Origin: Lachnospiraceae bacterium JLR.KK008
GTDB lineage: Bacteria; Bacillota; Clostridia; Lachnospirales; Lachnospiraceae
Reading direction: 5' to 3'
DNA: 64,000 nucleotides
Assembly: GCA_037015955.1 (NCBI GenBank)
Contig: CP143548.1
Span: forward strand, 1,140,001 to 1,204,000
Positions 1-64,000 of the stretch are shown here, in pieces. The first letter of the stretch is position 1, and the number at the start of each line of letters is the position of its first letter. The translations under genes were made by a program, and so were the position numbers. The notes below the pieces were generated by a model, which saw nothing but the letters and a program-made list of their open reading frames with translations, did no database searches and had not been told where the DNA came from.

Positions 1-146
1 ATTGAATATGCGGAGGAATAGAAAAAGCTGCTTTGGAGTGATATAATAAATGGGAACCGGCGCGGACACGAAACGGCCACAGGAGAAAAGGAGATCGTTT
101 CGGCCTGAGAAGAAGCGGGAGAATAAGAGCAAAAGGGAAGAATACG

Positions 147-278
147 ATGATTGGGAAACGGATGAAAAGAGCAGGAGCAATATTGGCTGTCCTCTCTGTT
201 ACAGTCATGTTGTCGGCGTGCGGCAATGAGGCGCCGGCAGGGGATTCCGTACAGGTCGGATCGGGGATGGGGGAGTGA
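147..278 (+). pseudogene. lipoprotein remnant (signal peptide only)
   Basis: A 43-codon frame encodes a lipoprotein signal peptide (basic start, hydrophobic core, lipobox LSAC) followed by only about 18 residues before a stop. The arrangement resembles the N-terminus of the intact lipoprotein that begins about 50 bases downstream, so this is probably the truncated remains of a duplicated lipoprotein gene. A purine-rich stretch with AGGGAAG lies just before the ATG. A genuine very short lipoprotein cannot be excluded. Confidence 0.45.
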
Positions 279-330
279 TTTTGGTACCAAAAGCTGTGTT
301 TTAAGATAGATGAAAAGGGGAGTGGGTAAG

Positions 331-1575
331 ATGTCAGGGAAATGGATGGAACGAACAGGACTGTTGCTGGCAGTGGTGTCTGTTATGGCCGTACTGGTGG
401 CATGTGGACAGGGGACGGACGCGGGAGAGGAAGCACAGGGAATGCTGGAAGAGATCGCGGAAGAGGAGTTTGAGAGCGCAGCGGATGACGCCTCACAGTC
501 CGAAGCTGCTGCGGGCTCGGGGCCATTGGAGACGCCGGGAACATCACCTGTGAATGATGGAGAACAGGGAAGTGCAGAGGCGGAGAACAAGAAGGAAATG
601 TTCGGTGAGGACTGTATTGCGGAGCAGGTTTTTTCTGTCTCACTCAGTGAATACGACGGCGACGTCTGGTTTGTGCCGTTTGCGCCCTCTGCTGAGCGTC
701 CGGAATTTTGGATGCAGATCGTGCAGGACGATGAGGTCCTGACGGAGATTGCAGGTTATGTTCCGGCCCGTCTGTCCGGTGAGACGTTTGTCAGTCTGGA
801 TGCTGTCTCTTTTTATGATTTGAATTTCGACGGCTTTACAGACATTGTCCTGATCGAGACTTACGGAGATAACCGGTTTGCGGCGGTTTATTACGGATTT
901 GAGACAGAAAACGACGGATATGAGGGATATTTTTGGGTGCAGGAGGAACTGTCCGAAGGGATAACCGCCGCGGTATCGGATCTGTCCATCTCAGGAATCC
1001 GTGACTTTCTCACAGGCGGGAAAAAGAACGGAGAATTTTCCGGTTATCAGGAGGCATATGAAACGGTCGGCAGGCTGTGCGGACTGGAGGGGGCGGACGG
1101 GTATGATCTGATCTATGTTGACGATGACGGGACACCTGAGCTGGCCGCCTGCAAAAAGGGGTACCATGTGAGTCTGTATACATATGAAGGAGGAACCGTG
1201 TACAACGTGATGGACCGATGGGCTTACGGCGCCATGGGCAATGCGGGGTATGAATACCGCCCGCGGAGCAACAGGCTGCGCAATTATAACAGCGATTATG
1301 CAGGGGCGATTATGTATGCTACCTATATGGAGATCAGCAGCCGTCATAGCTTAGAGACGGTTTCTGAGATCAAGACAGTCAATTTTGATGATGTCAACGG
1401 AAACGGAATGCCCGATCCGGAGGAGGAAGGGTCGATCGGATATTATGGAATCAGTTATATAGACGGCAGAGAGGCGACAGACGAGGAGTGTGCGGCGCTC
1501 GCCGCTGGAGAATATGAGTATATCGAAGGCCGTATGAGCCTGGAAGAATTGCTGAGAAAATTGAATCAATCGTGA
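331..1575 (+). CDS. lipoprotein with FG-GAP/EF-hand-like Asp-rich loops
   Basis: About 414 residues, predicted to be exported and lipid-anchored: the signal peptide ends in the lipobox LVAC. A low-complexity acidic linker rich in Glu, Ala and Ser follows. The body contains Asp-rich loops of the FG-GAP/VCBS and EF-hand type (YDLNFDGFTD, YVDDDGTPEL, DVNGNGMPDPEEEG), which suggest calcium binding. The precise family is not recognised and no enzymatic residues are evident. I prefer the ATG at 331 because AGGGGAG lies at a good distance; the in-frame ATG 21 bases earlier has no ribosome site. It sits alone, behind a remnant with a similar signal peptide and before a strong terminator. Role is unknown. 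Confidence 0.8.
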   Translation: MSGKWMERTGLLLAVVSVMAVLVACGQGTDAGEEAQGMLEEIAEEEFESAADDASQSEAAAGSGPLETPGTSPVNDGEQGSAEAENKKEMFGEDCIAEQVFSVSLSEYDGDVWFVPFAPSAERPEFWMQIVQDDEVLTEIAGYVPARLSGETFVSLDAVSFYDLNFDGFTDIVLIETYGDNRFAAVYYGFETENDGYEGYFWVQEELSEGITAAVSDLSISGIRDFLTGGKKNGEFSGYQEAYETVGRLCGLEGADGYDLIYVDDDGTPELAACKKGYHVSLYTYEGGTVYNVMDRWAYGAMGNAGYEYRPRSNRLRNYNSDYAGAIMYATYMEISSRHSLETVSEIKTVNFDDVNGNGMPDPEEEGSIGYYGISYIDGREATDEECAALAAGEYEYIEGRMSLEELLRKLNQS

Positions 1576-1601
1576 GTGCCTGTAAGGGGTATCAGTCACA
1601 G

Positions 1602-1640
1602 ACCGCTGAATTTTGGGAGATCATAATTCGGCGGTTTTTT
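1602..1640 (+). terminator. rho-independent terminator after lipoprotein gene
   Basis: An 11-bp stem, ACCGCTGAATT pairing with AATTCGGCGGT with one G-T pair, is followed directly by six T residues. It lies 27 bases after the lipoprotein stop codon. Confidence 0.8.
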
Positions 1641-1671
1641 ATCGTATAGAAATGCTTGATACGATAAAAAA
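1635..1671. repeat. 13-bp inverted repeat abutting the terminator
   Basis: TTTTTTATCGTAT and ATACGATAAAAAA form perfect arms around an 11-base spacer, starting in the terminator's T-run. A 14-bp perfect palindrome AACATTATAATGTT follows at 1688-1701. The role is unclear; the T-run being inside the stem makes it a poor second terminator. Confidence 0.4.
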
Positions 1672-1773
1672 CAAACTTGCAGCTCTTAACATTATAATGT
1701 TCACAAAACATTGCATAAAAAGACAGGAAAGAAAAATTTTATTGCGGTAAGATGTCATTAAGGAGGAGACAGG

Positions 1774-1851
1774 ATGGAATGGCTGAAAAACATGAATGCG
1801 GCAACCGGCTATATCGAAAGTCATCTGGACAGTGGCTGCCGTTTTTTGTGA
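1774..1851 (+). pseudogene. AraC-family regulator N-terminal remnant
   Basis: A 25-codon frame with an excellent ribosome site (AAGGAGGAGACAGG) starts MEWLKNMNAATGYIESHL. This resembles the first helix of AraC-type regulators that begin MEWL..MN.AIDYIE. The frame then stops and no further helix-turn-helix sequence continues in any frame before the next gene. I read it as the stub of a deleted regulator gene whose translation start has survived. A small real peptide is the alternative. Confidence 0.45.
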
Positions 1852-1902
1852 TTAGAATCCTGTGGATCGGGGCATCCTGTTAAAAAAACAGGTGGGATTA
1901 TA

Positions 1903-2334
1903 ATGAGACGGGAAGATATTCAGGTACTGCGCGATGTGCAGAAAAATGCGGAACTGGCAATGAAAGCGGTGGATACGATCAGTGATAAGATATACGATGA
2001 TTCTCTGGCGTTGCAGCTGTCACGGCAATCGCTGAAATACTCACAGCTTCGCAATCAGGCGGTGGATAAACTGCTTGCCGCGCATCTGGAACCCGCGCGC
2101 ACGACGGTGATCGAAGAAATGCTCGTGGCAGGGGGAATCCACAGAGATACCTTGCTCAACACGAGTACAAGCCATATTGCGGAACTTGCCATTCAGGAGA
2201 GCAGCAGAAAGATCAGCAGGCTCTGTCAGTCGTTGCACAAATATACAAATGCCGGGGATGATACCGTAGAGATCGCGCGCGAATTTATGGACTTTGAGGA
2301 GACAAATATCAGGCAGCTTCGGAAATTTCTGTAA
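1903..2334 (+). CDS. small all-helical protein of unknown function
   Basis: 143 residues with no signal peptide or membrane segment, predicted to be almost entirely helical. Heptad-like spacing of Leu, Ile and Ala suggests a helical bundle, perhaps of the ferritin-like or DUF2383 kind, but the metal ligands needed for a ferritin assignment are not evident. The stretch HLEPARTTVIEEMLVAGGIH joins two helices. GGTGGGA lies just upstream of the ATG. It has its own position between the AraC remnant and the gdhA promoter. I do not recognise the family and offer no function. Confidence 0.65.
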   Translation: MRREDIQVLRDVQKNAELAMKAVDTISDKIYDDSLALQLSRQSLKYSQLRNQAVDKLLAAHLEPARTTVIEEMLVAGGIHRDTLLNTSTSHIAELAIQESSRKISRLCQSLHKYTNAGDDTVEIAREFMDFEETNIRQLRKFL

Positions 2335-2341
2335 AATGAGC

Positions 2342-2370
2342 TTGCCATCGGGAGATACGCGTTATATAAT
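2342..2370 (+). promoter_or_regulatory. sigma-A type promoter of gdhA
   Basis: TTGCCA, a 17-base spacer and TATAAT lie about 55 bases before the gdhA start. A second possible pair, TTGAGC-N17-TATACA, lies at 2376-2404 but would start transcription inside the ribosome site. Confidence 0.6.
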
Positions 2371-2389
2371 ACTACTTGAGCTTAAATAA

Positions 2390-3760
<1,371 letters not shown>

Positions 3761-3798
3761 CGGTCGGTCTCTCATATAATATAAAATATAACATTGAC

Positions 3799-3832
3799 AA
3801 GTCCTGTAAACCCGGTGTTTATGGGGCTTTTC
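3799..3832 (+). terminator. terminator of gdhA
   Basis: A 13-bp stem (AAGTCCTGTAAAC with GTTTATGGGGCTT, including G-T pairs) with a 5-base loop, followed by TTTTCATT. Confidence 0.75.
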
Positions 3833-3935
3833 ATTTACGCTGTTTTGGGTGGAAGGGCTTAATTCCACAGGCTGGTTACCGGTCAACTGCCGCTGTCTAA
3901 CCATTTGATGATGTAGTGGCAAACAGACAGAAATA

Positions 3936-3964
3936 TTGATATTGTCCATCAGGCACATTATAAT
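3936..3964 (+). promoter_or_regulatory. promoter of the Nudix gene
   Basis: TTGATA, exactly 17 bases, then TATAAT. It predicts a leader of about 90 bases before the Nudix start. Confidence 0.6.
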
Positions 3965-4061
3965 AGGACTGGAAGCATCTGAGCTGCCGTCTAACGATGT
4001 AAAAGTCGTAAAGTGGCAGCTTCAAAAATACATGTGCAAAACAGAAAACGAAGGTGAAACA

Positions 4062-4652
4062 ATGGATTTGATCAGACAGGTACAAAGGTACATACCATGG
4101 AATGAACAGGAGGAAAAAGACAGAGAAGAACTACTCTTGCAGCTGCGCAAGGAAGACATTTTTCTGCGGGAAAACAAGGCGGCGCATATGACGGCTTCCG
4201 CCTGGGTGGTGAACTATGCCAGAGACAGGGTATTAATGGTGTATCATAATATTTATGATTCCTGGTCGTGGCTCGGCGGTCATGCGGACGGAGAACGAGA
4301 TCTGCTCTCGGTGGCAGTCAAAGAGGTGAAGGAAGAGAGCGGCATCGGTGATGTGACGCCCCTGATGTCAGATATTTTTTCGCTGGAAATACTGACGGTC
4401 GATGGACATGAGAAAAATGGCATCTATGTGCCGTCACATCTGCATTTGAATGTGACGTATTTACTGGAAGCAGATGAAAATGAGCGGACATCGACGAAAC
4501 CGGATGAGAACAGCGGAGTCGGCTGGTTTACGCTGGAGGACGCGGTGGAAGCGTCCTCAGAACCGTGGTTTCGGGAACGGATTTACCGGAAACTGAACCG
4601 GAAACTGGCGGAGTGGACGGTGGCCGGACAAAAGAAAAATATAACAGTTTGA
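4062..4652 (+). CDS. Nudix hydrolase
   Basis: 196 residues. The Nudix box lies near residue 75 and reads G-x5-R-x7-K-E-V-x-E-E-S-G-I, so the glutamates of the metal-binding E-x2-E-E core are kept, while the first acidic position and the usual arginine are replaced by Arg and Lys. This fits the branch with GGHADG that includes many uncharacterised clostridial proteins. The substrate, a nucleoside diphosphate linked to another group, cannot be predicted. The ATG at 4062 follows GAAGGTGA; the longer frame begins inside the promoter. It stands alone between two promoters. Confidence 0.85.
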   Translation: MDLIRQVQRYIPWNEQEEKDREELLLQLRKEDIFLRENKAAHMTASAWVVNYARDRVLMVYHNIYDSWSWLGGHADGERDLLSVAVKEVKEESGIGDVTPLMSDIFSLEILTVDGHEKNGIYVPSHLHLNVTYLLEADENERTSTKPDENSGVGWFTLEDAVEASSEPWFRERIYRKLNRKLAEWTVAGQKKNITV

Positions 4653-4654
4653 TA

Positions 4655-4683
4655 TGGACAAAATGCCGGAAAAAGTTTACAAT
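4655..4683 (+). promoter_or_regulatory. promoter of fba
   Basis: TGGACA, 17 bases, TACAAT, placed about 58 bases before the aldolase ATG and directly after the Nudix stop. A TATAAT at 4716-4721 has no acceptable -35 partner and lies too close to the gene. Confidence 0.5.
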
Positions 4684-4740
4684 AATGAATGAGAGTTGAA
4701 TCCTTAAAAATTTAATATAATCGAAAGGAAGGTACGAAAA

Positions 4741-5676
4741 ATGGCATTGGTAACAACGAAAGAAATGTTCAAAAAAGCATACGATGGACATTATGCAATC
4801 GGCGCTTTTAATGTGAACAACATGGAAATCGTACAGGGTATCACAGAGGCAGCAGGAGAGTTAAAATCTCCCATCATTCTTCAGGTTTCTGCAGGAGCCA
4901 GAAAATATGCTCAGCACGAATATCTGGTAAAACTGGTAGAGGCAGCGCTGTCATTGAACGACATTCCGATCGCTCTTCATCTTGATCACGGTGGAGATTT
5001 CGAAATCTGCAAATCCTGTATCGACGGTGGATTTACTTCCGTAATGATCGATGCTTCCAAATATTCTTTTGACGAGAATATCGAAATCACAAAGAAAGTC
5101 GTAGAGTATGCACATGAGAGAGGTGTTGTTGTAGAGGCAGAGCTTGGCAAACTTGCAGGCATTGAGGATGATGTCAATGTAAAAGCTGACGATGCACAGT
5201 ATACACAGCCGGAAGAAGTAGAAGAATTCGTGAGCCGCACAGGTGTTGATTCCCTTGCGATCGCCATCGGTACAAGTCATGGCGCTTTCAAATTCAAACC
5301 GGGCCAGAAGCCGCAGCTTCGTTTTGACATTCTGGAAGAAGTTTCCAAACGTCTTCCGAACTTCCCGATCGTTCTTCATGGGGCGTCTTCCGTATCTCAG
5401 GATTATGTTAAGATCATTCAGGCAAACGGCGGAAACCTTGCGGATGCAATCGGTATTCCGGAAGATATGTTGCGTGAAGCTGCTCGTTCTGCAGTATGCA
5501 AGATCAATATTGACTCCGATCTGCGTCTTGCCATGACAGCAGGTATCAGAGAAGTTATGTGGAATGATCCTTCCAAATTCGACCCGAGAGAGTATCTCAA
5601 AGTGGGCCGTCAGTATGTAAAAGATGTTGTTGCTCATAAGATTACGGAAGTACTTGGAAGCAACGGAAAAGCATGA
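4741..5676 (+). CDS. fba: class II fructose-1,6-bisphosphate aldolase
   Basis: 311 residues. Cleaves fructose 1,6-bisphosphate to dihydroxyacetone phosphate and glyceraldehyde 3-phosphate in glycolysis, with a zinc cofactor. Zinc-ligand and active-site motifs are present: ALHLDHGGDFE near residue 80, IGTSHGAFKFKPG near 178 and VLHGASSV near 210. The second half (NIDSDLRLAMTAGIREV) matches the family. Codon choice looks more biased than in the neighbours, as expected for a highly expressed gene. GAAAGGAAGG is the ribosome site. Own promoter and terminator, so monocistronic. Confidence 0.97.
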   Translation: MALVTTKEMFKKAYDGHYAIGAFNVNNMEIVQGITEAAGELKSPIILQVSAGARKYAQHEYLVKLVEAALSLNDIPIALHLDHGGDFEICKSCIDGGFTSVMIDASKYSFDENIEITKKVVEYAHERGVVVEAELGKLAGIEDDVNVKADDAQYTQPEEVEEFVSRTGVDSLAIAIGTSHGAFKFKPGQKPQLRFDILEEVSKRLPNFPIVLHGASSVSQDYVKIIQANGGNLADAIGIPEDMLREAARSAVCKINIDSDLRLAMTAGIREVMWNDPSKFDPREYLKVGRQYVKDVVAHKITEVLGSNGKA

Positions 5677-5720
5677 GATAATTGACAGCGTTTTTTTGAT
5701 AATTGCTATAAAAGAAAAGA

Positions 5721-5758
5721 TAGAGAGAAAGACACGGAGGTCTTTTTCTCTATTTTTT
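5721..5758 (+). terminator. terminator of fba
   Basis: A 13-bp stem, TAGAGAGAAAGAC with GTCTTTTTCTCTA (one G-T pair), a 6-base loop and a T6 tail. Confidence 0.85.
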
Positions 5759-5783
5759 ATTATCTCAGGAATCAACGCCGATT

Positions 5784-6290
5784 TCACACCATTGGTTCAT
5801 AGTCAATCTCTTTATTTTTCAAAAATCGTCGGAAGGATTCGTCCCACAATCTGTCCGGAGTTTTGTCCGGCAGAAAGGAGGAGAGCGCAACACCCGTCGT
5901 ACAGGTCATGCTGCCGTCCTCATATCGTATTGTGAGAACAAATGCCTTGACGAAGTGATCAGCAATGGTGGTTTCACTGTCTGTGAGCAGTTTTTGCATC
6001 AGTTCCGGTTTTAGCTGGAGAACGAATTTCATGCGCACTGGTGTCTTTTTTCCGCGGATAAGGGAAAAAAAGAGCGGACGGATCTCCGACCAGCAGGTAA
6101 GGAGATAAGGGCGCAGAGAAGGCTCCTCCCATTCTTCTGTCGTATAAAAGTCTCGTTGCAGGTGACCGTCGATCGTAAAGGTATTGTAGGTGGTGATGAC
6201 AGCCTGTTCTAAGAGAAAAATATCAAAACAGTCCGTTGCCAGCAGTCGGCTCATAAAGGTTTTCAGTTCCGTAATTTTACACGCGATCAT
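5784..6290 (-). CDS. DUF5721 family protein
   Basis: 168 residues, cytoplasmic, resembling the uncharacterised DUF5721 family of Lachnospiraceae, with an N-terminal half of the form MIACKITELKTFMSRLL, a central TFTIDGHLQRDF and an acidic-aromatic C-terminus. The Met at 6290 is chosen because AAAGGAGT precedes it by about 7 bases; the longer frame adds seven residues that are really the ribosome-site region. It is convergent with fba and divergent from the DegV gene. Function is unknown. Confidence 0.75.
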   Translation of the reverse strand: MIACKITELKTFMSRLLATDCFDIFLLEQAVITTYNTFTIDGHLQRDFYTTEEWEEPSLRPYLLTCWSEIRPLFFSLIRGKKTPVRMKFVLQLKPELMQKLLTDSETTIADHFVKAFVLTIRYEDGSMTCTTGVALSSFLPDKTPDRLWDESFRRFLKNKEIDYEPMV

Positions 6291-6360
6291 ATCAGACTCC
6301 TTTTTTGTCAATAAATACAGTATAAATGAAAATGGTCCGTAAGGAAATAGGGAAAATTGC

Positions 6361-6389
6361 TTTACACATAAGATATATCATGCTAAGAT
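6361..6389 (+). promoter_or_regulatory. promoter of the DegV gene
   Basis: TTTACA, 17 bases, TAAGAT. The inverted repeat listed next lies at the predicted start of transcription. Confidence 0.5.
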
Positions 6390-6390
6390 A

Positions 6391-6411
6391 ATGTAGTAAT
6401 AAAAACTACAT
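6391..6411. promoter_or_regulatory. inverted repeat, possible operator of the DegV gene
   Basis: ATGTAGT-N7-ACTACAT, perfect 7-bp arms, begins two bases after the -10 box and so covers the transcription start. This is a typical position for a repressor site. No regulator gene is adjacent. Confidence 0.4.
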
Positions 6412-6476
6412 GATGCGACATAAAATGTAAGAAATTCGGAAATACTACGCACATGGATTGCAATGCGGAGGAAATG

Positions 6477-7313
6477 ATGAGTTATAAAATAGTACTGGAC
6501 AGCTGCGGAGAACTGCCGAAGCAGTTTCAAAATGACAGCAGATTTGAGAGGGTGCCATTGAGCCTTATGGTCGGAGACTATCAGGTTATGGACGATGAAC
6601 AGTTTGACCAGAAGGAATTTTTGTGGCAGGTAGCCCAGTGTCCGGAATGCCCAAAGTCTTCCTGCCCTTCGCCGCAGCGGTATATGGAGGCTTGTGAGAC
6701 ACAGGCTGACCGCGTATATATCGTGACACTGTCCTCTCATCTGAGCGGCAGTTATAACAGCGCGGAGCTTGGGAAACAGTTGTATCTGGAAAAACATGGG
6801 GACAAAGACATCTGTGTGATCGATTCACACTCCGCGAGCTGTGGACAGACGCAAATCGGGCTGCTGGCCATGGAACTGGAAGAGGCAGGGCTTCCCTTTT
6901 CACAGATTACACAGCGTTTGTTAGCATACAGAGACGAGATGAGGACGTATTTCGTGCTGGATAACCTGGAGACGCTGCGCAAAAATGGCCGGCTTTCTGC
7001 GGTCAAATCCATAGTGGCACAGACATTGAATATCAAACCTGTCATGTCGGCGATCGGCGGCGTAATCATTCAGAAAAGTCAGGCGATCGGCGTCCGTAAG
7101 GCACTGGTAAAGATCGTAGATTATATGGGGAAGGAAATCCCGGAACTGAAAAAAAGACGCGTCATTATCACCTATTGCAACTGCCCGCAGCGGGCGGTTT
7201 ATGTGGAAGAGATGCTGCGCGCCAAAGGCTGTGAAGGGGAGATTCTGATTCTGGAGACTGCCGGAGTCAGTACGATGTATGCCAATGACGGTGGCGTGAT
7301 TATCACGGCGTGA
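6477..7313 (+). CDS. DegV family fatty-acid-binding protein
   Basis: 278 residues. DegV proteins bind fatty acids and act in Firmicutes as FakB-like partners of fatty acid kinase. Family motifs present are VLDSCGELPKQF near the start, LSSHLSGSYNSAEL near residue 90 and the DNLETLRKNGRLS segment near 165. GGAGG precedes two adjacent ATGs; the second is taken, and the longer frame starting at 6453 has no ribosome site. No FakA gene is in the window, so a kinase partner would be elsewhere. Confidence 0.9.
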   Translation: MSYKIVLDSCGELPKQFQNDSRFERVPLSLMVGDYQVMDDEQFDQKEFLWQVAQCPECPKSSCPSPQRYMEACETQADRVYIVTLSSHLSGSYNSAELGKQLYLEKHGDKDICVIDSHSASCGQTQIGLLAMELEEAGLPFSQITQRLLAYRDEMRTYFVLDNLETLRKNGRLSAVKSIVAQTLNIKPVMSAIGGVIIQKSQAIGVRKALVKIVDYMGKEIPELKKRRVIITYCNCPQRAVYVEEMLRAKGCEGEILILETAGVSTMYANDGGVIITA

Positions 7314-7452
7314 CTTTCAGCCGTTTCCGATATTTTTCTTTTGCATGTTCATACGCTTCTTCGATGAGCGGCTTTCATTGTTCGAATGTCTCTTCACCCG
7401 GACTCAGACAACAGGTCCAGCCCATCCAGGCATAGACCTGTATTCTCTGATT
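7303..7452 (-). pseudogene. decayed reading frame beside degV
   Basis: The minus strand holds a protein-like frame (QVYAWMGWTCCLSPGEETFEQ, one in-frame TGA at 7375-7377, then KPLIEEAYEHAKEKYRKRL). It has no start codon and its end runs into the 3' end of degV. A Trp codon in place of the TGA would make it continuous. I read it as a gene fragment of unknown family; chance is possible. Confidence 0.25.
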
Positions 7453-7508
7453 TTATGTTGGTCTGAGTTTGGTGAAAACCTGACAGAATAAAACACAATA
7501 TCATACAA

Positions 7509-7560
7509 TCAGAGACAGCGCCTGCCGTCTGGTGAGCAGGAAACTGTCTCTGAAATTTTT
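7509..7560 (+). terminator. terminator after degV, with internal hairpin
   Basis: TCAGAGACAG and CTGTCTCTGA form a perfect 10-bp outer stem. Inside it CCTGC pairs with GCAGG. AATTTTT follows on the plus strand. Confidence 0.65.
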
Positions 7561-7562
7561 CT

Positions 7563-7862
7563 CTACATGATCTGGAACGTGAGAGAGGAGCGGGTCAGAA
7601 AAAATACGACTGCCAGCTGCAAAAGAAGGATCGCGGGCATTCCGTAGACAAAATACCAGTGTCTTGTCTTATGACGGAACGTATACATGCCCAGTATGGA
7701 GCCGACACTGCCGCCGATGACGGCGATGATAAAGAGCGTGGCTTCGGGAATGCGGAAAGCCCCTTTTTTGGCTTTCCATTTATCAATTCCCATCAGGGCA
7801 AATCCGATGATATTTAACACGACGAAATATCCAACGATCGTCAGGATCACATCCATATTCAT
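7563..7862 (-). CDS. DUF1294 small membrane protein
   Basis: 99 residues with three to four hydrophobic segments. The family signature MGIDKWKAKKGAFRIPE lies after the first membrane segment, and GGSVGSILGMYTFRHKTRH lies between the next two, as in DUF1294 proteins. Function is unknown; it is an inner-membrane protein. It lies 32 bases downstream of argG on the same strand and could be read from the argG transcript. Confidence 0.85.
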   Translation of the reverse strand: MNMDVILTIVGYFVVLNIIGFALMGIDKWKAKKGAFRIPEATLFIIAVIGGSVGSILGMYTFRHKTRHWYFVYGMPAILLLQLAVVFFLTRSSLTFQIM

Positions 7863-7894
7863 TCCCCCCCCGTTTCCGGATCTTATCTTTCCTT

Positions 7895-9118
7895 TTATTT
7901 TTGTTCGTTCTCTGCTTCCTGCATTTTCATGGCGCGCACTTTGCAGGAGAGACCGAATAAGTTGATAAAGCCCTCCGCGTCATGATGATCGTACAGATCG
8001 CCGGTCGTAAAGGAAGCGATGCTCTCATTGTAGAGAGAGTAAGGGGAAGTCGTACCGGCTTTGATGATATTTCCCTTATACAGTTTGAACTTTACTTCGC
8101 CGGTCACATACTTCTGGGTGGAAGTGATAAAAGCCTGTGCCGCTTCACGAAGCGGAGTGAACCATTTTCCTTCGTATACGATCTGCGCCAGCTTATTACC
8201 CATCTCTTCCTTCTCACGCAGCGTATCCCGATCGAGAATCAGTTCTTCGAGCTGCTGATGTGCCTCATACAATATCGTTCCACCCGGTGTCTCATAGACG
8301 CCGCGGGATTTCATGCCGACAACACGGTTCTCTACGATGTCCACGATACCGATGCCATGTTTTCCACCGAGGGCGTTGAGCGTACGGATGATGTCGGACA
8401 CTTTCATTTTCTGGCCGTTTACGGAAACAGGAATTCCCTGTTCAAAGGTCATCGTCACATATTCGCCTTCTTCCGGTGCGTTTTCGGGAGTTGTTCCAAG
8501 CACGAGTAAATGCTGAAAGTCAGGTTCATTTCCCGGATCTTCCAGTTCCAGCCCTTCGTGGCTGATATGCCAGAGGTTGCGGTCACGGCTGTAGCTGGAA
8601 TCTGCGGAGAAGGGCAGATCAATACCGTGAGCTTTGCAGTAAGCGATCTCACTTTCCCGGGAATCAAGCGTCCATTTGTCATTTCTCCATGCGGCAATAA
8701 TCTTCAGATCGGGAGCCAGTGCCTTGATAGCGAGTTCAAACCGGATCTGATCGTTGCCCTTTCCGGTCGCGCCGTGGCAGATAGCTGCCGCACCTTCTTT
8801 TCTGGCGATTTCCACCAGCTTTTTCGCGATCACAGGTCTTGCCATCGAAGTGCCGAGCAGATATTTGTTCTCATATACGGCATGTCCCTGCACACAGGGT
8901 ACGACATATTCATCGCAAAATTCGTCAATGACATTTTCGATATATAATTTCTCTGCGCCGCAGAACTTTGCTCTTTCTTCCAGACCGTCCAGTTCTTCAC
9001 CCTGTCCGCAGTCGACGCAGACGCAGATGACTTCATAATCAAAATTTTCTTTTAGCCAGGGAATGATTGCAGTCGTATCCAGACCGCCGGAATAGGCTAA
9101 AACCACTTTCTCTTTCAT
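7895..9118 (-). CDS. argG: argininosuccinate synthase
   Basis: 407 residues. Condenses citrulline and aspartate with ATP to argininosuccinate, the penultimate step of arginine synthesis. The ATP pyrophosphatase loop AYSGGLDTT lies at the N-terminus; GATGKGNDQIRFE near residue 120 and SADSSYSRDRNLWHIS near 175 fit the family. The ATG at 9118 follows GAGGAGG by 9 bases; the longer frame opens at a TTG inside this ribosome site. Divergent from argC with candidate ARG boxes between. argH is not in the window. Confidence 0.97.
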   Translation of the reverse strand: MKEKVVLAYSGGLDTTAIIPWLKENFDYEVICVCVDCGQGEELDGLEERAKFCGAEKLYIENVIDEFCDEYVVPCVQGHAVYENKYLLGTSMARPVIAKKLVEIARKEGAAAICHGATGKGNDQIRFELAIKALAPDLKIIAAWRNDKWTLDSRESEIAYCKAHGIDLPFSADSSYSRDRNLWHISHEGLELEDPGNEPDFQHLLVLGTTPENAPEEGEYVTMTFEQGIPVSVNGQKMKVSDIIRTLNALGGKHGIGIVDIVENRVVGMKSRGVYETPGGTILYEAHQQLEELILDRDTLREKEEMGNKLAQIVYEGKWFTPLREAAQAFITSTQKYVTGEVKFKLYKGNIIKAGTTSPYSLYNESIASFTTGDLYDHHDAEGFINLFGLSCKVRAMKMQEAENEQK

Positions 9119-9165
9119 ATATTGCTGCCTCCTCAAATAGAATGTTTTCCTGTGTATGATTTATC

Positions 9166-9190
9166 GGTGCATGGATATGCGCCATGCACC
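9166..9190 (-). other. stem-loop at the 5' end of the argG leader
   Basis: GGTGCATGG and CCATGCACC form a perfect 9-bp stem with a 7-base loop. The predicted argG transcript starts within or just before this hairpin. No T-run follows, so it is not a terminator. It may stabilise the mRNA or serve as an operator. Confidence 0.45.
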
Positions 9191-9191
9191 T

Positions 9192-9220
9192 AATATACAT
9201 CATTTGAGATCAGAATGCAA
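9192..9220 (-). promoter_or_regulatory. promoter of argG
   Basis: On the minus strand TTGCAT, 17 bases, TATATT. It gives a leader of roughly 65 bases. Confidence 0.5.
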
Positions 9221-9221
9221 G

Positions 9222-9235
9222 TGCAAAAATATGCA
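9222..9235 (-). promoter_or_regulatory. candidate ARG box next to the argG -35
   Basis: Read on the minus strand, TGCATATTTTTGCA resembles the ArgR/AhrC operator core TGNATWWWWATNCA with one mismatch. It abuts the argG -35 hexamer. A weaker similar sequence lies at 9250-9268. Confidence 0.4.
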
Positions 9236-9282
9236 ATTTTTTATAAAATATTAATTAAATATTCATAATTTTGCCGGAAATT

Positions 9283-9320
9283 AATGTATATTATTCGTTA
9301 TAAATGTATTATTATGCAGA
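9283..9320 (+). promoter_or_regulatory. two candidate ARG boxes before argC
   Basis: Two related 18-base blocks, AATGTATATTATTCGTTA and AATGTATTATTATGCAGA, start 20 bases apart, as ARG boxes usually do. The second contains the core TGTATTATTATGCA, a full match to TGNATWWWWATNCA. It ends just before the argC -35. An arginine repressor bound here would block argC transcription. Confidence 0.5.
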
Positions 9321-9349
9321 TTGACAGGGGGAGATTATTAGTTTATATT
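9321..9349 (+). promoter_or_regulatory. promoter of argC
   Basis: TTGACA, 17 bases, TATATT (or TATTAT with a 19-base spacer), about 48 bases before the argC ATG. Confidence 0.65.
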
Positions 9350-9396
9350 ATAGAAAGCAGAGAAAACAGGAAAAATTTTACCGGAAAGGGACTATT

Positions 9397-10452
9397 ATGA
9401 TAAAAGCAGGGATCATCGGTGCGACCGGATACGCAGGCGCGGAACTGGTGCGCATTCTGGCGGCACATAGGGAAACAGAGATCGTCTGGTATGGCTCAAA
9501 GAGCTATATCGACCGGCAATATGCGGATATATACAGAAATTTCTTTCAGATTGTGGAAGAGAGCTGTCTGGATGACAGGCTGGAGGAACTGGCAGAGCAG
9601 GCGGATGTGATCTTTACTGCGACACCGCAGGGGTATCTCGCTTCTATTTTAAAGGATGAAATATTATCGAGGACAAAGATCATAGACTTGAGTGCGGATT
9701 ACAGGATCAAAGACGTTGCAGTCTATGAGAAGTGGTATGGCATTGAGCACAAGTCTCCGCAGTATCTGCCGGAAGCGGTCTATGGACTGTGCGAGATAAA
9801 CAGAGAGGATGTGAAGCAGGCCAGACTGGTGGCCAATCCGGGCTGCTATACGACCTGTTCCATTTTGACAGCATATCCGCTCGTAAAGGCGGGACTGATC
9901 GATCCGGATACGCTCATCATTGACGCCAAGAGCGGCGTCTCCGGTGCGGGCAGAGGAGCGAAGACGGCCAATCTGTACTGTGAGGTCAATGAAAACAGCA
10001 AAGCCTATGGGGTGGCGACTCATCGGCATACGCCGGAGATTGAGGAACAGCTTGGCTATGCGGCGGGCAGAGCGGTCACGGTGAGCTTTACGCCGCATCT
10101 CGTGCCGATGAACAGGGGGATTCTTGTGACGGCGTATGCCTCTCTTGTGAAAGCGGCGGACGGCAGTCTCCCTTCCGGTGAACAGGTGCGGGCAGCTTAT
10201 GAATCCTGTTATGGAAAGGAATCTTTTATCAGAGTGCTTCCGGAAAACGTATGTCCCGAGACGAGATGGGTGGAGGGGAGCAATTATGTGGACGTGAATG
10301 TGAAGATCGATGAGAGGACCGGCCGGGTGGTGATGATGGGAGCGCTCGACAATTTGGGGAAGGGCGCAGCCGGGCAGGCAGTCCAGAATATGAATCTTTT
10401 GTTCGGGCTCCCGGAGACGGAAGGGCTGATGATGGTGCCGGTTTTCCCATAA
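9397..10452 (+). CDS. argC: N-acetyl-gamma-glutamyl-phosphate reductase
   Basis: 351 residues. Reduces N-acetylglutamyl phosphate to the semialdehyde with NADPH, the third step of the acetylated arginine route. The nucleotide-binding GATGYAGAEL is at the N-terminus and the catalytic cysteine is in VANPGCYTT near residue 149; HRHTPEIEEQL near 210 is also typical. GGAAAGG precedes the ATG. It opens the plus-strand arg cluster but is separated from argJ by a flippase and an acetyltransferase gene. Confidence 0.97.
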   Translation: MIKAGIIGATGYAGAELVRILAAHRETEIVWYGSKSYIDRQYADIYRNFFQIVEESCLDDRLEELAEQADVIFTATPQGYLASILKDEILSRTKIIDLSADYRIKDVAVYEKWYGIEHKSPQYLPEAVYGLCEINREDVKQARLVANPGCYTTCSILTAYPLVKAGLIDPDTLIIDAKSGVSGAGRGAKTANLYCEVNENSKAYGVATHRHTPEIEEQLGYAAGRAVTVSFTPHLVPMNRGILVTAYASLVKAADGSLPSGEQVRAAYESCYGKESFIRVLPENVCPETRWVEGSNYVDVNVKIDERTGRVVMMGALDNLGKGAAGQAVQNMNLLFGLPETEGLMMVPVFP

Positions 10453-10503
10453 AGGTTCTGACACTCCAATCCATAAGGAATTTTTTACAGATAGGAATAT
10501 AGT

Positions 10504-12318
10504 ATGGCAACAAAAAAAAGAAAAGATGCGTTTATCATGCAGGCGGGAGTTCTGGCTGCGGCAGGTATCCTTTGCAGGATTATCGGCGTATTATACCGCA
10601 GTCCGCTGACAGGCATTATCGGGGATGAAGGCAACGGGTATTACAGCTCTGCCTATAATTTTTATGTGATCATCCTGCTTGTGTCTTCGTACAGTATCCC
10701 TTCCGCGATTTCCAAAGTGATCGCCGGGAAACTCGCCCTCAAGCAGTATAAAAATGCCAATAAAGTATTCCGGTGCGCGCTCCTGTATGTGATCACGGCA
10801 GGGGGCGCGGCCAGTCTGTTTACATTCTTTTGCGCGGGATTTCTCGTGCCGGAAAATTCTGCCGTCGTACTGCGTGTGTTTGCACCGACGATTTTTCTCT
10901 CAGGACTTCTCGGTGTGCTCCGGGGGTATTGTCAGGCATATGGCACGATGATGCCGACTTCCGTCTCACAGATCCTGGAACAGATTCTCAACGCGGCGGC
11001 CAGCATCGGCGCGGCGCTGTGGTTTATCTCAATGGCGGAAAAAGCCTCCGATACGACGAGAGCGGTGTACGGCGCAGCAGGCAGCGCTGTGGGTACGGGA
11101 ATGGGAGTGCTGGTGGCGCTGCTCTTTATGACCGGCGTATATTTTCTCAACCGTAAACCGATCCTCCGCATGGTCAGGAGAGACGCCGGGGGCAAAGAGG
11201 ATTCTTATGGGGAAGTGTTTAAAGTGATGATTGGCATGGTTACACCGATCATACTGAGCACTTTTATCTATAATTTCAGCACTTCGCTGAACCAGACCAT
11301 ATACATGAGAGTGATGGCCGGGACGAAGCAGATGGCCGAGGCGGAGATCGCTACAATGTATGGTATTTTCGCAGGTAAGGCAGTGGTAATCTCCAACATA
11401 CCGATCGCGCTTGCCTCCGCGATGTCATCGGCGGTCATACCGGCGATCTCTTCTTCCCATGCGGTTGGGGACAGACGGCAGGTAAAGACAAAGATCGCCG
11501 AGGCCGTGCGCACGACAATGCTGATTGCCATTCCCTCTTCGGTGGGGCTTGCCGTGCTGGCGAGACCGATCACAGAGCTTTTGTTTCCGCAGAAGGCATC
11601 CCTGGAGCAGGCGGCGCTTTTGCTTGCTTCGATCAGCATTACAGTAGTTTTTTACTGCCTGTCAACCATCACAAACGGTGTGCTGCAGGCTGTGGGAAAG
11701 GTCAATCTTCCGGTTATCAATGCGGCGGTGTCTCTCGTCATACAGACAACGGTGCTTGTCGCCCTGCTCATCTATACGGATGCTAATCTGTATGCCCTGT
11801 CTGTGGCGATGATTGTATATTCGCTGCTGATGTGTATTTTAAATCAGATGGCGGCCAGAAGAGCCTTGAAATATAAACAGGAATTTACCAAGACGTTTTT
11901 CAAGCCATTTCTGGCGGCCATATTGATGGGGCTTGTAGCATATGGCGTATATGAAGGAGTCTATCATCTGCTGCCGATCAATGTCGCGGCGCTGGCCGCG
12001 GCGCTTCCTGTAGCGGGTGTCGTCTACTTTGTGACGGTGATGGCGCTTGGCGGGGTGGAGGAAGCGGATCTGCGGCGTCTGCCGAAGGGACATCTGCTTG
12101 TGGCATTCGGCAGGAAATGTTATCTGCTCCGTGACCCGGAGTATACGAAAGCGGCGCCGGTGAAAAAGGCGGGAAAGAAGCAGACGGCGAAAGCCCGTAC
12201 GGGAAATACGCGCGCGGACAGAGAACGGACTGAAAAAAGAACAGCGGAAAAACGTACCGGCGCCAGAAAAAAGACGACGGGAAAGGCTTCCGGAAAGACC
12301 GGGAAGACGAGGAAATGA
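10504..12318 (+). CDS. MurJ/SpoVB-type polysaccharide flippase with basic tail
   Basis: 604 residues with about 14 membrane segments, of the MATE/MOP-superfamily polysaccharide-transport kind (SpoVB, MurJ, Wzx). The start (QAGVLAAAGILCRIIGVLYRSPLTGIIGDEGNGYYSSAYN, split here by family-typical Gly and Pro positions) matches SpoVB-like proteins, which translocate lipid-linked cell-wall or surface precursors across the membrane. The last ~60 residues form a highly basic Lys/Arg/Thr-rich tail, predicted cytoplasmic, which is unusual and could contact nucleic acid or anionic lipid. It lies 51 bases after argC and is followed one base later by the GNAT gene. Its presence in an arginine cluster is not explained. 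Confidence 0.85.
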   Translation: MATKKRKDAFIMQAGVLAAAGILCRIIGVLYRSPLTGIIGDEGNGYYSSAYNFYVIILLVSSYSIPSAISKVIAGKLALKQYKNANKVFRCALLYVITAGGAASLFTFFCAGFLVPENSAVVLRVFAPTIFLSGLLGVLRGYCQAYGTMMPTSVSQILEQILNAAASIGAALWFISMAEKASDTTRAVYGAAGSAVGTGMGVLVALLFMTGVYFLNRKPILRMVRRDAGGKEDSYGEVFKVMIGMVTPIILSTFIYNFSTSLNQTIYMRVMAGTKQMAEAEIATMYGIFAGKAVVISNIPIALASAMSSAVIPAISSSHAVGDRRQVKTKIAEAVRTTMLIAIPSSVGLAVLARPITELLFPQKASLEQAALLLASISITVVFYCLSTITNGVLQAVGKVNLPVINAAVSLVIQTTVLVALLIYTDANLYALSVAMIVYSLLMCILNQMAARRALKYKQEFTKTFFKPFLAAILMGLVAYGVYEGVYHLLPINVAALAAALPVAGVVYFVTVMALGGVEEADLRRLPKGHLLVAFGRKCYLLRDPEYTKAAPVKKAGKKQTAKARTGNTRADRERTEKRTAEKRTGARKKTTGKASGKTGKTRK

Positions 12319-12319
12319 C

Positions 12320-12763
12320 ATGGTACGGGAAATGAAGATAGAAGATTACGATCAGGTATATGCGCTTTGGATGACAGTAAAAGGATTTGCCATGCGCAGC
12401 GTGGACGACTCCCGGGAGGGGGTGGAGCGGTTTTTGCTGAGAAATCCTCATACAAGTGTGGTGGCGTGTGAGGATGGGGCTGTCGTAGGGGCAATTCTCT
12501 GCGGCCACGACGGGAGACGGGGCTGTCTGTATCATGTATGTGTGTCGTCGGCTTACCGCAGACGCGGCATTGGTACGGCGATGGTTGTCTTCGCCATGGA
12601 GGCTCTGAAGCGGGAAAAGATCAGTAAAGTCTCGCTCATTGCCTTCACGGCCAATGACGGAGGCAATGCCTTCTGGAAACGGATCGGATGGACGAAGCGC
12701 GAAGACCTGAATTATTATGACTTTGTGCTGAACAGAGAGAATATCGTGGCATTTAACCAGTAG
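12320..12763 (+). CDS. GNAT family N-acetyltransferase
   Basis: 147 residues, a single GNAT domain. The acetyl-CoA loop reads YRRRGIGTAM near residue 86, the N-terminal half MKIEDYDQVYALWM is typical, and FWKRIGW lies near the end as in RimI-like members. The acceptor is unknown. Its place between argC and argJ raises the possibility of glutamate N-acetylation, but the sequence lacks the amino-acid-kinase domain of classical ArgA and cannot be assigned on that basis. It starts one base after the flippase stop and precedes argJ by 39 bases. Confidence 0.85.
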   Translation: MVREMKIEDYDQVYALWMTVKGFAMRSVDDSREGVERFLLRNPHTSVVACEDGAVVGAILCGHDGRRGCLYHVCVSSAYRRRGIGTAMVVFAMEALKREKISKVSLIAFTANDGGNAFWKRIGWTKREDLNYYDFVLNRENIVAFNQ

Positions 12764-12802
12764 GGTTACGGCTGTAAAAGGTTATCAAGAGGGGAGAAGA
12801 AA

Positions 12803-14026
12803 ATGGAACGGATCAGAGGCGGTGTTACCGCGGCCAAGGGATTTCAGGCGGCCGGTGTGGCGGCTGGCGTCAAATATCAGAATCGGAAGGATATGGCAGT
12901 TATATACAGTGAGACGCCATGTACGGCAGCAGGGGTATTTACAAGCAATCTCGTAAAGGCGGCGCCGGTCGTCTGGGACCGGGAGATCATAACCGGGGGA
13001 CGGCAGGTACGGGCAGTCATTGTCAATGCGGGCATTGCCAACGCTTGTACGGGAAAGCAGGGCTATGATTACTGCCGGGAGACGGCGCAGACGGCTGCGC
13101 AGGCGCTGCATATCGAAGAGGACAGTGTGCTGGTGGCCTCCACCGGCGTGATTGGGATGCAGCTGCCGATGGACAGGATCACCGCGGGCATACGGCTTCT
13201 GGCGGAGCAGATGGCGGATACGACGGAGTCGGGGGATGATGCGGCCCATGCCATTATGACGACCGATACCGAGGCGAAGCAGGTGGCGGTGACGATTGAG
13301 CTGGGAGGCAAAACGGTGACGATCGGCGGGATGTGTAAAGGGTCCGGTATGATTCATCCAAATATGTGTACGATGCTTGGGTTTATCACGACGGATGCCT
13401 GCATCGACAAAGAGCTGCTACAGGAGGCGCTGCGCACGGACGTACAGGATACGTTTAACATGATTTCGGTTGATGGGGATACGTCTACCAACGATACGCT
13501 GCTCGTACTGGCGAACGGTCAGGCAGGAAATCCATGTATTTGTGAAAAGGGAGCGGATTATGCGCTCTTTTGTGAGGCGCTTCATGTGATCGATGAGACA
13601 CTGGCGAAGAAGATGGCGGGTGACGGCGAAGGCGCCACCGCTTTATTTGAGACGAAAGTCATCCATGCGGCGACGAAGGAAGATGCGAAGATACTCGCCA
13701 AATCAGTCATTTGCTCGAGCCTGACGAAGGCGGCTATTTTCGGGCACGATGCCAACTGGGGAAGGATTTTGTGTGCGCTCGGGTATTCCGGGGCAGCATT
13801 TGATCCGGAGAAGATCGCGCTTTATTTTACCGGCAAATCGGGAACCATTCTGATCTATGAAAACGGACAGGCTGCCGATTACAGTGAGGAGGAAGCGGCA
13901 GCGATTCTTTCGGAACCGGAAGTGACAGTTGTCGTGGATATGCGAATGGGAGAGGCCACGGCCTGTGCCTGGGGCTGTGATCTGACTTATGATTATGTGA
14001 AGATTAATGCCGATTACCGCTCCTGA
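12803..14026 (+). CDS. argJ: glutamate N-acetyltransferase / amino-acid acetyltransferase
   Basis: 407 residues. ArgJ moves the acetyl group from N-acetylornithine to glutamate, and bifunctional forms also use acetyl-CoA. The self-cleavage and nucleophile region is visible as KGSGMIHPNMCTMLGF near residue 185, with Thr as the new N-terminus of the beta chain. SVDGDTSTNDT near 220 and the GHDANWGRI segment near 315 are typical. GAGGGGAGAAGAAA-like sequence precedes the ATG. Whether it is mono- or bifunctional cannot be read from sequence; no argA gene was recognised. Confidence 0.95.
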   Translation: MERIRGGVTAAKGFQAAGVAAGVKYQNRKDMAVIYSETPCTAAGVFTSNLVKAAPVVWDREIITGGRQVRAVIVNAGIANACTGKQGYDYCRETAQTAAQALHIEEDSVLVASTGVIGMQLPMDRITAGIRLLAEQMADTTESGDDAAHAIMTTDTEAKQVAVTIELGGKTVTIGGMCKGSGMIHPNMCTMLGFITTDACIDKELLQEALRTDVQDTFNMISVDGDTSTNDTLLVLANGQAGNPCICEKGADYALFCEALHVIDETLAKKMAGDGEGATALFETKVIHAATKEDAKILAKSVICSSLTKAAIFGHDANWGRILCALGYSGAAFDPEKIALYFTGKSGTILIYENGQAADYSEEEAAAILSEPEVTVVVDMRMGEATACAWGCDLTYDYVKINADYRS

Positions 14027-14127
14027 CCGGTGACAGGAGGATGGAGAGCGCATTGAATGAGAATATGTGAAGACCGGAACGGGTGAAGCCGCGTGAATAG
14101 AGAAAAGAGACGGGGAGGAACGCAGAC

Positions 14128-15021
14128 ATGCAGGAAGAGGAAATGAAACAAGTGCTGCAAAAGGCAGAGGTATTAATCGAAGCGCTGCCTTATATACAGA
14201 AATTCAACCGCAAGATCATTGTGGTAAAATATGGCGGGAGCGCCATGAGCAATACGGAACTGCAAAAAAATGTGATCAAGGATGTAACACTCCTGAAGCT
14301 GGTTGGTTTTAAACCGATCATCGTACACGGCGGCGGCAAGGAGATCAGCCGCTGGGTCGGAAAGGTCGGCAAAGAGGCCGAGTTTGTCAATGGGCTGCGT
14401 GTTACCGATGATGAGACAATGGAAATTGCGGAAATGGTATTGTCGAGGGTGAACAAGAATCTGGTGACAATGGTGCAGGAGCTCGGCGTAAAGGCGGTTG
14501 GCGTCAGCGGCAAGGACGGCGGCCTGCTCACAGTCAGAAAGCGCTATGCGGACGGACAGGACATCGGCTATGTAGGGGAAGTGACAGCTGTCAATCCCAA
14601 GATTCTGTTTGATCTGCTGGAAAAGGACTTCCTGCCAATTGTGGCGCCGGTCGGTTTGGATGACAACTTTCAGACATATAATATCAACGCTGATGATGCA
14701 GCCTGTGCCGTGGCCAAAGCGGTGAAGGCAGAGAAACTGGCATTCCTCACGGACATCGAAGGGCTGTACAGAGACATCAACGATAAATCTTCGTTCATCT
14801 CCAGACTGACGGCCTCCCATGCGCAGGGGCTGCTGGACGAGGGCTTTATCGGCGGCGGGATGCTGCCCAAGCTGGGTAACTGTATCTCTGCGATCAGGAA
14901 CGGAGTTGGCAGAGTGCATATTCTCGACGGGCGCATCGCACATTGTCTGCTGCTGGAAATCTTTACCAATCAGGGAATCGGCACAGCAATCATTTCGGAT
15001 GAGGAGGGCGAACCAATATGA
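14128..15021 (+). CDS. argB: acetylglutamate kinase
   Basis: 297 residues. Phosphorylates N-acetylglutamate. Amino-acid-kinase motifs are present: VVKYGGSAM near residue 30, [10 protein letters not shown] near 67 and LPIVAPVG followed by NINADDAA near 190. It has the N-terminal helix ([11 protein letters not shown]) found in arginine-sensitive hexameric enzymes, so feedback inhibition is possible. GGGAGGAA precedes the ATG. Its stop overlaps the argD start (ATGA), implying translational coupling. Confidence 0.96.
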
Positions 15022-16211
15022 TGAAATCGTATATCGCGGAGGCGGAGTCTGCGCTGCTTCACACGTACAACCGCTATCAGGTCGTACTGGACAGAGGCGA
15101 GGGTGTCTGGCTGTATGACACGGAAGGAAAGAAATATCTGGATTTCGTGGCCGGGATCGCCGTGTTCGCGCTTGGCTATCATTATAAAGACTATGACGAC
15201 GCACTGAAGGCGCAGATCGACCGGATTCTGCATACATCCAACTATTATTACAATGTGCCGGCCATTGAGGCTGCGAAAAAGCTGAAAACAATCTCTGGTA
15301 TGGATCGCGTCTTTTTCACGAACAGCGGCGCGGAGGCAGTGGAGGGAGCGATCAAGGCCGCCAGAAAATATGCGTATCGCAAAGACGGCAGGACCGATCA
15401 TGAGATCATTGCCATGAACCATTCCTTTCACGGGCGGACGATGGGAGCGCTCTCTGTGACAGGTAATCCGAAGTACCGGGAAGCTTTTGCGCCAATGATC
15501 GGCAATATCCACTTTGCGGACATGAATGACATCGAGAGTGTGAAAGCGCAGATCAATGACAGAACCTGTGCGATTCTGTTGGAGACGGTGCAGGGGGAGG
15601 GCGGTATTTATCCGGCACAGGAGGCGTTTTTGAGAGAACTGCGCAGTCTGTGCGATGAGAGAGATATTTTGCTTATTTTTGACGAGATTCAGTGTGGTAT
15701 GGGACGGACCGGGTACTACTTTGCATGGCAGAAATTCGGGATCAGGCCGGACATTATGACGACGGCAAAAGGATTGGGCGGCGGAGTGCCGGTGGGCGCC
15801 TTTTTGCTGACGGAAAAGGCCGGCGCCGGTTCTCTGGAGGCCGGGGATCATGGGACGACTTACGGAGGCAACCCCTTTGCGGCGGCGGCAGTCTGCAAGA
15901 TGATCGACCTCATGGAAGAAAACCGGATCACAGAGCATGTGCGGCAGATAACCCCTTATCTGGAAAAGAAGCTGGATGAGCTGGCCGGGAACTATGATTT
16001 TATTGAGACACGTAGGGGCAGCGGTCTGATGCAGGGGCTTGTGTGCAGAGGCGCCGTCGGGGATATAATCACCAGAGCGATGGAAAAGGGACTGATTCTG
16101 ATCAATGCGGGAACATCAATTCTTCGTTTCGTTCCCCCGCTCATCATCACGGAGGAGCATGTGGATGAGATGGTGAGAATATTGGATGAGTGTCTGGCAG
16201 AAACAGTATAG
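15018..16211 (+). CDS. argD: acetylornithine aminotransferase
   Basis: 397 residues, class III PLP aminotransferase. Converts N-acetylglutamate semialdehyde to N-acetylornithine. Landmarks are [15 protein letters not shown] near residue 98, [13 protein letters not shown] near 135, [14 protein letters not shown] near 220 and the PLP lysine in [11 protein letters not shown] near 252. It overlaps argB by 4 bases. argF is not present after it; instead a solute-binding protein follows. Confidence 0.95.
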
Positions 16212-16232
16212 AAACGGATAGAGGAGAGATAC

Positions 16233-17510
16233 ATGCACGGAAAAAAGAAACTGCTTTCATTGCTTCTTGTCGTCGTTCTTCTGGCGGGGGCCGCGGTTGC
16301 AGCCAGGGTGATCCCCGCTTCGATGGAGGAAGAATCTGCGGCCACGACCTTTGCTTCCGGAGATACGCTGTATTTCTGGTATGCAGATGATGCGCTGACC
16401 GATTTTCTGACAAATGTGTCAGCTTCATATTACAATGAAAAAGGAGTCCATGTCATTCCTGTGCTGCATACAGGTCTGGAATATCTGGAAGAGATCAATG
16501 ATGCGTCCGTACACCCCGGGGATGAGACGCCGCAGATGCCTGATCTGTATATTATCAGCAATGACAGTCTGGAAAAGGCGTATCTGGCGGGGCTGGCGAC
16601 ACAGACACGGGACGAGGGACGGATCTGCAATACCGATACGTTTCCGCAGACGGCGTTGGATGCGGTCACATATGGGGGAAAATATGTAGCCTATCCGTTC
16701 TACTATGAGACAAGCGCCCTTCTCTATAATAAGACATACATGCAGGAGTCGGAAAAAGAGGTGCCGGTGACGATCGATGACATTCTCGCTTTTGCGGATG
16801 AGTACGATGCGCCGGAACAGGTGGAGGCGGTATTCAAGTGGAATGTGTCCGATATATTTTATAATTATTATTTTATTGGTAATTATATGGTGGCTGGCGG
16901 TGAGGCGGGAGACGACCCGTCGCAGATCGATATTGATAATGCGAGGACGAGAGAATGTCTGCAGGTCTATCAGAATCTGAATCAGTTCTTTTCCATTGAT
17001 ACGGAGGAAGTTACGTATGATACGGTGCTTCAGGACTTCATAGAAGGGAAAATCGTAATGACAGTGGCGACGTCCGATGCGGTCGCCCGTCTGGAGGAGG
17101 CCAGGGCGGAGGGGGCGTTTGCTTACGAGTATGGCATTGCCAAAATGCCGGATTTGCGGACAGATCTCAAAGGCAGAAGTCTGTCTGTGACAAATGCCGT
17201 CGTCGTCAACGGTTTTTCGGAGAAGGCGGAGGCAGCCAATGAATTTGCGGCTTATCTGACAAAAGAAAAGGCGGACGAATTATATGAAAATACCGGAAAG
17301 ATCGCTTCCCGGTATGGCATTTCCTATGAAAACAAAAGTATAAACGCTTTTATGGACGAATACGAGAGCTCGATCTCCATGCCGAAGATGCTCGGTACGA
17401 GCAATCTGTGGGTTCAGCTGGAGATCTGTTTCTCCCGCATCTGGAATGGTGAGGAAGTGGAACCACTGCTCTCGGCATTGGCGGAGCAGATACGGAGGCA
17501 GATGGGATAG
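16233..17510 (+). CDS. extracellular solute-binding protein (family 1)
   Basis: 425 residues with an N-terminal signal sequence (HGKKKLLSLLLVVVLLAGA) and no lipobox cysteine, so it may stay membrane-tethered or be released. The mature part resembles maltose-type ABC binding proteins: YFWYADDALTDFL at the start, then GGKYVAYPFYYETSALLYNK near residue 150 and GKIVMTVATSDAVARL near 275. No permease or ATPase gene is adjacent. It follows argD by 21 bases with GAGGAGAG as ribosome site, so it is probably read with the arg operon. Ligand unknown. Confidence 0.8.
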   Translation: MHGKKKLLSLLLVVVLLAGAAVAARVIPASMEEESAATTFASGDTLYFWYADDALTDFLTNVSASYYNEKGVHVIPVLHTGLEYLEEINDASVHPGDETPQMPDLYIISNDSLEKAYLAGLATQTRDEGRICNTDTFPQTALDAVTYGGKYVAYPFYYETSALLYNKTYMQESEKEVPVTIDDILAFADEYDAPEQVEAVFKWNVSDIFYNYYFIGNYMVAGGEAGDDPSQIDIDNARTRECLQVYQNLNQFFSIDTEEVTYDTVLQDFIEGKIVMTVATSDAVARLEEARAEGAFAYEYGIAKMPDLRTDLKGRSLSVTNAVVVNGFSEKAEAANEFAAYLTKEKADELYENTGKIASRYGISYENKSINAFMDEYESSISMPKMLGTSNLWVQLEICFSRIWNGEEVEPLLSALAEQIRRQMG

Positions 17511-17521
17511 CTCCATGTCTG

Positions 17522-19547
17522 TCAGATACGGAACTGGCTGAGCAGGTCGTTCAACGTCCGTGCCTGGTCAGACAGCTCTTTGGAGACGGTAGCACTTTCT
17601 ATTGCAGCGGCAGAATTTGATTGAACAACATTGGAGATTTCCTTAATGCCGTTTTCCACGAGGATGATCATTTCAGACTGCTGGTTGCTGGCTGTTGAGA
17701 TCTCATCCATCAATGTTTTGATCGTCTGGATACAGTCGTTGATGACTTTCATTGCGGAGACGGCGAGATTGGTGGATTCTGTTCCTGCCTTTACATCTTC
17801 AATGGAATGGCTGACAAGATCGGTCGTGTTTTGGGCCGCTTCCGTTGATTTGGCAGCCAGCTCACGCACCGATTCTGCAACGACGGAAAACCCTTTTCCC
17901 AATTCACCGACACGTGCCGCTTCAATGGAGGCGTTCAGCGCCAGAATATTGGTGCGGTAGGCAATATCTTCGATCGTCTTGGTAACAGTAACGATCTGCG
18001 CGGAAGACTGGTCAATATTTTGGGTAGCTGTTATCAGTTGGTCCATTTTTTCACCGGCTTCGATTGTGTAGCCGGTGGCCTTATCCACCAGTTCGGTGGC
18101 GTCGCCGCAGCGTGCGGTGTTTGTTCTGATCTGTGAGGTGATCGCTGTGATATTGGATACAAGCCCTTCGAGAGAGGCAGCCTGCTCCGTCGTCCCTTTT
18201 TAAGAGAGACTGAGCACCGGTAGCCACCTGATCCGCACTTGTGTCAACCTGATTTGCCACCTGAGAAATATCGCGGATCATGTTCATCAGATTGACGTGG
18301 ATGGATTTTAAGCTCTCGGACAGGGCCTTGAAATCTCCAATATAATAGGACTCATTTTTAGTAACGTCTACGGTCAGGTTTCCGGCGGCAATTTCGCCCA
18401 GGATTCGTCCGACGTCGTCGATGGTCTTACGCAGCCGGGCGCAGACGCGATGGGTTGTCTGCGAGATCATCCCGATCTCATCTGTTCTGTCATAAAAGAT
18501 CTCCAAGTCCCGGTCAACGGTAAGATTCAGGTCTCCCAGCCGGCCTATGGCATATTCCACGGTCATGAGTTCTTTCCCCTCGCGATGCAGGATCATGAGA
18601 GTGATCACAATGATGGCGGCCGCGACAATGGCGCAGAGGGCACCGACGAGAAGGCGTACTTTCAGAACAGTGCCATAGACTTCTGAGGAGTCGTTGCGCA
18701 CCATAAAGACCCAGCCCCGGTCACTCAGATATTTGTAGACGACCAGCTGCTTCACGCCATTTTCATCCCGGTAGGAGTAAGTATTTGCATCCGTGTTTCC
18801 GTCTGCCTGGATTCGTTCAATGATTTCGAGGTATCCGGCATCGGCAGTCTCGGTATTCAGCAGTGATTCGTCGTAATGATACAGATATACGCCGGTATCC
18901 ACATCGAGGAAGACATATTCACTCCTGGGTAATCCTTCGATACTTAAGTTCAGCAATGCGTCTGTCAGGTGACTGGCGTAGACACCGGCTCCTACATAGC
19001 CGATACATGTCTGTCCGTCAAAAATCGGAAAATACATGGAGAGAATCATGCTGCCGGTGCCGGGTGATTTCATGATTCCCAGATTTGTCAGCTCTTCTTT
19101 TGCCAGAATCGTATCCTGAAACATTTCCAGAGATTCTCCCGTTCTTGTTGTAATCCCGATTGCTTCCGGAGAGGTATGTGTCAGGACATGGGTATCAGGC
19201 GTAGCAATATATAACCCTTCAAATACATTTTTGACAGAGGCGAATTCCTCGGTGTATTGCTGGGCCTCAGCCAATAGCGCGGGATCGTCTGGATGTAACA
19301 GTAGCTCGTGCACCTCGTCGCCCAGAGCAAAAGCGGTTACATATTCTTCTACGGAAGCAACATACGCATTGATAATAGCGGCTCTCGATTCTACAGCATC
19401 GGTCATCTGGTTGGTAATATCGCTTTTGACTACGGAAGCGGCGTTGGTGGATACTGTGATCCAGAGCAGCAGCATTCCCGCCAGGGTGATTGTTGTGGTG
19501 ATGATACCGATACGTGTAGCCAGTTTTTTGTTTGCAAGAAATTTCAT
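17522..19547 (-). pseudogene. methyl-accepting chemotaxis protein, frameshifted
   Basis: Two minus-strand frames together make one receptor of about 670 residues. The first gives an N-terminal membrane segment, a dCache-like extracellular sensor domain, a second membrane segment near residue 285 and HAMP; the second gives the signalling domain with its hairpin tip ([19 protein letters not shown]). The frames join at a five-base A-run on the coding strand (T-run 18197-18201): removing one A restores a continuous product reading SLLKGTTEQAAS. This is either a recent inactivation, a phase-variable state or a sequencing error. GGAGG precedes the start. Confidence 0.85.
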
Positions 19548-19663
19548 GACAGTCCTCCGAAAAACAGTTAATCTAGGGGATAAATCGTTTTATCAGCGGG
19601 ATGAAACCGCCTGTCAGCCTAACTAATTTATTTTAACATATATTTTATACTATGTCGATAGAG

Positions 19664-19675
19664 TTATCGCGATAA
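19664..19675. promoter_or_regulatory. 12-bp palindrome upstream of the DMT gene
   Basis: TTATCGCGATAA is a perfect palindrome in the divergent region between the chemoreceptor and the DMT gene. It could be an operator; no other support. Confidence 0.25.
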
Positions 19676-19739
19676 TGCAACAGATGAATGAAAAGAAGAT
19701 TGGTTGTCCATAATATATGGAAAAAGGGGATCAGGCTAT

Positions 19740-20171
19740 ATGTTTGGATGGATCATCGCACTTGTTTCCGGCGCTCTGATGAGCGTTCAGGGGGTGTTTA
19801 ATACGCAGGTCACGAAAGCGTCTACGATATGGATTGCCAGCGCTTTCGTACAGTTTACGGCGCTGCTTGTCTGTCTGGCGGCGTGGGCGGCTACCGACAG
19901 AAGTTCACTGATGAGCGTTTTTCAGGTTAAGCCTAAGTATATGCTGCTCGGTGGGGCGATCGGCGCTTTTATCACGTATACGGTTATCAAAAGTATGGAC
20001 ATGCTTGGACCGGCAAAAGCGGTCATGCTGATCGTTATCTCTCAGCTGCTTGTGGCATATCTGATCGAGTTATTCGGTCTCTTTGGCGTGGAGAGACAGC
20101 CGCTGGCCATGAGAAAAGTGGCAGGTATGGTAGTGGCGATTGTCGGCGTCATTTTATTTAAGTGGGAGTGA
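19740..20171 (+). CDS. YdcZ/DUF606-type DMT family membrane protein
   Basis: 143 residues, half the size of a standard drug/metabolite transporter, with about five membrane segments. MFGWIIALVSGALMSVQGVFN at the start and GGAIGAFITYTVIKSM in the middle match the YdcZ (DUF606) branch, whose members probably work as dimers. Substrate unknown. The ATG at 19740 follows AGGGGATCAGG; the longer frame adds twelve residues that read through this site. It has its own terminator. Confidence 0.8.
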   Translation: MFGWIIALVSGALMSVQGVFNTQVTKASTIWIASAFVQFTALLVCLAAWAATDRSSLMSVFQVKPKYMLLGGAIGAFITYTVIKSMDMLGPAKAVMLIVISQLLVAYLIELFGLFGVERQPLAMRKVAGMVVAIVGVILFKWE

Positions 20172-20247
20172 GCCTGGACGTTAACGGTACTTGATATGTA
20201 TCAGTGCAGCCTGAACGGAAATAAAATTAAGAAAAGTGTAACAAACT

Positions 20248-20274
20248 AAGCCTTGCATTTGCAGGGCTTTTTTT
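20248..20274 (+). terminator. terminator of the DMT gene
   Basis: AAGCCTTGC pairs with GCAGGGCTT around ATTT, followed by seven T residues. Confidence 0.8.
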
Positions 20275-20329
20275 ATACAATAATAGCAGTCGGCGAAAAG
20301 GCTCCTGACAGAGAGAAGGAGCTGAAAAT

Positions 20330-21139
20330 ATGAAAAATAAGAGAAAGATTTCCGTGTATGGGACAGTGTTTTTCTGTATTTGTGCGGTTTTATTTTTATG
20401 CGGCTGTACCAGAAGAGCGGAGGGAGCAGACGGACTGGACGAAATCTTCCTGGCTGGGGCGGATGAGGCCTCGGGGCAGGGGAAACTGCCGGAAGGAAAT
20501 GGTCAGGAGGCAGAAGATGTCAGTGGCAGCATTTCCGCATCAGACCAGAATGCACAACTGGAAGAGGATGCAACGGATCAGAGTCTGGGGCGATCGCCGT
20601 CCGGCTCTTACAATATGACAGAAATGTCAGAAAAACACGATTGCTATGTGTATATATGCGGGGCGGTCAGGAAGCCGGGAGTTTACCGGATGGAACAGGA
20701 TGAACGGATCTATGCCGTCATTGAGAGAGCCGGAGGATTTGCGGAGGAGGCCTGTGAGAAATATGTCAATCAGGCGCTGAGAGTGGTGGACGGGCTGAAG
20801 ATCTGGATTCCGACTGTGGAGGAGGCCAAAGAGAAAGAGGCTGCGGGCAGCGCCGGAGCAGGAAATGATGGCCTTGTATATCCTGCTGGCGGCGGGTATC
20901 CGGAGCAGGAAGGGGACAGCCGTGCACAGATGCAGAGAGAAGATGGTTTGGTCAATATCAATACGGCTGGCGAAGAGCAGCTGTGCACGTTGACAGGCAT
21001 CGGTAAGGCCAAGGCACAGGCAATTATCGCCTACCGCGGGGAACACGGCAATTTTATACGCCCGGAAGATATTATGAAAGTGGCTGGCATCAAACAGAGC
21101 GGCTATGATAAAATCAGAGAACAGATCTCGGTAGATTAG
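20330..21139 (+). CDS. comEA: ComEA-type DNA-binding lipoprotein
   Basis: 269 residues. ComEA is the surface receptor that binds double-stranded DNA during natural transformation. The signal sequence ends in LFLCGC, a lipobox, so this one is probably lipid-anchored. After a low-complexity linker there is an SLBB domain (residues ~103-160, YICGAVRKPGVYRM), then a second linker and two helix-hairpin-helix motifs at the C-terminus (VNINTAGEEQLCTLTGIGKA). The partner comEC is 3.2 kb downstream on the same strand, with a regulatory trio between them. AGAAGGAGC precedes the ATG. Confidence 0.9.
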   Translation: MKNKRKISVYGTVFFCICAVLFLCGCTRRAEGADGLDEIFLAGADEASGQGKLPEGNGQEAEDVSGSISASDQNAQLEEDATDQSLGRSPSGSYNMTEMSEKHDCYVYICGAVRKPGVYRMEQDERIYAVIERAGGFAEEACEKYVNQALRVVDGLKIWIPTVEEAKEKEAAGSAGAGNDGLVYPAGGGYPEQEGDSRAQMQREDGLVNINTAGEEQLCTLTGIGKAKAQAIIAYRGEHGNFIRPEDIMKVAGIKQSGYDKIREQISVD

Positions 21140-21220
21140 ACAAACCAGACGATAAGCAGGGACTCGCAGCCCTGAATCAATAGAATCATAAAGGAAACAG
21201 CAGAGCAGGAGTAAACAGAA

Positions 21221-21910
21221 ATGGCGAAAAAGGTGTTGGTCGTAGACGACGAAAAACTGATCGTAAAAGGGGTTCGTTTCAGCCTGGAGCAGGATGGTAT
21301 GGAAGTGGATTGTGCCTATGACGGAGAGGAAGCGCTGGAGAAGGCAAAACAGAATACGTATGATATTATACTGCTGGATATTATGCTGCCTAAGTTGACA
21401 GGACTGGAAGTATGTCAGCAGATCCGGGAATTTTCCAATGTACCGGTCGTGATGCTGACTGCCAAAGGGGAGGACATGGATAAAATACTGGGGCTGGAAT
21501 ACGGTGCGGACGATTATATTACCAAACCTTTTAACATACTGGAAGTGAAAGCAAGGATCAAGGCGATCATCCGCCGTACGGCGCCGAGGAAGACAACGGA
21601 GAACGAGACAAGGGCTGTGGAATACGGGGAGATGCGGATCGACCGCGAGAACCGGAGAGTGACGATCGCCGGAAAAGAGATCAATCTGACAGCCAGAGAG
21701 TTCGAGGTGCTGGAGCTGCTCAGCATGAATCAAAATAAGGTGTACAGCAGAGAAAGCCTGCTCAAGCTCGTATGGGGCGCTGATTATCCCGGAGATGTGC
21801 GCACGGTGGACGTTCATATCCGGAGACTGCGGGAGAAGATCGAGACCAATCCCAGCGAACCCAAATACGTCCATACGAAGTGGGGCGTAGGTTACTATTT
21901 TAAGCATTAG
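21221..21910 (+). CDS. OmpR/PhoB family response regulator
   Basis: 229 residues. Receiver domain with DD at residues 9-10, the phospho-acceptor Asp in ILLDIMLPKLTG near 53 and Lys in ITKPFN near 102. The winged-helix DNA-binding domain is at the C-terminus (ARIKAIIRR linker, then VDVHIRRLREKIE). The sensor kinase gene starts 12 bases after its stop, and a GerMN lipoprotein gene follows the kinase. GCAGGAG is the ribosome site. Targets unknown; the position suggests envelope or competence control. Confidence 0.93.
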   Translation: MAKKVLVVDDEKLIVKGVRFSLEQDGMEVDCAYDGEEALEKAKQNTYDIILLDIMLPKLTGLEVCQQIREFSNVPVVMLTAKGEDMDKILGLEYGADDYITKPFNILEVKARIKAIIRRTAPRKTTENETRAVEYGEMRIDRENRRVTIAGKEINLTAREFEVLELLSMNQNKVYSRESLLKLVWGADYPGDVRTVDVHIRRLREKIETNPSEPKYVHTKWGVGYYFKH

Positions 21911-21922
21911 CGGAGTTTTTTG

Positions 21923-23398
21923 ATGTTTGCGAAATGGAAAGAATACCTTGGCAAAGTGAAGATTCTCAGAAGTTTAAAAGCACGTCTGTTTTTGATTATT
22001 TTACTGGCAGGCATCGTGCCGAGTGTATGGATGCGGTATGCGGTTTTACAAAATTACGAGGACAGGGCGATCAATGTGAAGATCGCAGAGGTACAGAACC
22101 AATTCCGGATATTGGCAAATCATCTGATCACATATGGCTATCTGCATGATACATCTTCGGAGATCGTGAATACGGAGCTGGATCAGCTCTCCAATCTGTA
22201 CGACGGGCGTGTGCTCGTCATCGACCAGAATTTCAAAGTGATTAAAGACACATATGGATTGAGTGAAGGGAAGACAGTGATCTCCGAGGAAGTCATAAAG
22301 TGCTTCAAGGGCAGTAACGCGACCAACTATGACAGAAAAAACGGTTATATTGAGATCACGACTCCAATTCTTGACACTGCGAAGGTATCTGCGGATTCTG
22401 CGCAGGACGAGAAAGAGACGATGGCGGAAGGAGTACTTCTCACAAGTGTTTCCACGGATACGATTACGACGACGATGGAGATTTTAAACAGAAGGGCTCT
22501 GATCGTGGAGATCATCGCTTTGGTTTTTGTGGTTGCGATCGCTCTGGTGTTGTCCAGCCTGCTGACAAAGCCTTTTGAACGAGTCACGCAGGCAATCAAC
22601 GAAGTAAAGGCCGGTTTTACTGACGAACAGATCGCTGTCAATGACTATGTGGAGACCGAGCATATTGTCGACGCCTTTAATCAGCTTCTCGGCAGGATGA
22701 AGGTTCTGGATGATTCCCGGCAGGAGTTTGTGGCGAACGTGTCTCATGAACTGAAAACGCCGCTGACGTCAATGAAGGTGCTGGCGGATTCGCTGATGAT
22801 GCAGGAAGATGCCCCTGTAGAGTTATATCAGGAGTTTATGGCAGATATTGCCAATGAGATTGAGCGGGAAAATAAGATCATCAGCGATCTGCTCTCACTT
22901 GTAAAGATGGATAAAAAGGCGGCGGACATTAACATTGACTCCGTTGACATTAACAATCTGCTGGAACTGATTTTAAAAAGGCTTCGCCCGATCGCCAGGA
23001 AAAAAGAAGTGGAGATCATCTATGAAAGTATCCGTCCCGTCGTTGCCGAGGTGGATGAAGTGAAACTGACGCTGGCATTGTCCAATCTGGTGGAGAATGC
23101 CGTCAAATATAACAGGCCGGAAGGCTGGGTCAAGGTGACGCTGGATGCCGATCACCAGTTCTTTACGGTAGAAGTGGCGGATTCGGGGATGGGCATTCCG
23201 CAGGAGGCACAGGAACATATATACGAAAGATTTTACCGTGTGGACAAGTCGCATTCGAGGGAAATCGGCGGGACCGGCCTGGGGCTTGCCATTACGAGAA
23301 GCGCTGTTCTGATACACAGGGGTTCTATCAAAGTGGTCAGTGAGGAAGAAGTGGGAACAACTTTCACCGTGAAAATCCCGCTGATCTATCTTGTATAA
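21923..23398 (+). CDS. membrane sensor histidine kinase with HAMP domain
   Basis: 491 residues. Membrane segment near residues 18-36, an extracellular region of about 150 residues, a second membrane segment near 192-214, HAMP, HisKA with the phospho-accepting His in VSHELKTPLTS near 275, and HATPase_c with N box (LVENAVKYN) and G boxes (DSGMGIP, GGTGLGLAI). Partner of the preceding regulator. The ATG at 21923 follows CGGAG by seven bases; the longer frame begins at the adjacent TTG. Confidence 0.93.
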   Translation: MFAKWKEYLGKVKILRSLKARLFLIILLAGIVPSVWMRYAVLQNYEDRAINVKIAEVQNQFRILANHLITYGYLHDTSSEIVNTELDQLSNLYDGRVLVIDQNFKVIKDTYGLSEGKTVISEEVIKCFKGSNATNYDRKNGYIEITTPILDTAKVSADSAQDEKETMAEGVLLTSVSTDTITTTMEILNRRALIVEIIALVFVVAIALVLSSLLTKPFERVTQAINEVKAGFTDEQIAVNDYVETEHIVDAFNQLLGRMKVLDDSRQEFVANVSHELKTPLTSMKVLADSLMMQEDAPVELYQEFMADIANEIERENKIISDLLSLVKMDKKAADINIDSVDINNLLELILKRLRPIARKKEVEIIYESIRPVVAEVDEVKLTLALSNLVENAVKYNRPEGWVKVTLDADHQFFTVEVADSGMGIPQEAQEHIYERFYRVDKSHSREIGGTGLGLAITRSAVLIHRGSIKVVSEEEVGTTFTVKIPLIYLV

Positions 23399-23435
23399 GT
23401 ATAGTGGTGGAGAAAGATTCTGTGCGGAGGCAGAG

Positions 23436-24347
23436 ATGAAAAAAACAGGATATATGCTGCTTTTATTTATCATCGTAATCATGTCCGGCTGTGGAAAACG
23501 CAGTGAGGCGGGCAGGGGAAAAACGATTGATATATATTATCTGAATAAAGAAGAGACAGGGATCAGCAGCGAACCGTATGAGGTCCAGGCAGCGGATACG
23601 AATCAGCAGATCGCGGAAGTACTTCAGGCTATGGCGCAGACGCCGGAGGACGTGGAGTTTAAAGCGCCGATCAGTGGCTCTGTGAATGTCCTGGAGGTAG
23701 TCAGAGACGAAGAGCAGGTCATCTTGACAGTTGACGAGAGCTACCGTAATCTGGAGCCGGCGGTGGAAGTACTGACGAGGGCGGCCTTAGTCCGTACCCT
23801 GACACAGCTCGATCAGGTGGAGTATGTCTCGATGAAAGTCAGAAACGATCCGCTGACAGATTTGTCCGGTAATCCGATTGGTATTATGGAAGCGTCCATG
23901 TTTATTGACAATGCAGGAGATGAGATCAGTACTTATGAGCGGGCGCGTCTGACCTTATATTTTGCGGATGAGAGCGGAACGAAACTGAAGGAGACGACAA
24001 GGTCTGTCGTCTACAATACGAATATTTCCACGGAAAAACTGGTTGTGGAGGAGCTGATCCGGGGACCGGCAAATGAGGAGACTTATCCGACGATTAATCC
24101 GGAGACAAAGGTCAACAATGTCACGGTGCAGGATGGCGTATGTTATGTCAATCTGAGCGAAAGTTTTCTGACGCAGATGACCAATGTGACATCGGAAGTG
24201 ACGATCTATTCAATCACAAACTCGCTGGTGGAGCTCCCCAATGTAAATAAGGTGCAGATTTCCATCAACGGAGATACGAGCGGCACTTACAGAGAGAAGA
24301 TCCCGTTCTCTACGATTTTTGAGAGAAATCTGGAACTGATTGAATAA
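23436..24347 (+). CDS. GerMN-domain lipoprotein
   Basis: 303 residues. Signal peptide with lipobox MSGC, then two GerMN repeats (roughly residues 40-145 and 180-290; the second contains KLVVEELIRGPANEETYPTI split by family-typical Gly-Pro). GerMN domains occur in the sporulation protein GerM and in LpqB, the lipoprotein accessory of the actinobacterial MtrAB two-component system. The order here, regulator-kinase-GerMN lipoprotein, is the same, so it probably tunes the kinase from outside the membrane. The ATG at 23436 follows GCGGAGG; the longer frame overlaps the kinase stop and has no ribosome site. Confidence 0.85.
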   Translation: MKKTGYMLLLFIIVIMSGCGKRSEAGRGKTIDIYYLNKEETGISSEPYEVQAADTNQQIAEVLQAMAQTPEDVEFKAPISGSVNVLEVVRDEEQVILTVDESYRNLEPAVEVLTRAALVRTLTQLDQVEYVSMKVRNDPLTDLSGNPIGIMEASMFIDNAGDEISTYERARLTLYFADESGTKLKETTRSVVYNTNISTEKLVVEELIRGPANEETYPTINPETKVNNVTVQDGVCYVNLSESFLTQMTNVTSEVTIYSITNSLVELPNVNKVQISINGDTSGTYREKIPFSTIFERNLELIE

Positions 24348-24378
24348 CGATTGATATTAATTGATAGAAGGAGAATTT

Positions 24379-26664
24379 TTGAGACGATATACTCTGTGTA
24401 AGCTGTGTTTTTGCATGATTGGGCTATTGTCTCTGATGCAGTGGGCGGGACAGCCGCCGGGGGCTCTGGTGCCGGAGATTCCCGGCGGTACGGCCACTGT
24501 CTTTGGAACGGTAGCACAGATAGAAGAAAAAGAAAACGCATATCATCAAAAGCAGGTCATCCTGTCCTTACAGTCCGCCGCGTTCTGCGGTGTGACCATT
24601 CCTGATAAACAAAATCAAATAACAGCATCGAATCAGACAGAGCGAACAGAGATTGGAGGGGTACTCTGCTTTATGGCGGAAGGAGAGGAGATGCCTCTGA
24701 TTGGTCAACGCATTGTTGTGTCGGGACAGCCACAGATGTTTGAGGGGCGCAGGAATCCCGGAGGGTTTGATGCACTTTCCTGGTATCGGGCGCAGGGGCT
24801 GACGATCTCTCTGAAAAAAGCCAGGATAGAGGGAAGGGGAGAGCAGTACGATTTCTTTCGGCAGAAGCTGCATGAGTGCAGACAGGGGATGGCCCGGATA
24901 TTGGATGCAGTCTGCGGGGAAGATGGAGGCGTGATGCGGGCGATGCTGCTCGGTGACAAGACGGCGCTTTCCGCGGAGCGGAAAAATCTTTATCAACAGG
25001 GCGGTATCTCTCATATCCTGGCAATTTCCGGGCTGCATATTTCCTTTCTCGGGATGGGCTTGTATGGCATTCTTAAGAAAACAGGAGTTCCGGTCGGGAT
25101 TGCAGTATTTATAGCAAGTGTTTTTTTATTTTCCTATGTGACGATGACAGGCAGCAGCCCCTCTTCCTGCAGAGCAGCAATGATGATTGCGTTCTGTCTG
25201 GCAGCAGATTTGCTGGGACGCAGCTATGAAAGAATGACGGCACTGTCAGTTTCTGCGCTGCTGCTTGTTGCCAGACAGCCGTTATTGCTGGGACAGAGCG
25301 GTTTTCTGCTCTCCTATGGCGCTATAACAGGGTTGGAACTGGTCTGTCCGATTCTGACGGGTCTTTGGGAAAACCGCATTGCGAGGATATTTTTTGCAGG
25401 CGCCTCCATCTTTTTTGTCACCTTGCCGGTGATGCTGACGTCCTTTTATGAGATTCCGGTCTATTCGTTCTTTTTGAATCTGTATGTCATCCCGCTGATG
25501 GGAGTGGTGATCGCATTGGGACTGCTGTCACTTCTGGCCGGTCTGTTTTCGATTCCTCTGGCCAGGGCTATATTTTATCCGGTCCATTTGCTTTTGATTT
25601 TGTTTGACGGCGGCTGTCGTCTGACAGGGAGTCTTCCGGGTGATCTGTGGGTGATGGGCGCACCGTCTGTGATGCAGATCGTCATATACTGCATGATGTT
25701 AGCAACGTTCTGCATGATGAAAAAATATATGACGAAGCCATGTGCGCTGCTTTTGCTGGCAGGTGCAGTCTGGGTGATAAAGGCGCCTCTGCCTTCAGCG
25801 GATACAATGACAATGCTGGACGTTGGTCAGGGAGACGGCATTGTCATCCAAAGCAGTGACGGGACGACGATGCTCATAGACGGCGGCAGCTCCTCAGAAA
25901 AGGAGCTCGCACAATATACATTACTGCCGTATCTGAAATCGCAGGGAATCCGGCGGCTGGACTATGTGTTTTTGAGTCATATGGACGCGGATCATACGAA
26001 TGGCATTGAGGCATTGATACAGGGGGAGGCAGCAGAAGAGGAAGAAGCACAGGCAGGACCGGGAGAGGGCGATCATAAGCGGCAGATCGAGATTGGGACT
26101 CTTGTACTGCCACCTCTGTCACAGCGGGATGAGGCATATGACAGGGTGGTGTCTGCGGCCCGGAGGGCTGGAATCCGGCTGTGCACGATAAAGGCGGGAG
26201 ATCAGATGGAGATCGGAGGCTTTCGTTTCCTCTGCCTGCACCCGGAGGAAGGCGGTAGTTACAGTGACAGAAACGAGGCTTCCCTTGTGCTGTATGTGAG
26301 GAAGGGGAACTTCTCCGCACTTTTTATGGGAGATCTGGACGGGGAAGCGGAGGCCGCGTTTGTGCGGAGCTATCAGGATTCGCTCGGCGCAGTTACGGTA
26401 TTAAAAGCGGGTCATCATGGTTCCGGTGCCTCCTGTGGTGAAGAATTGCTTTCATCCTGTCGTCCTGCGATTACGCTGATCTCCTGCAGCATGGACAATT
26501 CCTATGGCCATCCGGCCCCGGAAACACTGGCACGGATTGTTTCTGCGGGCAGTAAGGTCTATATCACGAAGGATACGGGCGCTATCTGTATCCGCATTGG
26601 GAAACGGCGGGTCCAGGTGAGGCGGATGCTGGCAGACGCAGACAGAAGGGGAAAATCCGATTGA
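24379..26664 (+). CDS. comEC: ComEC/Rec2 DNA uptake channel
   Basis: About 761 residues. Moves single-stranded DNA across the cytoplasmic membrane in transformation. Order: two N-terminal membrane segments and a DUF4131-type extracellular domain, the Competence membrane domain (from ~residue 220, with HILAISGLHISFLGMGLYG split around SGLH), and a C-terminal metallo-beta-lactamase-like domain (MLDVGQGDGIVI, LSHMDADHTNG, KAGHHGS) thought to degrade the non-entering strand. I take the TTG at 24379, 5 bases after GGAG; a TTG 18 bases earlier has no ribosome site. It follows the GerMN gene closely. Confidence 0.93.
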   Translation: MRRYTLCKLCFCMIGLLSLMQWAGQPPGALVPEIPGGTATVFGTVAQIEEKENAYHQKQVILSLQSAAFCGVTIPDKQNQITASNQTERTEIGGVLCFMAEGEEMPLIGQRIVVSGQPQMFEGRRNPGGFDALSWYRAQGLTISLKKARIEGRGEQYDFFRQKLHECRQGMARILDAVCGEDGGVMRAMLLGDKTALSAERKNLYQQGGISHILAISGLHISFLGMGLYGILKKTGVPVGIAVFIASVFLFSYVTMTGSSPSSCRAAMMIAFCLAADLLGRSYERMTALSVSALLLVARQPLLLGQSGFLLSYGAITGLELVCPILTGLWENRIARIFFAGASIFFVTLPVMLTSFYEIPVYSFFLNLYVIPLMGVVIALGLLSLLAGLFSIPLARAIFYPVHLLLILFDGGCRLTGSLPGDLWVMGAPSVMQIVIYCMMLATFCMMKKYMTKPCALLLLAGAVWVIKAPLPSADTMTMLDVGQGDGIVIQSSDGTTMLIDGGSSSEKELAQYTLLPYLKSQGIRRLDYVFLSHMDADHTNGIEALIQGEAAEEEEAQAGPGEGDHKRQIEIGTLVLPPLSQRDEAYDRVVSAARRAGIRLCTIKAGDQMEIGGFRFLCLHPEEGGSYSDRNEASLVLYVRKGNFSALFMGDLDGEAEAAFVRSYQDSLGAVTVLKAGHHGSGASCGEELLSSCRPAITLISCSMDNSYGHPAPETLARIVSAGSKVYITKDTGAICIRIGKRRVQVRRMLADADRRGKSD

Positions 26665-26696
26665 AATCAGGAGTGTGCCCGTGATAAAATAGACAT

Positions 26697-27671
26697 ATGA
26701 AACAGTTAAATGAAGATATTAAGACGGGACAATTAAAACATGTTTATCTGCTCTCAGGCGAAGAGGCTTACCTGCGCAGGCAGTACCGGGACAGACTGCG
26801 CAGCGCTCTGGCCGGCGAAGATACGATGAACTGTCATTATTTTGAAGGGAAAGAGGCCAACCCGAAAGAGATGATCGATCTGGCGGAGACGCTTCCGTTT
26901 CTGGCACAGCGGCGGGTTATCGTTGTTGAAAACAGCGGTCTGTTCAAAAAGGGCGGCGAAGAGCTGGCAGAATATATGACATCTATGTCAGAAACAGCTT
27001 ATTTTATATTTGCTGAGACAGAGGTGGACAAGAGAAGCAGGCTTTATAAGGCAGTGAAAGCAAGCGGGCGGGCAACAGAATTTCCCCTCCAGGATGAGAA
27101 CACACTGCGCCGCTGGATCGCAGGTCTTTCGGCAAAAGAGAGCAAAGGGATTACCGATCAGACGATCCGCTATTTTCTGGAAAAGACAGGAAGCGATATG
27201 TCGAATATCCGCAGAGAGCTGGAAAAGCTGTTCTGTTATACACTGGGGCGCAATGTAGTCACGGAAGCGGATATTGATGCGGTATGCACCCGGAGGATTT
27301 CCAACCAGATATTTGAGATGGTGAATGCTATTGCCGATAAAAAGCAGGAAAAGGCGCTGAATCTGTATTATGATCTGCTGGCGCTGAAAGAGCCGCCGAT
27401 GCGCATCCTCTTTCTGATCGCCAGACAGTTTAATCTGCTGATGCAGGTGAAGGAGTGCAGAAAAAAGGGCTATGACGATCATACGATAGCGGGAAAGACA
27501 GGACTGCGCGACTTTGTTGTAAAAAAATACGCTTCCCAGGCATCCAGATTTGAGATGAATGCCCTGAAGGAAGCGGTGAGTGCCTGCGTCGAGGCAGAAG
27601 AGAACGTGAAGACCGGCCGGCTGAACGATATTATGAGTGTGGAGCTTTTGATAGTGCAGTACAGCAGGTAA
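26697..27671 (+). CDS. holA: DNA polymerase III delta subunit
   Basis: 324 residues. Clamp-loader subunit that opens the beta sliding clamp. The N-terminus (LKHVYLLSGEEAYLRRQYRD, degenerate AAA fold without a Walker A lysine) and the central FFAETEVDKRSRLYK-like segment are typical, as is the C-terminal NRL-like bundle. It starts 33 bases after comEC, a conserved neighbour pair. In many related genomes rpsT follows divergently; here rpsT is 22 kb away. Confidence 0.93.
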   Translation: MKQLNEDIKTGQLKHVYLLSGEEAYLRRQYRDRLRSALAGEDTMNCHYFEGKEANPKEMIDLAETLPFLAQRRVIVVENSGLFKKGGEELAEYMTSMSETAYFIFAETEVDKRSRLYKAVKASGRATEFPLQDENTLRRWIAGLSAKESKGITDQTIRYFLEKTGSDMSNIRRELEKLFCYTLGRNVVTEADIDAVCTRRISNQIFEMVNAIADKKQEKALNLYYDLLALKEPPMRILFLIARQFNLLMQVKECRKKGYDDHTIAGKTGLRDFVVKKYASQASRFEMNALKEAVSACVEAEENVKTGRLNDIMSVELLIVQYSR

Positions 27672-27704
27672 TCGTCTGCCCTTTTTGCGAAAAGGTATTT
27701 GGGG

Positions 27705-29159
27705 TCAGCGATAAGGTTTGAACTGCGGCAGGGTCATACCAAAAGCATCATTCAGTTCAGCGAGCATCATCGGATAGTCTGCGTCCATCTGCTCAGGAAA
27801 GTAAGTGATTTCCGCATAGAGATAATAGCCATTACGCTTATAGTCAGCGTAGAGGAAAGTGATCCTCGGTATCGTTCCGTTTTCAAGATAATAGGCGACC
27901 TGTTTGCAGGCGATATTCAGTTCGGCATCGTACTGTGTCTTGCCAACGGCATCTTCATAAATATCCAGACCGGAACTTACGAGTGCATGATAGGCCTCTT
28001 CCACGATGTCCTGTGCGTTTTTGTCTGAAGCTATGACGGTCTGGCGCACCTGCATTCCATGTGCGGCGCATTGGACGGTATATCCGTCATCTTCATAGAT
28101 GAGATCTTCTCCATAGGGAAGGAACGCGTCCACATATGCTTCCTGTCCGAACATCTCTTCCGGGACTTTGTGGTAAGCACAGCCTACATACCGGTATCCC
28201 AATTCTTCCGCCACATGAAAAAGACTCTGGTAATTCTCTTCTGTGATGTCGATCTCCGTGTTATTCTGGTTGTTGTCTGTGACGGAGAGCTGTTCGGCCT
28301 CCAGCGCTTCGGCCGGTATAGTGATTTCTGTCACATCGTTGATTGAGGAGACAGTCATAGTGACAGATACATTGTCGACATGGACTGCGGATGCGTCTTC
28401 TCCCATGTCGATGAGCGTCTGCGTCATCAGAGACTGTATGATGGCGGTCATATCTATCTCATATTTCATGGGAAAATAGCTTTCCTCGGCAATCCAGATG
28501 CTGATCGGAAGGTCGCCGAGACTGGAGAGCATAGACTGTAACATCTTCGTGGATTCCGGTGACAGACCGAGCTGCTCCATCTGTGTAAGGATGCCGGAGG
28601 CAGCAATCACGTCCAGCAGGGAATCTTTGGAGACGACACCATCGTAACGGGTTGTCGTCGTTCCGCTTATCGTCTCTTTGCCGTTTTCTGTGAAAGACTC
28701 GGCTGACGAGAGATAGAGCTCCAGAGTGGCAGGCGCATTATATCTTTCGACAGCGCCAATGTCTTCCATCTCTAATACGGTCCAGTACAGATCAGACCCT
28801 TTTCCGATTCCGGTATATGTTTTATAGGTTCCGGCATCTTCTGTCAAGTACACGGCCATGTCCATCGTGTCGAGGCCGTCGATGTTCGTGTTCATAGTCA
28901 GATACATCTGCTGCGGCTCCAGAATGTAGTCTTCGGAGGCAATCGCCGTCATCGTCATTGTCTGTCCCGCCTCATTACCGGAAAATTCCATGTTCATGAC
29001 CATGTCATAGCTGATGCTGTCTATTTTGCCGATGCTTTCCTGTGCTTTGGGGATGACTGCCCGGGCGTCTTCTCTGCTGCAGGCGGTCAGACTGAGGCAG
29101 AGAAGGATAGCAGAAAGCATAAACAGGAGTGGTTTCCGTTTTCTTTTTCTCGGTTTCAT
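27705..29159 (-). CDS. large lipoprotein, DUF6612-like
   Basis: 484 residues. Signal peptide with lipobox LTAC at residue 27. The first ~270 residues alternate beta strands and resemble LolA/DUF6612-like envelope proteins seen in Gram-positive bacteria (SISYDMVMNMEF, then YLTEDAGTYKTYTG). The second half, after a linker near residue 300, has a different alpha/beta character. Probable role in binding lipid or a hydrophobic ligand at the outer face of the membrane, but this is inferred from the fold resemblance only. AAAGGAGG precedes the ATG. Convergent with holA, divergent from the ABC exporter operon. Confidence 0.75.
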   Translation of the reverse strand: MKPRKRKRKPLLFMLSAILLCLSLTACSREDARAVIPKAQESIGKIDSISYDMVMNMEFSGNEAGQTMTMTAIASEDYILEPQQMYLTMNTNIDGLDTMDMAVYLTEDAGTYKTYTGIGKGSDLYWTVLEMEDIGAVERYNAPATLELYLSSAESFTENGKETISGTTTTRYDGVVSKDSLLDVIAASGILTQMEQLGLSPESTKMLQSMLSSLGDLPISIWIAEESYFPMKYEIDMTAIIQSLMTQTLIDMGEDASAVHVDNVSVTMTVSSINDVTEITIPAEALEAEQLSVTDNNQNNTEIDITEENYQSLFHVAEELGYRYVGCAYHKVPEEMFGQEAYVDAFLPYGEDLIYEDDGYTVQCAAHGMQVRQTVIASDKNAQDIVEEAYHALVSSGLDIYEDAVGKTQYDAELNIACKQVAYYLENGTIPRITFLYADYKRNGYYLYAEITYFPEQMDADYPMMLAELNDAFGMTLPQFKPYR

Positions 29160-29307
29160 AAAGTTGCCTCCTTTGTCTTGATTGATTGGTATATGATTTC
29201 CTGTTTTCCGTATTTCTTCTTAGTTCTATTATATTATTATATTATGGTAAAAGAGAAAATGGTACCTTTTTCCCTGATATGCCAGCATTTGTGCGACTTG
29301 AGGGCCA

Positions 29308-29336
29308 TTGACTATGTTTTTTTGCAATGGTATAAT
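29308..29336 (+). promoter_or_regulatory. promoter 1 of the ABC exporter operon
   Basis: TTGACT, 17 bases, TATAAT, with an extended -10 (TGG before TATAAT). The -10 box is the first six bases of the repeated 33-bp element. Confidence 0.75.
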
Positions 29337-29363
29337 ATCGAAGATATGATACCGCCGGATGGC
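29331..29363 (+). repeat. 33-bp promoter-leader element, copy 1
   Basis: Runs from the -10 TATAAT through ATCGAAGATATGATAC to CGCCGGATGGC. Identical to copy 2 over all 33 bases and to copy 3 except one G/A change at base 10. ATATC-GAA-GATAT is a small inverted repeat over the expected transcription start, and GCC-GGAT-GGC can form a short hairpin. Confidence 0.85.
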
Positions 29364-29390
29364 ATCAGTTATCAAGTCCGAAGGACATGA
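29346..29390 (+). CDS. putative leader peptide MIPPDGISYQVRRT
   Basis: Fourteen codons starting at the ATG inside copy 1 of the element, predicted at about +3 to +4 of the transcript, so translation would be leaderless. It contains Pro-Pro-Asp, a strong ribosome-stalling tripeptide when EF-P is limiting. The stop precedes the second copy of the element by one base. It may not be translated; identity at the DNA level could reflect an operator. Confidence 0.35.
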   Translation: MIPPDGISYQVRRT

Positions 29391-29423
29391 TATAATATCG
29401 AAGATATGATACCGCCGGATGGC
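29391..29423 (+). repeat. 33-bp promoter-leader element, copy 2
   Basis: Exact repeat of copy 1 with a 60-base period. The -10 is extended (TGATATAAT) but the -35 position (GTTATC) is poor, so this start may depend on an activator or be secondary. Confidence 0.85.
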
Positions 29424-29540
29424 GTGATATTAGACAGGTACAAAGGAGAGAACAATATATGGGAGAAAAGGCGCCGGTCATTGCGGTGCGTGATCTGTAT
29501 AAAATATATCGGATCGGGGAGACAAAAGTACGCGCTCTGA
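29406..29540 (+). CDS. putative leader frame MIPPDGVILD..., overlapping the ABC ATPase start
   Basis: A 44-codon frame opening at the ATG of copy 2. It shares MIPPDG with the other two copies, then diverges and runs out of frame across the ATPase start codon. If translated, ribosomes here would interfere or couple with initiation of the ATPase gene. The extension past the shared part may be incidental. Confidence 0.25.
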   Translation: MIPPDGVILDRYKGENNIWEKRRRSLRCVICIKYIGSGRQKYAL

Positions 29541-30184
29541 ACGGTGTGGATTTTACAATCCGGAGGGGACAGTTCTGTTCGATCGTCGGAGCTTCCGGTT
29601 CCGGAAAGTCTACGCTGCTCAATATGCTGGCGGGGCTGGAAAAACCGACCAAGGGAGAGATCGTGATCGCCGGGGAGCATATGGAAAAAAAGAGTGAGAA
29701 TGAGCTTGTCCGGTTCCGCCAGGCACATATCGGATTTATCTTTCAGTCATTTAATCTGATGGCGACAATGAATGCGGTGGAGAATGTGGCGCTGCCTTTG
29801 ACGTTTCAGGGAATGGAGCGCAAAAAGCGCACCAGACTGGCGGAGCAGATGCTCGATATGGTAGGGCTCCGGAAATATAAAAAGCATAAACCGACACAGA
29901 TGTCAGGTGGACAGCAGCAGAGAGTGGGGGTCGCCAGGGCGCTTGTCGTACAGCCGGAGATTATTTTTGCCGATGAGCCAACCGGCAATCTGGACTCATC
30001 TACATCGAGGGAAGTGATGGAGCTCATGCAGCGAATTGTCCGGGAAAAGGGACAGACACTGATTATGGTCACACATGACAATGATCTGGCGCGGTTTGCG
30101 GACCGGATTTTTCATATCAGAGATGGAAAGATTCTGCGGATTGAGGAGAACAGCCAAACAGGCAGAGAGACAGAGGGGATTTAA
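29459..30184 (+). CDS. MacB/LolD-type ABC transporter ATP-binding protein
   Basis: 241 residues. Walker A GASGSGKST near residue 42, Q-loop in FIFQSFNLMATM, signature MSGGQQQRVGVARAL near 147, Walker B IIFADEPTGNLD and the switch His in MVTHDNDLA. These details place it in the MacB/LolD/FtsE group that powers mechanotransmission rather than import. The partner permease is two genes on, with a large surface protein between. AAAGGAGAG precedes the ATG. Read from the tandem promoters with the 33-bp element. Confidence 0.93.
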   Translation: MGEKAPVIAVRDLYKIYRIGETKVRALNGVDFTIRRGQFCSIVGASGSGKSTLLNMLAGLEKPTKGEIVIAGEHMEKKSENELVRFRQAHIGFIFQSFNLMATMNAVENVALPLTFQGMERKKRTRLAEQMLDMVGLRKYKKHKPTQMSGGQQQRVGVARALVVQPEIIFADEPTGNLDSSTSREVMELMQRIVREKGQTLIMVTHDNDLARFADRIFHIRDGKILRIEENSQTGRETEGI

Positions 30185-30190
30185 AACAAG

Positions 30191-31903
30191 ATGAAAAAAA
30201 GGGGAAAAAGGTTTGCAATTCTGGCACTGTGTATGCTGCTGATGGCAACGCATATTACAGCCTATGCGGATGATGACGATGAGGAAAGGGACAGCTATTC
30301 CAACGAGGCAGACGAGGACGAGATCGCGGACGCGGTCAACCGCCTGTCGGCGTATTTAAAAAATCTGAAACTGATCAACGGAGAGCAGCTTACGGATGAG
30401 CAGTTGAAAGCGCTGGAAAAAATATGCAATGACGCGCGTAATTATATTGCCGGCACGGATGACATCACACTGCCGATGGTAGAGACACAGGTCTCAGAGG
30501 CCAAAGCGATGATGGATGCCTATGTGCAGAAGTGTCTGTCGGATCGTCCACAGTCTACGATCGACTATCTGGCAGTCGGCAATCTCTATGATTCGCCGGT
30601 GGCGAAGTACGGGGAAGGTGTGCTGCTGATCCTGCCGATTCTGAATCTGGGAGAGGAAGATCTGACGAATGTTATTGTAACGCCTGTTATTTCCAATTCA
30701 GTGAAGGAATGGCCGTTTGAGATCAGCCGCACGGGATATGCGGAAGAGATCGCAGAGATCAAGGGCAGTCACAATATGGAGGAGGCTTATGCCAACCACG
30801 GGGAAGTACGCTATGCGCTTGCCACGAGGCAGGACGTGCTCACCGGGTATTATAAGCTGGACTTCAACGTCGTCTATGAGAGAGAGGGAAAGCCAGAGAA
30901 GGCTGTCCTGTCCACGTTTGTCAGGGCAGAGGGAAAGTCCGACAGCGGGAAGATTGACGAGCCGGAGAAGGACGAGAAGACTTCCACGCCCCGCATCATC
31001 GTCACCGGGTTTGAGACGGACCCGCAGGAAGTATTTGCCGGTAGCACTTTTATGCTGACGATCCATGTGAAAAATACGTCCCAGAAGACAGCCGTCTCCA
31101 ATATAGAGTTCGATCTGAAGGCGGCTGAGGAAGGCAAAGATGAGAATACGCTCTATGCCGCGTTTCTGCCGACTTCCGGGTCCAATACAATCTATGTACC
31201 TTCGATCCCTTGCGGGGGCGAAAAAGAATTGCAGATCGAGATGACGGCCAAGGCGGATCTGGTTCAGAAACCTTACGCCATCGATATGACGATGAAATAC
31301 GAGGACCACGAGTATAATCCTTATGAAAATGTGACAAGTTTGTCAGTTCCGGTCAGGCAGCTTTCCCGCATTGAGTACAGCACAGTGGAAGTTTTGCCGG
31401 AATCCATAACGCCGGGCGGGCAGGCCAATGTGGTGTTCTCTGTCTACAATACAGGGAAGACGACGCTGTACAATGTCAAGGTGCGGTTTGAGGATGAGAC
31501 AGTGTCCGGTGGCGACTGCTTTGTAGGAAAGCTGGATTCCGGAGCTACCGGCAATGTGGACGCCATGTTGACAGGTGTGATGCCGACGACGGACGACGGA
31601 ACGGTCAGGACGATCATTTCCTATGAGAATGATGCCGGTGAAGTGACGGAGACAGAGACGGAGATCTCACTGTGGGTAGAAGAGGAAATGATTGACGAGA
31701 TGGACTATATACCAGAAGAGATCCCGGAGGAAGAACCGAGCAGGCTGCCGGTCATATTGGGAACGACTGCTGCTGCCTTAGTCGTGCTGGTGACAGTGGT
31801 CGTGCTGCTTATCAGGCGGAAGAGGAAAAAGAAAGCGGAGAAGGACCTGGCGGAAGATCTGGCGGATATTTTGAAGGACGACAGTGAGGAAAAGGGAGAA
31901 TAA
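30191..31903 (+). CDS. membrane-anchored surface protein with CARDB/NEW3-like domains
   Basis: 570 residues. Signal peptide (RFAILALCMLLMATHITAYA), an acidic helical stretch, then at least two Ig-like beta domains of the CARDB/NEW3 kind (IIVTGFETDPQEVFAGSTFM near residue 265 and VEVLPESITPGGQANVVFSV near 400). A single membrane segment near 515-540 and an acidic cytoplasmic tail follow. Such proteins sit next to MacB-like exporters in Gram-positive bacteria, probably as the extracellular adaptor. It begins 7 bases after the ATPase and ends two bases before the permease ATG. Confidence 0.8.
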   Translation: MKKRGKRFAILALCMLLMATHITAYADDDDEERDSYSNEADEDEIADAVNRLSAYLKNLKLINGEQLTDEQLKALEKICNDARNYIAGTDDITLPMVETQVSEAKAMMDAYVQKCLSDRPQSTIDYLAVGNLYDSPVAKYGEGVLLILPILNLGEEDLTNVIVTPVISNSVKEWPFEISRTGYAEEIAEIKGSHNMEEAYANHGEVRYALATRQDVLTGYYKLDFNVVYEREGKPEKAVLSTFVRAEGKSDSGKIDEPEKDEKTSTPRIIVTGFETDPQEVFAGSTFMLTIHVKNTSQKTAVSNIEFDLKAAEEGKDENTLYAAFLPTSGSNTIYVPSIPCGGEKELQIEMTAKADLVQKPYAIDMTMKYEDHEYNPYENVTSLSVPVRQLSRIEYSTVEVLPESITPGGQANVVFSVYNTGKTTLYNVKVRFEDETVSGGDCFVGKLDSGATGNVDAMLTGVMPTTDDGTVRTIISYENDAGEVTETETEISLWVEEEMIDEMDYIPEEIPEEEPSRLPVILGTTAAALVVLVTVVVLLIRRKRKKKAEKDLAEDLADILKDDSEEKGE

Positions 31904-31904
31904 C

Positions 31905-33278
31905 ATGCGTTTTCGAGATCTTTTCAGTATGAGCGCGGCAAGTCTCTGGAAGCGGAAAGTGCGTACGGTGCTGACAGTGCTGGGCGTGGTGATCGGTACG
32001 GCTTCTATCGTCGTCATGGTTTCGCTGGGGCTGGGGCTGAATCGTTCCACGATGCAGAATATTGAGGAAAACGGCGGCCTGACAACGATCGAGGTGCAGG
32101 AAGCGAGCCAGTATATGGACAGTAGTGAGACGTCGGCGGAGAAAGACCAAAAACGCCTGGATGATGAATTCGTGGAGACAATCAGCACTCATCCTCACGT
32201 CAAACTTGTCTCCCCGGTACTCAAGTTTTATGTGCTGGCGAAATGCGGTGTATATGAGAACAGCTATATGGAGCTGCGGGGAATGAGCAGTGAGGCATTG
32301 CAGAGTATGAATTTTCCGCTTGCATCCGGCAGTCTGCCTCTCTCCGAGGACAGTCTGGAACTGCTCTATGGCAATCAGATCCTGGCGGAGTTTCAGAATC
32401 CGAAGACAGGTTCCGGCTATTGGCTGGACGGTACATTGCCGGACATCGATCTGGAAAAAGACGGAGTCTTTCTCGTCTATGATATGGACAGTTATTATGC
32501 GGCACAGAATTCTTCCGGCGGACTGCCCGGAGAGAGTGGACAGACTGCCGGAAAGCCGCCGAAGAAATATCTGGCTCAGTGTGCAGGCATCATAGACGGC
32601 GGGATGGATACGTATAAATCTTACAGCTGGGGTGTGTACTGTAATATCAAGGCGCTGGAAGCACAGCTCAGGCGGGTGTTTAAAAACAAGGTTGTACCCG
32701 GGCAGCCGACGACCGCTACCGGGAAACCGTACAAAGAACTCTACTACAGTGAGATCTATGTCGAAGTCGACGAGATGGAAAACGTGGCTGAAGTCCAGAA
32801 ATGGATCACGGATATGGGCTATCAGACATACAGCAATTCTGACTGGGTAGAATCCACAAAAACACAGTACGGATATATTCAGGCGGTGCTTGGCGGTATC
32901 GGTGCCGTGTCGCTGATCGTGGCGGCGATCGGGATTACGAATACGATGATGATGTCAATCTATGAGAGGACGAAGGAGATCGGTGTCATGAAAGTGATCG
33001 GCTGTGATATGAGAGACATCCGCACATTATTTTTGATGGAGGCGGGATTTATCGGGTTGATCGGCGGCGTGGCCGGACTTTTGTTCAGTCTGCTGATTTC
33101 TTTTGTCATCAATCGAGTCGTGGCCGGTATGGGGATGGAAATGACACTCTCATATATTCCTCTGTGGCTGGCCGGTTCGTCGGTCGTTTTTGCCGTTCTG
33201 ATCGGCATGACAGCCGGATTTTTCCCGGCGCTGCGCGCGATGCGGCTGAGTCCGCTGGCAGCGATCAGAAGTGAATAG
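31905..33278 (+). CDS. MacB/FtsX-type ABC transporter permease
   Basis: 457 residues. One membrane segment near residue 20-45 (VRTVLTVLGVVIGTASIVVM), a large extracellular MacB-like periplasmic domain, then three membrane segments at the C-terminus (GAVSLIVAAIGITNTMMMS, and the FtsX motif YERTKEIGVMKVIGC between). Ends ALRAMRLSPLAAIRSE, typical of the family. Likely exports a peptide, antibiotic or lipoprotein-related substrate, or acts on envelope enzymes. The ATG at 31905 follows AGGGAGA. Last gene of the operon. Confidence 0.92.
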   Translation: MRFRDLFSMSAASLWKRKVRTVLTVLGVVIGTASIVVMVSLGLGLNRSTMQNIEENGGLTTIEVQEASQYMDSSETSAEKDQKRLDDEFVETISTHPHVKLVSPVLKFYVLAKCGVYENSYMELRGMSSEALQSMNFPLASGSLPLSEDSLELLYGNQILAEFQNPKTGSGYWLDGTLPDIDLEKDGVFLVYDMDSYYAAQNSSGGLPGESGQTAGKPPKKYLAQCAGIIDGGMDTYKSYSWGVYCNIKALEAQLRRVFKNKVVPGQPTTATGKPYKELYYSEIYVEVDEMENVAEVQKWITDMGYQTYSNSDWVESTKTQYGYIQAVLGGIGAVSLIVAAIGITNTMMMSIYERTKEIGVMKVIGCDMRDIRTLFLMEAGFIGLIGGVAGLLFSLLISFVINRVVAGMGMEMTLSYIPLWLAGSSVVFAVLIGMTAGFFPALRAMRLSPLAAIRSE

Positions 33279-33339
33279 CGACACCGGATCATGGCAGAAG
33301 ATATATGTTTCCACTGCCCTGTCCACGGGCAGCATCAAT

Positions 33340-33368
33340 TTGACTTCCGGCCGCTAAAATGATAGGAT
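33340..33368 (+). promoter_or_regulatory. promoter of the FNT channel gene
   Basis: TTGACT, 17 bases, TAGGAT. A 6-bp hairpin (CTGCCC/GGGCAG, 33314-33332) just upstream may end the exporter operon, but it has only a short T-rich tail. Confidence 0.5.
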
Positions 33369-33409
33369 AAATACGATATAAGAGATACACAGAGGAGGAG
33401 AGATGGGAG

Positions 33410-34258
33410 ATGGGGAACCAATTTAATTCGCCGGTGGAAGTGATACGCGGAAATATCGATGCCGGTGTGGGAAAGGCGGAGAGGCCGCTGGGGCAGATGA
33501 TCCTGATGGGGATCATGGCCGGGGCATTTATCGCATTCGGAGGTGCAGCCAGCAATGTGGCAGTTCACGGTATCACAGATGTGGGACTTTCCAGGGCGCT
33601 GGCAGGGGCGATCTTCCCGGTAGGACTGATGCTGATCGTACTCGTAGGGGGCGAGCTGTTTACTGGTAACTGCCTGATTTCGATGGCAGTGCTGGACCAT
33701 AAAACGACTGCCTTGAAGATGGTGCGCAATCTGGTCGTTGTCTATTTCAGTAATCTGGCCGGAGCGGTCATAACCGACAGCCTGATCTTTTACAGCGGAC
33801 AGTTCAATTATTCTGCGGGCGGACTTGGCGCATATACGATCAAAGTCGCGTTGGCGAAGGTGTCCATTGAGCCAATGGCGGCAATCGCTTCCGGGATTTT
33901 GTGTAATATGCTCGTCTGTCTTGCCATATTGATGGCCGGAGCGGCGAAAGACGTGGCTGGTAAGGTTTGGGCGATCTTTTTCCCGATCTGGGCGTTTGTC
34001 TTGTGTGGGTTTGAACACTGCATTGCCAATATGTTTTACATACCGGCGGGCATCATGGCGGCGGGAGATCCACAGTATGTAGCAAAAGCGCAGGAATTGT
34101 ATGGGATCACTGCCGAGCAGTGTGCCGGGCTGACTGCAGCCGGCAGTCTGCGCAACTTTATTCCGGTCACAATTGGCAATGTGATCGGCGGTGCACTTTT
34201 TGTCGGCGCCATGTATTATCTGATTTTTATCCGCAGGGGAAATGAACACCAGAAGTGA
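33410..34258 (+). CDS. formate/nitrite transporter family channel
   Basis: 282 residues, six membrane segments, pentameric FNT family (FocA, NirC, Hsc). Signature GGELFTGNC near residue 82 and CGFEHCIANMFYIP near 203, which holds the conserved central histidine; ILCNMLVCLA near 165 lines the second constriction. Moves a small monovalent anion (formate, nitrite, hydrosulfide or lactate); sequence alone does not settle which. Formate is plausible for a fermentative anaerobe. GGAGGAGAG lies upstream. Monocistronic. Confidence 0.92.
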   Translation: MGNQFNSPVEVIRGNIDAGVGKAERPLGQMILMGIMAGAFIAFGGAASNVAVHGITDVGLSRALAGAIFPVGLMLIVLVGGELFTGNCLISMAVLDHKTTALKMVRNLVVVYFSNLAGAVITDSLIFYSGQFNYSAGGLGAYTIKVALAKVSIEPMAAIASGILCNMLVCLAILMAGAAKDVAGKVWAIFFPIWAFVLCGFEHCIANMFYIPAGIMAAGDPQYVAKAQELYGITAEQCAGLTAAGSLRNFIPVTIGNVIGGALFVGAMYYLIFIRRGNEHQK

Positions 34259-34308
34259 GTATGGGCGCGGTTGTCTGGTACTTTTGCCAAAATTGCAAAA
34301 CGGAACAT

Positions 34309-34347
34309 AAACAGAGGAATGACAGTGATTGTCATTCCTCTGTTTTT
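34309..34347. terminator. bidirectional terminator between FNT and glgD
   Basis: ACAGAGGAATGACA and TGTCATTCCTCTGT form a perfect 14-bp stem with a 5-base loop, flanked by A- and T-runs, and serve both converging genes. Confidence 0.9.
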
Positions 34348-34356
34348 GCAGGATCG

Positions 34357-35499
34357 TCAGACGATCTGGAATTTTCCGATATAGATCGGGAAGGTATCCG
34401 TTCCTTTCATTTCTTTTCCGGAAGTAACCGTAACATTTTTATCGGTGATCAGATATTCCACATTGGCACCGGCCTCGATCTCCGTACTCTGCATGAGAAT
34501 ACAGTTGCGTACTTTGGCGCCCTTTGCGACTTTTACGCCACGGAATAAAATACTGTTTTCCACTTCTCCTTCGATGATGCAGCCGTCGGCAACCATCACG
34601 TTCTGGACTTTGGCACCGTTTGTGTAGCGGGTAGGGGTATCGTCACGTATTTTCGTATAGATCGGAGAGCCGGAGAAGAGAGCATCCAGATTGTAATCAT
34701 CCAGCAGCTTCATATTTTCATCGAAATAGCTCTTCATATCACTGATACGAGCTACATATTTGTCGTATTTATATGCCTGTATGTTCAGCTTGTTCACCTG
34801 CGGTAACAGGACATCACGCTCGAAATATTCCTGGCCATGGATGGAGGCTTCGGTAATCAGGTCGATCAGAAGCTCGCGGGCGACAATATAGATGTTCATG
34901 GAGTAGTTTTTGACGCCGGTCTCTTTGCTGTTTACGTAAATCTTAGTCACACGTCCATCTTTGATGTCGAGCGTATAATAAAATCCCTTATCATTGGACT
35001 GGTATTTGATGATACTGTCAGGAAGAGGCTGCTCGTTGTATGCCACAGTCACGTCAGCGCCGCTCTCAATATGAGCTTTGATCATGGACTTATAATCAAA
35101 ATTCACGATTACATTCGTGTCCGTCATCACCACATACTTTTCTTTCTGGTCTTTAAGAAAGTCCAGGATGCTGGCCAGTGCGCCGACTCGTCCGACATAA
35201 GGCTTGGCGCCTTTTTCAGCAAACGGCGGGAAAATATGAAGGCCACCATTCTTACGCACCAGATCCCATTCACGTCCGGAATCCAGATGATCCATCAGGG
35301 AATGATAATTGTTATTTACCATAACGGAGATATTGTCAATGTTGCAGTGAGCCATGCTGGACAGTACAAAGTCGATCAGACGATAACGGCTGGCAAAGGG
35401 GATGGAAGCCATCAAACGTACATTGACCAGCTCCGGTACGAGGGAATCATAACTGTTTGGGAAAATAATGCCCAATGCGCTTTTACTTGAACTTACCAT
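34357..35499 (-). CDS. glgD: GlgD, glucose-1-phosphate adenylyltransferase regulatory subunit
   Basis: 380 residues. In Firmicutes GlgD pairs with GlgC to form ADP-glucose pyrophosphorylase for glycogen synthesis and is itself poorly catalytic. Consistent with this, the N-terminal GGxGxRL loop of GlgC is replaced ([16 protein letters not shown]). The left-handed beta-helix near the C-terminus has hexapeptide repeats. It overlaps glgC by 7 bases, so the two are coupled. Confidence 0.93.
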
Positions 35500-36701
35500 T
35501 TCTCTTCACCGCCTTCCACATTTTTACTTACCATCGCTTTGGGACCGATTGTGGCGTTGTCACCGATCGTAACCCCGGATCCGACTGTTGCCACGCCGTC
35601 CTCATTTTCGGTAGGCATTGCACCGACAACAGCGTTCTCGCCGATCGTCACGTTTTCAGCTATGATACAGTGTTTGACTACGGCGCCGGACTTGATCGTA
35701 GTGCCGCCCATGATGACTGCATCTTCAACGATTGCGCCCTTTTCCACCTTAACGCCGGCAAATAAGACCGAATGTTTTACGGTACCTTTGATCCGGCAGC
35801 CATCGGTGATCATGGAGTTTTCGACAATGGCGTCCGCATTGATCTTATGACCTGTCATACCGCTGTTACGGCTGTATATCTTCCAGTCTTCGTCAAACAG
35901 GTTGATACCGCTGTGTTCCGGATCGAGCACTTCCATGTTTGCTTCCCAGAGGGAAGGGATCGTTCCCACATCTTTCCAGTAGCCGCTGAAGTGATAAGCA
36001 TACATCTCACGACTGTCGCGGAGCAGATTGGGGATAATGTTATTGCCAAAATCGTTCTCGGAATTCGGATCTGCTTCGTCTTCTTCCAGATATTTTTTGA
36101 GAATATCCCAGTTGAAGATATAGATACCCATGGAAGCCAGATTGGATTTCGGATTTTTCGGTTTTTCCTGGAATTCGGTAATCTTGTCATTGTCATCCGT
36201 AACCATCAGACCGAAGCGGGATGCTTCCTCCCAGGGAACTTCCATAACGGCCACACTGAATTCTGCACCCTTTTCCTTATGGAATTTCAAGAAATCACTG
36301 TAGTCCTGTTTACAGATCTGATCACCGGAAAGGATGATGACATACTGCGGGTCATATCTCTCGATAAACGCGATATTCTGATAGATCGCATTTGCTGTTC
36401 CCTTATACCAGTCCGATCCGCTTGCTTTCTGGTAAGGCGGCAGAACATGTACGCCTCCGTGGAGACGGTCAAGATCCCAAGGCTGTCCGTTTCCAATGTA
36501 TTCGTTTAATACCAGTGGCTGATACTGAGTCAGAATGCCTACCGTATCAATACCGGAGTTGACGCAGTTAGATAATGGAAAATCTATGATACGGTATTTT
36601 CCACCGAATGGTACTGCTGGTTTTGCAAGCTTCTGTGTCAATGTATATAGACGGGACCCCTGTCCACCGGCGAGAAGCATTGCAATCATTTCTTTTGCCA
36701 T
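35493..36701 (-). CDS. glgC: glucose-1-phosphate adenylyltransferase
   Basis: 402 residues. Makes ADP-glucose from glucose 1-phosphate and ATP, the first step of glycogen synthesis. The catalytic loop [14 protein letters not shown] is near residue 10, with [15 protein letters not shown] and the [22 protein letters not shown] segments following. The C-terminal beta-helix begins near residue 300. GAGGAGGG lies 7 bases before the ATG. Other glycogen genes (glgA, glgB, glgP) are not in the window. Confidence 0.95.
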
Positions 36702-36731
36702 AAAACTACCCTCCTCTAAAATTTGTAAATC

Positions 36732-36761
36732 ATAATAAGATTTTACCTCAAAACGTGTCAG
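36732..36761 (-). promoter_or_regulatory. possible promoter of glgCD
   Basis: On the minus strand CTGACA, 18 bases, TATTAT, about 30 bases before glgC. Confidence 0.35.
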
Positions 36762-36874
36762 AATGGAAGATTTTATATAAAAATTTTTCGAAATCCTTAT
36801 ATAAATTTGTATATTTTTTCCTTAAAATGTCGTTTTTTTATAATTTTATCGTTTTTATGTCTACACAGGGAATT

Positions 36875-36903
36875 TTGATAGACAGGCCTGTCTGTGTTAT
36901 ACT
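36875..36903 (+). promoter_or_regulatory. promoter of the MATE gene
   Basis: TTGATA, exactly 17 bases, TATACT. The spacer is largely made of the palindrome in the next entry. Confidence 0.7.
36880..36893. promoter_or_regulatory. operator palindrome between -35 and -10 of the MATE gene
   Basis: AGACAGGCCTGTCT is a perfect 14-bp palindrome lying between the promoter hexamers. This position and symmetry fit a dimeric repressor such as a TetR or MarR protein. No regulator gene is adjacent, so control would be in trans. Confidence 0.6.
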
Positions 36904-37005
36904 ATATGACGTGAATTTGATTTTATTACCACAGCCAATGAACCGGACGGGTATCGGTATGGGGATTTGACGTATGATCGGAGAAGACGGAAAGAAGGAG
37001 CGGAT

Positions 37006-38367
37006 ATGCAGGATAAACAGAAAACGGAGTTGTTTGAACAGATGGCAGTGCCAAGAGCGGTGGCGAAACTGACGATCCCTACGATCATCAGTTCTCTGGT
37101 GATGGTTATTTATAATATGGCGGATACGTATTTCGTGGGTATGATGAATGATCCGATCCAGAATGCGGCGGTCACTCTGGCGGCGCCGGTGCTGCTGGCA
37201 TTTAATGCGGTCAACAATCTATTTGGCGTCGGCAGTTCCAGTATGATGAGCCGGGCTCTCGGGCGGAAAGATTATGATATGGTCTCCCGCAGCAGTGCGT
37301 TCGGATTTTATCTGTCTCTGGTCTGCGGTGTTTTATTTTCTATTTTTTGCACGGTATTTTGCGATCCACTGCTTGTCTTACTTGGTGCTGACGCCGGGAC
37401 TATGGCGGCTACCGGTGCCTACATGAAATGGACTGTCAGCTTTGGCGCGGCTCCGGCAATTCTCAATGTCGTGCTGGCTTATCTTGTGCGTTCGGAGGGG
37501 AGTTCCTTTCATGCGAGCGTCGGCACGATGAGCGGCTGCCTGCTCAATATGGTTCTTGACCCGATTTTTATTTTACCATGGGGAATGAATATGGGAGCCG
37601 CCGGCGCAGGTCTGGCGACATTCCTCTCTAATTGTGTGGCCTGTATCTATTTCTTTGTTCTGCTGTTTGTGAAGCGCGGTCACACTTACGTCTGTATCCA
37701 TCCGGGCAGACTTGGCTGGAGAAAGGCGGTCGTACTCGGCATATGCGGTGTAGGCATACCGGCGGCGATTCAGAATCTGCTGAATGTGACGGGCATGACG
37801 ATCCTGAACAATTTTACTTCCACCTTTGGCGCAGATGCGGTGGCGGCGATGGGGATCACACAGAAGATCAACATGGTTCCCATGTATATTGCGCTTGGCT
37901 TTTCACAGGGGATCATGCCGCTTGTCAGCTACAGTTATTCAAGTGGGAATTATAAGAGAATGAAAGAGACGCTTTCTTTTACAATGAAGACAGTGCTCAC
38001 CTTTATCGTGGTCATGGCGGCCGCTTATTACTGCGGCGCCGGTTACCTGACAGGGTTGTTTATGAAAAATGAGACGATTGTGGCATATGGGACAAGATTT
38101 CTGAGGGGCTTTTGTCTGGGTCTGCCCTTTCTCTGTGTGGACTTTATGGCGGTCGGCGTATTTCAGGCGGTGGGAAAAGGTAAGGAAGCCTTTTTCTTCG
38201 CCATTATGCGCAAGATTATTTTGGAAATACCGGCGCTTTATCTGCTGAACGCTCTGTTTCCGCTGTATGGACTTGCCTACGCACAGTTTACCGCAGAAGT
38301 CGTACTGGCGGCCGCTGCGGTCTGTGTGCTGTGGCGTATGTTTGCCAAATTGCAGAGAGACGTCTGA
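37006..38367 (+). CDS. MATE family efflux transporter
   Basis: 453 residues, 12 membrane segments. Sodium- or proton-driven export of cationic drugs or metabolites. Start region AVPRAVAKLTIPTIISSLVM, YNMADTYFVGMM near residue 45 and PILRMV-less DinF/NorM-like repeats in both halves are typical. The ATG at 37006 follows AAGGAG; the longer frame opens at a TTG. The promoter carries a perfect palindrome, suggesting induction by the pump's substrate. Convergent with tlpA. Confidence 0.92.
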   Translation: MQDKQKTELFEQMAVPRAVAKLTIPTIISSLVMVIYNMADTYFVGMMNDPIQNAAVTLAAPVLLAFNAVNNLFGVGSSSMMSRALGRKDYDMVSRSSAFGFYLSLVCGVLFSIFCTVFCDPLLVLLGADAGTMAATGAYMKWTVSFGAAPAILNVVLAYLVRSEGSSFHASVGTMSGCLLNMVLDPIFILPWGMNMGAAGAGLATFLSNCVACIYFFVLLFVKRGHTYVCIHPGRLGWRKAVVLGICGVGIPAAIQNLLNVTGMTILNNFTSTFGADAVAAMGITQKINMVPMYIALGFSQGIMPLVSYSYSSGNYKRMKETLSFTMKTVLTFIVVMAAAYYCGAGYLTGLFMKNETIVAYGTRFLRGFCLGLPFLCVDFMAVGVFQAVGKGKEAFFFAIMRKIILEIPALYLLNALFPLYGLAYAQFTAEVVLAAAAVCVLWRMFAKLQRDV

Positions 38368-38375
38368 AAGCCCGC

Positions 38376-38939
38376 TTACCTGACGGGTTCGATGGCTTCC
38401 CTCAGTATGTCTTCATCAATCATGCCGACATATCTCTGTACGAGATAACCGTCACTGTCTATGATGAAGGTAGTGGGAAAGGAGTTGACTGCGAACGTAT
38501 AGAGCGCTTCCTGCTGTGTGTCGTAATAGACGGGGAAGCGGTATTCCTGCTCTGCAAGGAAGCTGTCCGCGGTCTCTTTTGTTTCTCTCATGCCGTCGGT
38601 GGCATTGATCATCAGAAAAGCGATGTCATCGCCGGTCTCTTCCCATAATTTGTGAAAGTCCGGCATTTCCGCTTTACAGGGAGGACACCAGCTGGCCCAG
38701 AAATTGACAACGACAGGAGTGCCCCGGAATGAGGAGAGCTTTACTTCATTGCCATCCTTGTCAAAAACTGTGAAATCCGGCGCAAGCAGCTTCTCGCTTT
38801 CGGGGTCTGAAGCCGATTCAGACGACGGATTTTTGAGAACCGTATAGCTGCCGCTTAAAATCCGGTAAACCTGTGCGCTGCCGATCAGAAAGACGGCCAG
38901 CAAGGCGATGCCTGCCATAAGTTTCCATTTTGATTTCAT
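38376..38939 (-). CDS. TlpA/ResA-like thioredoxin-fold protein
   Basis: 187 residues. N-terminal membrane anchor (residues ~6-27), then a thioredoxin fold on the outer face with active site WASWCPPCKAEM near residue 85. Likely reduces disulfides in extracytoplasmic proteins with electrons passed by the CcdA protein encoded 11 bases upstream. The cis-Pro loop reads SFPTTFIID. No cytochrome c genes are nearby, so the targets may be other surface or spore proteins. Confidence 0.9.
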   Translation of the reverse strand: MKSKWKLMAGIALLAVFLIGSAQVYRILSGSYTVLKNPSSESASDPESEKLLAPDFTVFDKDGNEVKLSSFRGTPVVVNFWASWCPPCKAEMPDFHKLWEETGDDIAFLMINATDGMRETKETADSFLAEQEYRFPVYYDTQQEALYTFAVNSFPTTFIIDSDGYLVQRYVGMIDEDILREAIEPVR

Positions 38940-38950
38940 ACATTTCCTCC

Positions 38951-39634
38951 TTAATTAGCAATGGGGGTGAACAGGGAAAGAAAATATGCCATGCGGCCGG
39001 TCATCATCAGGATGCCTACCAGGACGAGAAGAGAGCCGGACAGCAGATTGACGATGCGGTAATGCGTTTTGATCCACTGGAAAGTGGACTTCATCTGGTC
39101 GATAAAAAGCGCGCTGGCGACAAAGGGGATGCCAAGCCCCAGGGAATAGCACAGCAGCATGAAAAGTCCCTGTACCGCGGAGCCCTGGCGGGAGGCGAGC
39201 ATCAGGGCAGAGCCAAGAAATGCGCCCACGCATGGAGTCCAGCCGATCGAAAAGACGATTCCGAACAGAGCGGAAGAGAGAAAGTGTAGCTCGTGGAATT
39301 GCACTTCTTTCCGTCTTGTCTGATTGAGCACGCCGATCCGGATCAGTCCCAGAAAGTTTAATCCGAAAATGATTACAATCAGGCCGGTCACTACATTGAC
39401 GGCAGCGGCATAGCGCTGAAGAAGCTGTCCGATGCTGCCGGCAAAGACACCGAGCGTTACGAAAACGAGTGTGAAGCCGCAGACAAATCCCAGCGCATTT
39501 TTCAGTGCCCTGCCTTTGCCCGATTTTGGGCTGTTTCCACCGGCAAAGTAAGAGATATATACCGGAAGCATGGGGAGCAGACAGGGAGAGACAAAGGTGA
39601 TAATTCCCTCTAAAAATGATAATAAATACTGCAT
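38951..39634 (-). CDS. ccdA: CcdA-type cytochrome c biogenesis / thiol-disulfide membrane protein
   Basis: 227 residues, six membrane segments. Carries reducing equivalents from cytoplasmic thioredoxin across the membrane. The two functional cysteines are visible in FVSPCLLPMLP near residue 17 and GWTPCVGAFLG near 130. The ATG at 39634 follows AGGAGGAAC; the longer frame adds 28 residues that span the promoter. First gene of a two-gene unit with the TlpA-like protein, the usual partner. Confidence 0.92.
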   Translation of the reverse strand: MQYLLSFLEGIITFVSPCLLPMLPVYISYFAGGNSPKSGKGRALKNALGFVCGFTLVFVTLGVFAGSIGQLLQRYAAAVNVVTGLIVIIFGLNFLGLIRIGVLNQTRRKEVQFHELHFLSSALFGIVFSIGWTPCVGAFLGSALMLASRQGSAVQGLFMLLCYSLGLGIPFVASALFIDQMKSTFQWIKTHYRIVNLLSGSLLVLVGILMMTGRMAYFLSLFTPIAN

Positions 39635-39660
39635 GTTCGTTCCTCCTGATTTTGAATTAT

Positions 39661-39688
39661 AGTATACCAGTTTTCGGCGGGGATGCAA
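39661..39688 (-). promoter_or_regulatory. promoter of ccdA-tlpA
   Basis: On the minus strand TTGCAT, 16 bases, TATACT, about 25 bases before the ccdA ATG. Confidence 0.55.
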
Positions 39689-39776
39689 TGAAAACATTTT
39701 TTCCTCCATATATTTCATTTTTATTTTGAAAATGATATGATAGGGATGCAGCTAACGGTAGGGAGATTTGAAAAAT

Positions 39777-42761
39777 ATGAAGAACTTTAAGATTATTGTG
39801 TTTAATGCGGCGATTGTGGTCATGGTCACGCTGTCGATTCTGCTCTATGTATCCCATCAGCATGAGGATGCCCGGGAGAATGCCAGCCGGTCTTTTGAGA
39901 TGACGACACAGACGATGGAAGCTGTGGCCAGCTCTTATCTTGTGACGACGCAGAATCTGGTTGACAGTCAGGAAAACTATATCAATGGAAACCGGATGAC
40001 TCTGGAGGAAGCCATTGCGTATGTGAGGCAGACGAGGACGAGCAACGAAATATCCAGACATATCGTGATGCTTGATACACTGGAAGGGATGTCGACAGAC
40101 CCGTCTGCGGCAGATGCGGACGATTATCATGTCAGCTATGCCGGTCTGGACGTGATTGATCTGGAGAAACTGGAGCATAAGCAGGGTGTGTATCTGACGG
40201 GAAGTTATCGGAACCCCATGGATGACACTATCGTTGTCTCTTATTGTAATAAAGTAAAGATTACAGATGAGGACGGCGTGGAGCGGCCGGCAGCCCTGCT
40301 GCGGGTATTGCCCGTATCTATTTTACAGGAACAGTGGGTGTTTCCTTCCTCTTATGCCGATGCGGAAACACTTTTGATGAAAACGGACGGGGACTGTGTG
40401 GTGGGCCAGCATATCGCTCCGGGCAGCAACTTTTATGAGTTTATTGAATCTTACAGGAGCAGCGAGGTCAATATCGCAGATCTGGAGACGGTGATCACGG
40501 AACAGGAAAAAGGCGCTTTCTCCGCTCTGGACGCACAGGGAAAAGAGCTTTATGTTACCTACTGCCGTCTGCAGGCGAACCGGGACTGGGTGCTTGTCAG
40601 CTATATCCCGGCCACGTCGCTTCGGGTATCGACGACAGACTGGACGATCCCCTGCATAATCATTGTGGCACTGGCGGTTGTGCTTGCCGTGGATGTCTTA
40701 TACTTCGGAGCGCAGGCAAAGCAGAAACAGAAGATTCAGGAGACCATGCGGGAACAGTTGGATGTGATCGACGTGTTGGGGCAGGAATATCTGATGCTCT
40801 GGGGCGTTGACGTACATACAGGTGTCTGCAAACTTTATCGGGCAGATCCGGAAAAGATCAGTGTGCTCCAGCAGATTGGTGTCTCGGAGTCAATGGATTA
40901 TAAGACAATCATCAGTCGTTATATTGATCATTATGTGACCCGGGAAGAACAGGAGGAACTGAAAAAGACTATTCTTCGGGACGGCTTTTTTGAAGAGATC
41001 GCGGAGAACAGTATCTATACTGTGAATTATACAAGGCAGATCGGGGAAGAAATGCGTTATTTCCAGATGTGCTTTGCGAAAAATATCCGTTCCGGCGGGG
41101 AGGCAATGGGCGTAGTTGGATTCCGGAATATTGATGAGACGGTGAGAAATGAAATGCGCCAGAAAAAACTGCTCAGTGATGCCCTGGAGCAGGCGGAGGC
41201 GGCAAACGAGGCAAAGAGTAAATTCCTGTCCAATATGAGTCACGATATTCGCACACCGATGAACGGAATTATCGGTATGACGGCGATCGCCGGCGCGCAT
41301 CTGGATGATCAGGAGCGGGTGGCCGACTGCCTGAAGAAGATTACCGTGGCCAGCAAGCATCTGCTCGGACTGATCAATGAAGTCCTGGACATGAGCAAAA
41401 TTGAATCGGGCAGGGTAGATCTCAATGAGGAAGCCTTTAACCTGTCCGATCTTGTTGACAATCTGCTGACAATGAGTAAGGCACAGATACGTGCGCATCA
41501 ACATGAACTGGTCGTCAATATTAACAATGTGATTCATGAAAAAGTCATCGGTGACAGTCTGCGTATCCAGCAGGTATTTATGAATCTGATGGGAAATGCG
41601 ATCAAGTATACACCGGATGGCGGGGAGATCAAACTGACGATCTCCGAGAAAAAGACGAACCGTAAGAAGACCGGGTTTTATGAGATCGTATTTGAGGACA
41701 ATGGGATCGGCATGTCGGAAGAGTTTGTACAGCGGATCTTTGAGCCTTTTGCTCGCGCGGACGATGGCAGGATCAGTAAAATACAGGGCACAGGCCTTGG
41801 TATGCCGATTGCAAGAAATATTACCCGTATGATGGGCGGCGACATAGCGGTGGAGAGCAGACTGCATGAAGGTTCCAGGTTTACGGTGACGTTCCTGTTG
41901 GAACTGCAGGAGGAAGAAGAGATCAGCTATGACAAATTCATTGACTTGTCGGTACTCGTAGTTGATGACGACAGTATGAGTTGCGAATCCGCCTGTGATA
42001 TGCTGGACGGAATGGGCATGAAGAGCGAATGGGTGCTCTCCGGCAAAGAGGCGGTCGCGCGGGTTGCGCAGAGACATGAGTCCGGCGATGACTTTTTCGC
42101 GGTGATCGTGGACTGGAAAATGCCGGAGATGGATGGGGTTACCACAACGATGGAGATGCGCAAAATTGTGGGCGACGACATCCCGATCATCATCATTTCC
42201 GCCTATGACTGGTCTGACATCGAGCAGGAGGCCAGAAAGGCGGGGGCCGACGCCTTTATCGGTAAACCTCTGTTTAAATCGAGAATGGTGTCACTTTTTC
42301 ACGAGTTTGTGGAGGGGGCACAGGAGGAAAAGAAGGATAAAGATACACCTCTGGAAGATCTTGGCAAACTGGATCTGAGCGATAAGAGGGTGCTTCTTGT
42401 CGAGGATAATGAACTGAATGCGGAGATTGCCCAGGAAATACTGGAAATGACAGGTATTAAGGTGGAGCTGGCGGAAAACGGTTCAGTGGCGGTCGATATG
42501 GTTGCCGCGGCTGCGCCCGGATATTACGACATCGTGCTGATGGACATTCAGATGCCTTTGATGAACGGGTATGAGGCGACGAGAGCAATCCGTGCATTTG
42601 ACCGGAAGGATACGAAGGAGTTGCCGATCATTGCCATGACGGCCAATGCGTTTGTGGAGGACGTACATGCTTCGAAAGGAGCGGGAATGAACGGGCACAT
42701 GGCGAAACCCCTGGATCTGCGTGTACTGTCGGAAGTACTGCATAAATGGGTCTTGAAATAA
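39777..42761 (+). CDS. hybrid sensor histidine kinase with two receiver domains
   Basis: 994 residues. Membrane segment ~5-28, extracellular Cache-like sensor to ~285, second membrane segment, a PAS-like region, HisKA (His in [13 protein letters not shown] near 475), HATPase_c ([12 protein letters not shown], then GTGLGMPIA), first receiver ([12 protein letters not shown] near 770) and second receiver ([13 protein letters not shown] near 910). No Hpt domain, so the phosphate must pass to an Hpt protein elsewhere, or the receivers act as phosphate sinks. A TATGAT -10 lies at about 39735 with a weak -35. The short ATG follows GGGAG. Signal unknown. Confidence 0.9.
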
Positions 42762-42798
42762 AAGAACCGGTACCGATACCAGGCCGGCGCGCCGTAGA

Positions 42799-42829
42799 TT
42801 GTAAACCATAAAAATATAATAGTTGACAA
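42799..42829. promoter_or_regulatory. BirA box 1
   Basis: TTGTAAAC-N15-GTTGACAA. The left arm matches the biotin-operator half-site and the right arm is its near-complement. The right arm overlaps the -35 hexamer of the bioB promoter. Confidence 0.75.
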
Positions 42830-42851
42830 ATGAAACGTCAGATTGTATACT
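42823..42851 (+). promoter_or_regulatory. promoter of bioB-bioY
   Basis: TTGACA, 17 bases, TATACT. Both hexamers lie in arms of the two BirA boxes. Transcription should start near 42858, downstream of the ATG of the longer bioB frame. Confidence 0.8.
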
Positions 42852-42873
42852 TAAATCCGGAAAAGGTTGACAA
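42843..42873. promoter_or_regulatory. BirA box 2
   Basis: TTGTATAC-N15-GTTGACAA, the same 15-base spacing as box 1, starting 44 bases after it (about four helical turns). The left arm contains most of the -10 box. Confidence 0.7.
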
Positions 42874-42901
42874 TGATTCGACGGATGAGAGGTACGGGAA
42901 G

Positions 42902-43903
42902 ATGAGACATTTGGCGGATGAGATAATCAAAGGAAGACGGTTAGGCAGAGATGATGATCTGACCGTCTTTCTTCATGCGGATCTGGAGGAGCTGAAGAAG
43001 GGCGCCGATGCAATTCGCAGGGCACTTTGCGGCGACAGAGCAGACTTATGCAGCATTGTGAACGGAAGAAGCGGGCGCTGCAGTGAGAACTGCAAGTTCT
43101 GTGCCCAGTCGGGGCATCACCATACGGACTGTGAGACTTATGGATTTCTGAGTCAGCAGGAGCTGCTGGATGACTGCGGACAGATGCAGAGCCAGGGTGT
43201 GGACCGCTTCTCGATCGTCACATCGGGACGGACGATGGAAGGAGAGGATCTGGAACGGTCGATCGCGGCTTATGCGGCCATGCACCGGCAATATCCGGAT
43301 ATGATACTCTGTGCTTCTCATGGCCTGATGTCAGTGAAAGATATGTGCCGATTGAAAGAGGCCGGTGTAACGGTATACCACACGAATGTGGAAACTTCAC
43401 CGCGCTTTTTCCCAGAGATCTGTACGACGCATACGTTTTCGGATAAGCTCATACAGATCAGCAGAGTGAAGGAAGCAGGGCTTGTGGTCTGCTCCGGCGG
43501 TATCTTCGGGATGGGTGAGTCATGGGAGGACAGGCTGGATATGGCAATCCTTCTGGCCGAACTGGAGGTGGGTTCGATCCCGCTGAATTTTCTGATTCCG
43601 ATCAAGGGAACGCCGCTGGCAGACCGGCCGAGACTGACCCGGGAGGAGATCGTCCGCATCGTCGCGACGTTCCGGTATTGTAATCCGGAGGCTTACATCC
43701 GCATTGCAGCCGGCAGGATCTATTTTGAAAATGGTGCACAGGTTTTATTCCAGTCGGGTGCGAACGCCGTACTGACCGGGGATATGCTGACAACGACGGG
43801 CAGCGGGACTGCCCAGGACAGAGAAATGCTGACGGGACTGGGCTTTACGCTGAAACCGGATTCGTCTGCCAATGGAAACAGGAGGAGATATTATGAATCA
43901 TAA
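42902..43903 (+). CDS. bioB: biotin synthase
   Basis: 333 residues. Radical SAM enzyme that inserts sulfur into dethiobiotin. The cluster motif C-SEN-C-KF-C is near residue 45 (CSENCKFCAQS), followed by VYHTNVETSPRFFPEI and VVCSGGIFGMGES. The longer frame starts at 42830, but that ATG lies between the promoter hexamers, so it cannot be on the transcript; the ATG at 42902 follows GAGAGG by 9 bases. Operon with bioY, whose start overlaps its stop. bioA, bioD and bioF are not here. Confidence 0.93.
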   Translation: MRHLADEIIKGRRLGRDDDLTVFLHADLEELKKGADAIRRALCGDRADLCSIVNGRSGRCSENCKFCAQSGHHHTDCETYGFLSQQELLDDCGQMQSQGVDRFSIVTSGRTMEGEDLERSIAAYAAMHRQYPDMILCASHGLMSVKDMCRLKEAGVTVYHTNVETSPRFFPEICTTHTFSDKLIQISRVKEAGLVVCSGGIFGMGESWEDRLDMAILLAELEVGSIPLNFLIPIKGTPLADRPRLTREEIVRIVATFRYCNPEAYIRIAAGRIYFENGAQVLFQSGANAVLTGDMLTTTGSGTAQDREMLTGLGFTLKPDSSANGNRRRYYES

Positions 43904-44477
43904 TGGAAAAGAAAGTCAGGCAATGCCGCAGACCGGCAACGCAAAAGTAAGGGAACTTGCGCTGATCGGACTGACAGCAGCGGTGATCTGTGTCGCAGGA
44001 CCGTTTGCCGTTCCGCTTCCGGTCAGCCCGGTACCGATCTCGCTGACCAATCTGGCCATCTATTTTGTTATCTATGTGCTTGGAATGAAGCGGGGATGTA
44101 TCAGCTATCTCATCTATCTTTTGATTGGTTTTGCAGGGGTTCCGGTATTTTCCGGCTTTACTGCGGGACCGGGCAAGCTGCTGGGCCCTACGGGTGGATA
44201 CTTGATAGGCTTCATTTTTATGGCGCTTATCATCGGCTATTTCATCGATAAGTGGCCTGCCAGACGGGGACTGTGTTTTCTGGGAATGGCGGCCGGTACG
44301 GTTGTCGCCTATGGATTCGGGACGGTATGGCTTGCCTATCAGGCGCAGATGCCCTTTGGAAGTGCGCTCGCAGCCGGGGTTCTCCCCTTTCTCCCCGGTG
44401 ATGCCGCGAAGATTATAATCGCTATGCTGGTCGGTCCCCAGATCAGAAAGCAGCTGCAGAGGGCAGGTCTTAATTGA
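43893..44477 (+). CDS. bioY: biotin transporter S component
   Basis: 194 residues, six membrane segments, of the ECF-type BioY family. It takes up biotin, alone or with an ECF module encoded elsewhere. The start PFAVPLPVSPVPISLTNLAI and the middle GPTGGYLIGF are family hallmarks. The ATG at 43893 follows AGGAGG and overlaps the bioB end by 11 bases; the longer frame lacks this spacing. Control by the tandem BirA boxes means the pair is repressed when biotin is ample. Confidence 0.95.
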   Translation: MNHNGKESQAMPQTGNAKVRELALIGLTAAVICVAGPFAVPLPVSPVPISLTNLAIYFVIYVLGMKRGCISYLIYLLIGFAGVPVFSGFTAGPGKLLGPTGGYLIGFIFMALIIGYFIDKWPARRGLCFLGMAAGTVVAYGFGTVWLAYQAQMPFGSALAAGVLPFLPGDAAKIIIAMLVGPQIRKQLQRAGLN

Positions 44478-44484
44478 CCTGCCC
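44461..44484 (+). other. hairpin at the bioY stop codon
   Basis: GGGCAGGTC pairs perfectly with GACCTGCCC around the loop TTAATT, covering the stop codon. No T-run follows, so it is not a typical terminator; it could still stabilise the 3' end. Confidence 0.4.
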
Positions 44485-44524
44485 CGGACTGTTGCTGGAA
44501 AATTTACACATTATCCCGATTGAG

Positions 44525-44911
44525 CTACTTGTTTTCTTCATTCAGCAGCTTATGTATTTTATCCATAAACACTTCCTCGTCAATCGGCTTTACGGTATAG
44601 TCATTCGCACCGCCCTTTACCGCCTTTATGACGTGTTCTCTGTCATTACTTGATGTCAGAAAAAGGACAGGCACTTCTTTCAGCTCATCTTTTTTGCGGA
44701 TCATTTCAAGCATTTCATATCCGTTCATTTCCGGCATATCAATATCCAGGATAATCAAATCCGGCGTATCCGCTTCCTTTAAATATCTCAGGGCGCGCAT
44801 TCCTTTTGAGAATGCATGGTACGCATACTTTTTGCTCAAAAGCATTTCAAGCATTTTTAGTATAAGTCCGCTGTCATCCACAGCTACGATACTTTTTTTG
44901 TCTGTCATCAT
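44525..44911 (-). CDS. single-domain (CheY-like) response regulator
   Basis: 128 residues, one receiver domain only: DD at the start (VAVDDSG), phospho-acceptor Asp in LIILDIDMPEMNG near residue 55, Thr in LFLTSSND and Lys in YTVKPID. No output domain, so it works by protein contact. Its ATG overlaps the stop of the hybrid kinase by 4 bases (ATGA), so it is the likely final acceptor of that kinase's phosphorelay. Confidence 0.92.
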   Translation of the reverse strand: MMTDKKSIVAVDDSGLILKMLEMLLSKKYAYHAFSKGMRALRYLKEADTPDLIILDIDMPEMNGYEMLEMIRKKDELKEVPVLFLTSSNDREHVIKAVKGGANDYTVKPIDEEVFMDKIHKLLNEENK

Positions 44912-47900
44912 TTAGGATCCTCCCTGTAGTTTTTCAAAAGTCCGATTGCTTTATCCTCGTCGAACTCATCCTCTATTGCCGCCAAAACATCCGTAAACCT
45001 TTGCCTCATATCCGGATGCAGTGGACTTTTCAGCCATTCTTTGATCTGTCTGACCGCCGCCTCCGTTTTGAAATCATCGATCAGCGCCGCCACTTCGTCA
45101 AGCTTCTCCTGTGGTAATTCAAGCAATTTACCGTCATCTGAAAGATCTGTCTCCTCCTGAATAGGGGCATATTTTTCATAAATGTCCTGAAACGTTTCCA
45201 GCGCGATTGTCCATGTCTGTTTCAATTTCTCCCAGTGTGCGGTTACATAATCTTCATGCCCCGCCTTACTGTGCATTTCATGCTCATATGCCATATCTGC
45301 AAGGTCATCCGCGCCAAGCGTTCGTGCATTTCCTTTTAAGGAATGTACCTGAATGGCATAATCTTTTATATTATGCTCGAATAAATACTGTTGCAGCAGT
45401 TCTATTTTGTTTTGATCCCTGAGAAACATCCGCACAAGTTCCAGATAGATTTCCATATCGCCATGGGAATGTTTCAGCCCGTTTCTGACGGAAACTCCCT
45501 GTTCCAGATACCTGTCATATGTATCGGCGCCATTTCCCGTTTCCGGATCGCTGTCCGTTTCTTTGACAGCTTGAATCAACTCTTCGGGAAGATATTTGCG
45601 GATTGTCTGTTCCAAAAGCTGCGCGTCAATCGGCTTTGTCAAAAATTCCTCAAAACCTTCCGTGAGATACATTTCTTTGGCGCCTGCCACAGCATTTGCC
45701 GTCAGTGCAATAACCGGGGTGGCTTTATTTGGAAAATCCATACGTTTTGCGAGCGTTTTTATCTTATGCAGTGTCTCGATCCCGTCCATCTCAGGCATCA
45801 TATGGTCCATAAAAATTATGTGGAATTTCTGTTTCTGCACGTATTTGAGGCATTCTTTTCCGGATTCTGCCGTCACAATCTGAAGCATTGTCCGCTTTAA
45901 CAAAGCCTTAAATACGGTCAGATTCATTGCATTGTCATCCACCATAAGGACACGGCCTTCAGGAGCTGTAAAACTGCCTTTTTTACTGCCGCTTTGCTGT
46001 ACGGTTCTCGCCTGCATTTTCTGAAAGCTGCCAGTGGGCCTGGGGTTTACAATTTTCTGCGGTATGATTACGGTAAAGGTAGAACCTTTCCGGTATTCAC
46101 TCTCAACCTTCATATCACCGCCCATCATCTTAAGCAATGACATCGTGATATTCATGCCAAGGCCTGTTCCTTCGATGTGTCTGTTTTTCCCCTCGTCAAT
46201 CCGTTGAAAACTTTCAAACAGTTTTCCCATATCTTCTTTTCGGATCCCAATCCCTGTATCCTGCACGGATATTTTCAGTAACAGTTCCATGTCGCTTTGG
46301 CGTTCGTAAGCAATCTGAAGTCTGACACTGCCTTCCTGTGTATACTTTACCGCATTTGTCAAAAGATTTGTCACAATCTGTTTCAGTCTCATTTCATCCC
46401 CATGCAATACACAGGGAAGTGTTTCATCCAATTCCACGTCAAATGCCAATCCTTTTTCCTCTGCACGCAGATCAACGATATTCCACAAATCCGTAATGAC
46501 AGCCGACGTCTCATAATCTACGGGAATCATTTCCATTTTCCCGGATTCAATCTTCGACATATCCAGAATATCATTGACCAGAAACAGCAGTGTTTTTCCG
46601 GAGCTTTTGATATTGGCCGCGTACGTCAGAATCTGCGGATCTTTGGCTTCACGAAGTATCATCTCGTTCATTCCAAGCACCGCGTTAATCGGCGTCCTGA
46701 TTTCATGCGACATATTGGAAAGGAAACGGCTTTTTGCCTCTCGTTCGTCCTCTATTTTCTTGCGCTTTTCGATTTCTTTCGTCACATCGATAACGACACC
46801 GAAAACATCGCCGTTATCCTCGATTTCATCCAGTTTGACATAACGCTCCCGGCAGGAGTAGATACAGGTTTCATCGTCGACAAGATTTTTGCGTAAATCG
46901 GTGATAAACTTTCGGAAAATCTTGTAGTCTGCGGCGAACATTTCGTCCTCCCCCGTTTCCAGGGCAAGGATTTCAGGAACATATTCGCTGATATGTACCC
47001 TTTTCATATACGGATTGTATTCGTACACGCCGATGGGCATATTGGTTTTGCCGATAATATAGGATATTTTGCGGTCGTTGTTCAGAATGCTCTTTTTCAT
47101 CTGATTGATATAGCGGCTGAGGTCAGCAAACTCCACACTGCTTTGTATATCGACAGTTTCGTCCAGATTCCCCTGGGAAATGCTGTGCAGTTTATTGTTG
47201 ATATTGTAAATGCCTTCCACTACATACTTGTTCATATAGTGGGTTACCACATGGGATAAAATAACCGCTATCACAATCAGGCAAACCGCGAATTCTAACA
47301 TTGTGGACGGGATCCGCCGATACAGGTCCTGACAGGAAATGACACGCCCGATATAGTTTTCGCCGGACTCCATAAATACACAGTAGGAATTGATACCGTT
47401 TACGTCCGTATAAAAACCATTGTTGTCAACATGGATTGTTTCGGGGTTCAATCCTATTTCCGAACCGTTTTTTTCAACGCAGGACAAGTCGGTAGAGCCG
47501 ACAATGTTTCCGCTCTCTTTGTTGATGGCATAATAATTAGCATCGGAATTGACGCGTAACAGGGAAAAAATATGGGACAGTTCGTTTTTCTCCGTGACTT
47601 TCAGAACATTGACAGGCTCCATGCCAACCTGTACGATAAAGTTTCCGTCGTGGCTCCATAGTGCGGAATACTGCATCATTTTCATTTCAGCCGTATTCGG
47701 TGTAATATCCTGGACAAGGCGCAGAGATTTGTCCTCGAGCATGGGCTTGAAAAAATTCATCTGTTCGCCCGAGTCAAAGGTATAGTCGTAGTACAGCGGG
47801 TGAGTTCCCGAAAAAATACGTCCTGTCGTGTCAAAAATATGAATTTCATCAACCTCCACAATCGTAGCGATTTTTTTCAGGTCTTCCACACTGTTTAAAA

Positions 47901-48177
47901 CAGAAAGATTATTTTCTATCATATAAGCGATGGTCTCTGCATTGTGCAGACAGGTTTCCCGATATTCCTGTTTGATATCGATCAGTTCCTGCGTATTTTC
48001 CTTCAAAACCTGTTCAATCTGACAGAAGGTTTCCGTGGCCTGCAGGTAAGCCTGTTGCCGTTCGTTGACTACCTGGAAGTAAAAGATAATTACCAGAAGG
48101 ACAACGATCAGCGAGAAAGTGACAATTTGCATGTAATGGCTGATGATATTTCTAAGGGTGCGCATTTCTGTTTTCAA
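44908..48177 (-). CDS. hybrid sensor kinase with receiver and Hpt domains
   Basis: 1089 residues. Membrane segment near 15-35, extracellular double-Cache-like sensor to ~285, second membrane segment, HAMP-like region, a PAS-like segment (NRNDRKISYIIGKTNMPIGVYE region), HisKA (SNMSHEIRTPINA near 495), HATPase_c (TNLLTNAVKYT, GTGLGMNI), receiver (IIFMDHMMPEMDG near 790) and C-terminal Hpt (HSLKGNARTLGA near 975). All phosphorelay steps to a final receiver are therefore in one protein, and that receiver is the next gene. Base composition looks lower in G+C than the neighbours. Ligand unknown. Confidence 0.92.
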   Translation of the reverse strand: MKTEMRTLRNIISHYMQIVTFSLIVVLLVIIFYFQVVNERQQAYLQATETFCQIEQVLKENTQELIDIKQEYRETCLHNAETIAYMIENNLSVLNSVEDLKKIATIVEVDEIHIFDTTGRIFSGTHPLYYDYTFDSGEQMNFFKPMLEDKSLRLVQDITPNTAEMKMMQYSALWSHDGNFIVQVGMEPVNVLKVTEKNELSHIFSLLRVNSDANYYAINKESGNIVGSTDLSCVEKNGSEIGLNPETIHVDNNGFYTDVNGINSYCVFMESGENYIGRVISCQDLYRRIPSTMLEFAVCLIVIAVILSHVVTHYMNKYVVEGIYNINNKLHSISQGNLDETVDIQSSVEFADLSRYINQMKKSILNNDRKISYIIGKTNMPIGVYEYNPYMKRVHISEYVPEILALETGEDEMFAADYKIFRKFITDLRKNLVDDETCIYSCRERYVKLDEIEDNGDVFGVVIDVTKEIEKRKKIEDEREAKSRFLSNMSHEIRTPINAVLGMNEMILREAKDPQILTYAANIKSSGKTLLFLVNDILDMSKIESGKMEMIPVDYETSAVITDLWNIVDLRAEEKGLAFDVELDETLPCVLHGDEMRLKQIVTNLLTNAVKYTQEGSVRLQIAYERQSDMELLLKISVQDTGIGIRKEDMGKLFESFQRIDEGKNRHIEGTGLGMNITMSLLKMMGGDMKVESEYRKGSTFTVIIPQKIVNPRPTGSFQKMQARTVQQSGSKKGSFTAPEGRVLMVDDNAMNLTVFKALLKRTMLQIVTAESGKECLKYVQKQKFHIIFMDHMMPEMDGIETLHKIKTLAKRMDFPNKATPVIALTANAVAGAKEMYLTEGFEEFLTKPIDAQLLEQTIRKYLPEELIQAVKETDSDPETGNGADTYDRYLEQGVSVRNGLKHSHGDMEIYLELVRMFLRDQNKIELLQQYLFEHNIKDYAIQVHSLKGNARTLGADDLADMAYEHEMHSKAGHEDYVTAHWEKLKQTWTIALETFQDIYEKYAPIQEETDLSDDGKLLELPQEKLDEVAALIDDFKTEAAVRQIKEWLKSPLHPDMRQRFTDVLAAIEDEFDEDKAIGLLKNYREDPK

Positions 48178-48283
48178 AGGTCTCCTTTCAGAAAAACATT
48201 TTATCAGTTAGAGTGTAAAGAAACAAGAATATCATAGCTTGGGCGCTGGATTTCGCAGAACTCCGATTCCCTGTCGTGGCCGC

Positions 48284-48312
48284 TTGCGGACCTGTTTTTC
48301 CTGTGATATGAT
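48284..48312 (+). promoter_or_regulatory. promoter of deoD
   Basis: TTGCGG, 17 bases, TATGAT, about 24 bases before the deoD ATG. Confidence 0.45.
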
Positions 48313-48335
48313 GGGTTTGACAGGAGGGATGAAAA

Positions 48336-49049
48336 ATGACGAAATTACCGACACCGACGCCTCATAATGGAGCCAGGGAGGGCGAGATCGCCGGAACAGT
48401 ACTGATGCCGGGCGATCCGCTCCGCGCAAAATATATCGCGGATACGTATCTGCAGGATGTCGTCTGCTTTAATACCGTGCGCAATATGCTGGGCTATACG
48501 GGCACCTATCAGGGCAGACAAATCTCCGTGATGGGAGGCGGCATGGGAATGCCGTCGGTCGGGATCTATTCTTACGAGCTGTATCATTTTTACGGGGTGG
48601 AGAGTATCATCCGCGTAGGCTCTGCCGGCGGATATGCCGATGACGTAAAGGTCATGGACATTGTCATCGGGATGGGTGCGTGCACGAACTCCAACTATGC
48701 CCATCAATTCGGGCTGCCGGGGACCTTTGCTCCGATCGCAGACTATGAACTGCTTCAGAAAGCGGTGGAAGTGGCCGGGCGGCAGGGCAAAACGGTGAAA
48801 GTGGGGAACATTCTTTCTTCGGATACCTTCTATTCCGATGACGCGACAGCGAAAGACAAATGGAAACGAATGGGCGTGCTTGCGGTCGAGATGGAAGCGG
48901 CTGCTCTTTATATGAATGCGGCCAGAGCCGGGAAAAAGGCGTTATGTATCCTGACAATCTCGGATCATCTGTATGCTCCGGAGGAGTTGTCGGCGCAGGA
49001 GCGGGAGACCGGATTCGGCAGCATGATGGAGATCGCCTTGGAATTGTGA
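48336..49049 (+). CDS. deoD: purine nucleoside phosphorylase, DeoD type
   Basis: 237 residues, the hexameric low-molecular-mass type. Splits purine (deoxy)nucleosides with phosphate. [12 protein letters not shown] near residue 25, [16 protein letters not shown] near 65, [10 protein letters not shown] near 89 and [12 protein letters not shown] near 178 match the family; Asp in LTISDHL is the catalytic residue near 204. GGAGGGATG lies upstream of the start. Monocistronic. Confidence 0.95.
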
Positions 49050-49144
49050 CATCCGGCGAACCATGAGATCCGGGTGTCAAAAGCCTGTATGTTTATTTCT
49101 GTTTTCCGTTCTGTATCATTAATCTGCTTTCGCTCAAAGACTAC

Positions 49145-49296
49145 GGACATAAGAATTTCTAAATGTTCTGCTCAAAAGCATCATTTCGGAAGGCAAGCGG
49201 CTGATATTCGCCATCCGGGCTCAGATCAGCCTTTTACGGACATCCCTGTCCGCAAATTGCCTGACTGGAACAGAACATTAAGAAATACTAATGTCC
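49145..49296. repeat. structured 152-bp element with 26-nt terminal inverted repeats
   Basis: The two ends (49145-49170 and 49271-49296) match as inverted repeats at 23 of 26 positions. Inside, AGGCAA/TTGCCT (49191/49257), GGCTGAT/ATCAGCC (49199/49225) and CGGACA-TCCC-TGTCCG (49237-49252) form three nested or adjacent helices, giving a branched structure. No coding frame is evident. It could be a miniature inverted-repeat transposable element or a structured RNA; strand is not known. Confidence 0.6.
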
Positions 49297-49380
49297 TTCA
49301 TATCTCGCGTTCATCAGATTATTGATACAGATTGGCAATGATAAAAAGAAAATAAGGCTTTTGACATCCGGATGCTTATA

Positions 49381-49430
49381 GCAAATAAAAAAAGAACTTA
49401 CATGACGGTATAAGTTCTTTTTTTATTTGC
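49381..49430. terminator. bidirectional terminator between deoD and rpsT
   Basis: GCAAATAAAAAAAGAACTTA and its exact complement form perfect 20-bp arms around a 10-base loop; A- and T-runs make it work in both directions. Confidence 0.9.
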
Positions 49431-49474
49431 ACAGAGGGAACTCTCCTCTGTCCGATTTGCTATAATAAGATTCA

Positions 49475-49738
49475 TCAAGCCATCTTGTTAAAGGCCAGAT
49501 TCAAACGGGAAATCTTTCTGGATGCGGTATTCTTGTGGAATACTCCTTTATGAGCGGCTTTGTCAATGATGGAAGTTGCGTTTGTCAAAGCGGCTTTCGC
49601 AGCATCTTTATCATTCGTCTCGATCGCAGCGTATACTTTTTTGATCGCTGTCTTTACACCAGACTTGATCGCTTTGTTCCTCTCCATCTTTGTACGGTTC
49701 ACAAGGATTCTCTTTTTCGCAGATTTGATATTTGCCAA
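49475..49738 (-). CDS. rpsT: 30S ribosomal protein S20
   Basis: 87 residues, very basic and helical. ANIKSAKKRILVNRTKMERN at the start is diagnostic, and the C-terminus (HKNTASRKISRLNL) fits. Primary 16S rRNA-binding protein. Own strong promoter and a shared terminator. In many related genomes it lies next to holA and is divergent from gpr; only the gpr side is kept here. Confidence 0.97.
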   Translation of the reverse strand: MANIKSAKKRILVNRTKMERNKAIKSGVKTAIKKVYAAIETNDKDAAKAALTNATSIIDKAAHKGVFHKNTASRKISRLNLAFNKMA

Positions 49739-49829
49739 GGTCTACACCTCCCACTGTAATATACTGTAGTTTTCAGAAGATGTTTCATTAAATCCGGACA
49801 CGGACGTTCTAATGTAAACATACATTTGC

Positions 49830-49858
49830 ATTATAGGTAAAATACGGTTTTTTGTCAA
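49830..49858 (-). promoter_or_regulatory. promoter of rpsT
   Basis: On the minus strand a perfect TTGACA, 17 bases, TATAAT. It gives a leader of about 85 bases, within which S20 autoregulation could act. Confidence 0.85.
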
Positions 49859-49980
49859 TACATATTTTTGTCTTTTTGGTAAAAGATAACTCAGGAGAAA
49901 GGTGTCTGAACCGTAATATTCAGAAGTGAATAATATAGAGAAAGTGCAGCGTGAGCTGGGAAAGAAACAGGGATTGTCAG

Positions 49981-50889
49981 ATGAGTTGTTTTCAGGTTAG
50001 AACAGATTTGGCGTTGGAAGCAAGAGAGAGCATTGGAAAAGCGGAGGAAGAGCTTCGGGGTGTCACCGTAGAGGAATATGACCGGGAAGAAATACAGGTG
50101 CATATTACAAAAGTAGTGATTTCTTCCAAAAATGGCGCCAGAGCGATGAACAAACCTATGGGAAATTATATTACGCTGGAAGCGCCTGCCATGCAGGAGG
50201 CGGACGACGATTATCACCGGGAGATCTCGGAAGAACTGGCATCGCAGATCAGGAGTATCATTCCCCGGGCGGGTGAGGAGCAGTCAATCCTCGTAGTGGG
50301 ACTGGGAAACCGGGATGTGACGGCAGATGCTCTGGGGCCGGGGGTTGTCGATAATTTATTTATTACAAGGCATATCGTGCGGGAGTACGGAAAAGCCGCC
50401 TATAATAAGGAAAAAATGAATCTGGTGAGCGGCATTGTTCCTGGTGTCATGGCGGCAACCGGGATGGAGGCGGCGGAAGTCGTCAGAGGTGTCGTGGAGC
50501 AGACGCAGCCGGATCTGGTTATCGTTGTCGATGCGCTGGCGGCGAGAAGCACCAAAAGACTGAACCGGACGATACAGGTCACGGATACGGGGATTCAGCC
50601 CGGCTCCGGGGTGGGCAATCACAGAAATGCGCTGACGATGGAGAGTCTCGGGGTGCCGGTCATTGCCATCGGCGTGCCGACGGTCGTGGATGCGGCGACG
50701 ATTGTCAGCGACGCCGTGGAGAAGATGGAGAAAGAGATGGGTGACGAGGAGAAAGTGTTCCGCACGGACCGTATCCGCACAATGTCGGAGCTGAACAATA
50801 TGTATGTTACGGGCAAGAATATTGATGAGATCATCAAACGGCTGAGTTATACCGTATCGGAAGCGCTGAATCTTGCATTCGAGTTATAA
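49981..50889 (+). CDS. gpr: germination protease (spore endopeptidase GPR)
   Basis: 302 residues. Degrades small acid-soluble proteins during spore germination. The start QVRTDLALEAREs-type sequence is the family N-terminus (propeptide cleaved on activation), and LVVGLGNRDVTADALGPGVV-type motifs lie near residue 105 with VSGIVPGVMAATGME near 155. The ATG at 49981 matches the family start; the longer frame opens at a GTG 30 bases earlier. Its ribosome site is weak. Transcribed divergently from rpsT and followed by spoIIP. Confidence 0.94.
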   Translation: MSCFQVRTDLALEARESIGKAEEELRGVTVEEYDREEIQVHITKVVISSKNGARAMNKPMGNYITLEAPAMQEADDDYHREISEELASQIRSIIPRAGEEQSILVVGLGNRDVTADALGPGVVDNLFITRHIVREYGKAAYNKEKMNLVSGIVPGVMAATGMEAAEVVRGVVEQTQPDLVIVVDALAARSTKRLNRTIQVTDTGIQPGSGVGNHRNALTMESLGVPVIAIGVPTVVDAATIVSDAVEKMEKEMGDEEKVFRTDRIRTMSELNNMYVTGKNIDEIIKRLSYTVSEALNLAFEL

Positions 50890-50899
50890 AATGACAGCG

Positions 50900-50927
50900 C
50901 ATCCGCATATATTTGCCTATGCGGATG
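50900..50927 (+). other. stem-loop covering the spoIIP start region
   Basis: CATCCGCATA pairs perfectly with TATGCGGATG around an 8-base loop. It includes both candidate ATG codons of spoIIP and lies 10 bases after the gpr stop. On a joint mRNA it could hide the spoIIP start until gpr ribosomes open it. Confidence 0.5.
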
Positions 50928-52193
50928 ATCGATTTGAAAAAAAGCATAAGAGCGGACGGGAGGAGAAGAAAAAGGAATCTGTTTATAGCCTTTCTTCTCC
51001 TTCTGGGGTGCATTCTGGCGTTTGGACAGGGACCGGGAGCAAGACGCGGCGGCTCTCTTGATTTCAGGAGCGGGATGCTGGGAGAAGTACAGGAAAAGAC
51101 GTATTTAGCGTATCTTCCTGTATTTTCTTTTGTGGAAGAAGGAATCAAAAAGGAGAAAGATACCCCTTATCTGGCCGATCTTTTTACCGGTCTGGTTCCC
51201 CTGTATGAATATATGGAGCTTACCTGTGTGGCGCAGATGCAGCCGGAGAGTCAGAGTACGGTGGAACGCATCATAGAAGGGCAAGAGTCTCATGAAAAAG
51301 ACATGGAAGATCTGGAGCTGGACAGTGATCTGATTGAGGCAGTGAAAGAGGAAAATGAAAAGATCAACAACGGAGCAGAGGAAGAGATGCTGCAAACCGG
51401 AGAATTTCCAGCGGCGCAGAAAGTGCTTTCCATAGACAGGACATCCCTGCAGGATTTTGACAAACTTGTCTCGCAGTTCTATGCGATAGACAGCACGACC
51501 TATATCGGCCGGGATCAACTTGATGTGCAGAAGCTGACGGCAAAAGATATGACATTGCAGCAGACGGATGCCTCCAGTCCACAGATACTGATTTACCATA
51601 CCCATTCTCAGGAAGGATTTGTCGATTCCATACCGGGGGACGATACGACGACGATCATGGGGGCAGGGGAGAAACTGGCGCAGATCCTGCGCGACCAATA
51701 TGGCTTTAACGTGATCCACCATATGGGAAAGTATGATGTCGAGAGTCGTGATTATGCGTATTCCAATGCGGCGCCGGGGATCGAACAGGTGCTGGCTGAG
51801 AATCCGGGGATCGAGGTTATTATTGATCTGCACCGGGACGAGGTACCAGCGGATACGAAGCTGGTAACAGATATTTGCGGACGGCCCACGGCGAAATTTA
51901 TGTTCTTTAACGGACTTTCGAGAACGAATAAGACAGGCGAGATCGAATACCTGCAAAATCCCAATCTTGATGAAAATCTTGCGTTTTCTTTTCAGATGCA
52001 GATGGTGAGTAATGAGTATTACCCGGGCATCACCAGAAAAATCTATCTGAAAGGCTACCGGTATAATATGCACTACCGGGGCAAGACACTGCTGATCGAA
52101 CTTGGCGCGCAGACGAATACGGTGGAAGAGATCATGAACGCCTGTGATCCGCTGGCGCATATTCTCTCGCTTGTGCTCTCGGGCCAGGAATAA
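50919..52193 (+). CDS. spoIIP: stage II sporulation protein P
   Basis: About 424 residues. SpoIIP is the amidase/endopeptidase of the DMP complex that thins septal peptidoglycan during engulfment. Membrane anchor near residues 20-40, a variable linker, then the SpoIIP domain with ILIYHTHSQEGF near 225, VDLHRDE-like IIDLHRDEVPAD near 305 and LLIELGAQTNTVEE near 390. Start choice is uncertain: TTG 50913, ATG 50919 or ATG 50925, none with a strong ribosome site, all inside the hairpin. Confidence 0.93.
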   Translation: MRMIDLKKSIRADGRRRKRNLFIAFLLLLGCILAFGQGPGARRGGSLDFRSGMLGEVQEKTYLAYLPVFSFVEEGIKKEKDTPYLADLFTGLVPLYEYMELTCVAQMQPESQSTVERIIEGQESHEKDMEDLELDSDLIEAVKEENEKINNGAEEEMLQTGEFPAAQKVLSIDRTSLQDFDKLVSQFYAIDSTTYIGRDQLDVQKLTAKDMTLQQTDASSPQILIYHTHSQEGFVDSIPGDDTTTIMGAGEKLAQILRDQYGFNVIHHMGKYDVESRDYAYSNAAPGIEQVLAENPGIEVIIDLHRDEVPADTKLVTDICGRPTAKFMFFNGLSRTNKTGEIEYLQNPNLDENLAFSFQMQMVSNEYYPGITRKIYLKGYRYNMHYRGKTLLIELGAQTNTVEEIMNACDPLAHILSLVLSGQE

Positions 52194-52222
52194 AGAAAAT
52201 AAGAAATATATGGAAAGAAAGG

Positions 52223-52251
52223 ATGACTTACGGCAGACATTAAGGTATAAT
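52223..52251 (+). promoter_or_regulatory. promoter of the BMP/DUF5722 operon
   Basis: ATGACT, 17 bases, TATAAT. The -10 begins copy 3 of the 33-bp element. Confidence 0.6.
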
Positions 52252-52278
52252 ATCAAAGATATGATACCGCCGGATGGC
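52246..52278 (+). repeat. 33-bp promoter-leader element, copy 3
   Basis: TATAATATC-A-AAGATATGATAC followed by CGCCGGATGGC; it differs from copies 1 and 2 only by A for G at base 10. It lies 23 kb from them, before an unrelated operon on the same strand. Confidence 0.85.
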
Positions 52279-52290
52279 ATAACGATATGA
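52261..52290 (+). CDS. putative leader peptide MIPPDGITI
   Basis: Nine codons from the ATG of copy 3 to TGA, again starting at about +3 to +4 of the predicted transcript and sharing MIPPDG. It ends 24 bases before the BMP lipoprotein ATG. Translation is not proven. Confidence 0.35.
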   Translation: MIPPDGITI

Positions 52291-52314
52291 ACTTTCAGGA
52301 AGGGACAGTAGCGG

Positions 52315-53574
52315 ATGAGACTTCCATTTATTGTTACTATAAAAAAATGTCTTTTTGTCACGGGAGCGATGCTCCTGTTTCTTTGTACGTGTACAGGCTG
52401 TGGAACAGGACAGGGCAGTGTGCACGATATGGAGAGGGAGAGCGAAGAGACAACGGAAGAACCGGAAACGAAAGAGGAAACAGAGGCCGCAGACAGTACA
52501 GATACGGCGGTACAGGGCGAGGCAGAGGAAATTTCCGGGGAAGATCATGACCGGAACCGCCGCAAAACGGGCGGGCCGGTGGCGCTTGTGATCGGCACAG
52601 GGCCGGCGATGGACGACGGATACAATCAGGCGGCCTTTGAGGGCGTACAGTCATATGCACAGTCCGCGGGAGTGACATATGCCTGTTACAGTGCGGAAAC
52701 CGATTCTCTGGAGGGCTATGAGGAGGCAGTGCTTTCGGCCATTGAGGACGGTGCGCAGCTCGTTGTCTGTGCCGGCTCTTATTTTGAGCAGGCGGTGGGC
52801 AGTCTGCAAAACAGGGACAGCGACATTTATTTTCTGCTGCTGGACGGCGTTCCCAAAGACGGTTCCGGTCATATGATGGACATCGCGCCGAACGTACACT
52901 GCACCTCTTATGATGAGGAGGAGGCAGGTTATCTGGCGGGGTATATGGCGGTTCTCGAAGGCTATACCAGGCTGGGATTTATCGGCGGCGGCAGACAGTT
53001 CCCCTCCGTGTGCCGGTACGGATACGGGTATATACAGGGGATCGATGATGCGGCGGTCTCTCTGGGAATCGGCGATGAGGTTTCTGTCGATTACTGGTAT
53101 GCGGATACCTTTCTTCCGAATGAGCAGATCGAGGAAACGGCGCTTGCGTGGTATACGTCGGGCACAGAGATTATCTTTGCCTGCGGTGGCGTTCTCTATC
53201 AGTCGGTGCTTGCTTCCGCGCAGGTCTGCGACGGCAGGCTGATCGGAGCGGATGTCGATCAGAGCAGCGTCTCGGAGCTTTTTCTCACTTCTGCCGTAAA
53301 AGGAATCCGGTCTTCGGTCATTACTGCACTGGATGACTTTTATGCGTCCGCAGGCATCTGGCCGGAGGAACTGGCCGGACAGACCATTGCCTACGGCGCG
53401 GAAAAGAAATGCATCGAGCTCCCCTCCTCGGAGGAGGCATGGCGTTTTGAACATGTGTCGACAGATGATTATCTACGGATACTTGCAGACTTAAAGACCG
53501 GAAAGATTCAGGTGTCTGATGAAATAGACATCTGTCCGGAGACGACGGTTTCGGTCATTTATCACGATCAGTAA
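52315..53574 (+). CDS. BMP-family (Med/TmpC) lipoprotein
   Basis: 419 residues. Signal peptide with lipobox CTGC, a low-complexity Glu/Thr linker, then a BMP-type periplasmic-binding fold (GPVALVIGTGPAMDDGYNQA near residue 85, GARL-like GYLAGYMAVLE near 210, GFIGGGRQFPSVCRYGYGYI near 225). Most relatives bind purine nucleosides for ABC import, but the usual permease and ATPase genes are missing here, so a sensory or structural role is possible. Operon with the DUF5722 gene. Controlled by copy 3 of the 33-bp element. Confidence 0.88.
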   Translation: MRLPFIVTIKKCLFVTGAMLLFLCTCTGCGTGQGSVHDMERESEETTEEPETKEETEAADSTDTAVQGEAEEISGEDHDRNRRKTGGPVALVIGTGPAMDDGYNQAAFEGVQSYAQSAGVTYACYSAETDSLEGYEEAVLSAIEDGAQLVVCAGSYFEQAVGSLQNRDSDIYFLLLDGVPKDGSGHMMDIAPNVHCTSYDEEEAGYLAGYMAVLEGYTRLGFIGGGRQFPSVCRYGYGYIQGIDDAAVSLGIGDEVSVDYWYADTFLPNEQIEETALAWYTSGTEIIFACGGVLYQSVLASAQVCDGRLIGADVDQSSVSELFLTSAVKGIRSSVITALDDFYASAGIWPEELAGQTIAYGAEKKCIELPSSEEAWRFEHVSTDDYLRILADLKTGKIQVSDEIDICPETTVSVIYHDQ

Positions 53575-53589
53575 CAGGAGGCTCGTCCC

Positions 53590-55305
53590 TTGCGCGAAGA
53601 AACACCCCATCATCAATTTTCCATAGCGGTTATCGGACTGTTTTTTGTCTTTCTTTTTTTCTTCTGTGGATGCGGGAGAAGCACATTTGTCAGTTCACGC
53701 GCCGATGCGGGTCAGCAGGCAGTGAAAGAGAGGGAACGCAGACTGACAGAGGGAAATGTAACGCTTTCTGCACGTGAGCTGGTATCTTATGGACAGATTG
53801 AAGCCTGTGTCATTCAGGATGATAAAAAGACGCTCTCACTTACTCTCACACTGCCGGATATTCCGGGGAGTGATGACGTCTATCTGTATCTGTTTGCGCT
53901 GGAGCCTTATGAATCTTATGAGACGCTCCGCCAGCCGGGCGCCGGCCCTGTCGCTGTCACAGAGAAATCAAGAAATTCACAATTTGTCTGGCCTTATGAG
54001 GAAGAGCAGTTATTTCAGCAATTTGTTCCCACACTGTGTATGGACGGGCAGTATGTGCCGCTGTCTCCGGGTATGTACATAAATAATCCGGAAACGATCG
54101 CAGATAATGCGGACAGCTATCCACAGACAAATTCCAAAAAAGGATTGCTGCTTGACCCACAGATGGTAGAGACTCCGCTTTTGGAGGACCTGCACTTGCA
54201 GCATGCGATCTATAATATTCCCCTTTCTCTGATTGTCGGGGAGACAACCAATGAAGTGTTTCCGACGATCACTTATTCGTATAAAGGGAAGGACTATCAA
54301 TTTGACGGCGCCGTCATAGCGAGTTATGATTATCTTTTCGGGTATCTTGAAGACCATGAGATATTGGCTACGGCCATTATCTTAAATGACTGGGACGAGC
54401 AATATCCGGAATTGATTCATCCACTGGCATATCGGGAAGGGACGGGCGCTTATTATTATGCGTTCAATACGGCGGAGGAAAAAGGCTGTCTCCATCTGGA
54501 GGCGATCGCCTCTTTTCTGACCGAGCGCTATTCGGGGAAGGAGCATGGCCTTGTCTCAAGCTGGGTCATCGCCAATGAAATCAATCAGCATAAGATCTGG
54601 AATTATATGGATACGGACGATATAGCGCTGTATGCCGCTGAGTTTGAGAAGGCCCTGCGGATTTTTTATACGGCGGCCAGGAGCAATTATGCGGGTGCGA
54701 AAGTCTATTTCAGTGTGGATCACGAATGGAACAGGGAAGGCAACGATAATACGGAATATTTTAACGGCATGGAATTGATCACACAGATCAATGAGATTGC
54801 CCGCCAGAAGGGAAATTACGACTGGGGACTGGCGATTCACCCCTATCCGGATCCTCTGACGCGGGTGAACTACTGGACGGAACAATATGATAAGACGATG
54901 GATGCGCCGCTGCTGACGCTGATGAATCTGAGTACGACAACAGATTTTATGAGTCAGGAAGAATATCTGGACAGAGCCGGACATGTGCGAAGCATTACCG
55001 TGACAGAGCTCGGATTTACGTCTGCTTCCGGGGAGAAACTGCAGGCGGCGGCCTTTGCATACTGCTATTATATTATTGATGATAATCCATATATCGAGGC
55101 TTTTATGATGAACCGTCAGACTGACGCGCCGGAGGAGATGCGGCAGGGATTGGCTTTTGGTATTTATGAGAGAGACCACACGAGTAAGTATATCAGAGAC
55201 GTGTTTCAATATATTGATACGGACGAGGCGGACCGCTATCTGGATTTCATGCTGAACATTCTGGGGGCTGACAGTCTGGAGGAGGCTTTGTCCTGGGCGC
55301 GGTAG
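53590..55305 (+). CDS. DUF5722 lipoprotein, glycoside-hydrolase-like
   Basis: 571 residues. Signal sequence with lipobox FCGC near residue 27, a beta-rich N-terminal part, then a TIM-barrel-like region of DUF5722 type (YYAFNTAEEKGCLHLEAIAS near 290, SSWVIANEINQHKIWNYM near 320 with a candidate acid-base Glu, and SITVTELGFTSASG near 465 with a possible nucleophile Glu). A cell-surface glycosidase is the likeliest role, with unknown substrate. The TTG start follows AGGAGG by 8 bases. It begins 15 bases after the BMP gene. Confidence 0.85.
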   Translation: MREETPHHQFSIAVIGLFFVFLFFFCGCGRSTFVSSRADAGQQAVKERERRLTEGNVTLSARELVSYGQIEACVIQDDKKTLSLTLTLPDIPGSDDVYLYLFALEPYESYETLRQPGAGPVAVTEKSRNSQFVWPYEEEQLFQQFVPTLCMDGQYVPLSPGMYINNPETIADNADSYPQTNSKKGLLLDPQMVETPLLEDLHLQHAIYNIPLSLIVGETTNEVFPTITYSYKGKDYQFDGAVIASYDYLFGYLEDHEILATAIILNDWDEQYPELIHPLAYREGTGAYYYAFNTAEEKGCLHLEAIASFLTERYSGKEHGLVSSWVIANEINQHKIWNYMDTDDIALYAAEFEKALRIFYTAARSNYAGAKVYFSVDHEWNREGNDNTEYFNGMELITQINEIARQKGNYDWGLAIHPYPDPLTRVNYWTEQYDKTMDAPLLTLMNLSTTTDFMSQEEYLDRAGHVRSITVTELGFTSASGEKLQAAAFAYCYYIIDDNPYIEAFMMNRQTDAPEEMRQGLAFGIYERDHTSKYIRDVFQYIDTDEADRYLDFMLNILGADSLEEALSWAR

Positions 55306-55341
55306 CCTATATATACGAAATTATTTCAAAGAGATGGAAGG

Positions 55342-57168
55342 ATGGGAACGAAGATGACATACACGGACCAGAGCAAGATCAGGAACTTTTGCATTATTGC
55401 GCATATCGATCATGGGAAATCTACTTTGGCTGACAGGATTATTGAAAAGACAGGGCTGCTCACGGAGCGGGAAATGCAGGCGCAGATTCTGGATAATATG
55501 GAGCTGGAGCGGGAGCGGGGCATTACGATTAAATCGCAGGCGGTGCGCATTGTATACAAGGCACACGACGGAGAAGAATATATCCTTAATCTGATTGACA
55601 CGCCCGGACATGTGGATTTCAACTACGAGGTGAGCCGCAGTCTGGCGGCCTGTGACGGTGCGGTACTCGTCGTAGATGCGGCACAGGGCATTGAGGCGCA
55701 GACACTGGCCAATGTCTATCTGGCTCTGGACCACAATCTGGACGTATTTCCGGTTATCAATAAGATCGATCTTCCGAGTGCGGAGCCGCAGAGGGTAATT
55801 GATGAGATTGAGGACGTGATCGGACTGGAGGCGCAGGATGCGCCGCTCATATCTGCGAAAAACGGCATTGGTATCGAGGATGTACTGGAGCAGATCGTGA
55901 CCAGAATTCCTGCGCCGTCAGGCGATGCGGACAAGCCGTTATCGGCGCTGATTTTTGATTCGCTGTATGATTCTTACAAGGGAGTGATCATTTTCTGCCG
56001 GTTGATGGACGGCAGGGTAAAAAAAGGCACAACGATCCGTATGATGGCTACAGGTGCGCAGGCAGAAGTCGTGGAAGTCGGTTATTTCGGCGCCGGACAG
56101 TTCATTCCCTGTGTTGAACTTTCGGCCGGGATGGTGGGATATATCACAGCTTCTATTAAAAATGTAAAAGATACGATGGTGGGCGATACGGTGACGGATG
56201 CGGATAATCCGTGCGCAGAGCCGCTGCCGGGATATAAAGAGGTCACACCCATGGTGTACTGCGGCATGTATCCGGCTGACGGGGCGAAGTATCCCGACCT
56301 GCGGGATGCGCTGGAAAAGCTGCAGTTAAACGACGCTTCGCTGCGCTATGAGCCGGAGACCTCGATAGCACTCGGCTTTGGGTTTCGCTGCGGCTTTCTG
56401 GGACTTCTTCATCTGGAGATCATTCAGGAAAGATTGGAACGGGAGTACAATCTCGATCTTGTGACGACGGCACCGAGCGTGATCTATAAGGTGCATAAGA
56501 CGGACGGAGAAGTGATCGAACTGACCAATCCTTCCAATCTGCCGGACCCGACAGAGATTGATTATATGGAGGAACCAATGGTCAGCGCGGAGATTATGGT
56601 GACGAAAGATTTTGTGGGCTCGATCATGGAATTGTGTCAGGAGAGACGGGGACGTTATATCAGCATGGAATATATGGAAGAAACGCGTGCGCTGCTAAAA
56701 TATGAGCTTCCGCTCAATGAGATCATCTATGACTTTTTTGATGCACTGAAATCGCGGTCGCGGGGGTATGCTTCGTTTGACTATGAACTGAAGGACTATG
56801 AGCGCTCGGAGATGGTGAAGCTGGATATTCTCATCAATAAGGAAGAGGTTGACGCGCTTTCCTTTATCGTACACAGTGCGAGCGCTTATGAGCGAGGGCG
56901 GAAGATGTGTGAAAAGTTAAAGGAGGAGATTCCGCGGCATCTGTTTGAAATACCGATCCAGGCGGCGGTAGGCGGCAAGATCATCGCCAGAGAGACAGTC
57001 AGGGCAATGCGCAAAGATGTGCTGGCAAAATGCTATGGCGGCGACATTACCCGCAAAAAGAAATTATTGGAAAAGCAGAAAGAGGGCAAGAAACGGATGC
57101 GCCAGATCGGTAGTGTGGAAATTCCGCAGAAAGCCTTTATGAGTGTGTTGAAGCTGGATGATAAATAA
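55342..57168 (+). CDS. lepA: elongation factor 4
   Basis: 608 residues. Ribosomal GTPase that promotes back-translocation or late assembly steps. G1 AHIDHGKST near residue 20, G3 [15 protein letters not shown] near 86 and G4 NKIDLP near 136; the LepA-specific C-terminal domain ends at [12 protein letters not shown]. Start is either ATG 55342 or the in-frame ATG at 55354; neither has an ideal ribosome site. Its 3' end overlaps hemW. Confidence 0.97.
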
Positions 57169-58411
57169 AAAATGGGAAGGGAAAGCGGACAGAAAAATGG
57201 AGCGGGACACAGAGCATCTGCATACACTGGGTGTATACATTCATATTCCGTTCTGCCTGCAAAAATGTCTGTACTGTGACTTTCTGTCGGCGCCGGCGGA
57301 GGAAGCAGTGAGAGATCGCTATGTGAAGGCGCTCTGTGAAGAGATCCGTGCGGAAGCGGTGCATTATGGACGCTGCAGTGTGGCGACTGTATTTATCGGC
57401 GGCGGAACGCCGTCCGTCCTCTCCGGGCAGCAGATTCAGACGGTCTTATCCTGCCTGCGGGCACATTATCGTCTGGCGGCGGGCGCGGAAATCACGATGG
57501 AGATGAATCCGGGGACAGTGACGGAGGAAAAGCTGTCCGCTTATCAGGCGGCAGGGATTAACCGCGTCAGTCTGGGACTGCAGTCTGCAGACAACGAAGA
57601 GCTGCACAGACTGGGCCGCATTCATACGTGGGAAGCATTTCTGGAAAGCTACCGGCTTTGCCGGGCAGCGGGCTTTTCCAACATCAACGTGGATCTGATG
57701 AGCGCCCTGCCCGGACAGACACTGGACTCTTACAGAGAGACAGTGAGAAAGGTTGTGGAACTGCAGCCGGAACATGTCTCCGCTTACAGTTTGATCATTG
57801 AAGAGGGGACTCCCTTTTATGAAAAGTACGGAGAGGGCGCGGAAGAAGCGAACGGACAGGGAAAGTATAAGGGTGGCAGTGATGCTCTGCCGGATGAAGA
57901 GACGGACCGCGCCATGTATGAGGAGACAAAGCGGCTGCTCGGGCAGGACGGATACTCACGGTATGAAATATCCAATTATGCAAAACCGGGCCGGGAATGC
58001 CGGCATAACTGTACTTATTGGACACGGGGAGACTATGTCGGTCTGGGTCTGGGCGCATCTTCGCTGGTGGATAATGTCCGCTGGCAGAATATCGGAGAGC
58101 TTGGCGAATACCTGAATGCGTGTGCGGGAGAAAAGAAAAGAGAAAGATACATACTGTCTGCGGCGGAGCAGATGGAGGAGACGATGTTTCTTGGTCTGCG
58201 GATGATGCGGGGCGTGTCAGAAGCAGATTTTTTGCGGAAATTTGGATATTCCATGGAGGAGATCTATGGGGCGGTGATCCGCAGACACAGGCAGCAGGGA
58301 CTTTTGACGAAAGAAAAAGGAAGAATCTGTCTGACGGATGCCGGAATTGATGTGAGCAATTATGTAATGGCGGATTTTTTGCTGTCTTATGAGAGGAAGG
58401 AAGAAAAATAA
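57158..58411 (+). CDS. hemW: HemW-like radical SAM heme-related protein
   Basis: 417 residues. HemW proteins bind heme and act in its delivery or in anaerobic porphyrin metabolism. The cluster motif C-LQK-C-LY-C is at residues ~30-37 ([13 protein letters not shown]), followed by [30 protein letters not shown] and [10 protein letters not shown]. The ATG at 57158 overlaps lepA by 11 bases; an ATG at 57197 would give a length more typical of the family. hrcA-grpE-dnaK, which often follow, are absent. Confidence 0.93.
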
Positions 58412-58423
58412 TAATAGTAATTA

Positions 58424-58452
58424 TTGCTTTTTTCTTCAAGAATATATATAAT
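58424..58452 (+). promoter_or_regulatory. promoter of the chemoreceptor gene
   Basis: TTGCTT, 17 bases, TATAAT, about 50 bases before the ATG. Confidence 0.55.
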
Positions 58453-58503
58453 CAGAATATAAATGGTAATTTTTGTAACGTAACACTTGGGGAGGAAGGT
58501 TAA

Positions 58504-60291
58504 ATGTCGGGACAGAAAAAGGAAAACAACAAGACTCATGGGTTGGCGACAATTCAGCAACGGCTGACGGAAGGGATTATTTCCATGTCCGTCGGCGGCG
58601 GAGTCTTGACAACGTTTTTGATTATTTGTATGATCGTTATTTTGATCTGTTCGGAGAGCGTAGGACGGGATTCCAGGGAGCAGCAGAAGGTATTCGAGCT
58701 GATCGTGGAGACGAACCAATGGATTCTGGAGTTGGAGAACAGTGTTCATAATGGCACGCCCTTCGAAAGCAATACGGATCTGGAAAATACAAAGTTTCAG
58801 AAGTTTTATTATGACACGAAAGATGCGTCCGGAAACGCAGGCAGCGCAGTGAAAGAGGCTGAGGCGATCTATCAGGAAGTCTTTGCAAAAGCCAACAAAG
58901 TTCTGGAGCAGTACGGGACTGATCCGGAGGGTGCCAAGGAATTGTTGGAAAATGAAGTTATTCCCACACAGGCAAAACTCAGAGAAGCGCTGTTTCAGCT
59001 TTCTACGGTTTACGGAAATGTAGTGGCCGGGTCTGTCGGTCTGGTGAGGATTGTCATTATAATCGGCATTGCTGTCGGCGTTCTCTCGGCATTTTTCATT
59101 ATTTATCTGGCGATCAGGACGAGTAAGGTGATGTCGCGGCAGATTGCAGATACGATCAACGCTATCGCAGAGTGGGCGGAAAAGCTTTCAGAAGGAGCGG
59201 ATGACCTGGATATGGATGTCGAGCAATTACGACAGGTCGATCTGGCAGAAGTAAAGCGGATGATGGATTCCTTCCTGAAAATGGCGGAGAGTATTCGGGA
59301 CAATGTGCGGGTCGTAAAGAAAGTGGCGGACGGTGATATGACGGCCTTTGTCAACATCCGTTCCAGCGAGGACAGCCTGGGCAGGAACTTATACCGTATG
59401 GTACAGAATAACGATCTGATGTTTGCGGAGATCACCAGGATCGCAGATACGGTCAGAGATGACGCAAGATCTATAGCGACCGCGAACCAGTCCCTGGCGG
59501 AGAGCTGTACAATGCAGGCGCATACGGTTGAGGAATTTCACGAAAACGTCAGCAAAACAAGCGAGCTGATTCAGAACAGTTCCAGACAGGCCAGGGGAGC
59601 CTATGAATTCTCGGATGAGATCCGCCGTGAAGTCAATGAAAATATGAGCAAAATGGAGGAATTGTTATCGGCGATGAGTGACATCAGCACTTCCTCTGCG
59701 AAAGTGTCGAATGTTATCGCGAACATAGAGGAAATTGCAAGTCAGACGAATCTGCTGGCATTGAATGCGTCTATTGAGGCGGCCAGAGCCGGAGAGGCCG
59801 GAAAAGGCTTTGCCGTAGTGGCGGACAGCGTGAGAGAGCTGGCGGAGAAGAGTGCCAAAGCGGCGACAGAGAGTAAGAATCTGATCAATGATACGTTAGA
59901 AAAGACAAAAAGAGGTAACGAGATTTCCAATGATACCTTTGGCGTATTTCAGACTATCGTGGAGAGCGTGGAGAAGATCATCGGTGTGACAAAGACAATC
60001 TCTGATTCGGGTGAGGAACAGCAGAAATATATGGAAGAGATTGAGAAAAGCATTGCTGAAATTTCTGACAGTGTTTCTTCCAATGCGGCAGCAAGTGAGG
60101 AGACCTCTGCGATGAGCGAGGAGATCGACAAAAATGCCGAGAGTCTGAAGAGTTCCATGAGTCAGTTCAGCCTGCGTCAGAGAAAGCAGGGTCAGCCGTA
60201 TATCCCGCCGGAGAAAGAGGACGATCCGGAGTTTATCAGGGTTGCCACAGAAAATTATGAGAAGTACAACAGCGATAAGAAACCGTTTTGA
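58504..60291 (+). CDS. methyl-accepting chemotaxis protein
   Basis: 595 residues. Membrane segments near 31-53 and 178-204 enclose a four-helix-type extracellular domain of about 125 residues. HAMP-like region, then the signalling domain whose hairpin tip reads [20 protein letters not shown] near residue 415. The C-terminus lacks an obvious CheR-binding pentapeptide. GGGGAGGAAGG precedes the ATG. Intact, unlike the receptor at 17.5-19.5 kb. Ligand unknown. Confidence 0.93.
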
Positions 60292-60402
60292 GGATGAGTT
60301 GATGAGCGCGGTGTAATGAATACAACCTGCCGGATGGGTGGAAAGGCACTTTAGGAAAGTACACTTCATAGAATGATAGTAAACTGACTATGGGGGCTCC
60401 TT

Positions 60403-61098
60403 TTGAAAACCTTTCAGCAACCTTTATCCGCAGAGGAAGAAGCCTGCTGTATCAAAGATATGCAGGAGGAGGGCAGTGAGAGCGCCAGAGCCGCGAGACA
60501 GCTTTTGATCGAGAGGAATCTGCGGCTTGTGGCTCACATTGCCAAAAAATATCAAAATCTGGATGAAGATATGGAAGATCTGATTTCCATAGGGACCATA
60601 GGGCTGATCAAGGCAGTCAATACGTTTGATGCTGAGAAGAAGATACGCCTTTCCAGCTACGCCAGTAAATGTATTGAAAATGAACTGCTGATGATGATCA
60701 GGGGGAGGAAAAAGAGATCAAAAGAGGTTTCCCTGTATGAACCTATCGGAACGGACAAAGAGGGCAATGAGATCAGCCTCTTGGATATTATAGAAAACGA
60801 ACAGACAGATATTCTGGAACAGATGGAGCTGGAGCGAGGCGTAAAAAAACTGGGAGAACTGCTGCGAACGAGACTGGATCAGCGGGAGCGTGAGATCATC
60901 TGTATGCGTTACGGCATTCTTATCCCCGAGGGGAAAGAGACGGACGGCAGGAATGTGTTTCCTGTCCTGATCGGACACAGCGATGAAGTAACACAGAGAG
61001 AAATCGGTACGATGCTCGGGATATCGAGGAGTTATGTGAGCAGAATCGAAAAGCGTGCGCTGGAAAAGCTCAGGCAGGGAATGGAGAGCATGGCGTAG
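60403..61098 (+). CDS. sigK: sporulation sigma factor SigK-like
   Basis: 231 residues. Region 2 includes ERNLRLVAHIAKKYQN near residue 45, GTIGLIKAVNTFD near 75 and the -10-contacting IRLSSYASKCIENELLM near 92. Region 4 ends with a helix-turn-helix (TQREIGTMLGISRSYVSRIEK near 198). The N-terminus KTFQQPLSAEEE matches mother-cell SigK rather than SigE, and there is no long pro-sequence. TTG start with GGGGGCTCC upstream. No skin-type insertion is seen: the gene is continuous. Confidence 0.88.
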   Translation: MKTFQQPLSAEEEACCIKDMQEEGSESARAARQLLIERNLRLVAHIAKKYQNLDEDMEDLISIGTIGLIKAVNTFDAEKKIRLSSYASKCIENELLMMIRGRKKRSKEVSLYEPIGTDKEGNEISLLDIIENEQTDILEQMELERGVKKLGELLRTRLDQREREIICMRYGILIPEGKETDGRNVFPVLIGHSDEVTQREIGTMLGISRSYVSRIEKRALEKLRQGMESMA

Positions 61099-61133
61099 AC
61101 AGAAAAACATGATACAGTGAACATAATGAATAG

Positions 61134-61184
61134 ACAGGGATATTGCAAACCGCAGAGCGGCTAAGTGTAGTATCTCTGTTTTTA
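61134..61184 (+). terminator. possible terminator after sigK
   Basis: ACAGGGATA and TATCTCTGT (one G-T pair) enclose a second hairpin CCGC-AGA-GCGG, with TTTTTAA following. Confidence 0.5.
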
Positions 61185-61361
61185 ATATAAAATTATTTGT
61201 AAATTCAGATTATCTCTTTAGAAATTCTTATATGTCGGAATAGCTTGTATTTATGGGATTTTCCGGCATTTTTGATATGGGGAGGAGTTTATATATACCT
61301 TTATAATCCCGTGGATTCTTTCTCTCAATGGTAGTAAATATGTAGTAAATTCTGTCTGCGG

Positions 61362-61862
61362 TTATGTCACAATTAGCCGTTTCATTTCAGCCCTTGCGGA
61401 AGCAAAAGTTGCGTGTGTGCAATAGTTCAGCGTCATGGTGATGCTGGAATATCCCATGATATACTGTAACGCTTTCGGGTTCATTCCAGCATTGGCTAAG
61501 TTGGTGCAAAACGTATGACGCAGGGTGTGGGGTGTCATTACTTTGGGGAAGGCTTTCTTCCTGTTCCGCTGTGTAGAAAACAGCTTTCAAAGAACGCGTA
61601 TCATTGCTTATGGTTTTGTAGGATATTCCCTTTTCTTTCATGCGCAATGCCCATTCTTTCGCGTCGTACAGCTTCACACTGTCAATGGGGCAGGAACCAA
61701 GTTTATCCGGTTGCAACAGCTTCATCAGCCGTTCGCGCCCCTTTGTGGTGTTATGCCTTACATCCCCCCCGGTGGCTGTTCTGCTTGCAGACGGCTATTT
61801 TCTTTCCGATTGTGTCTGTCCCATCGTCAAGGTCTTTCTGTATCTCTTTTCCCTTATCTCTA
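61362..61862 (-). pseudogene. Tn916-type tyrosine integrase, decayed
   Basis: Three separated frames on the minus strand recall Tn916 Int in order: EIQKDLDDGTDTIGKK, then DKLGSCPIDSVKLYDAKEW to FYTAEQ, then PKVMTPHTLRHTFCTNLANA to LNYCTHATFASARAEMKR. The middle of the catalytic domain is deleted and frames shift at least twice. The position that holds the catalytic tyrosine in Tn916 (NYYAH) reads NYCTH, so it is inactive on this count too. Confidence 0.85.
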
Positions 61863-61909
61863 TGAGATATGTCATATTAAATGATTTATATGTTCATATT
61901 CATAGGCAA

Positions 61910-62055
61910 AATATCCCGTTGTATACTTCTTCACCCAATGCGCCGCTATTAAGGCATAAATCGTAATTCTGCGGTATGCCCAACGGACGGTCTGTATAGT
62001 GTGAATAATAGATTTTCCTCCGGGCGTCTTTATCTGCAATTCGTTTCCGGGGAGA
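61910..62055 (-). pseudogene. cytidylate kinase-like C-terminal fragment
   Basis: The frame RIADKDARRKIYYSHYTDRP then LGIPQNYDLCLNSGALGEEV resembles the C-terminus of cytidylate kinase-like family proteins (lid basic cluster, then the NYDLCLNS strand). It has no N-terminal P-loop. It overlaps the truncated end of the MATE gene in another frame; this gene pair is adjacent in other clostridial elements, so a deletion probably joined the two. Confidence 0.5.
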
Positions 62056-62872
62056 GTGCGCCGTACTTTGTCATCAGGTTGTTTGATACAAATGCTACCA
62101 CTGTCGAAGTCAGGTTATTTGCTCCGCTTGCAAATCCAAGGCTTGCAATTCTTCCCGCAGTCCGAATATCCAAATTAAAAGACTGTCTGGAAAGTTTGAT
62201 TGTTTTCATTTGGAACAGATAAGCGATATTAAACAAAAGCCCAAATAACTGGCTTAAAATGGTTGCAATCGCGGCACCCTTAACACCCCAGTGAAATGCA
62301 AATATGAAAATCGGGTCAAGAATAATATTGAGGACTGCCCCAATCATCATGGAAAGCATGGCATAACGTGGGCTTCCATCTGTTCGGATTGCGCTGTTAA
62401 TGGTGTTTCCAACAATTTGAAAGGTAAACCCAATGACAATAATGCGCCCATAATCAAGCGCATAGGGCAGTATATTTTCCGTTGCCCCGAATATCAGACA
62501 TAGCGGTTTCAAAAAAGCAAAGGCAATAACAGTCCAGATAATGCCGAAAACACTCCCGAACATAATCGAAGTCCCTAAACCTTTTGCTGCTTTTTCACCC
62601 TCACATTTCCCAAGGCTAAGGCTGAAAAAGGCAGCAAGACCGTCGCCGAACAGTGTAGCAATGGCAATCGTGATCGTTGCGATTAGGGCGATAATGTCTG
62701 TGGCTCCGTTCCCCAAAAATCCCACGCCCTGACCGATAAAAATCTGGTCTACCATGTTGTAAAGGGAATTGATAATCAGTGCTATGATACTGGGAATGGC
62801 ATAGCTTGTAAGCAATTTTCCGATTTTTTCATAGCCAGGCGGATTGGCTGTCGTCTGTGTGTGATTTATCAT
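62030..62872 (-). pseudogene. MATE efflux pump, MepA-like, truncated
   Basis: 280 residues against about 450 for the family. The N-terminal half is intact (LLTSYAIPSIIALIINSLYN, then MVDQIFIGQGVG, seven or so membrane segments), but the sequence breaks after SNNLMTKYGALS and ends in a short unrelated tail. At the same point the cytidylate kinase-like fragment begins in another frame. Without its second half it is unlikely to transport. It lies just downstream of a MarR gene, as in mepRA-type pairs. Confidence 0.8.
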
Positions 62873-62966
62873 CGTGTCCTCCTTTGATTAGAATTCTAAG
62901 TATATGGGTAAAAAAATATCTATTTCGTATTCTCCGTCATTTGCAGAATAACTTTTTCAAAGACTT

Positions 62967-63346
62967 TTAATCTTCTTCGGAGATACCCACAAACATACTG
63001 TGCATATACTCATTGATGCGGTTTGTAATATCGTCCTTTATCGCAAGCGTCTGTTCCGTCAGGACAAGTTTTTTATAACGTCTGTCGCTGTCTAAACTTT
63101 CACGGCGCAAATAGCCATTACGTTCCAGATTGCCGATAAGGCTTGTGACAGAAGAACCTTTAATCTCTAAGAATTCTTCTATGTCTTTCGGGAATATATC
63201 TTTCCCTTCTGATTCGACAATAATATAGCGCAGGATTAGACCTTGAATACTGGTTATTGATGTACCCGTAAAAAACCGGAAAAGTATCTCAGCATTCTCC
63301 TGTTTAACTTGTCATATTTTTCCATCAGCTTTTTTTCGTCCATCAT
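62967..63346 (-). pseudogene. MarR-family regulator, frameshifted
   Basis: Starts MMDEKKLMEKYDKLNRRML and continues, after one missing base, as FFTGTSITSIQGLILRYIIV and a winged helix (DIEEFLEIKGSSVTSLIGNL, ERNGYLRRESLDSDRRYKKL). The shift falls in a T-run on the coding strand (A-run 63270-63275); one more T would restore about 126 residues. Probably the repressor of the neighbouring MATE pump. Confidence 0.75.
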
Positions 63347-63456
63347 GTCACTTTCCTGATTCTAGTGTTCACTGATATGGACAATACCACAAAAGTTAAG
63401 CTGAACTGCTGAAAATACCACGCTTTATCCATGATAACATATAGATCTTGAACATC

Positions 63457-63498
63457 AAAAATGCAGCGGAGACTATGGCGATCTCCGCTGCATTTTTT
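63457..63498. terminator. bidirectional terminator after the HxlR gene
   Basis: ATGCAGCGGAGA and TCTCCGCTGCAT form a perfect 12-bp stem around a 9-base loop, with A-run before and T-run after. Confidence 0.85.
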
Positions 63499-63515
63499 GC
63501 ATTATATCCTGTCAT

Positions 63516-63848
63516 TCAAATTCGATTATGCTCTCCCCATTCGCACATTCCATCCAAGATAGGCATCAAGGATTTTCCACGCTCCGTTAAGCTGTACTCA
63601 ACTTTAGGCGGAATTTGAGGATATTCCTCCCTGTGTACCAGTTTGTCAGCTTCCAATTCTTTCAGTGTGGAACTTAATGTTTTATAGGAAATCTCCCCAA
63701 TATATTTTTTCATTTCATTGAAACGCACAACCTTGAATTCCATCAGGGTATAGAGGATTGTCATTTTGTATTTACCATTGATTAAAGACAAAGTATAGCT
63801 GAAACCTGTATCATTAAGGCACTCTTGCGAAATACATCGTTCGTTCAT
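63516..63848 (-). CDS. HxlR-family transcriptional regulator
   Basis: 110 residues. Winged helix of the HxlR/YodB type: the family cysteine near the start (CLNDTGFSYTLSLINGKYKM), FNEMKKYIGEISYKTLSSTL as recognition part, and VEYSLTERGKSL near the end. Such proteins often sense thiol stress or aldehydes. The ATG at 63848 follows AAGGAAAGC; the longer frame adds ten residues. Divergent from the gene cut at the window edge, which it probably controls. Confidence 0.9.
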   Translation of the reverse strand: MNERCISQECLNDTGFSYTLSLINGKYKMTILYTLMEFKVVRFNEMKKYIGEISYKTLSSTLKELEADKLVHREEYPQIPPKVEYSLTERGKSLMPILDGMCEWGEHNRI

Positions 63849-63892
63849 TGTATGCTTTCCTTCAGGTAAGTATCTCACCTATATGTGCGTAC

Positions 63893-63920
63893 TTGATTTT
63901 ACTTCAATTCTTGCTACAAT
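63893..63920 (+). promoter_or_regulatory. promoter of the edge gene
   Basis: TTGATT, 16 bases, TACAAT in the divergent region. AAGTA and TACTT half-sites at about 63878-63895 could bind the HxlR protein. Confidence 0.45.
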
Positions 63921-63973
63921 CATACTATCAGGAGCGGGCAAAGTCAAGTCCGCAAAATTGGGAGGTACTTTAC

Positions 63974-64000
63974 ATGAGCAAGAAAATTGTTGTTATTACC
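63974..64000 (+). CDS. partial gene start, possibly nucleotide-binding oxidoreductase
   Basis: Only MSKKIVVIT is inside the window. GGAGG lies 8 bases before the ATG. The beta-strand look and its position divergent from an HxlR gene fit an NAD(P)H-dependent or flavin oxidoreductase, but nine residues cannot settle it. Confidence 0.4.

Follow-up and report, generated by a model that had tools for sequence, protein, structure and literature searches.

A small palindromic repeat of Lachnospiraceae that begins at promoter −10 boxes, a putative non-autonomous mobile element

A 33-bp element occurs three times in a 64,000-nucleotide stretch of the genome of Lachnospiraceae bacterium JLR.KK008 (hereafter the window). 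It is best explained, with a probability of roughly three in four, as the left part of a small palindromic Lachnospiraceae repeat, a putative non-autonomous mobile element that would enter extended −10 boxes. The repeat is built of hairpins, begins at the −10, lies before genes in the sense orientation and occupies promoters that already exist in relatives lacking it. From these comparisons we infer that the repeat is mobile, that occupied sites arose by insertion rather than empty ones by loss, and that transcription starts from the left −10.

Repeat units in the window and their architecture

As the earlier note had described, the copies at 29331–29363 and 29391–29423 are identical, that at 52246–52278 differs from them at one base (G to A), and all three contain ATATC-RAA-GATAT. 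With up to three mismatches the 19-mer TATAATATCRAAGATATGA matched the window at exactly these three places, a number reached by none of 100 shuffles (mean 0.01). The −35 hexamers that the note had placed 17 bp upstream of copies 1 and 3 are borne out as TTGACT and ATGACT, respectively; copy 2, by reading, has no good −35 hexamer at this distance. Copy 1 belongs to a full 60-bp unit, in which a third hairpin, GTCC-GAA-GGAC, follows and the −10 of copy 2 forms the right end. Copies 2 and 3 end after the second hairpin, the third having been lost. The window therefore holds one full and one truncated unit at an exporter operon and one truncated unit at an operon encoding a BMP protein. The features, with the hairpins termed H1, H2 and H3, are as follows.

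29308..29313, + strand: exporter-promoter −35 hexamer TTGACT, located outside the repeat, with a 17-bp spacer to the −10
29331..29336, + strand: left −10 TATAAT with extended −10 ATGG, the presumed insertion target by analogy with other loci
29337..29396, + strand: full 60-bp unit 1, comprising the second arm of H1, H2, H3 and then TATAAT (29391–29396)
29329..29353, + strand: H1 of copy 1, with arms GGTATAATATC (29329–29339) and GATATGATACC (29343–29353) and loop GAA
29354..29363, + strand: H2 of copy 1, short form GCC-GGAT-GGC, with short-form relatives elsewhere in the family
29376..29386, + strand: H3 of copy 1, GTCC-GAA-GGAC; H3 covaries in the family
29397..29423, + strand: unit 2, which stops after H2
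29459..33278, + strand: exporter operon downstream of units 1 and 2 (ABC ATPase, CARDB/DUF11-like protein and FtsX/MacB-like permease)
52223..52228, + strand: −35-like hexamer ATGACT of the BMP promoter (52223–52251), with a 17-bp spacer
52244..52278, + strand: copy 3, with H1 at 52244–52268 (−10 at 52246–52251) and H2 at 52269–52278, stopping after H2
52315..55305, + strand: BMP (PnrA-like) and DUF5722 genes downstream of copy 3

Unit 1 has the same 60-bp period as an array of the repeat found before purC (see below), and its H1 has one mismatch to the family palindrome. Insertion at the two window sites is suggested by analogy with other loci, because neither offered an informative empty site in relatives.

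Other features of these regions were noted in passing. The BMP and DUF5722 genes (52315–55305) are flanked by spoIIP and lepA, and the four best same-genus matches of the BMP protein share only 47–54% identity with it. The window's only Rfam match is a TwoAYGGAY RNA (RF01731) at 49138–49303 on the minus strand (112.3 bits versus a gathering score of 43). By eye, several of the relatives carrying exporter orthologues (L025–L028) have in common a TTAAGNTTT-like motif ∼20–40 bp before the −10, which might be a response-regulator box and which is absent from the window's exporter promoter.

In its full form the unit consists of H1 (GGTATAATATC-GACA-GATATTATACC), a variable H2 and H3 (CCATGTCC-GAA-GGACATGG), followed by another GGTATAAT, and units often stand in tandem. 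The plan common to the copies of the source genome is (Y)ATGG TATAATATC-GACA-GATATTATACC, then H2, then H3 as CATGTCC-GAA-GGACATG, often with another TATAAT; in the wider family H1 is the longer palindrome GGTATAATATC/GATATTATACC. Full units, which range from 60 to 113 bp, begin directly after a TATAAT (ATCGACAGATATTATACC...) and typically close with the second GGTATAAT, although a scan of right ends found no −10 there in 45 copies. H1 and H3 lie near the unit ends, and no long terminal inverted repeat was seen by eye. A direct repeat, (Y)ATGGTATAAT, stands on both sides of full copies; it could be either a duplication or part of the element itself. By reading, the inner arm of H1, ATTATACC, is complementary to the target GGTATAAT. 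The size and sequence of H2 differ between lineages: short forms include GCCC-GAAT-GGGC, TGCC-GGAT-GGCA and GCGC...GCGC, and a 55-nt form is common to several metagenome-assembled genomes (MAGs).

Eight copies (L087, L109, L111, L116, L123, L125, L150 and L172) continue beyond the right −10 with an extra right-hand module, RTNCACGAAAGC(AATGAGCAGTGC...); the module was not found without H1 among the loci examined. A leaderless leader peptide, MIPPDG, whose ATG would lie 9 nt past the −10 of the copies at purC and in the window, was considered and rejected as a local variant, because most of the family has ATATT rather than ATATG in that arm.

Distribution of the repeat

Searches with the window sequence itself found little. 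With up to three mismatches the 33-mer occurred only as the three window copies in the 3.19-Mb source genome, and in none of nine other same-genus or 396 other family genomes; an exact 20-mer had no matches in GTDB genomes. These scans are not taken to show that the family is missing from those genomes, since the window copies represent a local variant, and the 33-mer seems unique simply through the 4-base loop or other differences of its relatives. One relative with such a loop, located by a gapped pattern, lies before purC, where four 60-bp units stand in tandem. A sequence-only model built from seven copies (window and purC) then gave 20 matches at 13 loci of the source genome at E≤1, 18 of them at 1.1e-7 or better. 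By reading, the next gene is in the sense direction at all 13 loci (the gene was placed by a simple ORF picker at 11, the ORF at L078 being weak, and separately at purC and dnaE). In other same-genus genomes the best matches were weaker (2.2e-6 in G005, 7.7e-5 in G006, 3.9e-4 in G002 and 5.3e-4 in G003) and are read as family members; most same-genus matches near E 0.1–1 are probably chance.

The exact palindrome TATAATATCGAMAGATATTATAC was found in 92 stretches, amounting to 104 distinct copies, in an 84,980-species GTDB collection, and 78 of the 80 titles listed are Lachnospiraceae or other Clostridia/Eubacteriales (one reads only ‘uncultured bacterium’). Three of the 104 copies, at L088 (Shewanella), L090 (Gastranaerophilales) and L166, which resembles L090, look like chance and were dropped. 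The palindrome had no match in viral contigs, and a long-form unit (from L100) had none among 72,556 records of plasmids and 50,697 of phages. At E≤0.1 a 30-position model gave 19 matches in the source genome, 5 in Anaerocolumna sp. MB42-C2, 24 in MAG ABMPRH_221_0, 18 in COE1 and at least 115 in MAG SRR14038237_bin.83, for which 150 candidates were scored. Dispersed, similar copies, here 5 to at least 115 in each of five genomes, are a trait of miniature inverted-repeat transposable elements (MITEs) and other small interspersed repeats. No copy with a gene of its own and no mobilising enzyme was seen in the sequences analysed, which weighs against mobility.

The source-genome carriers are unrelated and include purC, dnaE, pcrA, a glycosyltransferase and the ABC exporter. 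The names of dnaE, pcrA, purC, leuB, the D-lactate dehydrogenase, the glycosyltransferase, and the NYN, TPP-enzyme and SH3-protein genes derive from the first 100–110 residues only. From the same length of sequence the threonine-synthase-like gene, here thrC, had no NCBIfam match, so its name, like that of the ABC transporter at L075, is our own reading.

The earlier note had proposed that a shared regulator links the exporter to the BMP/DUF5722 operon. In such a scheme the palindrome over the −10 and +1 would be an operator bound by a dimeric repressor, and all carriers, the exporter and BMP operon among them, would form one regulon. The palindrome does cover the −10 and start in all three window copies, and its left arm is well kept. 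Members of the family, however, also precede unrelated genes, both at the 13 source-genome loci and across many further Lachnospiraceae, and no copy of the repeat lies upstream of the exporter orthologues in five same-genus genomes, so a shared regulator is unsupported. Copy numbers of this order also argue against a set of operators. In addition, among 14 first units of the source genome the left TATAAT is intact in every one, while its mirror, ATTATA, is intact in four and the second arm has decayed in the other ten, a pattern that fits a promoter better than the operator of a dimer. The asymmetry is no obvious artefact of the search, because both arms were in the search model. A common regulon is thus highly improbable, and near-identical promoter pieces at unrelated operons need not imply one.

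Promoter placement and relatives lacking the repeat

The view that the element covers the −10 and the probable transcript start, already taken in the earlier note, is supported by the orientation of the copies, the placement of −35 hexamers and the promoters kept in relatives. Orientation was counted for 93 copies, the 101 retained less six with the opposite loop and two inside large ORFs, with genes called by a simple ORF picker. The downstream gene was in the sense direction for 72 copies and antisense for 10, with 11 at a contig end (binomial p 1e-12, an optimistic value because tandem copies were counted singly); 10 of 82 copies therefore face away from the called downstream gene. Upstream genes showed no such bias (42 versus 38, with 13 at a contig end; binomial p 0.74). 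The earlier note had held that copies scattered inside genes or at unrelated positions would speak against its proposal; the genes carrying the repeat are indeed unrelated, yet its position is nearly always before a gene start and in the sense direction.

The −35 is not part of the repeat: what the copies have in common before the −10 amounts to some five bases (YATGG). Among 83 flanks without an upstream unit, copies with the opposite loop included, TTG occurred 10 times at a spacing of 16 bp and 9 times each at 17 and 18 bp, compared with 0–4 at each of 35 other spacings, and 30 of the 83 had a good −35 (at least four of six matches at 16–18 bp).

The upstream regions of ten occupied promoters were compared with those of orthologues in same-genus genomes in 56 formal comparisons (40 plus 16); orthologues of the TPP enzyme and further matches were found but left out of this set. 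The shuffle-tested comparisons serve as the objective test, since MAFFT alignments blur the junctions. Upstream homology was detected in eight comparisons, each beating all 100 shuffles, and in none of the other 48, which include all five for the exporter and all seven for the ABC transporter at L075. In four of the eight the element starts exactly on a −10-like hexamer of the relative: TATAAT for ldhA in G003, TACACT and TAAACT for leuB in G006 and G007, respectively, and TATAAT for the glycosyltransferase in G002. The start is 1 nt off the −10 for the NYN gene in G009 (TATACT), 4 nt off for the glycosyltransferase in G006 (TAAGAT) and 5 nt off GGTATGAT for pcrA in G008. The pcrA region of G002 has upstream homology and no −10 at the junction. 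Occupied and empty sites therefore exist at orthologous places, and the junction lies within 5 nt of a −10 in seven of the eight informative comparisons. Carriers and relatives without the element also have equal spacing between −35 and −10 at leuB (18), thrC (17), the glycosyltransferase (17) and purC (17); at thrC and purC only the spacing counts, because upstream homology did not beat the shuffles. Both element edges can be read at ldhA, where the G003 site may be collapsed rather than never occupied, a suspicion that arises because G003 keeps a piece resembling the right-hand module. At several loci, other than the two in the window, relatives without the repeat thus share the upstream DNA and promoter of the carrier, with the element starting at or near the −10.

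These comparisons bear on a further explanation, in which a promoter-bearing repeat lands anywhere, with no preference for −10 targets, and is selected where a −35 happens to lie before its own TATAAT. The repeat does carry an extended −10, only 30 of the 83 flanks have the good −35 described above, and the left −10 is nearly always TATAAT in carriers while it varies in relatives (TATACT, TAAGAT and TACACT), all of which such selection could accommodate. It does not readily account for relatives without the repeat that already have the same −35, spacing and −10 at the junction, and this explanation is very improbable.

Leader RNA, possible mechanism and known repeat families

Compensatory changes show that the hairpins H2 and H3 covary. 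In the long form of H2, 18 pairs form in 99.5% of cells across 24 of 26 sequences (L126 and L134 being omitted from the 26 rows), and 27 cells are changed on both sides, a number reached by none of 500 shuffles. A second measure, the count of further pair types, failed for this hairpin (13, reached by 470 of 500 shuffles). Of 54 H3 hairpins in 120 units, the 18 distinct ones with eight pairs and a 3-base loop were counted, having been chosen as perfect hairpins; five of the eight pairs are changed on both sides (5 of 500 shuffles were as high), as are 18 cells (0 of 500). An effect of the element at the RNA 5' end, which the earlier note had raised, is possible on this evidence, because both hairpins covary.

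It could be argued that H2 and H3 act as a 5' stability element or attenuator and that this function, rather than mobility, keeps the repeat in place. The covariation of hairpins within the predicted leader, the predominance of the sense orientation (72 versus 10) and the two-unit exporter leader, which folds better than shuffles (z −2.34), are all in keeping with such a role. Conversely, the carrier genes are unrelated, H2 varies in size and sequence between lineages, and window copies 2 and 3 lack H3, the BMP leader of copy 3 folding no better than shuffles (z 0.32). Rfam searches gave no match in three loci at E≤5, and in eight further loci gave seven matches at E≤1, none of them over the element. 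A structured leader as the reason for the repeat is therefore improbable. One of the loci searched contains a long hairpin (L112 763–859) whose two strands both match microRNA precursor models; as the scores are below the gathering scores, it is simply a strong inverted repeat.

If the repeat is a non-autonomous element that inserts at extended −10 boxes, it would rebuild a −10 at its right end, so that the gene stays transcribable. Transcription would proceed from the left −10 with the native −35, the mRNA would start inside the element, and H2 and H3 would become a new 5' leader in place of the transcript's former start. Recombination between the repeated −10 blocks could generate the tandem arrays and also their loss. 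Because the strands of the −10 region are parted in the open complex, insertion by a single-strand mechanism would fit. A tentative and rather unlikely extension is that the promoter acts as a landing pad: the element, with its GGTATAAT-complementary strand, would enter the −10 melted by RNA polymerase, possibly in single-stranded form and by means of an HUH-type transposase. On this reading the element would point with transcription because it enters the −10 of an open complex, and the −10 restored at the far end would keep the host gene on. Choice of target by base pairing of ATTATACC to GGTATAAT is plausible from the sequences, and is conceivable because the cut sites of IS200/IS605 elements are chosen by pairing of the element's guide with the flanking target (PMC6006769).

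The repeat shares features with several known families, compared here through the available parts of the sources. BOX elements of Streptococcus pneumoniae are likewise small, modular, hairpin-rich, Gram-positive, probably non-autonomous mobile and variable in composition; they are over-represented between convergent genes, whereas the Lachnospiraceae repeat lies before genes, in sense, starting at the −10, a contrast drawn from their description only (PMC3049150). REP/BIME sequences with TnpA-REP and the IS200/IS605 elements are similar in having palindromes of 20–65 nt at high copy number, but neither a GTAG/CGTC tag nor a link to a Y1 transposase was noted for the present repeat (PMC6006769, PMC3733652). 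The complementarity of the H1 arm ATTATACC to GGTATAAT recalls IS200/IS605 guide pairing; in those elements a tetranucleotide pairs beside the hairpin foot, whereas here 8–11 bases pair inside one hairpin (PMC6006769, PMC3733652). Correia elements of Neisseria are also small repeats with promoter sequence at their ends and structured RNA, but have 26-bp terminal inverted repeats and create promoters (PMC2649163, PMC3049150). No such inverted repeats were seen in the Lachnospiraceae repeat, which lies in promoters that pre-exist in relatives. None of the BOX, REP, IS200/IS605 and Correia families is described in those parts of the sources as starting at −10 boxes. Searches of open-access literature gave nothing relevant on repeats, MITEs or this sequence in Lachnospiraceae or on promoter-targeting elements, although the 11-mer GGTATAATATC occurs in two papers. 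Small interspersed repeats are common, but none that both begins at the −10 hexamer of a pre-existing promoter and rebuilds a −10 at its other end was found in that literature. If the proposed explanation is true, a repeat family has rewritten the transcription starts and 5' leaders of essential genes (dnaE, pcrA and purC) in gut Lachnospiraceae, and would offer a direct way of testing whether mobile DNA targets promoters in the open complex.

In the pcrA promoter of G008 a different tandem repeat (82-bp period, 2.5 copies; L191 1277–1479) starts directly after GGTATGAT; under the landing-pad reading, more than one repeat family might share transposition targeted to the promoter bubble.
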